64,000 nt of DNA from Microbotryomycetes sp. JL201. Taxonomy: Eukaryota; Basidiomycota; Microbotryomycetes. Each line of letters opens with the position of its first letter. The stretch's first letter is position 1. Where the stretch lies: assembly GCA_033819885.1 (NCBI GenBank), contig JAQYUZ010000044.1, positions 1-64,000 of the forward strand, written 5' to 3'. Below are positions 1-64,000 of this stretch, piece after piece. The notes under the pieces were generated by a model, which was not told where the DNA came from, ran no database searches, and saw nothing but the letters and a program-made list of their open reading frames with translations. Position numbers and translations under genes: made by a program.

Positions 1-207
1 TGGTTCTGGGCTGGCTTGTGCGCCTTGTGCTTCATCTGGTCCTTCTTCCGCTTGCCCGAGGCCAAGGGTCGCACATACGGCGAGCTCGACGTTCTTTTCG
101 AACAACGCGTGTCTGCTCGCAAATTCTCAAAGACAGCTGTCGACCAATTCTCGACTGGTCACGCTGTCAAGGACAAGCACGAGGTTTTGCACAAGGAGTT
201 TTCGTAA
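1..207 (+). CDS. MFS sugar transporter, C-terminal end (5' end outside window)
   Basis: The reading frame is open from base 1 and ends at TAA 205-207, so only the last 68 residues are present. They contain a final hydrophobic stretch followed by PEAKGRTYGELDVLFEQRV. This is the cytoplasmic PE(T/S)KGRTxxExDxLF signature that ends the 12-helix sugar-porter domain, best known in maltose/alpha-glucoside and hexose transporters. The tail after the signature is short and polar. The protein would be a plasma-membrane sugar permease. The substrate cannot be told from the tail. The family call is firm; the alpha-glucoside sub-type is only suggested by the YGELDVLFEQ wording. Confidence 0.85.
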   Translation, partial: WFWAGLCALCFIWSFFRLPEAKGRTYGELDVLFEQRVSARKFSKTAVDQFSTGHAVKDKHEVLHKEFS

Positions 208-948
208 GCTTACTGTGAAGGGAGGAAAGGGTTGTCTGTCTCAAGGTTTATGAACGGGTTTGAGCATATGTTCATTGTTTCTATGGTTCAGCATTGACGA
301 TTATTGTCCGGTACATCGAATGTTTATAGTAATGCATACGGGTTCACTCATCATTGCTCATCTTCGAATAGAGCGGAGTGCCATGCCTCGGTGCTCTTCA
401 ATCTCCTTGGGCTTTCTCGAATTCGTCGGATCTCTGCTCAGGGTCTGGTATCGTGAAGCCCTAGACTCAATGACATGTTGATCCAGCAACCTACTTTGAG
501 CGGTATTATTTCTCCCGCGATCCAATCGCAGCCAACGCAACGCTGATCTCGTTCTTAAGGAGTACTTGACACTTCATACGGCAAATCTCGCTTTTTGCTG
601 ACTCATGTCGAAGACCTACTTGACCTTTGAACTGCCACAACTATCAGACACGTATTGAAGAGCGAAGGGCGGAGATGCACAAGAAAGCCAGTACAGGAAA
701 CTGCACAAATGTTCTTGCGAAAGTGAACGCTGCTTCCGTCGAACGGCACTCGACGCTGACTCATGGAGAAGAAAGTTTCGAGACATCGGGACATTGCGTG
801 ATGGCACTGAAGTGGTCCTCGAGGAGCTTAGGCGAACTTTCGCAGCCGAACCGCTTCCCCGCACATTCCTCCATCACAAGCACATTCGGCGGCTCCTCTG
901 GAATTTGAAGTGGCTTGTCCACACGACATCCACCTTGAGATCACACAG
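208..948. other. No supported gene; downstream of sugar transporter, upstream of BTB gene
   Basis: Only short frames on both strands, with no recognisable protein. The missing first exon of the BTB gene probably lies in the right half, but I could not find an ATG exon that joins in phase. Confidence 0.5.
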
Positions 949-2074
949 CCTCGAAGCTCAAGAAGTCAACGATCACCCAGTCAACGACGAGCGAAGCGCG
1001 AAAACTCCATCCAGGCTACCAAGCCCCCGAGGCCGCTGATTTCAAGCTCATATCTTGCGAGTGAGTGTACAACGCGTCTACCGAGAGCGTAGCTAACTAG
1101 GATTCGCAGCAATGTCGAGTTTGCGATTCGCAAAGCGGTGCTCGAAGTGCATTCGCCAGTGTTTTCAGACATGTTTGAACTCGGAATTGTCAAGTCGAAA
1201 GAAGGAATCTCAGCTGCGGATGAAGTTGAGCTCACGGAAGACGCTCAAACTCTTGCCCTCGTCCTCCCGCTTTCAGTCCCGCTCTCGGCACCGCGTCCGC
1301 TACGCCAGACCCGTACAAAGAGCTGCTCAAAGATTCGAAGCTGCTTTGGCCGGTTGTGATATTCGGACAAAAGTATCAAGTGAGCATGGAACGCCTAATG
1401 ACTCACCATTGACCTCTAAATTGAGATCGTCGTACAGGTCTCGAGTATAGTCACTCGCTTGAAGCTCGAAATCGAGTGAGTGCGAGCCTTCGGAGCCACT
1501 TGAACATTGAAGAATAATGCTGTCGTGCTCCACGCAGACTCTCTTTGCTCCGTGGGTGCCTCGATGGCCACAACGCTGCGTTCTTGTTTTGCATCGCCAC
1601 GTTTGCCACAATAATTTCAAATGACAATTTGCGCCATGAGACGATAAATGAGCTATTGGAGATGGATCCAAAGCTCTCGGACATGGAAGTGTGGGCCGGC
1701 GAGATCGCGACAGCGTTCCATGATTGTACAGCAGCAAATTCGGTGGTGAGGGAATTCCGAGACAGTGCATGGTTTCTCCCGCTCAACGCACAGATTGATC
1801 CTCACTGCTTCAGGTGTTGGAGTGCCTCAAAATACAAGTTCTCTTCTTTGAGCATCGCAGCTTTATTTACAAACATTTTGGCTCGAAAATAACGGCGTAT
1901 GGCAACAGCACACTGCTTGCTGTTTGGACCGCCACCGATCGCTGCTTCACGAAAAAATCATTTGACGCAGCAGTGTGGAAGTTGAATGCCAGCCATTTTT
2001 TGACTGAGACGCGTGCGACGATTGACGGTGTACTGCAATCATTGGAAACGGCGATGAAGTCCGATCTTCGTTGA
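949..2074 (+). pseudogene. BTB/POZ-domain protein, multi-exon, apparently frame-disrupted; 5' end unresolved
   Basis: A BTB/POZ core is readable across introns. An exon ending at 1060 (ADFKLISCD) joins at 1110 to NVEFAIRKAVLEVHSPVFSD, the usual start of a BTB fold. The intron 1061-1109 has a CTAAC branch site and phases perfectly. After VELTEDAQTLALVLP the domain continues in another frame as FSPALGTASATPDPYKELL and GQKYQV, with a gap too small for an intron, so one base seems lost near 1265-1275. Later exons again join cleanly: an intron starts at 1380 after KYQ, one starts near 1478, and 1746-1813 is phase 0. The frame ends at MKSDLR plus TGA at 2074. BTB proteins are dimerising adaptors, often for Cul3 ligases; the role here is unknown. 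Either it is a recent pseudogene, or the frameshift is a sequencing error. No initiator exon was found. Confidence 0.55.
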
Positions 2075-2363
2075 GTGCGCTTACTCGGCGGCCGTAGCTT
2101 AGATTTGGAAAACACCCTCATCGTCTGCAAGCTTGATGAAAATACGACTTCTCTTTCTCGCGCCCGCGTTGGACAGGATGACTAGCACCTGGTGCGAGGA
2201 GCTCATGCATTCATGCACGACTGTCGTCCTGAGAAATGGTGATATCTTTTACAACACGGGCTGCGCTTGACGTATACACCAACGAGCTTTTGCCACCCCG
2301 CGACTACGCGGCCGCCCACCTCAACTGAGCCAAGGTATGGCGCAGTCGAGGCAGTCGCGAGCA

Positions 2364-2745
2364 TCATGTAGAATCCCTCTTGTCTGGTGCTGTAGCTGCC
2401 CAACCTAGTGGCCAGTGCGTCGCTTCGTCGGGGACCGACACGCTCTTTGTGCCTGGTCTCTCAAATCCTTCGAGCATCTTGTCTCCTCTCCTGAGCAAGT
2501 ATTCTATCGCTCCGACGTCCATCTTTCTCAGGCCGCCGCCCAAGTCTTTGTGTCTGAATTGGTGCGCCACAAACTGGTACCAAGCAGGTCGAGCATCCTG
2601 TATTGACGGCTCAGCAAGCGGATAGGTGCATATAGCAATCAAAGTGGTTGCAACTGACTATTGGTTTCGATCTGATCATGCGCAGAAAGCGCTTGTATTG
2701 GTGCAGGACTTGGCGCTGCAGGCCCGTCACACGACGCGCAGGCAT
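2364..2745 (-). CDS. SDHAF1: Succinate dehydrogenase assembly factor 1 (LYR protein)
   Basis: Two exons: 2745-2659 and 2597-2364. The intron 2658-2598 (GTCAGT...TACAG) is phase 0, giving 106 residues. Exon 1 reads MPARRVTGLQRQVLHQYKRF, which is the N-terminal LYR motif (here QYKRFLR). Exon 2 has the second family block, GGLRKMDVGAIEYLLRRGDK. SDHAF1/Sdh6 is a mitochondrial-matrix chaperone that helps insert Fe-S clusters into succinate dehydrogenase subunit Sdh2, with the LYR motif recruiting the HSC20 iron-sulfur transfer machinery. Length and the two blocks fit SDHAF1 better than other LYR proteins. The ATG at 2745 is the first possible start and places the LYR motif near the N-terminus as expected. 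It is divergent from the phosphodiesterase gene, with about 260 bases between the starts. Confidence 0.85.
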
Positions 2746-3004
2746 CGGTGCACGCCAGTATATGAAAGGATGGGCAGAGGAGAGTGATCTATGCGGTAGT
2801 CGAGGTAAAGCGTGCGCAAGATGGAAGGAGAGAAGACAAGAGAGGTGAATGCTCGGGCTTTGACGTCCGACGACGATCGCCGACAGGGCAAATTCCGCTT
2901 ATACACGGACAGGGGTTGAATGGGCAAGCAATCACCATCAGCTGATAGTTGATCCCTTTGGCACGCTGTCTGCTGCACGCCTAGGAGGGGCACAGTTGGC
3001 GCAA

Positions 3005-6000
3005 ATGCCGTCGTCGGCCCCACCACCTCGGCCGGCCTCTACCGCACCAGCAAGGCAATTGCTGTCGTCATCGGCACCCTCAAAGCCAACTTCACCAATC
3101 AGTCGACGTATGTCGGCCGACACAAGCGAGCATACGCCTCTTATTAGCGACGTCGGCCCGGCAGACGGCCGCGAGCGGCCACGGCGACCGCGACAGGTCA
3201 CAGACTTGGTCAACGCAGACGTGGAAGCCAGCTATGGTACTATTTCATCTCACTCCGCTCCGTCGTCGAGGCCGGCAAGCGTCAGACGCCTCAGGAGCAG
3301 CTCGCCGGCGCCGTCCATCTCTCACGTGACCTTGCACAGCCGCAGACCGAGACCGGCACCACCAGAGCGCAAACTCAGGTCAAAGCTCTTGTTTGCCGCA
3401 ATCACACTCTTGCTCGCCATATGCGTCTACGCCAGCTTCGTAGACGACTTTATGGGGGTCGTAGAGGCGGCAATCTCTTGCGGCACCTGCATCGGCTTGC
3501 TCGCACCCCTCAAGGCTCTCGCACACGTGGGCGACGACGTATTTGTCGACTTTTTCGTTGGATGGTGCACAAAACTCGGCATCGAAGACGAAGACGTCTG
3601 TCGAGGCGCGATCGGCACCCAAGCTCCAATCTTGGCACATGACCTGCGGTCAATCTCGCTGGCGTCACACGCAGCCAAGAATTTTTGCAGTACCGTATTT
3701 GGCTTGTGTCCTCTCCAACAGGTAATTCCTTACCATGTCCAGTTTGAAAAACCAAAAGGCGTCGCCGCATTGACGCCACCAGACGATCAAGAAAAGGCAA
3801 TCGGCAAGACATACAAAACAAAGCACCCGCACAAGCACAAGAAATGGGTCAGTAGAGGAAGGAAGCCATTCCAGGTGCTGCATCTCAGTGACGTGCACAT
3901 TGATCGCGAATACCTGGTCAGTTCTAGCGTCAAGTCGAGCGATTTCTTCCCAGTACCGCCACTGACTCGACGGCGATAATGCATCAGCCCGGAGCAAACA
4001 CTGTCTGCTCAAAAGTAATCTGCTGTCGTGACTATGGGTTTGGCTCGACTGGACCTGGTGTCGAGAAGCCAGCGGGCAAAGTCGGTGCTTTCCATCTTGG
4101 CGTTTCTGTTCATGCCAGCTGACTTGTTTGCATTCCTAGTTTGGCAACAAACATGTCCGTGCACATCAGTCGTGTTCGTAGATGACCACTGACACGTGAC
4201 ACGACAGTGCGACACGCCAGTGGACCTCGTCAGGAGCATGCTTGCGGCCGTCGACCGGTGCGTGCCCTTCTGTGAATCGTGGTCAGCAGACCTGATCTGG
4301 AGAATCGCATACACAGTCTCGCTCCCCGCAAAAACTTTACAATATTCACGGGAGACGTTGTCGAGAGCGCTGTGTGGGCAGTCAACGAGCCGGTGAGTAA
4401 TGAACTAGTTGGATACGTCGACTTTGCCTGACAGTTGATCAAATCCAGAACGTTTCGACGGATCTACATCTGTGGAATGGAGAGATGCAGAGCCCGTCTT
4501 ACCCGGCATTCGGCAACCAGTGAGCAGGGATCCCCTTACGCAGACATTTCCATTGAATTTCGCGCCGCATGATAGTGACGTCGCTCCAGTCAATGCATTT
4601 CCTCGTACGACGAGCGTACAAGCCCAGCAAGCTCAATGGGTGTACGACATTGCCGCCAAAGACTGGGAAAAATGGATCGGCAAGGACGCCGCAAAATCGG
4701 TCGCCACACAATACGGCTGCTACTCGATCGTGCATCCTGGATCAGAATTGAGGATCATTTCTGTCAACACGAACTATTGGTGAGTAGGCGATTCACATGG
4801 GAGGAGCATTCGGATCTGACTGGCCCTTCGCAACAGGTACAAGCAGAATTGTAAGCTCGAGGCGGTAAGGAGCTGCTTTGCCTCACTTGACATTCTGATC
4901 TCGTTCAGTCTGGCTGTACGACCATGACGAGCCAGTCTGGGACCCGAACGGTATATTGACTTGGATGAAGCACGAGTTGCATGAGGCCGAAGCTGCCGGA
5001 CAGCGAGCCTGGATCAGTCAGTTTTCAATGATTGGCTTGCACAGAACAATCTGACGCCGGTGCCTTTGATAGTCGGTCACATGCCGTTCGGCAAGGTCGA
5101 TGCGATGCGCGACCAGTCAAACTACGCCGCGCAAATTTTTGAGCGCTATCACAACACAATCGCCGCGCATTTTTACGGTCACAGGTATGCTCGTAAAACT
5201 CAGATCCGAGTTGGATGTCGATTGATGTCGTGCTTTAGCCACGTCGACGAGTTTGAGATCGCTTATCCGGACTACAACGATCGTCGAGCCGATACTGCTA
5301 ACGGTATTGCCTACATCGCTGGAGCCCTGACTCCTGCCAGTACGTGGTGGCAACTCGCTCATGAAAAGCTGTGCACTGACTTGCTGGACCTGAAAGGTGG
5401 CAATCCCGTCTTTCGAGTGTACGACATTGATCCCGACACGTACGAAGTGATGGACTTCACGCCTTACTACGCCAACAAGACGGACCCAACTTACCAATTC
5501 GATCCCCAATGGAGACCATACTATTCTGCACGACTAGATTACGGCGCCTATCTCGACCCGCCAATCGGCAAACACGACAGCTTGAACGGCAAGTTTTGGC
5601 ATCGAGTAACCGAGGTCTTTGAGAAGAACGAGTAGGTCTTGGGGGCCACTAGGTTAAAAAAAGAAGCGATTTCTGACGGTCTGTTGCCGCAGGACCGCGT
5701 TTCAGCTGTTCAACACTCGATTGTCTCGGGGTGGCAAAGTCGAAGACTGCTCCGGGTCGATCTGCAAGAACAATACCATTTGTATGCTGAGGGCCATGAG
5801 GTCCGAGAGCAACTGTGTTAGTGTGACATATGTCTCGGCGAATTGTGCGAAAGAGCTGACATAATTGCTTGCTTGATGGCAGGCCGTGATCCAGCCTGGC
5901 TTGTCGTTCAAAGACAGGAAACGAGATACAGAGGTGAGCATCCTTCCGTAATCGAATGATTGCACCCGTCAACAATGCTTTGCATCATTGTAGGCCGTTA

Positions 6001-6390
6001 CCGAGCCTCAACGAGGTGAAGGAGAAGAATCGTTTGCCCAATCAAAGCAGCACGACTTTTTCGAATGTGAAGGACCGGGTCTTGGGAGTATGTTGCGCAA
6101 AATTGCTCAAATGTCGACTCCAAAAAATGTTGGCGTGGCGTCTGCATCTGCCGTGATTGACGATCGGCCTGTAAGTGTCCTCTCTCGGATCCACTGTGCA
6201 GATGTTGATCAATGTGGGTCTTTAACAGTTTGCCATGTTGCGCGCTTTCCAGGACGCCGTTGAGCAAAGACTAGAGGACGAAGATAAGCAACGAGTCGGA
6301 GACGGCTGGATCGGATCCGCCAAAGTGTGGACCAACAAAGTGAAAAGGAGGAGGTCCAGACGAAAGTGGTCGAAACGATCTGTCAGGTAA
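3005..6390 (+). CDS. Sphingomyelin-phosphodiesterase-like protein: SapB domain plus metallophosphatase, single-pass membrane
   Basis: A roughly ten-exon gene. The N-terminal ~120 residues are Ser/Pro/Arg-rich and disordered. A hydrophobic segment (LLFAAITLLLAICVYASF) follows, with no cleavable signal, so a type II membrane topology is likely. Then comes a Cys-rich saposin-B domain (ISCGTCIGLL... VCRGAIG... CSTVFGLCP). The metallophosphatase has the expected ligands in order: HLSDVHID (exon 1, ends 3916), FTGDVVESAVW, YPAFGNHDVAPVNAFP (GNHD is completed across intron 4520-4575), VGHMPFGK and FYGH...SHVDEFEIAY. The C-terminal ASM region with paired Cys follows, then a basic tail (KRRRSRRKWSKRSVR, stop 6388-6390). 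Acid sphingomyelinases cleave sphingomyelin to ceramide and phosphocholine; fungal members may act on other phosphodiesters. The start at 3005 is the first ATG in frame. All metal ligands appear present. Confidence 0.85.
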
Positions 6391-6661
6391 TCGCACGGAA
6401 GCGTGCATGTTCTTTTTTGGTTTGGACTTTTTGTCTTCTCACTGATGAGAAAGTTGTAGCTCCGCGCAAGTTTTGTTCTCGTTTGGTTGTTGTGTCATAC
6501 TGATGAATTCACTGCATTGCACATTGACGCCGCACATAAACCAAAGAACCCCTTACGCCGCGCCGGGCGAGACCATAATTCATACCAACATCCCAGTCCT
6601 TTTCAGGCCATGGAAGCTCAAACGACAACGACGTGACATCTGTCTCGACGTGATACGTGTC

Positions 6662-8617
6662 TCAATAAACATGTTTGAAGCCGTCTGCTCCCGGATTCCG
6701 ATTGTACCACATCTTCTGAGCCCTCAGTGCGATGACGGTCACAATGACGACGCACGACAAGGAAATGTTGACGAGGTTGCCAGGTTTGTAACCTTGTTTC
6801 GCTGTTGAAGGCATATAAGTCCATGGAGAGATGACTGAACCGATCGCTCCGAAACCAGAAACTGTGGCAGAAGTGAGAGCGCGGGCTTGGTCGGATTTGG
6901 CGTTCGAAACAGCCCAGGCCTGGGGTGAATGTACAAGTCAGGGTAATGTTGCGCTAGCAGATACCTCAACTTACCATGACGAGAGGTCCGTACTACAGCG
7001 ACAGCAACGTCAGCCTATCGAGTTGAACTCTTCTGCATCAAAAGCTAGAACCACTTACAAAGCTTCCAGTGCAAGTGAAGAATACTCCAGCATACCTCGC
7101 TTTCGCCATTGACGCGTCGTTCGGGTCTGTGATCGTCCAGATCAAGAATCCGATCAAGCACAGGCAAGCTGCAAACACGGTCACGAACGCATGTTGCCCT
7201 CGCTTCATCGCAAAGAATGCACACGATGTGCCGACGACAAAGGCTGTGATGTTGGGTGGGACAGTCAAAAGCTGAACTTGGACGTTCGAGATGTTTGGGT
7301 AATTTGTTCGAATGATGGTCCTGTTGGCGCGAATTCTCCATCACTACATGAACGGTCGCACTATCGAGCGAGCTTACGGCAAGAAACTGACGAGTCCTTG
7401 CATGACAATGTTGTCACAGATGAACAAAAAAGTCGTCACGACAATCGCAGGCCTCGTAATGATTCTGACGACTTGGCTCAAAGGCAATTTTGCTTTGCGG
7501 TCGTTGTCCTTGCCATCTAGCGCACCGGCTTGCAAACGAGTCAGGGCGAGTTGACGTTCTTGTTCGTTCAAGATGGACGTCTCGGTGGGATCGCGAGGAT
7601 AGGCGAAGCAGAGCAAGATGCCAATGACGACCGTCAAAACGCCTTCCCTACTTGTCTTGATCATCGTCAGCTCTGATAGACGACTTGAATGACGTGTACT
7701 TGCCAGAGAAAGATGTGACGCTAGCCGACAGACGAGAAAGAACGAACGATCTCAGCCCAGCGCTTTACTCGGAATCGAAGCCCACATACCCAAGTCTTGA
7801 TCATTCCCATAGGCTTGGCCGAGATGAATGCGCTCGCAAGCAGACCTCCGATGGCAGATGCCGTGTACGCTGCAGAGTACAGGAAGAAAGCGATTCTGAC
7901 CGTCAACTCTTCGCGCCTGTAGAACCTTGCCAGAATATAGGCGTTGCCAGGCAAGACTGTCGATTCGGCAGCACCGAGCAATGCTCTAACCACCATGAAT
8001 TGTCCACGAGTCTGGATGAAGGCGTTGCCGATCGTGATGAAGCCAAACAAGATCATTGAGCGAGGGATCAGTTGAAAGCCGAATTTGCGAATGAGAAGAG
8101 CGGCCGGGACGTCGCAGATGATGTACATGATGTAGAAGAGCATCACACCGTACAAAAAATCGTTGCCGACGAGTCCAATGTCTTGCGTCATGCCTGCGAC
8201 CCGAGCGCTGACGATACGGAAATGAGCAAAAGAAAGCGCGCATCAGCTGCAGTCCGGTTAACTCACTTGCCTGGTGGCAAGCAGCTAATGTCAGTTGCAG
8301 TCTAAGAGGAAGCTTGAACAGGTGCACTCACCCGCATTTGCTCGCTGGTGGACCGGCAAACGTGATCGCGAACGTCAGCAAATGACTCCTAGTCGAGCAG
8401 GAACGGACCTCACATCCAAGCTCGTGACGAGGTACGCGAGAGCCAAGCACGGTAACAAGCGAATGTCGAGTTTTCGAACGAGTTTACGTTCGGCATCAGT
8501 GTCGATCGGTTCGAGCGGTGGCGGCTCAAGCGTTGCGGGAGTGTCGATAAAGTCGAGCGCAGATTTTTCGACGTCCGTCAAAATGGACGGGGTGAATGAC
8601 TTTGTAGGCGATTGCAT
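6662..8617 (-). CDS. MFS anion:cation symporter, Dal5 (allantoate/nicotinate permease) type
   Basis: Multi-exon gene on the minus strand. The N-terminus (MQSPTKSFTPSILTDVEKSA) is followed by LVRKLDIRLLPCLALAYLVTSLD, the characteristic first-helix motif of the anion:cation symporter family. Further exons give helices 2-5 (YGVMLFYIMYIICDVPAALLI; RALLGAAES), a hydrophilic central loop (YPRDPTETSILNEQERQLAL) and the later helices. The end is MWYNRNPGADGFKHVY, stop 6662-6664. This family imports allantoate, nicotinate, biotin-like or tricarboxylate compounds across the plasma membrane with protons; the substrate is not predictable here. The ATG at 8617 is preferred to an in-frame one further upstream because the extra leader is basic and unlike the family. 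It converges with the phosphodiesterase gene and diverges from the dioxygenase gene, with about 300 bases shared. Confidence 0.85.
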
Positions 8618-8913
8618 GTCCAACTTTGATGAAAAGAAAGGTGGGCACTTACACTGAATCGACACTGATGTCCGATCTGTCCGCGAGGAGTCACCGAAGA
8701 TTGGAAGACGCGAGCGGGCCGGATGAGGCACGTGGGATTCTTGTAGCAGATGCAGAAGGTCGGACCACGCGGTCTGCGACGGAACAAAGCCAAGCTAATT
8801 ACTCCGGTCAAGCGCGAGGCGTTCATGGGATTAATCGTTCATACCGCTCGCGCAACCCCGCCAAGGTGGCGGCACCGGCCTGTTCTTCTCCCTTGTCCCA
8901 GTCACGTTTTGAG

Positions 8914-10354
8914 ATGCCCGTCATTACGATCCCTCGCGCTGTCAAAGAGTCCAAGCCTTACCCTCGTGCACCATTCCCTGCATATGTGCCAACTCATCCG
9001 CTCCTAATTATCGACTTTGAGCTCATTAAGCAAGGTGACGAGGCCGAGTGTCAACGACTGTTTGAAGCATGCTCGACACTCGGATTCTTCTGTGCGTAAT
9101 CTGATCAACCAGATGCAAGGCAAATAGCTGATCTCTACGACACGCCTGCAGACTTGAAGAACCACACGGTCGAAGATCTTGTCGAGCCCATGTTTGACAT
9201 CGGTCAGGACACATTCTCCTCGCCTGTTGAGGAGCTGTTGCCGTACGAGATGGGAAGTGAGGGTAGGACGGCCGGTTACAAGAGTCAGTACAGATTCTCA
9301 AGTTGAATCGGCTGGGTGCGAGGATCTGAGGTTCTGCTTGGCGACAGAGTCTGGCGGGACTAACGTTGACGCCAAGGGTAACCTTGACACTGTTGGTGAG
9401 CCTTGAAACCTCGCGCTTGTCATTCGAGCTGAGCGTTTCGCACACAGAATTCATGAACGTTGCAAAGGACGACGCGCTCGCATTTCCTGTCATTCGCCAG
9501 CGTTCGTACCCGTCCGTGATCGAAGAGCACATGTCGACGATACGAGAGTTTATCAGCGCGTCTGACGCCGTCCTCAAGACGATCATGGCGGCGCTAGAGC
9601 CCTTCGTCGGTCTTGCTCCGGGTACTTTGGCAAAGTACCATGAGAATGGCGAGCCAAACTTGTCGGGATCAGAAGCGAGGTTGATTTACAAACCCCCGAG
9701 TGGCGTGCCCGGGTCTCCGATCGAGGGCATTGGAGAAGATGGGCAACCGGCAGCGGCGATTGGAGTGTGTCTCGAGTGAACTTGAATAGTTTTCATTTCA
9801 CTGACACAGCATTTTCGATACAGTCACACACAGACTTTGGGAGTGTGCGGCTGTTTATTGTAAATGAGTAAATGTCAGCACACAAGAGCTAACAAAGCCG
9901 AATGCTTGCACAGCTTTCAATGCTCCATTCGCGCGGCACTGGCGGCCTTCAAGTTTTACCACCAGGTTCTCGTCATTGGCAGTACATCAAGCCAATCGTC
10001 GATCTCGCCATTTGCAACGTCGGAGACACCCTGTCAGTCTACACAGGCGGCATCATGCGATCCAACATTCACAGAGTCGTTTCGCCACCGGGCGACCAAG
10101 CTGATTATGCGCGTTGGTCGCTCGTCTACTTTCTACGACCTTCGTTCGACAAGAGCTTGTGCCCGTTGAGAACGCTGTCTGAAGAGATTGCCGAAGCGGC
10201 GGCAAAGAGTCCGACACTGAGTCCGATGGACGAAACTCAAACTGCAGGAGAATGGTTTGCGAGAAGAGTCAAAGGACAACGAACGGACTTAAGGACAGGT
10301 CCAGAATCTTGGAAAGCTAGCAGAGGAACTGAGCACGACCCTGATCGCAACTGA
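8914..10354 (+). CDS. 2-oxoglutarate/Fe(II)-dependent dioxygenase, isopenicillin-N-synthase-like
   Basis: About six exons. The N-terminal DIOX_N region (PLLIIDFELIKQGDEAECQR...LFEACSTLGFF) leads into VEDLVEPMFDIG. Across two introns the reading is AGYKSGGTNVDAKGNLDTVEFMNVAKDDALAFP, very typical of fungal members. The catalytic double-stranded beta-helix carries HTDFGS (exon from about 9823), joined to LSMLHSRGTGGLQVLPPG, then NVGDTLSVYTGG, and SNIHRVVSPPG...RWSLVYFLRP. The iron triad His-Asp...His and the 2-oxoglutarate-binding R-x-S (RWS) are all present. Such enzymes hydroxylate or desaturate small molecules with loss of CO2 from 2-oxoglutarate; the substrate is unknown. The start ATG at 8914 gives MPVITIPRAVKESKPYPRAP. 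Its 3' end is only about 70 bases from the convergent dehydrogenase gene. Confidence 0.88.
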
Positions 10355-10426
10355 AATTGGCACTCTCAAGAATTTCACTACCTGGAATCTATGTTCTATT
10401 GAGACCGTCTATATACAATGCAGAGC

Positions 10427-11820
10427 TCAGATCAGGTTGATCACTTTGTCGCGCTGTCCGGTGCGCAATGCGATGACGTTATTGAGCATGAGTCGTACGC
10501 CTCGTTCGGCGTAGTTGCAAGACAGGCCCGCGCAGTGCGGTGTGACGATTGCGTTCGGCAGACTAAACAGCGCGTGACCTCGAGGTAAGGGCTCTGGATC
10601 AGTCACGCTGAAGAGGCAATGGTCAGCTCGTCGACGACGACGTCAAAATTGTTCGAGGCAAACTGACTCTATGGCAGCCGCTCCGATTTGCAAACGACCG
10701 GTGTTGTCGGTCGTGCAAGGGTGTTGATCACAGCCAGCCTTGAGAGCTTGTACGAGCGCCGCGCTGCAGCCCTTTCCAAGGTCAATTTTAGAATCATTCG
10801 CCAATACGCCGACTCACGTGTCAACAACGTCTCCTCTGCCGACATTGATGAGAACTGCATCATCTCTCATCCACGTCAAGCATTCTCTACCGATCAATTT
10901 GTGATTTGCTTTTGAGCTTGGTAGACTGATGACGACAATGTCGTTGGTCTCGATGAACCGCCTAAAGGAAGATTTGTCGGTCGACGAGTAGAACTGGCGA
11001 GGCAAAGTCGATGACGGGTCTCCGAGGAGAGGATGCTGAAATGTTGTCAGAGGAGACGGTACACCTGAACGATTGCATGCCGACACGTAGCATCCGAACG
11101 CCGTGAAAAGCCGAGCGCATTCCCTTCCTATGGCGCCGTACCTGCATCAGGAATGTGTAAATCTCGGAAAGGGAGACGAACACTTGAAAAAAGGACGACG
11201 TACCCGAGTATCCCAACTCTGGCACCCCTTAACTCTGGCCTCTTTAATCCGAGGTTGATTCCCTTGTCGACAACCCACTCTCGCTTGTCTCTCGCCTCTT
11301 GAACCATCCTATCCAACCCTAGTCTCAAGCTCAGACACACTCCCAATACATGTTCAGCAATCACACCACTCTGCAAACCCGCCCCACTCGAGATGACCAA
11401 ATTATTTCGTCTTTCGAGGTTGATGGATTGATAGAACGACGACGATGTCAAATGAGTCGTACCCGAGACCAGGATTTGTAGAAATCTTAGTCGAGGCATT
11501 TGATCGATTGAAGTGAGTGATAATGGCAAGCGAACGGCAAACAAGACGTCCGTTTGAGCCAATTCTTCAACGGAAGGCTCGGGGTCGGACTCGATCAAGT
11601 CTCGGAACCCGTCGACAGGGTAATACGTTACGCTCTGTCCATGTGGCACGCGATCGTGGTTCAGAACAGATGACAGAAACAGAGAGGATACATTCCCGTT
11701 CAAGACTCCTGAGCGATCGAAACTGACCTCGAATTGCGTCTTTAAGTCGTCGAGCACGTCGTTTGCTCGATCGCCCAAGTCTTGGTAGACGAGGCAAGTG
11801 CGCAACGCCATGTCGAGCAT
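10427..11820 (-). CDS. D-isomer-specific 2-hydroxyacid dehydrogenase
   Basis: Minus-strand gene with several introns. Exon 1 (from 11820, MLDMALRTCLVYQDL) covers the N-terminal catalytic half, including LRFLQILVSGTTHL and SGAGLQSGVIAEHVLGVCLS, where the conserved region expects xN/GAxxxxVAEH. The Rossmann motif begins at ARVGILGY and continues in the next exon as IGRECARLF. Then come NDIVVISLPSSKANHKLIG and VLINVGRGDVVDT, the classic NxGRG signature. The last exon has TPHCAGLSCNYAERG, with the catalytic His, and ends at VINLI, stop 10427-10429. These NAD(P)H enzymes reduce 2-oxo acids such as glyoxylate, hydroxypyruvate or phosphonate analogues; the substrate is open. The overall length of about 370 residues is normal. 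Confidence 0.85.
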
Positions 11821-12305
11821 GATGCGGTGACCAGCAGACGAAAGTAAGCAGACAATAACTTGAAGTGGAGACGAAAAGAAAGGAGATCAGTATCGTGGCC
11901 CGGGTTTCAAGAAGACGACGGTTGGCTGCTGTCGGCTTGGCGGCAAGCCGTGGGCTGGCGATTAGATGATAGAGCGGCGGTCAATTCGTCAGGACAAATG
12001 AACCGGACGAACTCGATGACACAGTTGCTGAAACACGGATCAGAAGAGCGTGCTCAACATGTCCGGTTGAGAATGTTCCAGGATTGTGCAACAAGAAGCC
12101 TCGAGCGAGGGGAGAAATTAGGACCAAGGCGCGGAGACTAGCGATACGGTTACATGTAGACATGACACTCTGTGGTATCCCCTGAGCAAAGAACCAATTT
12201 TGTTGCAAAGAAGAGACAAATAAAGGTACGGGAGCGTCTATGAAGTGCCGCGCGTCACCTTGTCGAGGACTGAACGGGGAGCAGCAACAACCGAAATGCA
12301 TCAGT
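11821..12305. other. Gene-free spacer between dehydrogenase and cofilin
   Basis: It lies 5' of the dehydrogenase and 3' of cofilin, both on the minus strand, so it should hold the dehydrogenase promoter and the cofilin 3' end. Open frames here continue unrelated frames of the cofilin exons and carry no recognisable protein. Confidence 0.5.
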
Positions 12306-13379
12306 TCAAGTGCTGACAAATGAAGTGAAATCGTGGATTTCGAGCGCACCCTCATTGTAAGCAATCTCCGAGTGGTCTGTGCCCTGAATCTCGGAAGCGA
12401 TGCCGACGAGCGCGCGGCGAAGCGCATCCTTTGATGAAGCGTACACCATCTTTGTCTTGATCTTTGCCTCGTCCGGGGACCTGCATCGCGCGGTGGCATG
12501 TCAATTTCGTTGCCCGACTTTTGAACGAAAGGCTCTGTCGACTGACCAAGCGTAAAAGCAAATCTTGTTTCGCTTGCCCTCTCCTGGCCGTTCGTACTCA
12601 AAGTCGTACACGGCGTAGCGGCAGCTCTCGCCTGGCAAGTCGTTTACAAAGTCGTCATAGTCCGTGCTGGAAGATTGTTTTTCGACGACAATCTCTTTGT
12701 TGTCGTCAGACAATTTAAAGATGATGTATTTGTGTTCTGCGAGTGCGCAGGTGCATGTGTTGTCAGCTCGTGCCTGAATCACAGGTGTGCAGGAGACTGA
12801 CTCTTGCCGAGCTTGAGCTGGTCGTACACCTCGTTGCATTGCGGGTTGACTGTGACACCAGATGACTGTGTGCGGGAATGTGAATCAGTGAATGTTCCTT
12901 GCCAGTATTGTGGATGCACTGTGTCTGTTCTGGTACAGTGTTGTGCCTGGTTGCAAGTGAGGCAAGGCACGGACAAGGCAAGATGGCAGTCGCGCGTGCA
13001 CGGCAGGCCTGCTTGCTTGCGTGTCCGGCTGTTGCTCTGCTGTGAATGGTGCACATGTGCTGTTGCATCAATCACGGCAAGGCGGGCGCGGTCTGCGTTG
13101 GCTGCGCACACGTCGTCGTCGCCTTGTACTGAGCGTATCCTCGGCACTGCAGCACGATGCCAGCGTGCAAGAAGGATACCTCGTTGCCAGATTGTGTCCG
13201 ATTAGAGCTTGTCGCGGCGTCCGAGGGGCGCGTGCGGGTACGTGCGACGGATTGTTCGGTGACGCACGACGCGCACGAGCACATGTAGCATACCCACGTG
13301 TCGCGCCCGTCATCTGCGCCGTGGCGGGCACTCTTGAAGCAATTGGCTAGTCCGTGGTGGCGTGTGCATGACTTACCAT
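12306..13379 (-). CDS. COF1: Cofilin/ADF, actin-severing protein
   Basis: The predicted first exon is the ATG alone (13379-13377), followed directly by GTAAGT. A long intron (13376-12866) ends CACACAG, and exon 2 begins [20 protein letters not shown]. Exon 3 gives [20 protein letters not shown], then [15 protein letters not shown]...[10 protein letters not shown]. Exon 4 continues [20 protein letters not shown], then [23 protein letters not shown]; this contains the long actin-binding helix ([15 protein letters not shown]). The protein ends [13 protein letters not shown], stop 12306-12308. Cofilin binds ADP-actin and severs filaments in the cytoplasm. An intron immediately after the start codon is common in fungal cofilin genes. 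The C-terminal ~12 residues differ from the usual YDxVLEK ending, so the last splice could be misread. Confidence 0.9.
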
Positions 13380-13568
13380 GGCTTTCGGAGCGGAGGCTGC
13401 GTGGGTGGGCAAGTCGCACGCGAACACTCAAACGCACGCACTGCGCACACCACCACCCCTGTCTGACCTGGATGCAGTCGATAGTCGTGACATGGCGTGC
13501 AAGATGATATAGCAAGGCAGAAGAGAAAGAGTGCGATTCTAGTGCTACAGAAATGCCGATCTAATAAA

Positions 13569-15545
13569 TCATGACGAGTTGTCGGCGCACGAGAATGACG
13601 AGCCTGGATTCTCGTTGTACAAGTCAATGATGGACACGACACTGCCGTACGAGCCAGCGACAGTGATGAACAAGCCAACGACAATCACAAACACGTTGAA
13701 CGCGACCATGAGCTTGAACGACCAATTGTTGTTGATGTGCCGTCGAGACCAGTTGTCATAAAACCACATCATTCCCATCACAGTCAACGACATGATGCCA
13801 CCGAGCAGACTGCCAATCAAGCTGCACAGACACAACGCACGTGGCACAATTAGCCTCGGCCTCAGTTCCGGGTTTCGAGCGTTTGAATCCCCTCGAGTCT
13901 CACCCTAGCAACCCATTAAACGATGGAATGGCTTCAGCGATGATGAACGCAACAATGACACCAAACCCAGTGCAGCCGCTGTACATTCAACCGGAACCTC
14001 ATCAGCATTCGCACTCGAATGAGCCCACAGCGAGCAACCACTCACAGCCAAACGACCCAATGCGTAGCAGTATTCTTGGTCAAGTGCCTGGTACCGCGCA
14101 GCAAACGCACAAACATGTACTTGGCAGGGAAGTGAGACAGCCTATCAGTCGTACAACTAAGGTTAGCGCAACCACGATCGACGGGGCTTGTTCTCGAGAA
14201 ACTAACAGGATCGCACTGGCAAACAATGCTGGCAGCGCGAGACCGTAGCAAACTCGCTTCATCAACGGGCCTGCACTTCCTAATGCGGGTGATGCGATAT
14301 CTGGCCAACACGATACGCCAAAAGTCGTCAGCTTCCTGATCGCTCAAGCGACAACACATTGGACTGACAGTCTCCCGTGTAGTAATACACCGACACCCCG
14401 AGTGCGATATACGTCGCTGTAATGACGCTTTGAGCGACGATTGCGGTGTACTTGAAATCACGAGGGTCCTTCATCTCGGCGACGATGGTGAACGAAGCAG
14501 GCACGGCGCCGTACGCGACTGCAGTACGATGGAGGCAGCATTCAGGCTGTCAGCTTTGATAGGTCTTGCAAGTAAGCAACATCGTGACCGACTGACACAG
14601 AACGGATCCGATTTGATTAGCGGCAGCGGCAAACGTCGCAGGGTGAAACGCCTCAATGTTGAGCTCGAACGGGGCTGGTGCGGGTGGTGCCAATGCTGGT
14701 CTCTCCCTGACAGAAACGGCGACAACGCACGTGATGACTGCTGCAAAGATGCTGACGAGGCCGATCCAACCGATTGCAGAAACGCGGTGCAACGTTTGAA
14801 TTGACGCAAACAGAAACGCAACGATGGCAGCGATGACGACCCAGACGACCGTACAGGTGGCGTGCAACGTGATTGCGTTGAACGCAATAGACAACGACAA
14901 GAGCGCGCCAGAGGCTGAGCAAATCATGTACAGCCAAAAGACGCCACCGAGAAACTCTCGGCCGAACGGTCCCCACATCATGTATCCGACGTCTCCGATG
15001 CTGTGCACTTCTGGGTGCTTTACTTTGAATCGTCCGATCAGCCATGTCGAGTAGGTTGTCAAGGCGGCGATGATGACGAGGACGATCAAGCCTGGCACGA
15101 GTCCGATTGTGCTAAACAATGAAGGGATGCCCTTTCAAGTGTGACGATGGCTGTCAGTCTCGGCTTCAAGGGACACGAGTGAAGGGATCGCCGAGCGCGA
15201 GTCAAGCGCTTTCGAAAAAGGACAGAGCGACGTACGAGCACACCGAGACCGATCTGCGACTTGAGGAGCAGTGCAGTCGCCTTGACCCATGATACTGTTC
15301 GATAACTGACGTTGTCGCGCCGTGGATCAGCTGCGATCACTTTGTGCAATCTTTCAAATCGCCGCTTTGGCGCCGATGAGACGGCCGACGCGAAAAGGAA
15401 AACGCGCCACTCACTCGTGATCGCCCTCTTCGACGTTGCCAAAGACGCCATCTGACACGGGTTGATTGTCCTGAGTGCTGACGCAGTACGTGTACGCGTC
15501 TGCTGGCTCGTCGCGCTCTTGCTTAAGCTTCTTTTCGCCGAGCAT
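13569..15545 (-). CDS. Amino-acid transporter of the AAAP (AVT/Mtr-like) family
   Basis: Minus-strand multi-exon gene. It starts at 15545 with a soluble leader (MLGEKKLKQERDEPADAYTY). The next exon reads YRTVSWVKATALLLKSQIGLGVL, the family's first helix with its KSQ(I/V)GLGVL motif. The following exon gives GLVPGLIVLVIIAALTTYST, the linker FKVKHPEVHSIGDVGYMMWG and several more helices. Smaller exons give the middle helices, and the last exon (13847-13569) ends LFITVAGSYGSVVSIIDLYN. About eleven hydrophobic segments are visible. AAAP proteins exchange neutral amino acids with protons at the plasma membrane or vacuole. The YMMWGPFGREFLGG region is typical of fungal neutral-amino-acid permeases. 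The substrate is not assigned. The stop lies only 190 bases from the cofilin start. Confidence 0.85.
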
Positions 15546-17801
15546 CGTCTCGCGCGCTGCGAAGCGACAGCCCGAGCACAACTGAAAAAACCTTTGGTTG
15601 GCGTGGGATCTATGCACACACGGGCACGGCAATCGTGCAATCGAGGTCACAACTAGGCACAGATGGCAGCGGTGATGGTGACTGATGGGGTATGTGTGCG
15701 AAAGATACGCAGTCGTGGTGACGTTCTGTCCTGCCCCCAAAAACAGCATCGTCTCAAGCTTGGGTCAGCAGACCTGACTTCGGCGCGACGGGCCGACTAG
15801 CGCGTCAACGACATGACACTCTCATGTGACTCGACCTCGGTCTTTCTAGTCGGCAATCCATCCTGCAGAACTAGTCGCGCACAATACGAATATGCTGCTA
15901 CAAAAGCGGATGGCAAACCGGCTTCCGACGTGGCAGCCGCGCCCGCGGCCGCGCTTGCTAGGGCCGACCGCTGCCGACTGATGAAAAATTCCTGCAACGG
16001 ATAATCAGCAGCGGCGCAACCGAACGAACACGCTTGTTGCTGCTCAAGCTATCGACCTCGCGTCACCTGGCATAAAATGACGACAAAATTCGTCAATAAC
16101 GAATTCGCCCGAGCAAGTCGCGAGTGGTCACGAGACGAAAATCTGGTCATGCGACCAAGGTCGCCGATCTTGGTCAAGCGATGAGCATGCAGCGGAGAGC
16201 TTGCGATCTATTTGAGGGATTACTTTTCGGCAGCATTCAAGGAATGACGGCAAGCCACAGCTTGTAATGTGCGGCCATCCTCGAGCTCGTTCCAGGGCGA
16301 GCACAGTACGACCTGAGGTACACTCACACGTCAATTGGTGCTTTGCTTGATGAGGCATGTCTTCCCAGACGCGGTCATGATTCATGCCGGAATAGAATTT
16401 CGAACGTGAGGCTTTCAAGTTGCTGGACACGTTTCGGCATTGCAAGCCTGCAGAGGAAGGCAATGCAATTACAATACAACCCCTGCTTTCAGGCTTCTGA
16501 GCAGTCCAGTACTCGGCGCAACCGGTTATTGACACTGTTGGAGCCTAGGATCTCCAACCCAGTCTTCGCAAATGCATGCGCAAGGACAGTGCATTGCAGG
16601 CGAAGTTCGAAAGCTTCACGACAGCCAACCTTTCAGTGTAACCTTCACGTTTCGTCAAACGATGGAGAGTCTACAGCGGCGGCAGAGGTGAAGGAGAGAG
16701 AGACTGACCCAGCATGAGCATACAAGCGAAATCTGCACATCGCGATAGCGCCATCTGTCCTCATCAGAAGTGCAACTTTGATGCACTCACATCATAACAA
16801 ACGCTAGCAGCTGAAGCCATAATACATTGGATTTGTCCCCTGAGAAGCAAGGATACTTTAACTCGGCCAATAGCAGAATCTCGGTCTTGAATGGCGGCGC
16901 GAGGCGCATAGGTGAGACTGCTCTCAACATTTCCTGGTACAAGCATGACGGAACGCTGCATCACTTTCATAGCCACCTTAAAATCCGGATCCGAATCTAT
17001 CTGGCTCTTGATCGATATCCGCCGGATCTCCGTCCATATATTCGGTCGGGCCCCTGGTCGAGCAACCTGTTCCTGCAAAAGTCTTGGCAGACAAGAATGG
17101 AAGTAGACTTGACAGGAAAACCAGAGCTGATGTTGCTACAAACAAAGCGAGATCTCTGTGGTAGCGAGCTCTCGACAAAGACGTTAAGGCTTGGCACTAT
17201 CAAGGACAACGTGACATGGTTTCAAAACGTGTCGCGCGCACCGTGACAAAGCTCTCTGCTGTTGGGCTCGAGAAGGGAGCGTCTTGTGTCGAGGTTGAAA
17301 GTCCATTATTTTGTCGCGCCGGCAGATAGCCGAGAGCCCAGCGCCATTGATCGACTCTCGAATCGGAGCCACCCGTCAACGGGTGATTCCCATGACTGTC
17401 TCGGATTTACAGAGTCTTAGTCGCATTCAAAGATGTTCTTTCGTGCGTGCTAGGCACATAGTGGGATTTTTCGCGTGCAGATTTCAGCGTGGGCCATGAG
17501 CGTGAGCTGGCGAGCGCTCCCGAAGCACGATCGGAACCGCGAAATGAAAATGAGCTAGGAGAAATGCAAGGAGTTACCGTCGCCAGCGCATGAATTCGGA
17601 TCGCTCTCGTGTTCTCGGACACGCGCGAACCTCTGGTCCTATCCCGTTTGGAATCTCTTCTTTCGTCTGTCGCACAGCCACACTCCGAGGCCGTGCATCA
17701 CACTCACCGCCTCGCCAACAAGCTCTGCATATCAGTACAGCAGCTTGAAAAGAGCAGCGTCCCGTCTCGCGGCTCTCTCTTCTCTATATCCTCCCTCTCA
17801 A
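15546..17801. other. 2.2-kb stretch with no supported gene
   Basis: Short overlapping frames on both strands (the longest is about 139 residues, at 16827-17246) show no family motif, no credible exon chain and no biased codon use. The first few hundred bases are the upstream region of the AAAP transporter. The last 200 bases, rich in CT tracts (TCTCGCGGCTCTCTCTTCTC), are probably the promoter and 5' leader of the Zn2Cys6 gene. The middle may hold a degraded gene or non-coding RNA; I see no evidence for either. Confidence 0.4.
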
Positions 17802-19204
17802 ATGGCTTCAGAAAGTTCGACCCCGCCCGCTGCCGACGAAGCCCCACAGGGCGGAGGTAACCTGAAGCGAGCCGTACTCGCGTGCACCGAGTGTAGAGTC
17901 AGGTGGGCCCCAACAGTGCATCGACGCCATTGAGATTCGGATTGCTGACCGTGTCGCTCGCACGTTACAGAAAGTGCAAGGTTCGCGGAACACAGTCTGG
18001 CCCGGATTTCAGCTTCAACTGACAAGCGCGTGCTTCGCAATGACAGTGCGATGCTGTGCAAGCAGGATGCCACTATTGTGTTATCAATGGTCGCACATGC
18101 ACGTACGTGCCCGTCACATTGTAAGTCGTTCGCATTCATCGAGGTTTCACCCGGCGATGTTTCAGGCACACGCGCACTCCGCAAAAGTACGTGATCGCTG
18201 ACATACATGACACGACCGATAGCGAGGAGAACCTGGCTGCACGAGCCAAAAAGAAACTCGGTCATCCTTCGACGAGCAGTAATAAGAAGCGAGCGGCACC
18301 GCACAGGAGGCAGCAATCTCGACCGACAATAGATCGGAAGATTCGGACCTCGTCAAAGTCCCCCGGGCCGAAGTCGCTACCCAAAACAGCGCCCAAGAAC
18401 ATCAATGTGGACTTGGTAGGCTTCGATGTCGATCCGTGGCCAGCGGTCATTGCGGAAACTCTCGACAATGGCCTGACCAAAGTTGACGATTTGCCAATGG
18501 CGACTTTGACCTATGCTGCTGTGACGCCCTCGACGACATCAGCTGCACCACACACTCGTGTCAACTCAGCATGTGACGAGCCAGAGTGGCTGTCAGGATT
18601 GTTCTCGTGCTCGCCCGCATCAGGAGACGCCTGGGGAGGCGGCTACTCGACTCCGGCTTTGTCCGACATGAGCTCGTTGTCTGGCTTCCCGTTCGGTGCC
18701 TCGCTTCCAACCACACCAATGTCTGGCTTCAAAGACCTGCAGCCGCCCCTGCCACGAACGCATGCGACGTACACCTGCGGATCAAGTCAAACCCCACCAG
18801 TCGTCACATCAGATTCCCTCGGGTTTTGCGTTTGGATGCCGGTCGTGGACGTGGACGATGTACAAACGTACACGTACTTTCCTACTTCACTGCCAGCTAC
18901 GTCGTTGCACCGTCCAATCGACCTCGAGTTACCGCCACTCATTAGTCAAACCTGGCCACTCCCGCCTCTCTCACCCGCCCTCGATCCACCACCAGATCTT
19001 GCATCTTTGTACAATCACACAAAAGTCACAAGTGCTCCATTACTAGGCGAACATGCCCAAAATCCCGACGTCATCGAACCGTTTGACTTGCTGAACCGAG
19101 CAGCCATCTCGTCATCGTTTGTCCCACAGCCGGGTTTCGGATTGTGGTCTGGACAGGTCAATGAAAGCGAACTTTTGAGCTCGCTTGAATTGGATTGGCA
19201 ATGA
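17802..19204 (+). CDS. Zn(II)2Cys6 fungal transcription factor
   Basis: It starts MASESSTPPAADEAPQGGGN at 17802. The binuclear zinc cluster is assembled over three exons: exon 1 (17802-17902) gives ACTECRV(R), a 10-nt exon (17971-17980) gives KCK, and the next exon (from 18047) gives CDAVQAGCHYCVINGRTCTY. The six cysteines have spacing CX2CX6CX6CX2CX6C, as the family requires. After a further intron the protein runs open to 19204 (HTRTPQKYVIADIHD..., ending SSLELDWQ). This part has a basic stretch and a Ser/Thr/Pro-rich, acidic tail that could be an activation domain. There is no fungal-specific middle homology domain. It is a nuclear DNA-binding regulator of unknown targets, about 450 residues. 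The micro-exon carries one zinc ligand, so mis-splicing would abolish the domain. Confidence 0.88.
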
Positions 19205-19442
19205 TGAATGAGGCGGTCAAGCGAAAAGGTCGTCACTCTCCGCACGAATCCATTATCACGGAAGCTGAAGCTTGAAAAGGGTTTCCTGTCTTCTGCTGGA
19301 AAGAATTGCTCGAGCAAGTCTTTCATACAATATAATGCAAAACGCGTGTATATTGATTTCATTGCAAGTTGACAACAAACGATCGAAAAGAAATGGACGA
19401 TCTGTTATGTACCTCTTTACTTTCTCTGAACGAACCAAAAAC

Positions 19443-22400
19443 TCAATCGTCCTGATCATCCGGCGTGACCAACCTTCTCACGCTCGATAAACCCCTCTGT
19501 TGACCCGAAGGAATCGTCCTCGAATTGACAGACATTGATCCTTGATGGTGTTGTACGCTTTCTACGACTTTGACGGCCGAAGCAGCAGCTCTGGCAGCAG
19601 CTGCGGCGGCCGATGAACTTTCAGCGACGACTTGAGCCAACACGGCCACAGCTTGACGTTCCTTTCTTCGAAGAACGTCTTCTTCAGAATCAGACCCTAC
19701 GTCAACTTGTCCTCCCTGGTCTTGGTTGCGCGGGTCAACACCCGTTTGGAGGAAAGAGGACGGGTCGGGAACGATAGCAGCGTGGTTCGAATCACTGGAC
19801 CTGTCGTCCAACGGACCCGTCTCGCTTGATTGAGATTGGTACGTCCTTGGGTCTCTAGCGACGTCAGTCAGTTTGACGGCCGGATTGACCTCGTTACGAT
19901 GGTCTGCCGTAGAATCAATTGCAGCGCCAACGGATTCAAATTCGGAGTGCTCGACTTTTGGGGTGACGACAACATCACAGGAAGCGCCAATGTTCGTTGC
20001 AAGATCCCCGCGTTGCGTCGGATCAGTGCGTCGCCGTTTGTTATTCGAGGCTGTGGGCTGGTCGTCAAAATACGAAGTCGCAGATGAGACAGAGGGAGCT
20101 TGTCCTCGGCTTGTTTCACCATCGCGAGTCGGGACAAAGGAAGAGGTGGAAGGCGAAGCGGAAGGCAAAGGCGCCGATGATGGTGTCGTCGACGAGGGGG
20201 TTGGAAGCTGACGCGGTACGACGTTGGGTCCGCTCGAGGAGGCCGCCCTCGAGCCCGAGCGAGAGAGTGAGCGTGGAGGAGAGTCGGGCAAAGTCGTTTG
20301 AGCATACTTGCGTTTAAAGTCGGTCTATGTGCGAGAGTCAGCCTGCTTGAACAGCGATAGAATGCACAATGACGTACCAAGTATTGCTGATGGGCTGCAT
20401 ACTCTGGCGTGTGCTTGTACGCTGCCAGAGCCGCAATGTACGCCTCTTTGGCATTTGCGGCTTTTGCCTCGAGCGCCTGCGAGTAAAGCATCGTCAACCA
20501 CCCATCTGCGCATGTTCTTATCAAAGGGGAAAAGACTGACCTCGCGATCCTCCTTTGGCATCGCCTGCCACCTCTCCCCGACCGTTTTCGCAATCTCTGT
20601 AAAGCTCGCGCCTTTCATCTCTTCCCGGACAGTGTGACTGAACGCAACATAGGCAGAGACAGGTTTGACGGGAGCATGAGGATCAGGTTTTGGATGGCGC
20701 CTGTATCGTCGTTTCGTCGACTCTTGTCCCGTTGCTGTGGCGGCAGTTGCTGCTGCCGCAGCCGAAGCAGCGGCGGTAGCAGAAGCAGCATCGTTCACCG
20801 TTGCGGCCAATTTGGAAGCGGCAGACGCAGTGACCGTTGCGTCAGGAGTGAAAAATGACGTTCCCGCGATAGCGTTATGCGTCGAGTTGTGCACGACCGT
20901 AGGTGGACCGTTATCGCCAAGGTAGAATGTCGCTCTGTTGGTCTGCTGTACCGTTGTAGGCTGATGATGCTGCGTAGCTGACGATGGTGCCGTCGCCGTT
21001 ATCATGACAGGCGATTCGTCTTCTGTCATTGCGTCCCGAGTTGACAAGCTGAGAGGCACTGAAGTTGGAATGCCTGCGCGAACGTCCTCGTGTCAGGAAG
21101 CCAGATATCTTTTGCCTAAATCTAAGATACACTGACCTCTTAGCGAAGCCAATTCTCGCTGCAACATCCTACGGTGGCCGCGCCTGACGCCCAAGACTTC
21201 GAAATCTTCTTCCTGAATGTCGAACAATGACCTGCACGCCAGCCATCGAGTTAGCAAACTTGCAATCGCGCAGTTTTCCACAAGGTCTTGAGACTAACTC
21301 CATGCGGTCGAATCCGTTCTGCAAGAGCGACTAATGAGAGAGGCGAAATTCAGCTGTGTTCGAGGCGGATTGTTCCATTTCTCTGCATATACTGACATGT
21401 GTATACTCGCTCAAGCCCAACGAATGAAGCAAGTTGACGACGGCCTGCTGTTGCGAGACCGTTTGGTGCTGCGCGAGCTGGTCAACATTGGACTGCACAA
21501 CGGGAGCATACGCCGGCGATACAGGCGGTGGTGCGGTGCCGCGGTAAACCGAATCCTGCAACTGTGGCTGTTGCTGAGCATACGCATGAGACGCGGATGT
21601 TTGCGTGTAATGAGGTGGCGGATTCGGTGATGGGTATTGGTGAGACGGAAACGTCGACGGCTGCAACGGCGTTTGGTACAAGTTGTACGCATGTCTGTTG
21701 CTGCTACCTGGACTATTGGCATCGCCTTGATGAGGCATGTCATATGCTGTGTAAGTTGGTGCGTCTGCCCTTGGCGTGTACCGGCTGGTGGCAGCCGTCG
21801 AGGCGTGCGTCGCATAGGAATTTGGGTGCTGGAGGTCCGGTGCCGCCGGAGGGTAATAGGAGGTTTGTGTCGTGGTCGTCGTGACTTGGGCTGGCAGCGC
21901 TATTGGCGCGGACGGTGCCGCCAAAGTCCGTGGAGGCTCCGGCGAGTGCCCGGTTCTGATCGCAGCGTTTGTCATAGGTGGCCACTGTGTGGCAGTACTG
22001 GCGAGTGGAGGAGGATGCGAGTCATAGTCGTGATAGGGCTGATCGAGTGCATTCGGCTGACGTGCGTGGTCGATTGTGTGGTCGCCGCCGTCGCCGCTGA
22101 TGAGCGAATCTCGTCTCGCGCAACTTGCGGCCGATGTCGCTCCGCTTGACAGCCTCTGTCTCTTGGAGGAGGACGCTTGGACGTCTCTCGAGTCCGTGAT
22201 GCCGTCGTCTCGTGCGTGCGTGGTGATGCGATCTCTGTCGGCGCCGGCGTCTGGGCTCTGCCTTTGTTGCCGAGCGTGTGACGACTGCTCTGGGCCGCTG
22301 GACGGGCGAGCTCGACGTCGGTGCTCCGCAAAGGAAGAGTTGTCGCCAGCCTGTGACTCCGACAGCTGCTTTGCTGCGCGTGGTCGACGCTCGCGAGAGG

Positions 22401-22521
22401 ACGTCGCCGCAGCCGCACTTTGCCGCTCATCCTCGCCAGCCATGGCCGCTGCGGTCTGATCGTGCCCACCTGCGCCGCTTAATGTGCTGTCGTGTGCGCC
22501 ATCCGCCTCGCCTTTGTTCAT
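19443..22521 (-). CDS. SAM-domain plus HMG-box chromatin/transcription protein
   Basis: It starts MNKGEADGAHDST at 22521. The first ~365 residues are low-complexity, rich in Pro/Gln/Ser/Tyr. A SAM domain is then spread over three short exons: VVNLLHSLGLSEYTH, then SLLQNGFDRME, then SLFDIQEEDFEVLGVRRGHR plus RMLQRELASLRG. An Ala/Thr-rich linker (poly-Ala tract) follows. The HMG box starts HPKPDPHAPVKPVSAYVAFS, continues FTEIAKTVGERWQAMPKEDR, and ends in the next exon with AYIAALAAYKHTPEYAAHQQ. The Ser-rich C-terminal part runs to 19443 (RRLVTPDDQDD). HMG boxes bend DNA; SAM domains mediate self- or hetero-association. It is probably nuclear. The SAM-HMG combination is recognised in fungi, but its role here is unknown. 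Splice phases through the SAM exons are consistent. Confidence 0.82.
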
Positions 22522-23085
22522 GCGCTGGACGAAGCACGAACGACTATGAAGATCCTTTGGAAAGATAATCCCGAAATGAATTTCCCCAGAAAAAAAGAAT
22601 AAAATACCTCCATGTGTGCTTGACAACAGCAAGCTCTGATCAATACTCCCCCGACTCTGGCTCAGACCATTCGCGCGCGTCTGATGATATTGTCACTTGT
22701 AAATCCCTGACGAAGGCCAGATAGGCCTGGGCCCGGCCCTGCTTGCGAAGAACCTCGTCGTTCGACTTGTGGCCCTGCAACAGCGAGCATCGCCTAAAAA
22801 TCTTGCGTCTCGCTTACCGAGGAAACAAAACAGAGAAAAGAAAGGAATAGAAGATCGAGTGCAAGCTGAAGCGGCGCTGTTCGCGCGTGTATTTGGAGAT
22901 GACCTAGAGTCACGTGAGTGTATGCGCGCATGTGTGCAAAGGCGGTAGCGAGAAGGATATTCAGGAGCAGCTAGATGATCATCGAGAAATGCTATTTCAG
23001 ATGATGTTCCTCGCTCTTTCCCGCCTGTTCGAAACCTTCAAGGTCCGGGGTGGGTTACGCTTTCTCTCCTGTTCGTGCTACAGCC
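22522..23085. promoter_or_regulatory. Divergent promoter region with a CACGTG E-box
   Basis: About 560 bases between the diverging starts of the SAM-HMG gene and the CUS2-like gene. The palindrome TCACGTGA lies at 22910-22917, about 170 bases upstream of the CUS2-like ATG. It matches the E-box/bHLH site consensus. Function is inferred only from position. Confidence 0.4.
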
Positions 23086-24850
23086 ATGGCGCCCGACGAG
23101 AAAGACCGCCCAGCGGGGTCGACTGATGCATCAATGACCGCAATGATGGCGAGTGATTCACGCATACATTTCGATCAGACGACGCAAAAGTGGTGCTTCG
23201 AAGCCGATGACGGCACAGAGATGGAGTGGGACACGCTCAGGCACGCATGGGTGCCAGTCGTCAGTCGCTTATTGCCCAAATTTTTGTTTTGGATTGACTG
23301 ACAAGTGTCGACTGCCCTCGTCTGCATCGTACTGTCCCCGGTTGCCAACTAATGCATGCGTGCCGCGCACTGACAGCTCGAGGACGAGCTCGTCCACAAG
23401 CAACAAGCAGCATACTCTGTCCAAGGCGTAGATGAGAATGCAAGTTTGTACCGCGATGCTTTCACTTTCGCCCACTGACTTGGCTCGAGCGCGTGGGGTT
23501 GCACAGACTCCAGCGGCACCCGTCATCGCACGTGAAAACAAACGGCGCAAAAAGGACAAGGACGCGAATCACCAAGAAGCAGACGTAGACGAGACGCTCG
23601 CTTCGACAGACGCCGACAGCTCGCTCGACCCCTCAACATCGTCATCCTCGTCAGCTTCTGCACCAACAGCAACCGCGGCAGCGGTTAGCAAGAACAAAAC
23701 CAACAACAAATCACATGATTCTTCGAAATCAAGTCGAGCAGTCTTTGTTAGCCAATTACCTCTGACGGCCACGGTCGATCAGATCAAATCAGTCTTTTCG
23801 AAAGCAGGCTTGATCATGGAAGACGCAGACGGTGAACCGCGCATCAAAATGTACAAAGACGACAAAGGCTTGTTCAAAGGCGAAGCCCTGGTCGTCTATT
23901 TGCAAGAAGCTAGCGTCGACTTGGCCACGAGACTGTTGGACGAGACAGAGCTAGAGCTGGGCAGCGGACAGGGGGTCATGAAGGTGAAAAAAGCAGAATG
24001 GTCCAAAGATCAGCAACAGCAACAGCAAACGGTTGACGAAGCAGGAAATAGCGCCAGGACCCGACAAGGCGCTGGAGAGAACGACCAGCAAAGGCGACAA
24101 CGTCAAAAGAAGCGAACAGAGAAACTGAGACAGTGAGTCCGCACTGCATGCACTTAGGCTTGGCTTTTGGATCCCTATTTCTGAGACCTCGCCCCTACAG
24201 AAAACTCACAGACTGGTCATCATCCGATGATGAGGCGACGGCTCAACTGAAAGCTCGAGCGAGGCTGAATCCCAAGGTGGTTGTCTTGCAAGGCATGTTT
24301 ACCCTCGCAGAGCTCGAAGAAGATCCCGCACTGTTGCTTGATCTCAAAGAGGACGTCAGAGAAGAGTGCGAGACGCTGGGTGAAGTCACGAACGTGAACC
24401 TTTACGATGTGAGTGCGCGCTCGTGTTTTGCATTTGTGCAAATTCAACTTTGGCTGACTGTTTGCGACTGCAACTCGGGGCCAGAAAGAGCCAACGGGTA
24501 TTCTGACAGTACGATTCAAGGACGAGCTGGCTGCGAAAGCTTGTATCGCCGTAAGCCCTGGCCTGTCAAAGGAGTAGAACGGAAGAACTGAAATATTTCT
24601 CCCTTTGCTCTTCCAGAAAATGAATGGTCGGTACTTTGGCGGTCGTCAAGTCCGGGCATATTACCTCGACACGGCTCAAAAGTACAAGAAATCAGGCCAA
24701 GGTGTAGATTTGGCCGGTACAGGGCTCGGAGATGAGCACGAAGAGCGACGTGAGCATGAGCAGGAGGAGGAGCGGTTGCGCAAATACGCAGAGTGGCTCG
24801 AAAAGGGCGGCGATAACGGAGAGACGGACGCAGGTGGACACACCGCGTAG
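23086..24850 (+). CDS. CUS2: U2 snRNP splicing factor CUS2 / Tat-SF1 homologue
   Basis: It starts MAPDEKDRPAGSTDASM at 23086. The N-terminal block IHFDQTTQKWCFEADDGTEM then EWDTLRHAWVPV is typical of Tat-SF1. After one or two introns and an acidic/Ser-rich linker comes RRM1 (RAVFVSQLPLTATVDQIKSVFSKAG... KGLFKGEALVVY). A Gln-rich basic linker leads to the second, UHM-like RRM: KVVVLQGMFTLAELEEDPAL, then DVREECETLGEVTNVNLYD, and KMNGRYFGGRQVRAYYLD. This RRM is split by introns and carries the R-x-F-like FGGRQV loop. A coiled acidic tail ends at 24850. CUS2/Tat-SF1 binds the Sf3b1/Prp11 region of U2 snRNP and controls branch-site recognition in the nucleus. Domain order and linker character match closely. 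Confidence 0.9.
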
Positions 24851-25041
24851 AGGGCGTTTACACCAAACTCACAGTATGTTGTAAGAGATACACGAAGATT
24901 TTCAGAAGGTGATGTGCTCGCTGTGGTGGTTTCCCACTTTTCAGCCGAACTTGGTCGAGAAAGTGAGGTGATTCTGATTCGTGGGCGAAGCGCACCAGCA
25001 CACGTCTCTTGCATGTGAGCGTCCTTGCACCTAATGAGCGC

Positions 25042-25764
25042 CCGAGATGCTGCATGTATGCGCCGCTCAGTCCTGGGGAGCCTGGCCCCCCCCTGTTCTG
25101 TTCGAATCGGGATTGAGCTCGGGCCTCACGCGGTCAACAAAACCAGCGCGCGCGGCGCCGCCAACTCTTTTCTTCAGACCAACTCGTCAGTCCCGCCCTG
25201 CACCCAAGTTGGACTCGCCTGCTGACCACGACTGCATCCACCTTTGTCGATACAGAGTCAGGATCTGTTTACGTGAGTCTACTGCTTTGAATACAGCCAG
25301 CTTTGGGCGGTTGCTCGTCGCTGGCTGGAAAAAGGGAAAATCTCTCTTTTCTCGCTGCGGAACAGGCACTGACTGTTCGCCTGCACTTTACAGAGTTCCT
25401 TTCCGATGTTGTCTTGCTGACTCTAACGAGCCACAACGTTTGCAAGTCACGATGTCAAGTCGGCCGTGTCTTTTGCCGCTCGAGCGAGAACCATGCGTGC
25501 CTTTTGATGCCGTTTGTCCTTTTGGGTGAACTGGCATACAAAACACGCTCGATGACCTCGGCGTCTTCGTGCCCGCCCTCGTTTCATGCGAGCTTGGTGT
25601 GTCCATGGCGGTCCCTTTTCTGCCAGTCGCTTTGACGAGAAAAGGGTCGTCGCGCGAGTCGCCTGGCAGACGCGGACCTTTCTGAACTTGTTCAAACTCT
25701 CCTTGATGTTGTTGTGTCGCTTGTGATAGTCTGCATGTAATATCTGACCCTTGCTGTCCTGCAA
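25042..25764 (+). repeat. Dispersed repeat, copy A (inverted partner at 59310-60039)
   Basis: About 723 bases match, in inverted orientation, copy B at 59310-60039. Homology begins at CCGAGATGCTGCATG (25042) and stops abruptly after CCTGCAA (25764), with flanks unrelated on both sides. By eye the right half (about 25390-25730) is almost identical. The left half has a few substitutions and indels: one G, a 4-base CCAG, and a variable A-rich patch near 25330-25365. On the minus strand the identical half encodes an uninterrupted 97-residue frame shared by both copies (LHADYHKRHNNIKESLNKF...CFVCQFTQKDKRHQ...ADLTS), very rich in Arg/Lys; a second frame is also open. A GTTCGAATC box at 25100-25108, about 58 bases from the end, resembles a pol III B-box. 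I recognise no transposase, reverse transcriptase, terminal repeats or target duplication. Confidence 0.8.
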
Positions 25765-26617
25765 CCGCGCCGTGTCCCCAGTAACTTGCTTGACTGTTGA
25801 GCAGCGTGACGCAATCGCGACGACTGGCAGGCGTGCATGCCAATTACATCATACACTTTTTTTTTTTTTGGCATCTCTTAGTGTTCCACTCATGGCCTAC
25901 ACGATGGCCTTATTGCGCCCGTCCCTGCAGCCCGAGCGCGCTCACACTTCATCTCTTGAGTTTTGCAATGAGATACGCTCGGCATCTGATATGGCCGATC
26001 TCAAGTGAACGTGAACGGCCAAAAGACTTGTGGAACGCTCACATTCCGTCTCCTGCCTTTTGCGCTGCCGGCTTTCGCTTCATTTATGAATAGTTGCCTG
26101 GTTGGCGTCACGCCCATCCAGATGACCGGGTAGCTCGTTACAAAGCTCTGAATGCACTCCTCGTGGCGGAGCACGCACTGTAGATCACTTTGCGTGTCTT
26201 TTCCGCTCGGTTTCCCGAACGGGCAACTGGTCATCCTGCCAGAGGCAAGTGCCTTTCGTACGACATGACGGATCTGCACGTGCTACTTGCTTGCATGGTA
26301 AAGTAGGCGTCTATCGTACCTGATAGCGATCTCGTCAAAGTGTCGAACACAATCAAGGAAAACACGATCAAGCGCTACAAGGAGAAATGCGCTCATGATG
26401 CATTGTCGGGATACGGGCAAACACCGGCGACGTTCGAGTGTAGAGTCCCGCTCACTTGTCTTGCTCCTTCCTCTCGTTCTTTCCATTGTCGCCTCCATTT
26501 GGGTCATCAGCCGGCATTGTCGCCGTATACTTGTCACTCGTTTCAACTGTCGCTCCTTACATCAAGTCGTGAAGCTCAAGCACATCTTGTCTTTCCACAT
26601 TTTCTCGTCCCGACACG
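25765..26617. other. Gene-free spacer between repeat A and beta-helix gene 1
   Basis: It contains a pure T tract near 25858-25869 and no recognisable frame. The last ~200 bases should be the promoter and leader of the secreted protein gene. Confidence 0.45.
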
Positions 26618-28505
26618 ATGCGATTAACCTCGACGACTGTCCTGCTTTGCGCTTTGGCGACTACAGCCTTTGGCGAATCGACATCGCCAATTGAAGATTA
26701 TCCCTCTCCGACCCGAACGTTGCAGACTCGACAGAACGGAAAGAATCCCCCGTTCAATGTCAATAATCCTGCCCCAACTCCAGCCTTCACCATGCCCGCC
26801 CTACCCAAATTGCTCGACGTCAACCAACTAGTGAATCTGGTCGGTGCAACGACAGCTCCTGTCAATTCCCTTTTGGGTCAAGCCGCAACAAGACTGTTAC
26901 AAGATTTGACTTCTGGCTACACCAACCCAGTGGTCGGAACCGTTCAAGGTCTGATTTGTGGTTTATTTGGATGCAACGCTGCGCCACCTCCTCCTTCTGG
27001 TCGACCGAAACCCGTCCCGAGCAATGTGACGTGCCTGAACGGTACATATGACGCTGCAACAATTTCATCATTATTCTACTGTAACGCACCTCGTTCAATT
27101 CATCCTTCCGTGACCAAGCTTTGCTCATCTTGTTGCTTGTTTTCCTGATTGTCGCAGTTGGAGGAGCCAACACGATCGTGTATCTTTGTCCGAACGCGGT
27201 TCTGAACCTTGTCGACACTATTCATTTCACCGATAAGAACCAGACTCTTCAAACCGGTCCAGGTTCGGTTGACCCGTCGCAGTACGCGACCTTGCGGGTG
27301 ACGGGTCGTTCCCAAAGCACGGCTGTGTACACTGCAGCTGATGGAAGGGATGGAGCAACGCTGAGAAACGTGATTGTCGATGGCAACAGACCCAATTTGG
27401 GCTGGGGCGGCGTCGGATCGGGGCCTTTGATTCAGATGGGCGGCAACAACAAGGGACAGTTGATCGAAAACGTCAAAGCGTTCGAACCACGAGGTCCGTT
27501 CAAACTTGCACTTGCACTGGTGCTTTTCGACTTACTTGCCTTTTGCATACCAACAACAGGCTGGACGGCTTTGCATCTGATCGAGGGTTTTATGAACAGT
27601 TGCCAAGGCATGACCGTTCGCAACAATCAAATGGGCCCATCAGGGAATGCAGCTAGCGTCTCTGGACAAAAGACAAACAAGATGCGTCGAATGTCGAAAC
27701 GACAATCCGGCGGCGGCGGCAGCAGCGGTTCTGGCGTGGCAGCACAAAACGTTCCCGCTGGACAATGGGCAGATGGTATCTCACTCGCGTGCAAGGGTTC
27801 TACTGTCACTGGAAATACTGTCGTCGATGCGACGGACGTTGGTATTGTCATATTCGGTGCACCTGGGTCCAAGGTGACGGGCAACACGGTCATTTCAAGA
27901 AACAGAGTCTTGTTGGGAGGAATCAATGCGGCAGACTATTTGCCGTTCTTTGGAAGCTTCAAAGACGTCGTCGTCTCGGGAAACACGATCAGTGAGTCGC
28001 TTACATGAATCTGATCGGCCTAGTCGCTGAGTGTTTGCGCTTTGCTGTTCTCCAGACGCCGAAGGAAACGTAAGCGTAGCCTGTCTAACGCACGTGGACT
28101 CTCACTCACTCAACATTTGCGGCTCTGCAGATGATCAAGATCGGCATGACCCTTGGCACGCTCAGTTGGGGCGACTTCAACTCTACGCTCTATCGCACAA
28201 ACGGCGGCACCTTCAACGACAACACCTTTACGTCCGGCTCGACCGGTTACTTTGGTTACGGCGTTTCTGTGAACGGTCACAACGCTGCAACCGTTCGCAA
28301 CAACAAGTTCACTTCGGCCAGCTTTGGAGGCCAACCGACGGCTAGTTGCAGATTCAATCCAATGCCCGCATATGGACCTATGTACTTTAATCCGTACACG
28401 ACTCCGGGCTCAAACTTGCAGTCTCAATTCCAGAAAGCAGTCTATGATTTTGCGATCTGTCACAATCCTGGACAAGTTGCGAGGCGGGGCGTCAATGTTT
28501 ACTAG
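26618..28505 (+). CDS. Secreted right-handed beta-helix (pectin-lyase-fold) protein 1
   Basis: It starts MRLTSTTVLLCALATTAFG, a clear signal peptide, followed by a pro-region with a dibasic-like RTLQTRQ site. After the conserved NLVGATTAPVNSLLGQAATR and LICGLFGC blocks comes an intron. The beta-helix then begins (GANTIVYLCPNAVLNLVDTI), with repeated short strands (TGNTVV, TGNTVIS, SGNTI, NDNTFT, RNNKFTS). Landmarks include WTALHLIEG, WADGISLACKG, DATDVGIVIFG, LGGINAADYLP and GSTGYFGYG. The end is RGVNVY, stop 28505. A Gly/Ser insert preceded by KRQ (about 27700) is absent from its paralogue. The fold is shared by polysaccharide lyases and hydrolases and by non-catalytic virulence factors. I cannot see lyase catalytic residues, so an enzymatic role is not claimed. 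The paralogue is at 56251-57948. Confidence 0.82.
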
Positions 28506-28656
28506 ATCAGATCAGTCTGACCGAATTGTTCAGATAACAGTCTAGAATTGGCATTGTAGTCTGTAGCATGGTCTGTATAGAATGAAAAAGAGATTCCCTT
28601 AAGGTGATCTGGACGTCTATGAACAATATCTATTGCAGTTGTAGGCCCTAGCCAAT

Positions 28657-30415
28657 CTATTCAAGGTGTATCCGGCCCTGGCTTTGTATCCTCGGTCTAA
28701 TAATCACATACAACGCCACGACAGCGACAACGACGTGACTTGCACCGACAAGAACAAATGGTGCACCGACCCACTTGTCAAACAGGGACCCGCCAATTTT
28801 CCCAATGACCAGTATCCCAAGGCCACCGCAAAAAGAGTAGGCCGCACTGAGACGCCCTCCCACTTCCTTGGCGTTTTGAAGAACGAGTCGACCTCTGACA
28901 GAAGCGATCAAACTCAGGCTTGTGACGATGCCGCCAATTTGACTCATTCCCATGCCAATGACGCTTGGCCAACTTGTTGCAGCGCGAGGATCACCGTGTG
29001 GCATTGTGGCAAACAAGATAAATGCCGTTGCGCCAATGACGGACGACGAGAGCAGGACGACTGGTTCACTTAGTCGAGACGCAAGAATACCGACAAATGG
29101 AGCAAGCAAGAGAGACGAGAGTTGTAAAACACCGGTGAGGATTGACGACCGGATGAAAGCAGGTCGACAAGCTTCTTTGGCGGGCAATTCGAGCATTCGG
29201 CTGTGGCACAGGTCGTGCGTCGTGAAATACTGAAGCGGATGTCAAACACGAGCTACTCGATAGTCTGCATCAACTCACGTGATTGACGAGAAGAGGGATG
29301 AATCCGGTGGCAATCGACGATGTCGCCCGAGACTGTACGGAAAGTCAGTGATCTGTAGATCGCCAGTTCTCTTGTCGTACGCAAGACTGACCGCAAAGCT
29401 TGCTACATAGGCCAGCGTCACGCGACTCTCTGTCTTCACGAGCGAGAATCCTTTGCCAACGTCCTTGACAGCCACTGAAATTGTTACCTTGTCATGCTCA
29501 TCTGTATCGGACACGACAGGCTGGTCGATACGTAAAGCAACAAAGATAAAGATTGCTTCTGCCAAGGCGAGTATTGCGACGAGGTAGAAAGTCCATTTCA
29601 GGCCTCGCTGGACAGACGCCTTGTCCGAGTCGAGCGGAAACCAGTCTGCCAGTTTCGTCGGCAGCGGTAGAAATACAAAGACTAGAGGTGATACGAGTCA
29701 GCCCTGCCCGCCTCGCTAGAATTTGGACTCACCTCCAAGAAGTGCGCCACACCCGGTAGCGAATCCGAGTAGGCCTGAAAATCGTCCCGAGTTGGCAGGA
29801 CGAGCTGCGGATGTCCCGACGTCGTCGCGATTGTTGTCGTTTGAGTCTCTCTCATGATCGAGTGGTAAAGCCGTGAGTAGGCTTAATGCAGCACTCAGCG
29901 TCGTTACGAGCGCGCTTGCACCCGACTGTGGGAGGTGTCAGCACCATATTTGACGGCCTTGTATGACGAGTCTGACTGACGGCAAACAAGATCCTTATGG
30001 TGAGCAACCCCGGAAAGACTGAATCAACCGAAACGAACAAGACGAGAGCGAGCGCGACGATGGCGTAACCCAAGCTGGCCACTTTACGAACCCCGAGAAT
30101 TGAATCTGCGCAGTACCCCCATACCAAGTAGCCGGCAAGTGCTACAAGCTCGTCTGCGAGGATTAATTGTCCGGTCACGTGGCCTCGTTCGTGCTTGTCG
30201 ACGCCTAATTGGTCCAGAACGAAAGGCTGTGCAGAGTTGAGAAAGACGAGGAACGAGATGGACAAGACGGCAGTTGACAGCAGAGCTGTGCATCCGAGCA
30301 ATCGTGTCTGTGGGCTGACGCCCAACGCGCGCTGCCATGGTCGCACAAGACCGACACTTGGCTCATCGAGAGGGTCATCCAAAGACACGAGAGACGCAGT
30401 CGTCAGACCGGCCAT
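28657..30415 (-). CDS. MFS transporter, sub-family unassigned
   Basis: Minus-strand gene of about four exons. It starts MAGLTTASLVSLDDPLDEPS at 30415. Helix 1 is RLLGCTALLSTAVLSISFLV and helix 2 is ELVALAGYLVWGYCADSILG, which includes the G-x3-D-x2-G-x-R/K type MFS loop (CADSILGVRKV). An acidic, Asn/Asp-rich stretch follows, then helices FGLLGFATGCGALLG-like and WTFYLVAILALAEAIFIFVA. A cytoplasmic loop comes next, and the C-terminal six helices end IIRPRIQSQGRIHLE (stop 28657-28659). Around twelve hydrophobic segments are visible. The first ATG giving a sensible leader was chosen; an upstream GTG frame extends it without an ATG. It does not look like sugar-porter, Dal5 or drug-H+ (DHA) types. 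Substrate unknown. Confidence 0.75.
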
Positions 30416-30709
30416 CGTCGATGCATGCAAGGAGGTGGCGATGGCAGATTCGGACGACACAGCCGCTCACGAAAGCCTCAGAGTGCATGTCAGCCATATC
30501 AAACCGAATCGCTCGGCTCTCGTGAATCAAACTGTGACACTGTGCTGTGATTGAGTCCCTATTTTCATCCACTTTACGAAAAGAGACGAGCTCGGGCCCC
30601 TGACTCGACCGGCAGGCGAGAAGCAGGCCATCAGGCAGCGTGCTATGTGACTACATAGATTGTTTATTCCATCCCCGATCACTCAATCTCACTGGCTAAA
30701 AATAATCGT

Positions 30710-32144
30710 CTAAAGCTTCGTCTGCGAGACGACAAACGAAGACGACCTATTCAAATACTCGACAGCCTCTTTGATCATGTCATCTACAATCTTCTTGGCA
30801 GGCTCAATCGTGTTGACCTCGGCGGCAACGACACCCATCAACCAAGGTCGGTTGTCGGCGTCTTCGTAACCGACAGGAATTGTGCCCTTGGACGTAAGCT
30901 CCTTGATCTCTTGCTGACGGTTCTCTTCCCAGTCCATGATGAAGGGGTTCTTCCGCACGCGCAGAGGACGACCCTGTGAGACGTAATTTTAGTTTGTTAT
31001 CACGTGAAAATTGCGCGGTTGGTGCAACTTACCGTAAAGATGATTGTGCGAATCGTGTCCGTGATGCCGGCGGAAATGACAGCCTCCTGGTGAGCCTTGG
31101 GCGCGCCAGCCTCCTCAGCGCACTGTCGAAGGATAGTCAGCACATGTCGTCTATGGGTGGTGTGACGGGCCTCACGATGAAGCGCGTGCCAACCCAAACA
31201 GCTGACGCGCCGAACGAAAGCATAGCAGCAACCGAGGCGCCAGTGTAGATACCGCCAGCAGCGACCACTTCGATCGGCTTGCCCGTCAACGGCGACTTGT
31301 GACCCTTGACAGCCTTGACGCAAGCGGGAACGAGGATCGAGGTGGGCGTGTCGCCAGTATGGCCACCGCCTTCGCCACCTTGGCAGCAGATGATGTCGAC
31401 GCCGACCGAAAGCGCCTTGGGCACGTGCTTGACGGCGCCAACCATGTTGATACAAGGAATGCCAGCCTTGTGCAGCTTTTCAACAGCCCACTTGGGAGGA
31501 ACACCAACAGCGCAAACAAAGACGGCCGCCTTTTCTTCGATGATGACATCAATCAATTCGGGCAGTTGGCCACCAGTGTAATCCTTGTTGGTCTTGCGAG
31601 CGTTGCCGCCAACCTGGGGCAGCAGCAAGTCGATGCCGAAGGGAGCGTTCTTGTCGACCAAGTCATCCTTCAGCTCCTTGATCTGTTGGCGCAAGAACTT
31701 GGGTGTATAGCCCTGCACACGTTCGCCACATGACTGTCAGCAGATCCAATGTATATCAAAGGACCCTCAACCCACCACGCCGCCTACGGTAGGCCAGAAC
31801 ACCAGGAGGTATGGGACGTAACACATTAGCAAGCTGCTCGAGTCGGCTTCAGCCCAGCCGCCACTTACCCACGACGCCGAGGCCGCCAGCATTGGTGACA
31901 GCTGCAGCTAGTTCCGGACCTGTCGAAGCAATGTCAACTCGTGTTCTGGCGTTGTGGCGCCCGACCGGAGCTGCGCTGGCCCGCAGTCTCACCTGCCGCC
32001 ACCTGCGTGGTTGCATCATATCAGTCTCGTGTACGACGTTCAACATGCATGCTCTGACTCACGTTCATTCCGGCCAAGATGATCGGATGTTTGATGCCGA
32101 ACAACTCTGTCAACGGCGTTTTAATCTGCTGAGGCGACGACATG
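30710..32144 (-). CDS. Nitronate monooxygenase (2-nitropropane dioxygenase family)
   Basis: Start at 32144: MSSPQQIKTPLTELFGIKHP, then IILAGMN, the FMN-domain opening. The next exon has AAGPELAAAVTNAGGLGVVG, also typical. The large exon (about 31718-31170) has PFGIDLLLPQVGGNARKTN, then FVCAVGVPPKWAVEKLHKAG, CCQGGEGGGHTGD with the conserved His region, VVAAGGIYTGASVAAMLSFG, and ASAVWVGTRF. A short exon gives CAEEAGAPKAHQEAVISAGI, and the last gives LRVRKNPFIMDWEENRQQEI to QTKL, stop 30710-30712. These FMN enzymes oxidise alkyl nitronates such as propionate-3-nitronate, detoxifying plant nitro compounds. Length near 350 residues and the motifs fit fungal NMO. It is probably peroxisomal or cytosolic; the QTKL end is not a clear PTS1. 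Confidence 0.88.
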
Positions 32145-32657
32145 CTAGGCAACGGCTCGGCGTTCGACAAGGCGATTCCACGAAAGAGAGGCAAGCGAAG
32201 GAGTCGACTGTCGAGATGGACAGGCGAGATGGATGAAGAGAAGGGGAGAGGCAGCAAAAGCCACGCTGCAGCCCCACAACTTTCTTCGGCTGCTCGGCTC
32301 GGCGAGTAACCGTCTGGGGGTTTTGCCTTTCAAGGCGCCTGGCGTGTGGAGAAGCCATGTTTTTGCGCCAATTTGGCATACAAAGCGTAACATTGCATCA
32401 TAGAGTCGGTAGAAGCCGATTCATCCGCGGAATTATGCATGCTCGTCTGGCCCCAAATTCAGCTTTCACGCGCCTGCGCCAGCACGGTACACCACGAGGC
32501 GATTTGGATTCGGTCACGTCGCTGCTGGCGATGCACCAAGCTATGTCTCGTGCTGAATGGTGTGCTGGGCACAATACTAGCCCTTTCGGTGGTAATGCTC
32601 TCTGCCGACTAGTGGGAGCCTTCAAGGCAAGCATCATAATCACAACATCTTGAAATA
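32145..32657. other. Gene-free spacer upstream of nitronate monooxygenase
   Basis: It holds the promoter of the monooxygenase and the 3' end of the next minus-strand gene. Short frames only. Confidence 0.45.
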
Positions 32658-35600
32658 CTAAATCATGGCTCTCAGAACGTCCTTGGGCAACTCTTTCCTC
32701 TTGATTGAAAACTGCGGGTCGACCTTTTGCTTGTCTCCGTTTCTCAACACCTTGGACACTGGAAATTGCTGCACGTCCGTCGGTATCAAACTCGTAGTTC
32801 TGGCTCTGTTCAGAGTTACTTCGAGAACGTCTTCGCCAACGTCATCATCCTCGTCAGAATCGCTGTATGCTGAAGAAGACCTTTGAGAACCAGGCAACGG
32901 TGGCACTGGCGGAACTTTCGCTGACGAACGACTATCCGATCTCGAGTGGCGGCTGGGTTTTGATTGCCCCTTGAACCAGCCACCGAATGATTTGCTCGTT
33001 GGCAATGTTGGAGAACAGTTGGGCAAAGGTGGCGATGGGGGCGCCGCTTCGAGCGCAGGAGTGGGTACGATAGGCAGTGTCCCAGCTGTCTTGAGCTTGA
33101 GCGATTTTGATGATCCGCCAGAGTGTTTGCGTCGGTGTGACGAGACAGCCGTTGCATTGCTCTCCGAGCCAATCGACCATCGACCCTGCTCATGAACTGT
33201 CGGAACAGAATGAGCCTGACATACCTGTGCCGGGGATATGAAACTCACCATCTGTAGATGACTTTGTTCGAAACATGCCAAGCGCGCTAGACAACTTTTG
33301 CGAGACGCCACTGCTGCTGCCAATCGAGTGGTGCTTGTCCGTGTCATCGGAGGGTCTTCGCCCACTCGATCCAGAGAATGATCCTCTGTCACTAGGGGCG
33401 ACCATCGAGTTGCGTAAAGCGGCGACTGGATCTTCAAGCGGTCCCGAAACGTCCGACGGCGGAACAGGAGCAGGTCGACTCGGCCTCAATTGGTACTTGT
33501 CAAACCCTGGCACGAAGGGTTGCCATTCGGGCGGTGGAGGCGGCGATGCATTACGTTTGGCAACTGGCGTCTGCTCGTTGACCAACAAGTCTCGACTTTG
33601 GACAGATCCTCTTGGTGTCTCGGGTACCTCGTTAATGACCGATAACTGGTCGACATTCGCTGGCAAGAACGTCGGATTATGTTGCGGATTTGGGGTTGTA
33701 CGTTGTGGCGTCTTGGCGTCGGACGAGTCTGGGTTCGGAGACGACAAACCGAGTGCTTTCGACAGTTCGGCCAATTTCTGTGGCGTAGACTTTGCCGGTG
33801 GTCCACGAAACACTCCCAGACCGACTTGCGGAGGCTCTTCATCCATTTCTTCGGCGACAGAAGACAAAGAGGGTGCTGCTGATGATTCGTCTACAGGAGA
33901 CACATTGCCTAAAAACGACGCCAAGCTGACGGAAGGACGCCGCTCTGACTCGTCACCCGCCACTGGCGACTTTGTGCTGACCGGACTGGCTGTCGAAGTC
34001 ATACCAGAATCGCTCCTCGAATGGCTAAATGAGCTCGAGGACGAGAAGCGCGAGAACAGATGGGGTCCACCTGTGCTCGCTGGCGCAGGAACTGCAACAC
34101 CAGTCTCGATCGTCGAGGTGCTCGACCTCTGAGACTCGGTAACGAGATTGCTTTCCGACAGAATTCGAGGCACTGGGGGCTCTTCGGTCGGATCTGGGAA
34201 TCGGTGATTGCTCAGCGAAGACGAGCTGGACTTTGCGCCACCCGGAGTCGACCAAGCCGGCGTCGAGAACTGAGGCGTCGTTCCGATCGACTCGGTGTCG
34301 TTCTCACTCCGAGACTTGGTGGTCCATTTGCTGCCTCGGCGCTTGGCCCAGGCAGACACGCTGTTGGCTCGCGGCACATTAGGTGTTGTAAAAGGCGCGA
34401 GGACGTTCATGTCGCCGTATCCAACACCAAACAAGCCGCGCGGCTCGATATCAAACTCTAGTCGACCGACAACGAGGTCAACGCCGTAAGCAGGATTCGT
34501 TGGCGTTGGGGACCTGACACTCCAATCTTCGCCACCGGCAATGCGAGGTGAAGCCGGCGCTGGGCTCGACTGCGACCTTTGCATGGCAGTTTTAGAAGGC
34601 CGGGTTGCACTCGCTTGACGACCTTGACCAAAAGACCGACCGTGCCTTGGTGAGGGGGCAGTTTGATTGAGCCGGTCCGACTCTGCTTTCCCGTACGGCA
34701 GGCCTCCGACTTCCAGGTCAGAGTCGTTCTCGTCTTCGTTTGGTGCTCCGAACAAGTCGCTCCAGAGAGACGACCAGGCTTCTGCGCTGATTTTCGGACC
34801 ATTCTCGAGCGGCACAACCAGGTGATTTTTGACAGATTCGGCTGCAGACAAGAGGTACAACGAAATGTCTTCCGGTGAAGAGATACCATGCTCCTGAGCA
34901 ATAGCGGCCACTTGCTCTGACAAGGTCTCGCGCAAAGGCAACAGAACACCGCGCCTGCCACCGTCAAACGGGTTAGCCAGCAGGCGCGTTTCCGGCAGTC
35001 GTGTGCCAGAGTCTCACCTCGAAACCGGCTTCGACATGTACATCTTGAGATATGGAGACCCTTCCGCCACAGACGCGGCCGGCACGACCGTGATCAAATG
35101 ATGAGGCCGGCGTGGCAAGCTCCTCTTGCGCCGGACTTGCGGTGACCGTGCGTGGTCCAACGTCATGTTGTTCCGAGCGTTCGGCTCCAGCTCGTCGTCT
35201 CCGAGTAGCACGTTCAGTGATGGAGTTGGCTTGTTTGCATTGAACGCAGGCTCGTCGCTGAAGAATTCGTAAGGAAACGGTCCTTGCGCGCCCGGGCTTG
35301 ATTCGACGTCAGACACAGCTGGCGTTGAAGTCACCGAGCTCGCAATAGTTTGCTGGTCTACAGCTGAGCTGCCGATAAAGCCTGCTGTTAGCCATTCACG
35401 CCAGGTGGCCGGCTTCTTGTCCGGATGAGCCACCGGTGGCGGCAAATCTGGAGCGGGTTTTGTCAAGGTGAGTGTAGGCTTTGGAGGCACGCTCGGTGGA
35501 CGCTCATCCTCCGTCTCAGTGTCAAAATCTGGCGCGTCTTCATCGTCGCGCTCGCTCAAGCTATCGAAGCCGGTGCTGCTGTTTGTCGCGGACGAGGTGA

Positions 35601-36042
35601 GACCGTTTGCTAAGAGCTTGCGCTGTCTTGGCCTGTTGTATCGGATTGACGAGTGCACGACGGGCGAAGCGAGTGAGATGCTGTGCACTCCTGGCGAGTC
35701 CAACACGCTCGTTGATCCGCTCCTTTCTCCGGAGGTTGATGAAGGCCCTTCGTCCTTGTCCCTGAGCGTCTCCACATGGTCTTCGTCGTCGCTGTCATGA
35801 GTCTGACGTCGAATATAGTCGCTGCCATCGGGAGATGCGATTGTGTCGTCTGACGTGAGTTGCAACCCTGACTTGCTGTCAAAGTTTCTGACGAGCTGAC
35901 GTCCTTGCGTCGTCGTCGTCGTCGCTGCCGCGTACCGCACTGGACTCCTATCGAACGAGTAGTCGACTTCTTCAGTTGTCGGCGAAGAGGTTGCCGTGTC
36001 TTGACTTGTCGCTGAGTGGATGCGCGAATGCTGCAGAGCCAT
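32658..36042 (-). CDS. Large, mostly disordered fungal protein of unknown function
   Basis: Three exons, about 1090 residues: MALQHSRIHSATSQDTATSS at 36042 to KELPKDVLRAMI at 32658. It is Ser/Pro/Asp-rich throughout and likely disordered. One compact block stands out across intron 1: YLKMYMSKPVSR in exon 1 joins RGVLLPLRETLSEQVAAIAQ, then EHGISSPEDISLYLLSA, in exon 2. This looks like a small folded module with a Ras-association or ubiquitin-like flavour, but I cannot name it. Downstream there are Pro-rich peptides (PPPPPEWQPFVPGFDKYQLR; PPVPPLPGSQ) that could bind SH3 or WW domains, and a C-terminal basic peptide, FSIKRKELPKDVLRAMI, which may be a conserved end motif. Intron 2 (near 33240-33190) is supported by phase (STD-VHEQGRWSIG). 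A long antisense frame at 33275-34132 is a codon shadow. Confidence 0.7.
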
Positions 36043-36916
36043 CTGTCGCACTTCGTATTTCCCGCCTGAAGCGGAGCGTGGCGCCCGTCAGGTCACGTGA
36101 GGAGTGCAATTCTCGGTACTCTTTCACCTGTGCAGCGAAGGGATCGATGGCGGCGGACAGGCTGAAGTTGAAGAAGCACGTCTGCCCTTTGACGACTGTA
36201 GTCGTTTCGCGCGCGCGGACTTATGATCCTCCCCCAAGCTTGCGCAGCGTTGCCAGCCTTTCCGGAGCATCCGCCCGTCTCGTTTCATTGGCCACCAACG
36301 CTATACCTCAAGTGCCGCTTCCAATGGACAATGGGCATGATTTAATTCCCGGCAAGGCTTTCCTGGTGTGCGCTTTCGAAAGACATATACAGCTTGCCTT
36401 GTAAAAGTCCTCTCGTCGTGCCATTCCAAAAAAAATCAAGTAATAGCAAAATACATTCATCGAACACGCCAAGGTCACATGTAAAAGCATACATACTTTC
36501 TTACAGTGACATCATACCTTGATATACAAATCCCAGTCGAATCCCGCAAACAAATGATACAGCCACGCGGACGCGCCACCTTGCCTGTTTCGGCCAACTC
36601 GCCAGCCGCTGCCGTTCCGAAGGTGAACTTTGCAGCCCTACGCAAAGTCAATTACATTTACAGTCAAGATGTTGAATTTAGCTTCCTTTATCATTTCAAG
36701 GGCGCACTCTGGCGAAAGATAAAGGATCGCATTCATGGCGAACGAGCGCCTCGTTCGGATGCGGTGCGTGAGCGTCTACAATGTTTAGAGCTACGAAACC
36801 AAGTGACGTTACCACACGATATGGTTATAGTTTTACAACGGCGGGTCGTGTATTGCAGACGACTTTGCGCCCGCTCCCTTCCTAGCATGATACCTGTCGA
36901 ACGAATTCTCGTGTCC
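36043..36916. other. Gene-free spacer, promoter side of the disordered-protein gene
   Basis: About 870 bases with only short frames. It should contain the promoter of the large disordered protein and the 3' region of the YTH gene. I see no RNA gene or repeat. Confidence 0.45.
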
Positions 36917-39738
36917 TTAGAAAACTGGCGCAGTCGGCAAAGTTGTCGAGTCCGGTCTCGTATATGTTCCCGCAGAGGGAGGTGCAATTGAAGGTGTTGG
37001 TGCGCGACGCATCACTTCTCGCACGAGTTGTTCTCCAGCAATGGGCTCGACTTCAGTGCCTAAAAAGAGCCATCTTGTCAGCCTCAAAGCATTCCAGGAG
37101 GTGTCGCATGAAGTCGGAAAACTTGCCATCGCGACAGATTTTGACTTCACGATTAGAGTTGAACGAATTTGAAAGATGTCTTGTCCTCACAAACGGCACG
37201 CTTTGACTGTACGTAACCCGGCGTTCAGTCCAAGTTCGGCTCCCCAAAAAAATTGTCTCAGCTAACCTGGTCAGCCAGTCTACTCGAAACGGTCTGCGAA
37301 TGGCCGAACTCGTTTCAGTACCGAGCTGGTCAAACGCAGAGCGAGGAACGGGCGAGCTCAACGAAGGCACTGGCGAGTTGTTTTGCTCTCCATTTGGCAA
37401 AGCACCATTCTGGCCGTCAACTTTCGACGACGGGTAAATAGGCCCGGCCATCCTCGCACTGGCGGCAAGAAGAATGCGACAAAGGTCAGCGAATTTCGCA
37501 CGTCATCTGGATCTTGAGACTTGCACTCCAAACCAGTTGCCAGACTTGTTGGCCGAAAAGATAATGTAGACGCCTTGGCTCGCCGTACGAAACGCTTGAT
37601 CGAGCACCGGCTCGTTGTGCGCCTGATGAGGAAAACCTTTGAGCACGATAACATCTCCGAATGGAGAGGGAGCGCACCTGCGTAGACCAATACCCATGTT
37701 TGACCGACTGCTCGAGATCAAATTGGTTGTGGCTCTTCAGAATAAAGTAGCGCTGCCGAGTTTAAGGATCATAGTCAGCTTAGTGCTTCCCCTTTCTGAT
37801 ACCACGCTCGTCGCTCACTTTAGGAAAGTGTCGATGAAAGAAACCACTGTCGGTCGAACCCGAACTGGTCGATTCTATCGACTCTCGTTCTTGTTCAAGC
37901 TCGTTTCCTACTTTGACTCTCTGGTCTTCGTCATCCGCCTTGATTTGGTCCTTCATACAGTCAATTTGACTGTACAAGTCCCTTTCTTCATTCTCGTCAT
38001 TGCCTTGACCATTCTCTTTGACCCACGCTTTGTGCAATCCTCCACCTCGTTGAGCGCCCACTCCCGACTTTGCATCATCTTCAGTTCGTCTAACTCGACA
38101 AACCAATGGTTTGCAACGAACGTCGTTGGGCCGTAACGTAACACCATGACATTGGGCAATCATGTGAAAGAGGTGCTCTTCAGAGTCGAGATTGAGAAAC
38201 GCGCATTGAGATCTGCAAAAAGGCAGTAACGTCAGACAATCAGCTCCTAAGCTGGCGAGTTGTCGACAAGACCAGCGCACCGTGCGATGAGATGGATACT
38301 TTGCAAGCCGAGACCACCGGGAGCGGTCGGCAACGGCGCTCTGCTGAGAAAGAATCCCCAAAGCTCTTGTTCAGTAGCGTCTGTCGGCACATCTTTGTTT
38401 TACAGAGAGGTGTCAAGAGCCCGTATGATTCGAGTGAGGCAAAACGAAGAGAAACTCACTGCCAACCCACATGGCATAGCTCGTCCGTTCAGGTAATCCG
38501 GATCGCAGTTTGAGACCGGCTGGCGGTTTAAGCGATGCCGAATCCAAAGGTACATCTGTCAGCGGAGAAGGAGGCATTCTCGTTTCTTGCCTTTGCTGCA
38601 TTGTTGGTCCAGGTCGCATACCAGCCGCCAAGGAATTTGCTTGTGGCGAGGTACTGAATCCAGGGCGTCGAGAGTCTACCGATATTTGCGGAGAGCCGAA
38701 CGGTCCAGAAGGGCTGATCGAAGATAGACCGGGTCCGACTTCAAATCCATAGGCTCCGGCCAAGGTAGGTGAATGACCCTCTGCGCCTTCTGACAAAACC
38801 CTCTTGCGGGTCACTTGATTTGATACATCCAGCCTCGGAAGTCGATTTGAAGCTGGATGTGCCTGATATGCCGAGCTGTTGTGAGGCTGGAAGCGCGGAC
38901 GAACGGGCTGATTCGTCTGGCTCGAGAATAAAGGCTGCGGCATCGCTTGCCTGGCTTGTACGTAACGGCCGTCGAAACTTCGTTCGTCTTTCGGTCCAAC
39001 TCGCGGCGGAAACGACTGGTGTCGGTATGCAGGCGGACCAGGGACGATATTGCTTGAGCGACTTGACGGCGTTATGTATCCGATATCAGAATGATTGCTT
39101 GCAAATGTTGAACGCTGCTCTTGGGCAGAGCGTGGCTCGGGCTCTATCCGTCGTGTGAAAGCTTTATTCGAGGTCGACACTGAGCTGTGCCCTGGAGAAT
39201 CTGTCGATGACCAGGGATCGAAAGGTTTCAAAGGCGGTGCCGGCAGCGAAACCGCTGCAGGAAATGGCGAGGTCAAGAAATCGGGCAAAGCGTTGGGCGC
39301 ATGTCTTGAAAGATCAAGCAAATTGGATGAGCCTGCTTCCGTGTGTGACGATGCACCTCTCGTCACGCTCGCCATCCCATCCATATTCGAAAATGTATCG
39401 GAAGCCGAGGCGAGACCGTTGGTCGTCCTGAACGCAGGCAAGGGCAACTCTGCCGCCACCGACTGTCGTTCGGCTGCCTGCAAAGCCTCTCTTACATCAT
39501 TCCACCCGCTTGCATCATCTTCCGTCACTGCCATGTCTCCGGGCTCAAACGCCCGTGCGATTGTTTGTGGTGCAAACCCTGAAGACGATGCCGCTGGTGC
39601 TGTTGCCGTGCGCGCTCGAGCCCCAGACGTCATTTCAAAGTCCCGCTCGTTAAAGTTCACCTGACCCCGTCCGGCATCTTGTCCTGAAAACAGCCTTGAA
39701 GGATTGAATGACGAGCTGGAGATGTACCTGTCGTCCAT
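36917..39738 (-). CDS. RRM plus YTH-domain RNA-binding protein (putative m6A reader)
   Basis: It starts MDDRYISSSSFNPSRLFSGQ at 39738. A disordered N-terminal region of about 400 residues precedes an RRM: TSYAMWVG joins across a phase-1 intron to NVPTDATEQELWGFFLSRAP, then SQCAFLNLDSEEHLFHMIAQ. After a charged linker comes the YTH domain over several exons: ERYFILKSHNQFDLEQSVKH, GYWSTQAHNEPVLDQAFR, VYIIFSANKSGNWFGYARM, PFRVDWL, QSVPFVRTRHLSNSFNSNRE, and VKICRDGTEVEPIAGEQLV. The stop is TAA at 36917-36919. The Trp in GYWST and the hydrophobic cage positions look intact, and NREVKICRDG is the conserved end strand. YTH domains bind N6-methyladenosine or DSR-type motifs; RRM-YTH proteins occur in fungi. 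It is probably nuclear or cytoplasmic and acts in mRNA selection or decay. Exon joins agree in phase. Confidence 0.87.
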
Positions 39739-40603
39739 ACCCTCTGATTGTTCGAATGCGAGGACCTTGTTGAGCGCGGTCTCTCTCTCGCGCGCGCGCG
39801 CACGGACCTTTGCTCGTGACGGTCCGTGCTTGTTTCCTGACTAATCCAGTCCGCGCACTTGGTCAAATTTTACACAACAGCCACTCCACCTCTTGCTGTC
39901 GTACAACTCAGAAGCGCTTTGGATATTCGGTAGAAGATGGCGCCCCCCCGACTGCCTCGTTTCAGATGGGACCCCCCAAGACAAAAACTGACGTACGTCG
40001 CACGACCGCAACACGCAAATTCCACGAACGTCGATTTTTGATTTGCTTGGTTTGTACAGCTGTGTCGGTCAAGATAGGTTTTGCATGAATCTTCAGGACA
40101 TTCGATGGCTCAAGACGACAGTTGCATGTTTCTATACCGGAACAGACTCGAAAGCGCAACCTGCACACGCGATCGTCGGCTTAAATGAACGAAAGATCGT
40201 CGCCCATACGCGTCATCTATAAATCTGCTACAACACTTTTTGGAAAACACGTCTACTTGACCACGTCAAGGAAGAGCTTGAACAATGCCTTGCAATTTCG
40301 CAGTGACACGAGATTGTACGATCGGGGAACCCGAGAGACATGGCAGAATCAATATCGGAAAAAGTGTCTGAGATTCCAATCGCTGTATATAAGAAGAAGA
40401 GGTAAAACAAAAAAGTGCATGTAAAGATGACGCCCGTACTAGACGACAGTGCACAGGCAACGAGAATAGTCGAACAAGAGACGTGCAAGTCCGAGCGGAC
40501 CTTTTCTTTTTTTCTATCGGGAAATGTCTTGTCCAAGCCGTAATCGTGTGCATGCACGGCTCGTCACAGAAAGAGTCGAATCACTGCAAATGTATGAACT
40601 AGA
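39739..40603. other. Gene-free spacer upstream of YTH gene
   Basis: It starts with a CG-dinucleotide run (near 39788-39800) just 5' of the YTH ATG, probably leader sequence. The rest is AT-richer with only short frames. A TATAAAT-like string near 40217 may be fortuitous. Confidence 0.4.
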
Positions 40604-42849
40604 TCAGCAAGTGCGGTGCATCACAAGGATGCGAGTTCGACGGACCATGACGATGCTCGGCTCGTGAATCGAGGAGCTGTTCAACGAGAACATAGGTTCA
40701 GGTCCTTGTTATTTGAGAAAAGAAAGCAAAAACGAGACCGACCTGACAGATTTGTGCGGCAAGACGACTGCGCCGTTCGTCGACACTTCGTCTTTGATCG
40801 TCACGTCGTCACCCAAGACAGTTGCTGCGCGTTGGCAACACACATGAGCGAGACTGTCCGTGACCAACATGCTGTCCTTGCGTCACGAAGGACTCACTGC
40901 CATCGAGACGAGACCACCGGCCGCAAGACGAGTTCCATCCGACGATGGAGCTCTTGATGTAGGCGTGATCTTTGATCCTCGAGTTCTGCAAAGTGCACAT
41001 GCGACTTTAGGTCAGCCTTCTCGCCTGCTCAACTTGTGCTGGTCGACCGAATTACCTCCATAATGACGCATCGTTGGAGCCTGGCGCCCTTGCCGACAGT
41101 CACGTTCGGTCCAATGACGACGTTGGGTCCGATTGAAGCAGTTGGGTCAATAGTCGCTGTCGGATGGATCAAAACGTTGCCGGTTTGGACGTAGGCATGC
41201 GTGGCCGGGGATGCGAGCTCTGGAGATTTTTGTGAAGTCTGGAACAAGAATCAAAAAGTCAACGTCGGCAACGGCAGAGCCGGGTGCGATCCCGACATAC
41301 AAGGTGAGACAGATACAAGCACGTGCCCGTCAAAAAGTCTGAATATGGAGGTCACGATCAGAAAGATTCATCGCGGGGAAAAAGCAGGCTAAAAAAGTGC
41401 ACCTTTCGGTTGACCGATATCCATCCAGAAGCCGTGCAAGTCCATGCAGTGCAATTCTCTGTCTGATGCCATGGCTGGGAAAATTTCACTCTCGATCGAT
41501 GTCGGCCGAACATCGATGCGGTCGAGGATGGCCGGGTTGAAAATGTAGATACCGGCGTTGATGCGGTTGCCTGCGCATCGCGGTCAGATGCGTCACTAGA
41601 TTAAGCCACGCAGAGGTGACAAGATGTGGACGAACCAACGAATTCTTTCGGTTTTTCGACAAAGCGGTCGATGGTCGACTCGCCAGGAACGTTGACGACG
41701 ACACCGTACTGAGCATTAGGAGCGCGGACCAGAGTCAGCTTGAGTAGGATGCATGGTGGTCAAACACACTTTTGAAGGCTCCTCGACCCTGGTGACCTGG
41801 TAATCGTAAAAGTCAGAATGAAGGTTCAAGAGCAGAGGAAAGAGACAGGCTGACCATGATAGTGCCCTCGCCGCCGTGGTTCAAATGAAAGTCTCGCAAT
41901 TCTTGGAAGGGATATCTGTTGCAAGAGGTCAGAAGACAGGCTCTGCCGAAAACAAGGTGACTGCCAGTGCAGCGACGCGTCGACGCACGTGCAGGTCACG
42001 TCCGAGTTGAGCACAAAGAACGGCGCGTCGTCCTTGCCTAGAATGTTTCGAGCAAGAGCCAAAGGGCCGGCTGAGAAGCGCAGGAGCGTTGAGAACTGTG
42101 CAAAGTCGCTCAAAAGTTGTCCGTCTCACCTGTGCCGAGCGGTTCGGTCTCTACGCTGAACGTAATCTGGAAATACGCCAATGAGCCAATTTGAATGCAG
42201 GTCGTCATAGAGCGAGAATGAGGAACCCACCGTGATGCCGAATTGCTCTTCGAGCTTGCTCAGCTCTTTTGCCATGACTTCTGGCCTGTAGTTGACGGCC
42301 AGGACGACATGTTTGACGCCGGCCTGCATGTAAGAGTACAAGAGTCAGAATGCGCATGCGATACGAATTTGCTCGTGTCGGGTTACGGACCTTGACGAGA
42401 GCTTCAATGTGATGTTGCAGCATGGGCTGTTTATCGCGCGCGTTTCCGCGTGTCAGTCTGTCATGTCCGCGGACTCGAGATTGGATGGCCGAGGGATGCT
42501 CGCCTTGTTTGCCTGTGTGCAAGAGGCAAGACGAGACGGGTGTTTCTGGTGAGCGTGGTAAGCAGGGTCGAGGACAAGTGCACGACTGACAAACGGGACG
42601 AGCGGCTTTGGCAGCGTGAGTGTCAATGGGCGCAATCGCGTACCAAACCCTCTGTCACCAACGATTGTTCGGATCAGCGACAGTGTAAACATTGGGCACG
42701 CGCAGGCACCGAACGTGCGCGGCGCGTCTCGTCTCGTCTCGTCTCGTGTTGCATTTGCGGCGCGCAATCAAAAATGCCGCTGGTCCGGATGCTCACCCAA
42801 CGAGGATCATGGCCTTGAGCTCGGTTGACTTGGGGACGTAGGGTGCCAT
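40604..42849 (-). CDS. PSA1: Mannose-1-phosphate guanylyltransferase (GDP-mannose pyrophosphorylase)
   Basis: It starts [18 protein letters not shown] at 42849. Exon 1 (42849-42797) joins at 42651 to give [20 protein letters not shown], the nucleotidyltransferase signature loop. Later exons read [104 protein letters not shown] and [10 protein letters not shown]. The C-terminal left-handed beta-helix has hexad repeats ([40 protein letters not shown]). The last exon ends [21 protein letters not shown], stop 40604-40606, a little longer than usual. The cytosolic enzyme makes GDP-mannose from GTP and mannose-1-phosphate for glycosylation, GPI anchors and cell-wall mannans. It is usually essential. 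Confidence 0.93.
42726..42745 (+). repeat. GTCTC pentamer microsatellite in first intron of the GDP-mannose pyrophosphorylase gene
   Basis: Four tandem GTCTC units lie inside intron 42652-42796. They are short and probably neutral. Confidence 0.8.
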
Positions 42850-43831
42850 GGCTGCAAAGACGTGTGACAAGGCAACGGACGCGTGTTCCGTCGTTTCGGG
42901 AAAACACAGCGGACTGCGCAGCACAACCCGCCGGGTGCCGCACGCCGATTTTCTGAAAGGCGGTGGCTGGCACGCATCGAGTGACAACACAGATCTGTAC
43001 TGGATACCGTCACATGTACGGTCCCCTTGCTCTTTTTTAACCCCGTTTGTCATGGGCCATCCACGCTCGCTCTCTCGCCGCCCAGTGTCGTCATCGCAGC
43101 GTGATCGACGCGGCAAGCATGGCAGCATGTGCAGCACTTGTCGGTGGATGCAGTTGAGAGAATCGGGCTCAATATAGTCGAACCTGCTCATTCCTGCTAA
43201 TTCCAATCAATAATAAGCAAAGGATAACCCTTCGAATTCTCGATCGAATCGCTCGCCGCAGCGTGAGCCAGTTTGTTCACGCTTCGCGCAACAGGACTCG
43301 GTGTCGACCCAAAGAGTGACGAGTGTCACCGCAGACTGACGAGGTGAGCGAGCCAAACAGTGTGCATGCCAAGGCAGAGCGAACCCGAGAGAGAGCGCGA
43401 AGGCGCGCTCGAAGGAACGATCGGCTCAAGGCTGGGCGATCCTCGATCGCGTCAACTAGCAGTACACGGCAGGATGACTTGGCACATCGCTATCGTTGCA
43501 TTCGATCGTGATACTCGGCGGGTCGCAGCGTGCTTTCACAGCGTACTACGCTCGCACACAAAGCACCACAACACGCCGCGCACAAGCATGCCAGCAACCA
43601 TGCAAAGTGCAGCACGGACGCACGTGCACACGGTGCATCCACACTCGTCATCAACGTCCTTGCAACAGCCTACACGAGTCTTGTTTGCCCTTGACCCATG
43701 CCGAGGGGTTCGACCGCCCGCACGAAAATATCAAACTGCATCTGTTCAATTCGCTGACACTCGCGTTTCACTTGGATCATTGCAACCGCAACACTAGACC
43801 TGCCGCAGCTGGCCGCTCTGCGCGTCCAACC
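42850..43831. promoter_or_regulatory. Divergent intergenic region between the GDP-mannose pyrophosphorylase and phytochrome-like genes
   Basis: About 980 bases with no supported gene. It must carry promoters for both neighbours. The frame of phytochrome-like gene 1 stays open upstream of its chosen ATG to 43496, but that stretch is His/Cys/Arg-rich and unlike the protein. Confidence 0.45.
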
Positions 43832-46800
43832 ATGGCAGGCTCACACCCGCCACGGCCGTCGCTCAATCCGCGCTCAATCACCACCGGCTCTCACTCGCCC
43901 TCACCCGCCTCGTCCGCGTCTTCAGGAGACACGACGCCGGCAGCCATAGATGGAGCGGCACCTGTACCTCAACGGCATTCCAGCTTGTCCGAAGGTTCGA
44001 GCAAGCACCGACAGCAGCCCTCGCTCGGCGCCACTCCGGCAGAGATTAAACGGCATTTTGTCGCCACCGGCAACGAACGCGTATTCCCTATGCGCAACGT
44101 CGGTCAGTGTGCCATTCCCTGCGCGTGTCTTGTTCATCGCCTGACTTGGTCTCTCTTGCCAGTCCAAGCAAGACCGTCCACATCTCGCACCAAAACAACA
44201 CTTGGCAACCCGATCTTGGCTCCCTCATCTCCACAGCAACCCCAGGCATCGACATCACACTCGATTGAGCAGACCTTGGGTCGCTCACCGTCCAAGAGGC
44301 CGACCCTGTCATTTGGCGGACCACTCACGACCGGCGTGGCAACAAGCGCCACCGGCACACTGTCTTCGCCTTCTCACACACTCGGCAATCCGTTCGCAAC
44401 GTCCTTTCAAAACGCCATGTCTTCAAATGGCACCTTGTCGGACGGCACACGCTCTCCCGGCTCGTCTCATCCGGCCACGACACCCGGGATTCCAGACTTG
44501 GACGCCGGCTTCAGTCCAAAAATGGCACGAAGACAGAGTACGGCAGGTTGGTTCGGCAGCCAAAGTTCTGGCAAAGGCAAGCAACCTGCCGTCGAACGAG
44601 AGTCGATCAGGGTCGTTTTGCCCGACGGTCACGCGTACTGGAAGCTGTCTCGCGAACCGCCCATCGAAGAAGAGGCGCAGCACAAACCTGGATGCATCCA
44701 AAGCTTTGGCGTGCTCGTTGCTTTGGAAGAGGACGACGGAGGCAACTTTGTTGTGCAGCAAGTGTCTGCGGTTCGTCAAACGTTCTTTCCGTCTTTGCTT
44801 CGTCATATACCCGGCTGATTTTCGCTTGTTTACGACAGAACTCGGATGAAATTATCGGTCTCTCGCCGTCGACATTATTTGAAGCGACGTCCTTTACCGT
44901 TTTCCTGACACCCGACTCGACAGACGTGTTTCTAGACGCTGTCGATGCGCTCGAGGATACAGACCCGCCGTCTGACGCGTCCGATGACAACGACTCTGCG
45001 CCTTCAGAGAATCGGCAACCTCAAACACCCACGCTCCCGCATCCAGAACACTTCCGGCTGACGTTTGCCAACCCAACCGACTCGCCGCCGGCGGCACGCA
45101 TGTCGTTTGCAAACCGTCGCAAGGACAGCGTTGGTGAAACCGGACTGCAAGTATACGCTTCACTTCATCGACCTGATCCCGTCAAGCAACCGAATCGAAC
45201 ATTGCTCGAGCTCGAGCTTGTCGATGATACACGCAACCCGTTACGGACCGATCGACGACTGGTGTCGCCAGAGGAACTCGACAAGGACAGACGTTTGCAC
45301 GATGGAGGATACGTCAACGACGAAGGCGACCACGATCGTTCGGGTTCGGCAACCAGCGGCATGGACTCTACGGCCGAAGAAATTTACCGAAGCACGGTCA
45401 GCTTGATGAAACCCATCAGAGCTTTGAATCGCAAACGAGCTCGACGAGACTCTGAGATCAACATGGTTCAACTCGTCTTTCAAATCGAAGAGCAATTGCG
45501 CAAAGCCAAAGGACTTGAAACGTTCCTGTCCGTCACGGCCGGCATCTTTAAAGAATTGACGGGTTTCGATCGAGCCATGGTCATGCAGTTTGATGAGACT
45601 TGGCATGCCAGGGTTGTGGCTGAGCAAGTTGATCGAGTCAGGACAAGGGACTTGTACCTCGACTTGACGTTTCCAGCTTCGGACGTTGCTTCGGCTAGTT
45701 TTGCGACGACGAAACTGAACATTTTATACAATCGAGATGCTGAGCGGATACCCATGCTCGCAAGGTCAAAGGAAGAGGCGGAGAAACCGATAGACATGAC
45801 GAGGTGCATGTTGCGCGCGCTGCCGAAACAGAGAACAGAGTGAGATGGTTTCTTTTTGCTTGGTCTTGCCCACTCGGGTCGATTACTGACGTGTTCTCGT
45901 GGGTGTACGCGCGTGCAGTTACCTGGAAAAGATGGACATCCGCGCAACCATGACCGTGTCGCTGTTTGCGTTTGGCAAACTTTGGGGCATCGTTCAAATG
46001 TCGTCGCATGGACTTGTCGGCCATCGCGTATCGGTCCCGATCCGTAACCTGTGCTCATACCTCGGCGAGTCTCTCAGTCGAACGATCGAGCGACTATCGT
46101 ACGAACGACGACTTCAAGCCCGACGAATCATCAACACGAGCGCCTCGACTGAAAACCCATCCGGCACGTTCATCACGTCCGGCGACGAGTTGTTGACCTT
46201 GTTTGGAGCCGATTTCGGTTGTCTGAGCGTCGGTGAAGAAGCGAAAATTTTGGGAGACGTGTCGAACGCTCAAGAACTTTTGGCCGTGTTGGAATACTTG
46301 CGAGCTCAAGCGTTTACGACGATTCAAATGAGTCAGGAGATTTCAGTCGATTTCCCTGATTGTAGGGCACCCGATCCGAGCGGGTTTCAACAGATTGCAG
46401 GCTTGCTGTTGATTCCACTCAGTCCGACCGGGGCAGATTTTATCGTGTTTGTGCGCAAAGGTCAACCGCAGGAGGTCAGGTGGGCTGGAAGTCGGTCCGG
46501 AGAGGTCGGGGGTACCAGTGACTCGCATACGATTCGGACGGACGACCGTAAAGGTTTTCAAGTTTACCGTCAAGTGTCCTCTGGCAAAGCTCGGCCTTGG
46601 AACGACGAAGTGGCCGAAACAGCAGAAGTCTTGGGCGTTATTTACTCGAGGTTCATCAACGTTTGGAGGGAGAAGGAGCATGCCGTTCAAGCAAATACCG
46701 TCACTTCACTGTTGCTAGCGAACGCGTCTCATGAAGTCAGAACGCCTTTGAACGCCATCGTCAACTTTTTGGAAATGGCTTTGGACGCTTCAACGGACGG

Positions 46801-48695
46801 TGCTGTCAATGAAAACTTGAAACGGACCCATGACGCCAGCAAATCACTCGTTCACGTGATTAACGATTTATTGGATTTGACTCGACAAGAATCGGGTGGC
46901 GAATTGTTTATTCAAGAGCCGTTCGAGTTGAGAGGTACGATCGATGACGCTATCAGCATTCAAAGAGAAGAAGCGAGACGCAAGGGTATCAACCTTGATG
47001 TGATTGAAGAACCACCTGGCACGCCGAGCGTCTTGATTGGAGATCGGTCCAAGATTCGTCAGATCATTGCGACGAGCGTCGGTAACGCAGTCAAATATAC
47101 GGACAAGGGCTCAGTTGTCATCAAGTATGGCGAGCACAGGCCGACATTGTCGACGATCGACTCGGACGTGAAGGGTCAAATCATGCCGGCCGTGCTCGAC
47201 TATTCGAAGAATGCGACAACCAAGCGTAGCAGCCAGGCTGGGCAGTCTGCCATCATCTCTTCGAATCCAGCAGGTTTGTCTGATGGCGCAGTGCACCTGT
47301 ACATTTCCATGCAAGTCGCAATGTCGAGGAGTCTTGTCCGCGCACACACACACGCTGACCTGCGAGTTCCGCATTTTCAGAACTGATACAGGAGTTGGTA
47401 TCGCCGACGACAAGCTGGAAGCTTTGTTTGCCGCGCTGCACCACGTCAAGAAAGCCTCGACTCAGGCGACGGCGCCGATCGGTCTCGGTTTGGCCGTGTC
47501 TGCGAGGCTGATCGAGAACCTTGGTGGCGTCATGAGCGTCGAATCTCAGGTCGGCAAAGGGTCCAACTTTACGTTTGTCATACCTTTTGCTGTACCCGAT
47601 GGAACCGCATCGCCGAGTAGTTCAACGACCCGGCCTGCACTCGTTAGACGCTCGAGTTCGCATTCGACGGGAAGTAGAACTAGTTTGACGAGCAAAGACA
47701 GCAAACATTCCGAGCTCGACAACTTGATATCGGCCATGACATCTTCACACATTGATGCTCGACCTGCCGTCCGGAGCAATTCGAGCAGCGGCGGCGTCAG
47801 TGGCAAAGTTCGTCGGCCACTGTCGGGCGTTGCCAGCGAGAACAACGGAGGGTTGTCTCGACCATCGAGCATATATCTTGGTAGCGTGGGCTTGTCATCA
47901 CCACCGCCGATCGTGTCTCCCGGAACGCCAGCTTCGGCATCTCTAGTCGACCCGCCGACGTTGCCGCCCGTACCAAGACACCGAGACAGGGAACAGGTCG
48001 CTCCCACTGTGCCCGCGTCTCTTCCCGAGAAACGACAATCATTCCACATTCTCGTCGTCGAAGACGAAAAGATCAATCGAGTTTTGCTGGAAAGGCGACT
48101 GGTCAAGGACGGACACGCTGTTACCGTTGTCGAGCACGGTGGCTTGGCCGTTCGAGCTATGGAAGAGAATCCGACTGCGTTTGATTTGATTCTGATGGAT
48201 CTCAAGTGAGTTGGCGTGTGCGGACTCGCTTACGATCTCGTTGACGAACGGGTCTGTCTCTGCTTGAACGTATAGTATGCCGATTTGCGATGGATACGAA
48301 GCTTCACGCATTATTCGTCAATCTGAAGCGAAATATATCATACCTCCGGGCTTGTCCCGACCGCCTTCTCATTTGCTCAACGGAGGCGTTCCGATCATTG
48401 CCGTCTCTGCCAACATTCACGAGCGTAATCGCAAGCAGTTGACTTCGTGCGGTATCGGTGAGTGCCCCAGTTGTCCTTTGCCGTGGCCCGTCGGGTGTTT
48501 AGGGGGGGTTTTGACACGTTCGGTCATGTTGCTTCAGACGCGTGGTCTTTGAAACCGGTCAGGTTCAACCGATTGCAAGAGATTATGAAAGGCGCGGTCG
48601 ATCCTACACAGCGTCGTCGTGATTTGTACAGACCAGGGGAATGGGAACAAGGCGGTTGGTTGACGATGCGGTCGGATGGCAAACTGGCCGGTTGA
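43832..48695 (+). CDS. Phytochrome-like hybrid histidine kinase 1, with degenerate chromophore pocket
   Basis: About 1480 residues over seven exons, start MAGSHPPRPSLNPRSITTGS. A disordered N-terminus precedes PAS (HKPGCIQSFGVLVALEEDDG), GAF (VMQFDETWHARVVAEQVDRV) and PHY (WAGSRSGEVGG) regions. Next come HisKA with intact H-box ASHEVRTPLNAIVN, HATPase (GNAVKYTDKGSV; TDTGVGIADDKLE; GLGLAVSARLIENLGG) and a receiver (VVEDEKINR; LILMDL; SLKP). The C-terminal LYRPGEWEQGGW motif matches its paralogue. Oddly, the biliverdin-binding Cys context RCEDEPI is replaced by LSREPPIEEEAQ; PATDIP is PASDVA; SPIHIKYL is PKQRTDYL, losing the chromophore-contacting His; and the PHY tongue PRKSF is DRKGF. Kinase and receiver look functional. 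It may not bind bilin, or may use the nearby Cys in PGCIQ. The paralogue lies directly downstream in the same orientation. Confidence 0.88.
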
Positions 48696-49211
48696 GGAGT
48701 TTGAAGCTTTTCATATAATTTTCTTTTGCTGTTTTGGATAGTGTGGGTTGGCAGGATTAAGAGTCATAGGAGGATGCACATACATACGCGCGCACACACG
48801 ATAGACAGGCTTTGTTCTGTACCCGCACCCGTAGAAAAGTCGGATCACTGTAGTTTACACACACTACTCGCGCCGTTTCGTTCCGCCTCTGTGGTGCGCA
48901 GCTGGGGCGATCGGCGATGGCAATGGGCATTCTTGACTTTGAAATACAAATTGCGATTTCGGATTAGTGTGCCGCTTGAGCAGCGACCAGACCAGGCCCC
49001 GAGACTATCCGGCTGCATCGGACGGGGTTTGGCACAGACGGGCAGCGGTTCAAGAGTGCGTTTGCGTGCTCGTGTGCTTGTGCGTGTGCCGTGTCCGACT
49101 GGCGCGCCACACGCGTGCGCGTCTTTGCGCCTGACGGCTCTCGCGCCGCACGAGCGACTGCAGGCGGTGCGCGTACCCTCGCTTCTCGTCGCTTATTGAT
49201 CCAAGGACGCC
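48696..49211. promoter_or_regulatory. Spacer between the two phytochrome genes
   Basis: About 515 bases, the 3' region of gene 1 and promoter of gene 2. It contains purine/pyrimidine GCGCACAC-rich stretches but no frame or motif I can support. Confidence 0.45.
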
Positions 49212-52200
49212 ATGCCGCCCCAAGAGGAGCGCCAGGAGGACGGCGTAAGCGACAGTGCGGGCGATGCGCGCTCGCCGTTTACCCGGCGACCGTCAGTCTC
49301 CATGACGACGCGCATCTACCCCGTCAGGTCAGTTCTGGTCCCTTTAAACCAGCAAAGACAGGCAACTGCAGCTATCGATGTCAACGGTGGCGCCGAGCAG
49401 CGAGAGAACGACGACCAGTCACCGCCGCCGACGCCGAGCGACGACTCGTCTACGAAACCAAAGAGCTTGGATCCGTACTTGGACAGACCGACAACGCACC
49501 AAAAGTACAGCGACCAAGAGATGACGGAGCGAGAGCAGGCCAGGAAACAGAAGCAGCAGCAGCAGCAGCAGCAGACTCAGGACGCCAACACTTCATCATC
49601 AGTCACATCGGGTGACGTGCTGTTCAGCATGACGTCCAGGTTTGAACATGTCGTCGGCGACGATGGCCAGCACCTCGTCGTCACCGGCAGGGACGGCAAC
49701 TTTGTCAGATGCGAAGACGAAGTGCGTTGAATCTCGTTCGGACCTTTTGATTCGCACGCTCGGGACTGATTCATTCTTGACGTACACACAGCCCATTCGC
49801 ACGCCTCAGGCCGTCCAAGCGTTTGGCGTCCTTGTCGCGTTGGACCAAGAAGACGACGGCAGGTTCGTCGTCCAGCAAGTGTCTGAAAACTCTGGCTTTG
49901 TGCTCGGCATCCCGCCAACGGCATTATTCAAAGTCAAGAGCTTCAGTCACGTCTTGAGCGACGCAGAAGCCGACGTACTGGCCGACGCAGTCGACATGCT
50001 CGACGAGCGAGACGAAGACCCAGATGATGACGAAGTTGGACCGGTGTACTTTGAACTGGTAGGACAAGGCTTGCCAGGCTCGGATCCGAACGATACAAGT
50101 CCAGACAACCAAAACAGGCTGCAGTGGCAGGCCCACTGCGCCTTGCACAGACCCGATCGTCAAAACCAACCCCGCCGTCTGATCCTCGAACTTGAACTGA
50201 TGGACGACCAGATCAACCCGTTGTCGACCGAGGACGTAGAAGCGATCCCTTTCGACGAAAGGGGAGGTATGCAGTACCATGGCAACGTCAACCCGACCGA
50301 AGAAGACTTGGCGGCGTCAACCATCTCGATGGTCAAGCCGTTGCGAGCCTTGACGAGATCCCGCAACCGTCGAAGTCAACGAAAAAAGCAATCGTCAGAC
50401 ACGGACGTTGTCGGTTTGTTGAGCCAGATCAACGAGCAGCTTGGCAAGGCGACCGACCTTGCCTCGTTCATGAAGCTCGTCGCCAGCATCTTTGCCGAAT
50501 TGACCCAGTTCACTCGATGCATGGTATATCAATTTGATGAGGACTGGAACGGCAAAGTCGTCGCCGAGCAAGTCGACTACTCCCGCACCAAGGATTTGTA
50601 CCGTGGCCTGAATTTCCCCGCGACAGACATTCCGGCGCAAGCTCGTGAATTGTACAGGATAAACAAAGTTAGGCTTTTATACGATAGGGACCAACCGACG
50701 GCTCGCATGTGCTGCCGCTCAAAACGAGAAGTTGACCAACCTCTCGACATGACTCACTGTTTGTTGCGCGCCATGTCGCCTATTCATATCAAGTCAGTCT
50801 GAATGAAGTTTCGTGCACATTTGCATCCTGCTGACAGTATGCTATTCAGATATCTCGCCAACATGGGCGTCAGATCGTCCATGTCCGTCTCGGTGACTGC
50901 TTTCGGTGGCCTATGGGGTCTGATCGCCATGCACACCTACGGCAAATACGGACAGCGCATTTCGTTCCCTCTCCGACAACTTGCGAAATTGCTCGGCGAC
51001 TCTATCAGTCGCAACATTGAGCGCTTGTCGTATGCTCAACGATTGAACGCTCGCAAGTTGATCAACACGGAACCGACAGAAGCGAACCCGACTGGTTTCA
51101 TCGTCGCAAAGTCTGAAGATCTGTTGACACTCTTTGACGCGGATTTCGGCGTGCTCAGTATCGGTGACGAAGCAAAGATCATGGGCTCTGTTCAAAACTC
51201 GCAGGAAGTGCTGGCGCTTATCGAGTTTTTGAGGGTCAAGCCTTTCAAGTGAATTGTCGTTACTTTCGACGAGATGATCATGTGCTGACGACTGTTGTGC
51301 AGGACGCTTGAGGCTACCCAAGACATTCGACGAGATTGGACAGAGCTCAACTTTACAGCAACGTTCGAGACTGTAGCAGGGGCCCTCGTCATACCGTCAG
51401 TCCATTCTTAACTCTCTTTTCTGAGCTTTGCGCTGACAACCTCTTGCATGGCAGGCTTTCGGCCGAAGGCAAAGACTTTATCGTGTTTTTCCGCAAAGGT
51501 CAAGAGCAAGAGGTCCGTTGGGCGGGCAACCCTTATTCGAAAGAAGAAGATTTGAAACCGCTCGAGCCTCGAAAGAGTTTCAAGACGTGGACCGAAAAGA
51601 TTGTAGGACGTTGTCGAGCTTGGAAGGACGAGGAGTTGGAGACTGCTTCGTCAGTTCAGGTCGTTTACGGCAAATTCATAGTCAGTCTGCGCGCGCGCGA
51701 GAGAGAGGTTACCTGAGAGAGAGCTGTGACTGATACGGAGACCGCGTCAGGCCGTCTGGAGGGAAAAACGGTCAGCTCTTGCGGCCAACCAACTAAATCA
51801 AATTCTGCTGTCGAACGCCAGTCACGAAGTCAGGACCCCGCTCAACGCCATTGTCAACTATCTCGAGCTTGCACTCGACAGCGAAATTCCGTCAGATGTT
51901 CGCGACAGCATCTCGAGGTCTCACGCCGCGTCAAAATCGCTCATCCACGTCATCAACGACTTGCTGGTCAGTCTACTGGTCCTAGCTAAGGCATTTGTAC
52001 AAATACTGATTCGTCGTATTGCAGGACTTGACACGAGCCGAACAAGGCCAAACCTTATTCCTGCAAGAGCCGTTCAATTTTCCGGAAACCCTGCACGAAG
52101 CGCTCGAAGTTCACAAAGCCGAAGCCAAACGACAAGGTCTGTCTCTTGAAGTGATCGAGTCACCTACAGGTACACCACCTGTCGTTCTCGGTGACAGGGC

Positions 52201-54225
52201 AAAGATTCGAATCATCGTCTTGAGGGTTGTAGAGAATGCTTTGAAGCACACGCACAGCGGTGGCATCCTGGTCGAATGGGGAGAGACGAGCATTGGTGCG
52301 GACCAGAGTGAAAGTCGAGAGAAACGTGACGACGAAATCAGGATATCTATCTCAATGTAAGTGTGATACGGCGCCGCATTCGATCTTTGCAGGGATTGAC
52401 ATTTCCGATTTTTTTGGCCAGCACCGACACGGGTTCAGGCATTTCGGAAGAAAAGCTCGAGAGCATCTTTCGCGAATTTGAACAAGTCAGCACGTCGGAC
52501 GAGTCGCAGCCAGAAAAGGAACAAGGCAGCGTCGTCGGACTTGGTTTGGCCGTCGTTGCTCGTATCGTTCGAACGCTGGGCGGACAATTACGAGTCGAGT
52601 CAAAGGTTGGCGAAGGCTCAAAGTTTACGATCATCTTGCCGTTCAAGTTGCCTTCGGAGGAAGACATGCGGAGCACGTCTGCTAGGAGTGTCATTTCGAG
52701 TGGATCGGCCTCCTCGTCCAGTTCGCGGTCTCTAAGGCCGTCTGCTCAGCGAACGATCAGCTCGCTTGGAAGGAGATCTAGAGGCAGCGGATCGACGAGC
52801 GGCGAGTCCGAGATCGATTCGTTGATTGCGGAAATGTCGTCAACATTGCAGCCCGCTGCACCACGCAGTCACTCCACCACTTCTCATACGTCATCGAGGA
52901 GGTCAAACGGCAGCAAGTCCATGTCTTCCCATTCGGGATCTGCTGCACGACAACTCGACTCGAGAAGGTCGGCTGGCGCGGTGACTAAATCATCCAGCGC
53001 GGGTCGGTCAGGCGGATCAAGGCAGACCATGTCAGGCGGTCAAGGAACAGAAGCGGTCGTTACGACTCGAGATCGCCAAGGCTCACTCAACGTGAAAGAC
53101 TCGGGGTACCCGCTCAAACCAGTCAAGATGACCCAGTTTGACCTCTCTGGCTCGCCCGACAATGAGGGTTCTGGTATGGCGACACCTCGTGTCAATCCGG
53201 CGTCGAGTCCGAGGCTGAACGGGCCTGACGGATCTGGTGAGAAGCAAGAACCCTCGACGTCAGCTTTGGCGCCCGTCAACCAAGACGACGTCGAAGTGCG
53301 AGACTTTGAGCACGAGCCGGCGCAACAGCAGGTGCACAACAGCGACAAGAATCACACCAAGTCTAGCAGCAAAGGTGCTCGATCATCAAAGTCGGGATCA
53401 AGCTGGAGTCGAAGGAGTCAGCCCAAGGTTATCACGTCTGATGAAGAACGACCGAGGTCGCCGCACAGTGACGAGGAACAGTCGTGGTCTTTGCGGCCTA
53501 TGCGCGTGCTCGTCGTCGAAGTCAGTCCCGGCTATTTGAGCCTATGCATCATTCACTGACACACGATTTGAAACCGCAGGACGACCGGATTAACCGCATG
53601 ATTCTGCAGCAACGGCTCCGTATCGACGGCCACAAAGTCACGCTCGCTGAGCATGGTCGCGAGGCCGTGCGAATCATGGAGGATAGGTTTGACGAGTTTG
53701 ACATTGTTTTGATGGACCTTCTGATGCCCGTGAGTCATGTCTTGTTCCTGTACCGAGCTCGGTGGATGGTAACAAGCTTTGCGACGGCCTCGCTTGTGCC
53801 AGATTATGGGTGGCCTCGAAGCGACATCGGCTATTCGTGACATTGAAGCCAAGCGGCAAGTCGACGGTGGTGACAGCGTGCCTGAGACGGTTCGCTTCAA
53901 CGGCCGGATTCCTGTGCTAGCCGTCACGGCATCCTTGCCGGAGCGGGAGAAACAGACTATCATTGACGCTGGTCTCGGTAAGCGTAGTCGATCTCAATAT
54001 TTTGATGAATGTGAGCTGACGTATACGCTTGATGCAGACGGCTGGATGCTCAAGCCACTAGATATTCATCGGTTGCGAGTTCTCATGAAGGGATCTGTTG
54101 ACGCCAACGCTCGCGCTGCGAACCTGTATCAGTGCGTTCATATGTTTGAGCCTTTGTTGTGACATGCTGACGTTGCACGTGTCTGTAGACCCGGTCAATG
54201 GGAAGCTGGAGGTTGGATCCATTGA
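49212..54225 (+). CDS. Phytochrome, fungal hybrid histidine kinase 2 (canonical)
   Basis: It starts MPPQEERQEDGVSDSAGDAR. A CAG-encoded poly-Gln (49553-49573) lies in the disordered N-terminus. Exon 1 ends GNFVRCEDE and joins PIRTPQAVQAFGVLVALDQE; this supplies the biliverdin-binding Cys in its usual place. GAF has GKVVAEQVDYSRTKDLYRGL, FPATDIPAQARELY, and SPIHIK joining YLANMGVRSSMSVSV, with the conserved His. PHY has WAGNPYSKEE and the tongue EPRKSF. HisKA (ASHEVRTPLNAIVNYLELAL), HATPase (VENALKHTHSGGI; TDTGSGISEEKLE; GLGLAVVARIVRTLGG), a long Ser-rich linker and the receiver (RVLVVE, DDRINRMILQQRLRIDGHKV, VLMDLLMP, GWMLKPLD) follow. It ends PGQWEAGGWIH, stop 54223-54225. Fungal phytochromes are red/far-red and temperature sensors feeding HOG/SakA-type phosphorelays. 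Around ten introns. It appears fully functional. Confidence 0.92.
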
Positions 54226-55186
54226 GTTTCGGTCCGGCGGCCGCCATCTTCCGTTCTTCTTGCCAATACAACGGTCATCCGAAATGTGTCGGTGTTTTTC
54301 TTTCCCTTCATATTTCATGTAGTACTTATTAGCGGAGGCAAGGATGTAGGCAGGAAAACCATGTTGTTCAAACGGAGACTTGCCGATCTTCGGATGTGAT
54401 GCAAAACATAGACACGACTATTGCACTGTGTTTGAGGGCGATATGGCGTGGATGGAATGTGTATCTAGATTTGGATTGGGGTGCAAAGACGTCATACCAT
54501 GCTTGAACGGCGAAAACACCGAGCAACGAGTTCTTCTCGTCTTCTCGCTCGCAAAGCTGGAGAAGCACAGCGTCGTGTGTCGATTGTTGGGTCGCGTGTG
54601 CACATCGAGCTGACTCAATGCAATCTCACGTTCAAAATGGCATGCGTTTATAGCGAGAAAGTCTGGCTGTAGTACAACACGTTCGCAGTTGGCGCAGGTC
54701 GTGGCCGGCCTGCACGACAGGGATTACACGTGACCACGTCGCGAAGGTTGTACGGCACACCCGCCCGCCCGCATGCACGAAGAATGAAGTAAGGGCTAGT
54801 GCTGCGCATACGTGATCGGACGTCGTTTGAATTTGGCTTTGGGTGCGCTGCGATGACTTCATCGACGAGATGTTCCTTGTCATTCGCAAGGCTGATGAAA
54901 GTTTGGAGCTGCAGCCCGTTGCACGCCAACCTTGAATCGTCTGACTGTATCTTGCCAACTCACGACAACATTGCTATCGCCTTTCCTGTACACAGCCTCG
55001 GTTGCAGCATACAACGAGCGGCAACAGAAGGGGGTCTGTGCGCAGGGAAAGAAGAGATAATCAACCGGCCGAGAGCGCTAGCGCATTCATTTCTGGTGTG
55101 ATCTGATCAACTCAGCTCAGTCACTCCTTGCCTGCACGCAATCCGTTGTTGCTCTATAGGTGTCGCAACCCCAAGACTGCAGGCCC
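54226..55186. other. Gene-free spacer after phytochrome 2
   Basis: About 960 bases with only overlapping short frames. It is the presumed promoter of the Ser-rich protein at its right end. No RNA gene or repeat seen. Confidence 0.45.
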
Positions 55187-55999
55187 ATGGCGCCGGGCAG
55201 CCTGCAGCAGGCGCCACCGACCCTCGAGATTCGCACGCTCGACCGTGCGCAAACGGTAAATCGTGCCCCGCCGGATCAATCATCCGACACGCTCGCAATT
55301 GGTTCAAGAACCACAAAAACTACACGCGCAAGCATCTCGTCAGAATCCTCCTCGAACCAATCCGGATCATTGTCGTCAAACTCTTCATCGTCAATCTTTG
55401 GCTCGACCGGATCGCCGATACTGCCTCGTACGAGATCAGGCTCGGTTTGGTCACTCTGTTCGAGCTTGTCCTCGGCTTCTGCACCAAACTCGCCTTCGTC
55501 TTCGTACCGCAGAGATTCGACTAGCTCGAAACTAGAGCAAGCAATGGCCATGGCCCCACCGTTGTTGTCGACGAGTCTCAACTGTGATCTAGCAGAACAG
55601 CGGTCACTCAGTCCGAAATCTGTTTACGAGTCGACAGAATGCGAACAAGCGCTTCAGCGATGTCGACGTGAGTCTCATGTGCACTGGCCTTACAGCGTTG
55701 ACGAATCTGACCAAATTTGGGCCGCAGAGGAGTTGAGGGAACAGATGGCCCAAGCATGTCAGGGCTTGTTCCCGTCTTCACGTGTAGCCCAGCTCGAGCG
55801 CGCATTCGTCAGCGAATTCGGAAGCGATCGATTACTCGAACCTGATTCGACTGCGGCGCCACCTTCAACGTTCGACATTACACCCCGGAAATCTCGTTCG
55901 ATGCACGAAGCCCTTATGAGTGTTCAATCAACACCTGAAAAACATGCGTTCGACGGAGAAATGTCGCCGAAAACGACGCCTACTTCACTTTGGAAATGA
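55187..55999 (+). CDS. Ser-rich intronless protein of unknown function
   Basis: One exon, 270 residues, MAPGSLQQAPPTLEIRTLDR to TTPTSLWK. The N-terminal half is a Ser/Thr/Asn low-complexity region (SSESSSNQSGSLSSNSSSSI). The C-terminal half has a compact, helix-like block: IWAAEELREQMAQACQGLFP, then SSRVAQLERAFVSEFGSDRL. The ATG at 55187 is the first in frame; a GTG nine codons upstream is ignored. Lack of introns contrasts with most neighbours. No family recognised. Ser-Pro/Thr-Pro sites (RSLSPKS; DITPRKS; SPKTTPTS) suggest phosphorylation. It is convergent with beta-helix gene 2. It is likely a real gene because of its length and biased composition, but this is not proven. Confidence 0.55.
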   Translation: MAPGSLQQAPPTLEIRTLDRAQTVNRAPPDQSSDTLAIGSRTTKTTRASISSESSSNQSGSLSSNSSSSIFGSTGSPILPRTRSGSVWSLCSSLSSASAPNSPSSSYRRDSTSSKLEQAMAMAPPLLSTSLNCDLAEQRSLSPKSVYESTECEQALQRCRRESHVHWPYSVDESDQIWAAEELREQMAQACQGLFPSSRVAQLERAFVSEFGSDRLLEPDSTAAPPSTFDITPRKSRSMHEALMSVQSTPEKHAFDGEMSPKTTPTSLWK

Positions 56000-56250
56000 C
56001 AAAGTTTACCATCGACGAAGAAGAATGTATTACTCGAGAGCGTTCTTGTTGTTTTGTCTACGCATATAGCTTTGTATTTCGTCTTCACGACATGCTGTAG
56101 TGTCATCGTGCTTTTCAAGAGAAAATCGGTTGCAACACGGACATGAATCTATTCACAAAACAGAAAGACGAACGTCGCCACACGGTATCTGGATTCTCCG
56201 AGAGAATCAGGCACTACTTTTGCGCAAAAGCGCCAACGTTGTCCTGCTCC

Positions 56251-57948
56251 TCATTGCGTATTAACATTCGGTTTGGTCACTGGCCCTGGTCCTCTGCAGA
56301 TGACGAAGTCAAATGCGCCACCTGCGACCCATGAACCTGTGAGTGAAGCGCCCGGCGTCGTGTATTGGTTATAGTACAACGGTCCAACATCTGGCAATCC
56401 TGCGTGACATGACCCAGTTTGGATACCTCCGAACGCAGCGTTTTGGAACCGATTGTTTGCGACAATTCCATTGTTGTGACCTGCCATGGCCATACCGTAT
56501 CCAAAGTAGCCGGTTCCACTTGACGTGAACGTGTTGTCAGACCATTGACCATCAAACGTTCGCGTATTGTTGACGTCGGACCAGGCGAGAGGGCCAATCG
56601 CGATACCAACTTTCATCATGGCACCCTTTGTCATCAAAACATTGTTTTGTACGCGCGTATTGGTGTACGTCCCACCGTACGGAAGGTAGTCTACGCTGTT
56701 GATGCCACCGAGCAGTTGACGTTGCTGAGTGACGATCGTGTTGCTTTCGACAGTCGAACCTGGTGACTGGAACACGACAATCGCACCGTCGGTAGCATCA
56801 ACGATGGTGTTGCGTGCAACGTAAGAATTGCGGCAGGCAAGCGAGATGCCATCCGCCCTGTCGACATAAAATTAGTTCGAGCATTGGGCGCGTCAGCCAT
56901 GATCGGCCCGAGCTCACCAAAGGCCGCCGGGGCAAGGACCGTTAGGATTGAACTGGTCTTGAGGCGTGCAGGAAGTGTCAGTTCCGCTGAGAAAAGGTGC
57001 AGATCGAGTTAGCTTGGGCACGGAACAAGATGACGCTTCTCCTCTTTGATTTACGCTGGGCCAAATTGTGAGTCGGTGATGACAGCACCAGTACACGACA
57101 GCTGGTTCCCCTCAATCATGTGCAATGTCGACCAAGCTCTCGGTTCGAACGCAATGACGCGGTCAACGACTTGGCCAGTATTGGTTCCGCCCATTTCCAT
57201 CAAGGCCAATCCTCCAGACAAGTAACCAAGCGCAGGTCTGTTGCCATCAACTTTTATTTGAGAGACTTTGGCATAGTCTCGTCCGGGGTCGACCGTAAAG
57301 ATGGCGCACGCTTGGTTCGGATTGACGGTTCGAACGGTGGCATAGTTGTCGCTCGACAGGGCCTCGAGCGCGCTCAAACGAGTAGTCAGGGTCTGGTTCG
57401 GAGCAGTGAACTGGATAGGAGCTGAAAGACTGAGGACCGCTCTGGGGCAGAGGAACACTGTCGTGTTGGCGCCACCGTCTGACCATCGCATTCCCCATCA
57501 GCAGCTTGTTTGCTCCACTACAGTCAAACAGCTACTCACATGAGAATAGCGAATTGATTTGCTGCTCCGTGTACGACGAGTTGAGGCATGTTGGCAGCGT
57601 CGGCGGATTGGGGACGGGCACTGGAGGACACGAGCCAAACAAGCCGCACAACGGTGTGCCTCCGGTAATTGATCCGAGCAGTCCTGTCGTCGTCTTGAGC
57701 AAATTGGCTAGAGCAGTCGCAAGCGTCGAAGTCAAAGAACCTGTTGTTGCGCCGACAAGAATAGCAATTTGGGAAAGTGGCAAGATTATGGCGTCCGCAG
57801 GTGGCACGAATGATGGAGTCGGACCAGGGTTGGCGACATTGTAAGGAAGCACGCTAGACGCCCGTTTCTCGGTCCTCGTAGGCACGTCCTGGGTTGGAGC
57901 AGCCAAGGCCAGAGGGGCCAGCAGAAGGATCAGCAGAATGAAGCGCAT
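56251..57948 (-). CDS. Secreted right-handed beta-helix (pectin-lyase-fold) protein 2
   Basis: It starts MRFILLILLLAPLALA at 57948, a signal peptide, followed by a pro-segment with a Kex2-like EKR-A site (TRTEKRASS). Conserved blocks shared with gene 1 include ILVGATTGSLTSTLATALAN, LCGLFGSC, GGANTTVFLCPRAVLSLSAP, WSTLHMIEGNQLSCTGAVIT, DATDGAIVVF, LGGINSVDYLPYGGTYTNTR and SGTGYFGYGMAMAGHNNG. It ends VTKPNVNTQ, stop at 56251. Five or six exons. It lacks the Gly/Ser-rich insert of gene 1. It is secreted to wall or medium; the substrate is unknown and catalytic residues cannot be assigned. Its position, orientation and association with repeat B mirror gene 1 and repeat A. Confidence 0.82.
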
Positions 57949-59309
57949 TGCTTCAAGCTGATGTGGTCAATAAAAAGGAGTGGAGGAGGTGTGGTATGGA
58001 CGTTCGAAAAGAAGATATTGGAGTGACAGGAGTCGTCGGAGCGCGGTCGGCACCCGAGAGGCCAGACGCGCGCGTTGTTGGTTCTAGATGACGATCAAGG
58101 CACCGGCGAAAGGGGATATGGAAGAGGCCTGGAGACGAGTGATGTAGGAGCAAGAGAGCAAACCTTTTCTGTTACGAGTATGGTCCACCGGGATGCATAC
58201 ACCGGGTCTCTCTCCTGGCCCAGAATTAGTGAAACCTTTTTGCGGGAAGGGCGCGAGCTGCGAACAGCCTGAACGAGGCAATCACTCAAGGTGCCTGTTT
58301 GCGACAGAATCCGTATATGCGGTCCCGGCTGTGTCAAATTCAATTCTGCTTCTGTCGATCACTCTGTGTCGCTGCGATGCTGCCTTTTGTTGCTGATAGC
58401 GAGACCAGCTCGAAAGCGTTTCAATTAACGGACCCACCTGCCCTTTCAAGCGCGAGCTCCCGAAGACGATTAAAAAAGGGCGTGCGCAGCCGGCTTTGTT
58501 CCAGCGATCCAATCGTCTTGATATCTTTTGCTGAGGATCTAATCTTGTCTGGCCGATCATCTCCAAGAACGACAAGTCTTGTCTGTTCGCCGCAAAAGGG
58601 GATCCGCTTTCCGGTCTACAATGGCTCACTTGAACGGGCATGGCCAAGCTGATCAATGAATACGGACTTTTCCCCATCAGACTTGCCCTGCAATTGGCAG
58701 AATTACTCGGCAGGGGCTGGGCAGCGCCTTGGGCAAAGATCTGGCGCGCCGAAAAATGTCCACTCGCCAAAATCTCGACGTCGAAATAAACGGAAGCTCA
58801 CTGTCACAAGCGGGATAATTTGTCGACGAAACGCCCCCGCGTAGGCCTGGCTAGTCCGATGCAAGCTTATTTGGCGATGCTCGAGGAGCGTAGACCCGCC
58901 GTCAAGCGCCAATCCCTGTAGGAAACGCGCACTTTCTGCATGGCGTCGAGCTTGCGTCAGCACTAGTCTCGTGCTGGGTGATCGGGCAAAAATGTTAATG
59001 CTTTGACCGCAATGAGAGCAGAGCTCGCGAAACCAGTCGTCTGGGCCCGGCTCGCTTGCGAATCCGTGCAATTGTTCGATAATGAGCGTCATCGTTGATC
59101 ATCAATACTGCTGGTCCAGGCTTCTTTGCCGAGCTCAACACGATACAGAGCGAATTTCAGGCACGCTCAGACCCCGCGCGATGCATCCGACTATCGTGCA
59201 GGCCATGGGGCCGATGCGGTAGCTAGGAAGGTACATGTATGTCAATGCAGATCATCATGGATGTTTATACTGCTTTTCGGCTGCACGAGCGAAAAGGATG
59301 CCAAAGCAA
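57949..59309. other. Spacer between beta-helix gene 2 and repeat B
   Basis: About 1.36 kb. Two overlapping minus-strand frames (58282-58770, 58703-59092) are open, and one contains ELCSHCGQSINIF. However, they have no family match, no partner exons and ordinary composition. The left 200 bases should be the promoter of beta-helix gene 2. Possibly a decayed gene. Confidence 0.4.
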
Positions 59310-60039
59310 TTGCAGGCCAACAGGGATCAGGTGTTGCATGCAGACTATCACAAGCGACACAACAACATCAAGGAGAGTTTGAACAAGTTCAGAAAGGTCC
59401 GCGTCTGCCAGGCGACTCGCGCGACGACCCTTTTCTCGTCAAAGCGACTGGCAGAAAAGGGACCGCCATGGACACACCAAGCTCGCATGAAACGAGGGCG
59501 GGCACGAAGACGCCGAGGTCATCGAGCGTGTTTTGTATGCCAGTTCACCCAAAAGGACAAACGGCATCAAAAGGCACGCATGGTTCTCGCTCGAGCGGCA
59601 AAAGACACGGCCGACTTGACATCGTGACTTGCAAACGTTGTGGCTCGTTAGAGTCAGCAAGACAACATCGGAAAGGAACTCTGTGTAGTGCAGGCGAAGA
59701 GTCAGTAGCTGTTCCGCAGCAAAGAAGACAGGTTTTCTCCTTTTTTTCCAGCCAGCGACGGGCAACCGCCCAAAGCTGGCTGGCTGTATTCAAAGCAGTA
59801 AACTCACGTAAACAGATCCTGACTCTGTATCGACAAAGGTGGATGCAGTCGTGGTCAGCAGGCGAGTCCCAACTTGGGTGCAGGGCGGGACTGACGAGTT
59901 GGTCTGAAGAAAAGAGTTGGCGGCGCCGCGCGCGCTGGTTTTGTTGACCGCGTGAGGCCCGAGCTCAATCCCGATTCGAACAGAACAGGGGGGGGCCAGG
60001 CTCCCCAGGACTGAGCGGCGCATACATGCAGCATCTCGG
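59310..60039 (-). repeat. Dispersed repeat, copy B (inverted partner of 25042-25764)
   Basis: About 730 bases match copy A in reverse orientation. Read on the minus strand the order is the same: CCGAGATGCTGC end (60039), GTTCGAATC box, variable patch, identical half, CCTGCAA end (59310). Relative to A it has an extra G, an extra CCAG and a changed A-rich patch. The Arg/Lys-rich 97-residue frame lies on the plus strand here (ending at 59627) and is residue-for-residue the same as in A. Upstream of LHADY the two frames differ. No terminal repeats or target duplication are visible. It is either a low-copy mobile element or a duplicated host segment. Confidence 0.8.
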
Positions 60040-60181
60040 AGACCGACTGAGCCCTGTACATATCAACCTGATTTGATGAGGAAAGAGACAATGTCGGCGC
60101 TTGCCAACAGCTGGATTCGGGGAATTGAAATTCACGGCTGTTCACAAACCGCGACAGCACACAGAGATGGCACCGGACGCG

Positions 60182-60197
60182 TGCGATTGCAATCGCA
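60182..60197. promoter_or_regulatory. 16-bp perfect palindrome upstream of family gene 1
   Basis: TGCGATTGCAATCGCA is its own reverse complement, 120 bases upstream of the ATG at 60317. It could be a dimeric-factor site; chance is not excluded. Confidence 0.3.
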
Positions 60198-60316
60198 TAC
60201 CAATCGATGCCTGCTCGATCCAGTCCGGCTTACTCCTCGAGGAGTCAACAGCCTCAAGCTCCGCAGAGCCGCAATGTTCACGCTCTTCTGCAGCTCCCGC
60301 CCCCGCCTAGATAGCC

Positions 60317-61222
60317 ATGCCAGACATGACTCATGCATACGTGAATCCGCTCTCTGACCAAAATCTCCGGCAGCTTATAACGAGTGCTCCAGAGGGTCGT
60401 AAACGCCAAGCAGTTGAGATCCTGGTCCGATACCACACCTTTGTAGCCAGCAAACTCAATTTCAACACGCCAAAGATTTCTGTCTTTGTAGCCGTAGCAA
60501 ATCAGATCATGCAGGAACCCCTCACAGGCGATTTCTATGAATGGACCACGAACCGCGATTTGCAGATGCTGGTAAGCAGATACTTTGTTAATGCACGGTC
60601 AGTTGCCTCATGACATGTTGGGCAGCGACTCGAGCGCATACGCTGGATCGCGCAACTCGAGCAATCCTATTTGACCACGTTCGCTCGTGGCCAGTCACCG
60701 GAATTCGCCAGTTATCGAGTTAAGCCCTTGAGCACTGAAGCACAGAGCAGCAAAACTGACAAGTAGAATTGCTTCAATCAGGCGCAGAAACGAATGGTCA
60801 GAGGTGGCGCTCACTCGAATGCGAGCAGGACTAGCTGATGTCATTGCGGGCAGGCAAAAGCTTTCGTCGACAGTAGCAGGGAGAATCCAGAGATATTCAC
60901 TCGCCTCGTTGTGCCGGCGGAATCTATCGACTTTGCAAAATATCGAGCTATGCTGGACTTGTTCAAGAAACGTGAATTGCTCGAGATCGAGATCGCACAC
61001 ATTTTGATCGATGTTGTGATGAATCGAGGAAACAGCACACTCACAGGGAAGGTGACCATCGACAAAGAGATAAAACACCTCGTACGGGAAGTGGCAGATG
61101 TCGTGACTGCGTACCACACTTGGCGACTTCACGTGAGTAAGATTGCTCATGTCGCCATCAAGTCTGACCAGTTGCAAATAGTGGTGCTGGCTACATTTAC
61201 GAGTCTTGGCTACTTCTCCTAG
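60317..61222 (+). CDS. Unknown multi-exon family protein, member 1
   Basis: It starts MPDMTHAYVNPLSDQNLRQL. Predicted exons 60317-60571, 60626-60718 and 60854-61132 are all joined in phase 0. Exon 1 ends WTTNRDLQML; exon 2 is RLERIRWIAQLEQSYLTTFA to ASYR; exon 3 runs KAFVDSSRENPEIFTRLVVP, then FKKRELLEIEIAHILIDVVM, then EVADVVTAYHTWRLH. Beyond that either the frame reads through to TAG at 61222 or a short intron leads to another exon; I could not decide. Alternatively exon 2 reads through to TAG 60766, giving a 131-residue product. The protein is helical and charged, with no signal peptide or membrane segment. The same exon pattern recurs at 63151-64000 (member 3) and in damaged form at about 62020-62640. 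No known family recognised. Confidence 0.6.
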
Positions 61223-62019
61223 CGGAAGAGCTCGCTCACGAGATTTGGATCATCAAGAACTCTGGCGAGGAGCACTGGTGAGGCATTCGCTCAATAATCT
61301 CCCCATCGTAGCTGATCATGCCACACTCATTCCAGAGAATGATCCCCGCTTACAATTGGGAGCGAGTACCGAATGGTTCTACCATGAAACATGAAGTCGC
61401 GAACAAGAGACACACATACGCGCTACAGCTCGCACGCCAGGGCATCTCAATCGGATTGTTCACGTTAACTGTTACTCCTTCCGCGGTTTTCGCAGAACAA
61501 CCTGCCAGTCATAATGATCGACCACCACGCCAATCTGTCCCGGCTCCTCAAGTCCGATCTAGCTTTGGGCGGGCGCTGATCCCGACGAGTGCATCTACAA
61601 CCCTCTCTGCGTCTGCCCCTCGGATTTGGCGCCCGAGCTCGCAGCAAGCACTAGGACATGTACGCGACCGCGCGCTGCCAAGTCATTTCAGCGCGCCCGT
61701 GACGGCAAGGCAGGAAAGTCGATATCTGTAGCGAAAAGGCCCTCGCATGTTGTCGTGTGCACACCACTCCTTCAAGGACCTGGACATTTGCTGTTGCTGT
61801 AGCCTATTCAGTTTGTACCTTTCATTCGAGTGTGCCCTGGCGCAGGATTCTGAACAGAATCAGCGGTGGCGCCAAAGGTGCGAGTATGAAGGGATTCATC
61901 CAGCCCCGTTCAATGCAAGACAATACACTCGGTTTATAAAATGCGGGTACCTCAGGCCCACAGAGTGTGCTTTATGCATGCAACACTTGGTTCCAACTCG
62001 GAAAATTCGAATCAGAATG

Positions 62020-62640
62020 ATCGTAAGATACGAGAACGAAGCGGTGCAACCGTTCCGCCAGACTACTCGAGGATTCGACGCCCAATTACGTCACAATTTG
62101 GCTTTCCACTTGTCTCCTTCTGCTTTTCTGCTCAAGATTTCCGGGACATGCCCCTGCTGCACGATATATTTGTGGAAGGCGGGCGATTCTCTGACTGGAT
62201 TAACTCAGTTTTCGCCAATCGAGGCCAAAGGGAGCTTCTCTTGCATGATTCGCGCATAGCGAGTCTTGCCTCTGCCTACAGAGCAACAAAAGCTGCTGAC
62301 GTCGAGCCGTCAGTCGGGCCCAGAAGATCAAGTGAGACTTAAGCAATTTTAGTGTCGGCCTGTGAATCTGATAGCTGGTCATGAAGGCAAAGGCTTTCAT
62401 TCAGGGCGGAGATACTGGTCAGACTTTCCAGGACCTTGTCCAATCGCCAAGAGTGTACTTCCTCCTAATGTGCTGCTCTTGTTCAAGCGACGTGAGGGAC
62501 TCGAAATTGCGATAGCGCATACCGTCTTTGAAGCGCTGTGGCGTGCTCCTCAACGGAAGTCCATCTCGGAGCATGCCACAGAGCTTGAGGCTGCCGTCCC
62601 AACGGCGGTTACAGCGTATCACGCATAGTGTCTTCGGGTG
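62020..62640 (+). pseudogene. Broken copy of the same unknown family (member 2)
   Basis: An exon-2-like stretch, GRFSDWINSVF...RIASLASAYRATKAAD, aligns with FYEWTTN...RIRWIAQLEQSYLTTFAR of member 1. The exon-3-like part begins after AAG at 62397 (KAFIQGGD) and ends LLLFKRREGLEIAIAHTVFE, then AVPTAVTAYHA. Relative to member 1 it has a net frameshift within exon 3 (length 241, not a multiple of three), and TGG of AYHTW is TAG. The donor GTGAGC after the exon is preserved. It therefore looks like a decaying duplicate. Exon 1 is not clearly found. Confidence 0.5.
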
Positions 62641-63150
62641 AGCGACGTGGCGTCACGAGTTGTCATAGCTGACTTCGCTCTGACAGTGTTGCTGGTGACA
62701 TTTCGGCCTGTCTCAAAATAATCCACGTTCTTCTTCACCAGAGTATGACACGGTTCGGCACTCTGCGCCGGTAAGAACATGTCAGTGGCGGGTGCCGTCC
62801 AGCTCGATGACCGACTATCTCCGTAGAGGGCGGTCCCAGATTATGATCGGACCCACATCTCCAATGAAGCTATGCTCAAGCTTGCAAGCAAGCGCAACGC
62901 ATTTTTTTCAATCGGCCCAACGTCGCATTGCTGTTGGAATATTAGCAGTCAGATGGACGAGTCAGACATGCCAGACTTTCTAGTCGATTTCATGACACAG
63001 ACAGCAGCGACAGCGAGATCGAGCGTGATAATTAGATGAACAGTCATGCGGTGCTCTCCCAGCAGAGCTCCTGTGTGCTAGACTTGCCGCGGATATTCCA
63101 GATTACCGTGCGCCTTGTTCTCTCTTTGGTTGCTTGAATCTTTTCCAACG

Positions 63151-64000
63151 ATGGTGAGGCTTGGGAATCGCCGTGGAGAGCAAATTCATGTCGACGAGGA
63201 TAAAGAAGCCATCAGGAAGGCTGCAACAGCCAAGATCAGCGCGTACTACGCGTTTGTTCTTCAGCAAACCAAGAAGCTTGCAAACGACAACGAGATAACT
63301 AATTTGCTACAAGACGTAAAGCGGCTGGAGCAGAGTTGGCACAACCTCAAGTTGTATCGAAGCGAGGAACCTCTTGACTTGCTTGATGATCAACTGCTGG
63401 TACGCACCCCGACCGTCTTGTGCTCGTCAAAGTAAGGCTGCTACTGCGGTGCTGATGGATTGCTTGCTCAAAAAGTGGTGTGAGGCTAAGCGCTGGAACG
63501 CACAAATGAGGAATGCCGGATCAGTGAGGGTGAGCTACAGAACTCGGTGCCAAAGCTGAGGGCGATCTGAAAAAGACAGAAGTTTACCACAACCCTACCT
63601 CCAGGAACGTGAGCTCTTGGTGAGCCTCGCCTAACACGCTGAACAGGGCTCCGCTCATGAAAGTGAAAGGTCACAACTTTTGTGGACAAGCATGTGTTCT
63701 CGAAGCTTGTGACTCCAATTTCTGTGCTTCACCTGGATCAGTCCGTCAAAGACATAGTCAAGACGCGAGACGACCTTGAAAAAAGACTTCTCAGACTTGC
63801 GGTAGCTCATTTATGTGCTATTGAGCCCGACAGTAAACACTACGGCTACGTTCAGGAATACGTTGTCGATCAAGTCTTGCAGTATCACATATGGAGGATG
63901 ATGGTAAGAGCCGAGATCTCGTGCCAATAGCAGAACGTTCATCATCGAGAACTGCAGCTTTTCCGGGAGCTGAAGAAACTGGATCCAGCAGCTCGGGACT
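63151..64000 (+). CDS. Unknown multi-exon family protein, member 3 (3' end outside window)
   Basis: It starts MVRLGNRRGEQIHVDEDKEA. Predicted phase-0 exons: 63151-63399 (ends SEEPLDLLDDQLL), 63437-63523 (AATAVLMDCLLKKWCEAKRW to NAGS), 63691-63903 (HVFSKLVTPISVLHLDQSVK, DDLEKRLLRLAVAHLCAIEP, then VVDQVLQYHIWRMM) and 63958 onward (LFRELKKLDPAARD). Exon lengths and junction positions mirror member 1: exon 2 is 29 versus 31 codons, and (H/E)(V/I)F(S/T)(K/R)LVxP opens and YHxWR(M/L) closes exon 3. Intron 1 would be only 37 bases, unusually short, so an alternative acceptor is possible. A further small exon may hide in 63524-63690. The proteins have diverged strongly in sequence while keeping structure. 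Confidence 0.58.

What the first reader, a model, noticed from the sequence alone, without database searches (positions are those of the whole stretch)
44600..45960. Upstream phytochrome seems to have lost its bilin pocket but not its kinase
Gene 2 has RCEDEPI (bilin Cys), PATDIP, SPIH and PRKSF. Gene 1 has LSREPPIEEEAQ, PASDVA, PKQRTDYL and DRKGF at the matching places. H-box, N-box, G-box and receiver Asp/Lys are all retained. This suggests a light-blind or redox/thermal signalling partner, or one using the Cys at PGCIQSFG for a different linkage. A pseudo-phytochrome maintained beside a true one would be a novel two-component arrangement.
Basis: partly seen in the sequence, partly recalled or inferred. 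Interest (0 to 1): 0.82.

Follow-up and report, generated by a model that had tools for sequence, protein, structure and literature searches.

The report
Light-blind twin of fungal phytochrome
In what looks like a fungus, a red-light sensor gene sits beside an old copy of itself that has lost many of the parts needed to hold the light-absorbing pigment but has kept its signalling enzyme parts, so the copy probably signals without seeing light.

Summary
Two head-to-tail phytochrome-type hybrid histidine kinase genes (gene 1: 43832-48695; gene 2: 49212-54225) share three introns at identical position and phase. At 17 pocket and tongue sites gene 2 matches the canonical residue 17 times, gene 1 five times; 25 of 29 bacterial proteins chosen by PHY domain alone match 15 or more. 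Lost in gene 1: bilin Cys, Tyr176, Pro of DIP, Arg213, Arg222, SPIH with His260, His290, P and S of PRxSF (DrBphP numbers, recalled). No alternative exon was found. The loss concentrates in GAF: gene 1's GAF branch is 2.5-3.4 times gene 2's, kinase branches are about equal. H-box, N-box, G-boxes and receiver Asp/Lys remain. Best reading: a maintained, light-blind pseudo-phytochrome that kept its phosphorelay output, possibly pairing with gene 2 (DHp identity 69% against CA 45%, the most extreme of 36 pairs). Redox, thermal or alternative-Cys roles are untested. Not unprecedented: 3 of 4 degenerate bacterial phytochromes found here share a genome with a canonical one. No tandem fungal case appeared in the titles and abstract openings listed by ten paper searches. 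Species unidentified. New variant of a known kind.

The parts
43832..48695 (+). Gene 1, pseudo-phytochrome hybrid histidine kinase; exons 43832-44102, 44163-44770, 44839-45839, 45919-47322, 47381-48205, 48276-48457, 48538-48695; 1482 aa (1502 aa if the first, in-frame intron is retained)
   Evidence: GT-AG introns of 58-80 bases; Pfam PAS_2, PHY, HisKA, HATPase_c, Response_reg, no GAF match (run on the 1502-aa version). No transcript evidence.
44645..44680 (+). Former bilin-Cys site of gene 1, LSREPPIEEEAQ: no Cys (Ser in my ungapped reading, a gap in the alignment, Ile), 5-residue insertion behind PI
44687..44710 (+). PGCIQSFG, the only Cys of gene 1 before the GAF domain (Cys268 of the 1482-aa model)
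   Evidence: 1 of 80 aligned phytochromes has Cys in this column
45574..45597 (+). AMVMQFDE: Tyr176 replaced by Met
45673..45738 (+). PASDVASAS...KLNILYNRD: Asp207 kept; Ile and Pro of DIP changed, Arg213 region deleted (3 residues), Arg222 to Asn
45817..45934 (+). ALPKQRTDYLEKM (spliced over 45840-45918): SPIH replaced by PKQR, His260 to Arg; Tyr263 and Met267 kept
45983..46012 (+). WGIVQMSSHG: His290 to Ser in the ungapped reading and in the alignment (the alignment opened a gap to pair a His)
46544..46558 (+). DRKGF, PHY-tongue PRxSF with Pro and Ser lost, Arg and Phe kept
46721..47498 (+). Kinase core of gene 1: H-box NASHEVRTPLNAI 46721-46759, N-box VGNAVKYT 47078-47101, G1 DTGVGI 47385-47402, G2 GLGLAV 47481-47498
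48054..48560 (+). Receiver domain of gene 1: VVEDEKIN 48054-48077, phospho-acceptor Asp in LMDLNMP 48192-48282 (spliced), Lys in WSLKPV 48543-48560
49212..54225 (+). Gene 2, canonical phytochrome hybrid histidine kinase, 12 exons, 1443 aa
   Evidence: Pfam PAS_2, GAF, PHY, HisKA, HATPase_c, Response_reg
49707..49806 (+). RCEDEPIRTP, bilin Cys167 of gene 2, intron 49722-49791 directly after RCEDE
50617..50655 (+). PATDIPAQARELY of gene 2, intact DIP motif
50770..50865 (+). AMSPIHIKYLANM of gene 2, intact SPIH/His260, intron at the same position and phase as in gene 1
51567..51581 (+). PRKSF tongue motif of gene 2

Best explanation
Gene 1 is a maintained paralogue of gene 2 whose photosensory module no longer takes up biliverdin, so it is light-blind, while its histidine kinase and receiver still work and feed the same histidine-phosphotransfer relay as the true phytochrome. 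Shown: loss of pocket residues, retention of kinase/receiver residues, GAF acceleration, shared descent, open frame. Inferred: no bilin, no photochemistry, working kinase. Most likely mechanism (inferred, about 0.4 on its own): the two proteins pair through their well-conserved DHp helices, gene 1 acting as a fixed, light-insensitive subunit that sets or dampens the light-dependent kinase output of gene 2, or supplies dark activity. The core claim, light-blind and kinase-competent, I hold at about 0.85.
For: Pocket 5 of 17 against 17 of 17; 15 of 20 conserved pocket columns lost against 14 of 47 others; GAF columns conserved in at least 90% of 80 phytochromes and kept only by gene 2: 22, only by gene 1: 2, p=3.6e-5; gene1/gene2 branch ratio GAF 3.4 (IQ-TREE) or 2.5 with bootstrap 5-95% 1.3-6.5 (FastTree), kinase 0.83 or 0.90, 0.48-2.3; lineage changes GAF 28 against 8, p=0.0012, kinase 12 against 14 and 9 against 8; three identical intron positions and phases; third positions of conserved A, G, P, T, V codons largely changed (GAF 21 of 23, HK 33 of 47) with the frame open over 1482 codons; DHp 69% against CA 45% identity, ratio 1.54, highest of 36 kinase pairs; four bacterial pairs of similar CA identity have 0.98-1.05. 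Phytochromes are dimers and mixed dimers occur among plant phytochromes (passages of PMC10813442); bacterial and fungal phytochromes can act in darkness (passages of PMC8117939).
Against: No expression or binding data. The DHp excess could reflect a shared phosphotransfer or regulator contact instead of dimerisation; no fungal outgroup was available to show whether it is general in fungal phytochromes. Asp207, Arg254, Tyr263, Met267 and Arg466 remain, so a residual ligand site is possible. Kinase outgroups are few (3, 7), the 90% interval of the GAF ratio overlaps that of the kinase, the PAS and PHY tests are not significant, and comparing all 26 listed pocket sites with the rest of GAF gives only p=0.09.
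Confidence: 0.5

Rival explanations
1. Gene 1 is light-blind but works alone as a homodimer whose remodelled GAF pocket senses another signal (small ligand, redox state or temperature).
For: The GAF domain evolved fast while the kinase did not and its frame stayed open, as expected for a new ligand site; some pocket residues are kept (Asp207, Arg254, Tyr263). Temperature roles are described for ordinary phytochromes (passages of PMC10056346 and PMC8117939).
Against: I identified no ligand motif or redox Cys pair, but made no search beyond listing Cys positions; no orthologues were available to see whether the new pocket is itself conserved. Relaxed constraint would look the same in one sequence.
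Confidence: 0.33
2. Gene 1 is still a photoreceptor, binding a bilin non-covalently or through the Cys of PGCIQSFG.
For: Asp207, Arg254, Tyr263, Met267 and tongue Arg are kept; a Cys is present 15 residues downstream of the old site.
Against: His260, Tyr176, His290, Arg222, Ser257 and Arg213 are all lost, plus a 5-residue insertion and a 3-residue deletion. L036 has a Cys in that column beside its normal bilin Cys.
Confidence: 0.1
3. Gene 1 is a decaying relic or a wrong gene model, with a missing exon restoring the pocket.
For: No transcripts seen; the gene model was built by hand.
Against: Open frame, consensus splice sites, three shared introns, about equal kinase branch lengths, mostly changed synonymous sites, and no candidate exon in 42000-45000 or in the 45840-45918 intron.
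Confidence: 0.05

Closest known systems
Fungal phytochromes, group VIII hybrid histidine kinases (Aspergillus FphA, Ustilago Phy1)
   Same: PAS-GAF-PHY-HisKA-HATPase_c-receiver order; kinase and receiver residues; gene 2 matches at all sites tested.
   Different: Gene 1 lacks the bilin Cys and most tested pocket sites. Basidiomycete phytochromes are described as one subgroup, the second fungal lineage having been lost there (passages of PMC4422448); one phytochrome is named for U. maydis (passages of PMC4831468). Whether this organism is a basidiomycete is not shown.
Physarum polycephalum PhyA and PhyB
   Same: Two hybrid-kinase phytochromes in one eukaryote outside the plants, 33.8% identical (passages of PMC4758236).
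   Different: Both are reported to share the N-terminal bilin Cys; no degenerate partner. It also shows that this domain order is not confined to fungi.
RpBphP4 of Rhodopseudomonas palustris, light-to-redox bacteriophytochrome (recalled, not read)
   Same: Loss of bilin attachment with retained kinase, in a genome that has true phytochromes (recalled).
   Different: Bacterial; redox sensing shown there (recalled), untested here; gene 1 has lost more than the Cys.
Degenerate bacterial phytochromes found here: L094, L111, L097, L092
   Same: 7, 8, 12 and 8 of 17 sites kept; L111 and L097 keep HisKA and HATPase_c; L094, L111 and L097 lie in genomes with a canonical phytochrome.
   Different: No head-to-tail tandem pair; L094 has a GGDEF-EAL output and lies about 12 kb from canonical L096; all four are 16-18% identical to gene 1 over aligned positions; L092 has no HATPase_c match and a HisKA match below the cut-off.
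Heterodimeric rhodopsin-cyclases of chytrids (NeoR with RGC1/RGC2) and WC-1/WC-2
   Same: Paired fungal photoreceptor systems whose two subunits differ in photochemistry, or one of which cannot sense light by itself (passages of PMC8815786, and PMC10056346).
   Different: Unrelated sensor domains; pairing of gene 1 and gene 2 is only inferred.

Membership tests
Fungal phytochrome (group VIII hybrid histidine kinase), gene 1 | PAS_2-GAF-PHY-HisKA-HATPase_c-receiver architecture | tested here: met
   five of six domains by Pfam; GAF not detected by Pfam at E 0.001, but aligned to gene 2 at 93 of 190 identical positions.
[quoted passage not shown]
   no Cys in the site; no alternative exon found.
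Fungal phytochrome (group VIII hybrid histidine kinase), gene 1 | Pocket residues DIP, SPIH, His290 and tongue PRxSF | tested here: not met
   5 of 17 sites kept.
Fungal phytochrome (group VIII hybrid histidine kinase), gene 1 | Red/far-red photoconversion | not testable with these tools
   Needs protein.
Fungal phytochrome (group VIII hybrid histidine kinase), gene 2 | Architecture, bilin Cys, pocket and tongue motifs | tested here: met
   Six Pfam domains; 17 of 17 sites, gene 2 itself being the reference for the canonical letters, which 15 of 29 bacterial proteins share completely.
Hybrid histidine kinase, gene 1 | H-box His, N-box Asn, G-boxes, receiver Asp and Lys | tested here: met
   The F-box is altered (LFAAL against IFREF in gene 2).
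Light-blind phytochrome of RpBphP4 type | Loss of bilin attachment with kinase retained | tested here: met
   at sequence level; the comparison protein itself was not fetched and its features are recalled.
Light-blind phytochrome of RpBphP4 type | Redox-controlled kinase activity | not testable with these tools
   Needs protein.

The most novel reading that the evidence does not exclude
A tandem pair in which a light-blind pseudo-phytochrome is a dedicated heterodimer partner of a true phytochrome, turning a symmetric photoreceptor dimer into an asymmetric one whose single bilin-bearing subunit is read against a fixed reference subunit: a two-gene light receptor with one seeing and one blind half.
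Probability: 0.25. Interest if true: 0.75.

Novelty: new variant of a known kind. Interest (0 to 1): 0.5.

Why it matters
Phytochromes in fungi and bacteria also act in darkness (PMC8117939 passages), and what a phytochrome does without light is poorly understood. A natural pair that separates the light-sensing pocket from the kinase, side by side in one genome, gives a ready comparison for the light-independent signalling role, and, if the proteins pair, for asymmetric signalling in a phytochrome dimer.

Tried and rejected
Searched the + strand of 42000-45000 in three frames for an alternative bilin-Cys exon and the 45840-45918 intron for SPIH: none. The pattern CCNWSNCCNATHCA returned nothing and says nothing, because it asks for a Pro before SPIH that gene 2 does not have. 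The 80 phytochromes aligned (79 from bacterial genomes, plus L081 from a viral contig) were found with patterns that include Tyr176 or His260, so their 80 of 80 at those two sites is partly circular; one of 81 candidate proteins (by its length L072) fell out before alignment, and L082 was left out. The scan itself kept the best 80 of 561. The PHY-only control (all 29 matches counted) was made for this reason; it includes the genomes of L010 and L007, already in the first set. Codon-usage scoring for other genes was too weak to use. No whole genome is held for the window; no Rfam match, tRNA or tandem array was found in it, so the species stays unknown. Twenty other open frames of the window scanned with Pfam showed no heme oxygenase; the remaining smaller frames were not scanned. 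Conserved-column tests could not be made for DHp and CA, where no column reached 90% in the bacterial set.

Full report
What is there. The window holds genes with short GT-AG introns; no whole genome is held for it. Two head-to-tail genes on the + strand, 516 bases apart, encode phytochrome-type hybrid histidine kinases. Gene 1 runs 43832-48695 (7 exons, 1482 aa; 1502 aa if the in-frame 60-base intron 44103-44162 is kept), gene 2 runs 49212-54225 (12 exons, 1443 aa). Pfam finds PAS_2, PHY, HisKA, HATPase_c and Response_reg in both and GAF only in gene 2. Against the Protein Data Bank both photosensory modules match bacteriophytochromes, gene 2 far better (best E 1.5e-58 against 6.3e-35). That the organism is a fungus is inferred from domain order, serine-rich linkers and introns; the same domain order is reported from the slime mould Physarum (passages of PMC4758236), so this is not certain, and the species is unknown.

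The two genes are paralogues. Three introns sit at the same alignment column and phase (gene 1 aa 627, 1095, 1431; gene 2 aa 504, 926, 1401), of 6 in gene 1 and 11 in gene 2. Identity is 40-50% in PAS, GAF, PHY, kinase and receiver, and in codons for conserved A, G, P, T, V most third positions differ (GAF 21 of 23, HK 33 of 47, PHY 19 of 26, PAS 17 of 26, REC 14 of 21), so the duplication is old. In the bacterial trees the two form a clade of their own for each of the four parts tested; fungal outgroups were not available.

Gene 1 lost the pocket. In an alignment with 80 phytochromes (79 from bacterial genomes, one from a viral contig) gene 1 departs at the bilin Cys (Cys in 78 of 80), Tyr176 (80 of 80), Pro209 (80), Arg213 (80, deleted in gene 1), Arg222 (80), Ser257 (79), Pro258 (78), His260 (80), Pro465 (79) and Ser468 (79), while Asp207, Arg254, Tyr263, Met267, Arg466 and Phe469 are kept. 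Numbers and the contact list follow DrBphP from recall. The patterns that found these loci include Tyr176 or His260, so I made a second control: PHY-domain proteins picked by PF00360 alone in 142 genomes of one class and 148 of one phylum (12 and 11 genomes with matches; 29 proteins, all counted). Of 29, 15 keep 17 of 17 sites, 6 keep 16, 4 keep 15, and 4 keep 12, 8, 8 and 7. Gene 2, the reference for the letters, has 17; gene 1 keeps 5. I listed the 17 sites, which favours a low score for gene 1; the spread among the 29 does not depend on gene 1.

The loss is uneven. Counting columns conserved in at least 90% of the 80, the GAF domain has 22 kept only by gene 2 and 2 only by gene 1 (p=3.6e-5), PAS 3 against 1 and PHY 4 against 2, neither significant; among conserved columns shared with gene 2, pocket columns are lost more often (15 of 20) than others (14 of 47), p=0.001. 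Comparing all 26 listed pocket sites with the rest of GAF, without regard to conservation, is not significant (18 of 26 against 88 of 173 differing, p=0.09). Tree branches from the common node are 0.90 and 0.27 in GAF, 0.56 and 0.36 in PHY, 0.59 and 0.38 in PAS, 0.36 and 0.44 in the kinase, with 27, 27, 27 and 3 outgroups; lineage changes are 28 against 8 (p=0.0012), 11 against 5 (p=0.21), 4 against 6 (p=0.75) and 12 against 14 (p=0.85) (IQ-TREE). FastTree with 100 column bootstraps gives ratios of 2.5 (5-95% 1.3-6.5) for GAF, 1.5 (0.65-3.4) for PHY and 0.90 (0.48-2.3) for the kinase with 7 outgroups (which stopped before PAS). The kinase shows no sign of relaxation relative to gene 2, and its H-, N- and G-boxes and the receiver Asp and Lys are present; its F-box is altered.

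How it most likely works. A phytochrome that cannot hold a bilin cannot switch with light. With kinase and receiver kept, gene 1 should still pass phosphate to the histidine-phosphotransfer protein that fungal phytochromes use (YpdA and the HOG pathway in A. nidulans; passages of PMC10056346). Two readings remain open: partner of gene 2, or separate sensor. I lean to the partner reading because the dimerisation and phosphotransfer domain DHp is 69% identical between the two while the adjoining CA domain is 45%; the ratio of 1.54 is the highest of 36 pairs (next 1.38), and the four bacterial pairs of similar CA identity (0.46-0.54) have ratios of 0.98-1.05. This could equally reflect a shared binding partner: in A. 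nidulans, LreB binds the C-terminal kinase-receiver part of FphA and VeA a part of the kinase (passages of PMC10813442).

What is known. Fungal phytochromes are group VIII hybrid kinases (passages of PMC4965123); some fungi have more than one (Monilinia laxa three, table passage of PMC7827745; further cases in passages of PMC4422448), and PMC4422448 places basidiomycete sequences in one subgroup. So the arrangement is not new in kind. None of the titles and abstract openings listed by ten paper searches names a fungal phytochrome that has lost its bilin site; the library holds only open-licence papers, lists were capped, and of the ten papers opened I read only matching passages.

Changes made on checking: facts and wording only; the odds stand.

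Noticed in passing
47709-47747 (gene 1) and 52807-52845 (gene 2): A short alike island in the otherwise divergent serine-rich linker between ATPase and receiver: SELDNLISAMTSS and SEIDSLIAEMSST; possible docking or export motif.
   Followed up: no
L094 and L096 (genome G039, contig C92): A bacterial contig carries a canonical phytochrome kinase and, about 12 kb away, a degenerate PHY-GGDEF-EAL protein that keeps 7 of 17 pocket and tongue sites; a bacterial parallel of the pair studied here.
   Followed up: partly
L111 with L108 (G147), L097 with L088 (G044): Degenerate phytochrome kinases with HisKA and HATPase_c matches in genomes that also have a canonical phytochrome.
   Followed up: partly
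49545-49574: Glutamine-rich tract near the N-terminus of gene 2.
   Followed up: no
27085-28005 (+) and 56254-56871 (-): Two open frames with right-handed beta-helix (Beta_helix) matches on either side of the phytochrome pair, the first below and the second above the Pfam cut-off.
   Followed up: no
20328-21092 (-) and 31143-31727 (-): Open frames with an HMG box and a nitronate monooxygenase domain.
   Followed up: no
44675-44680 and 49722-49791: Gene 2 has an intron directly after RCEDE; my model of gene 1 has none there but an extra EEEAQ ending in an acceptor-like gcgcag, perhaps a trace of intron loss at the former Cys site.
   Followed up: no
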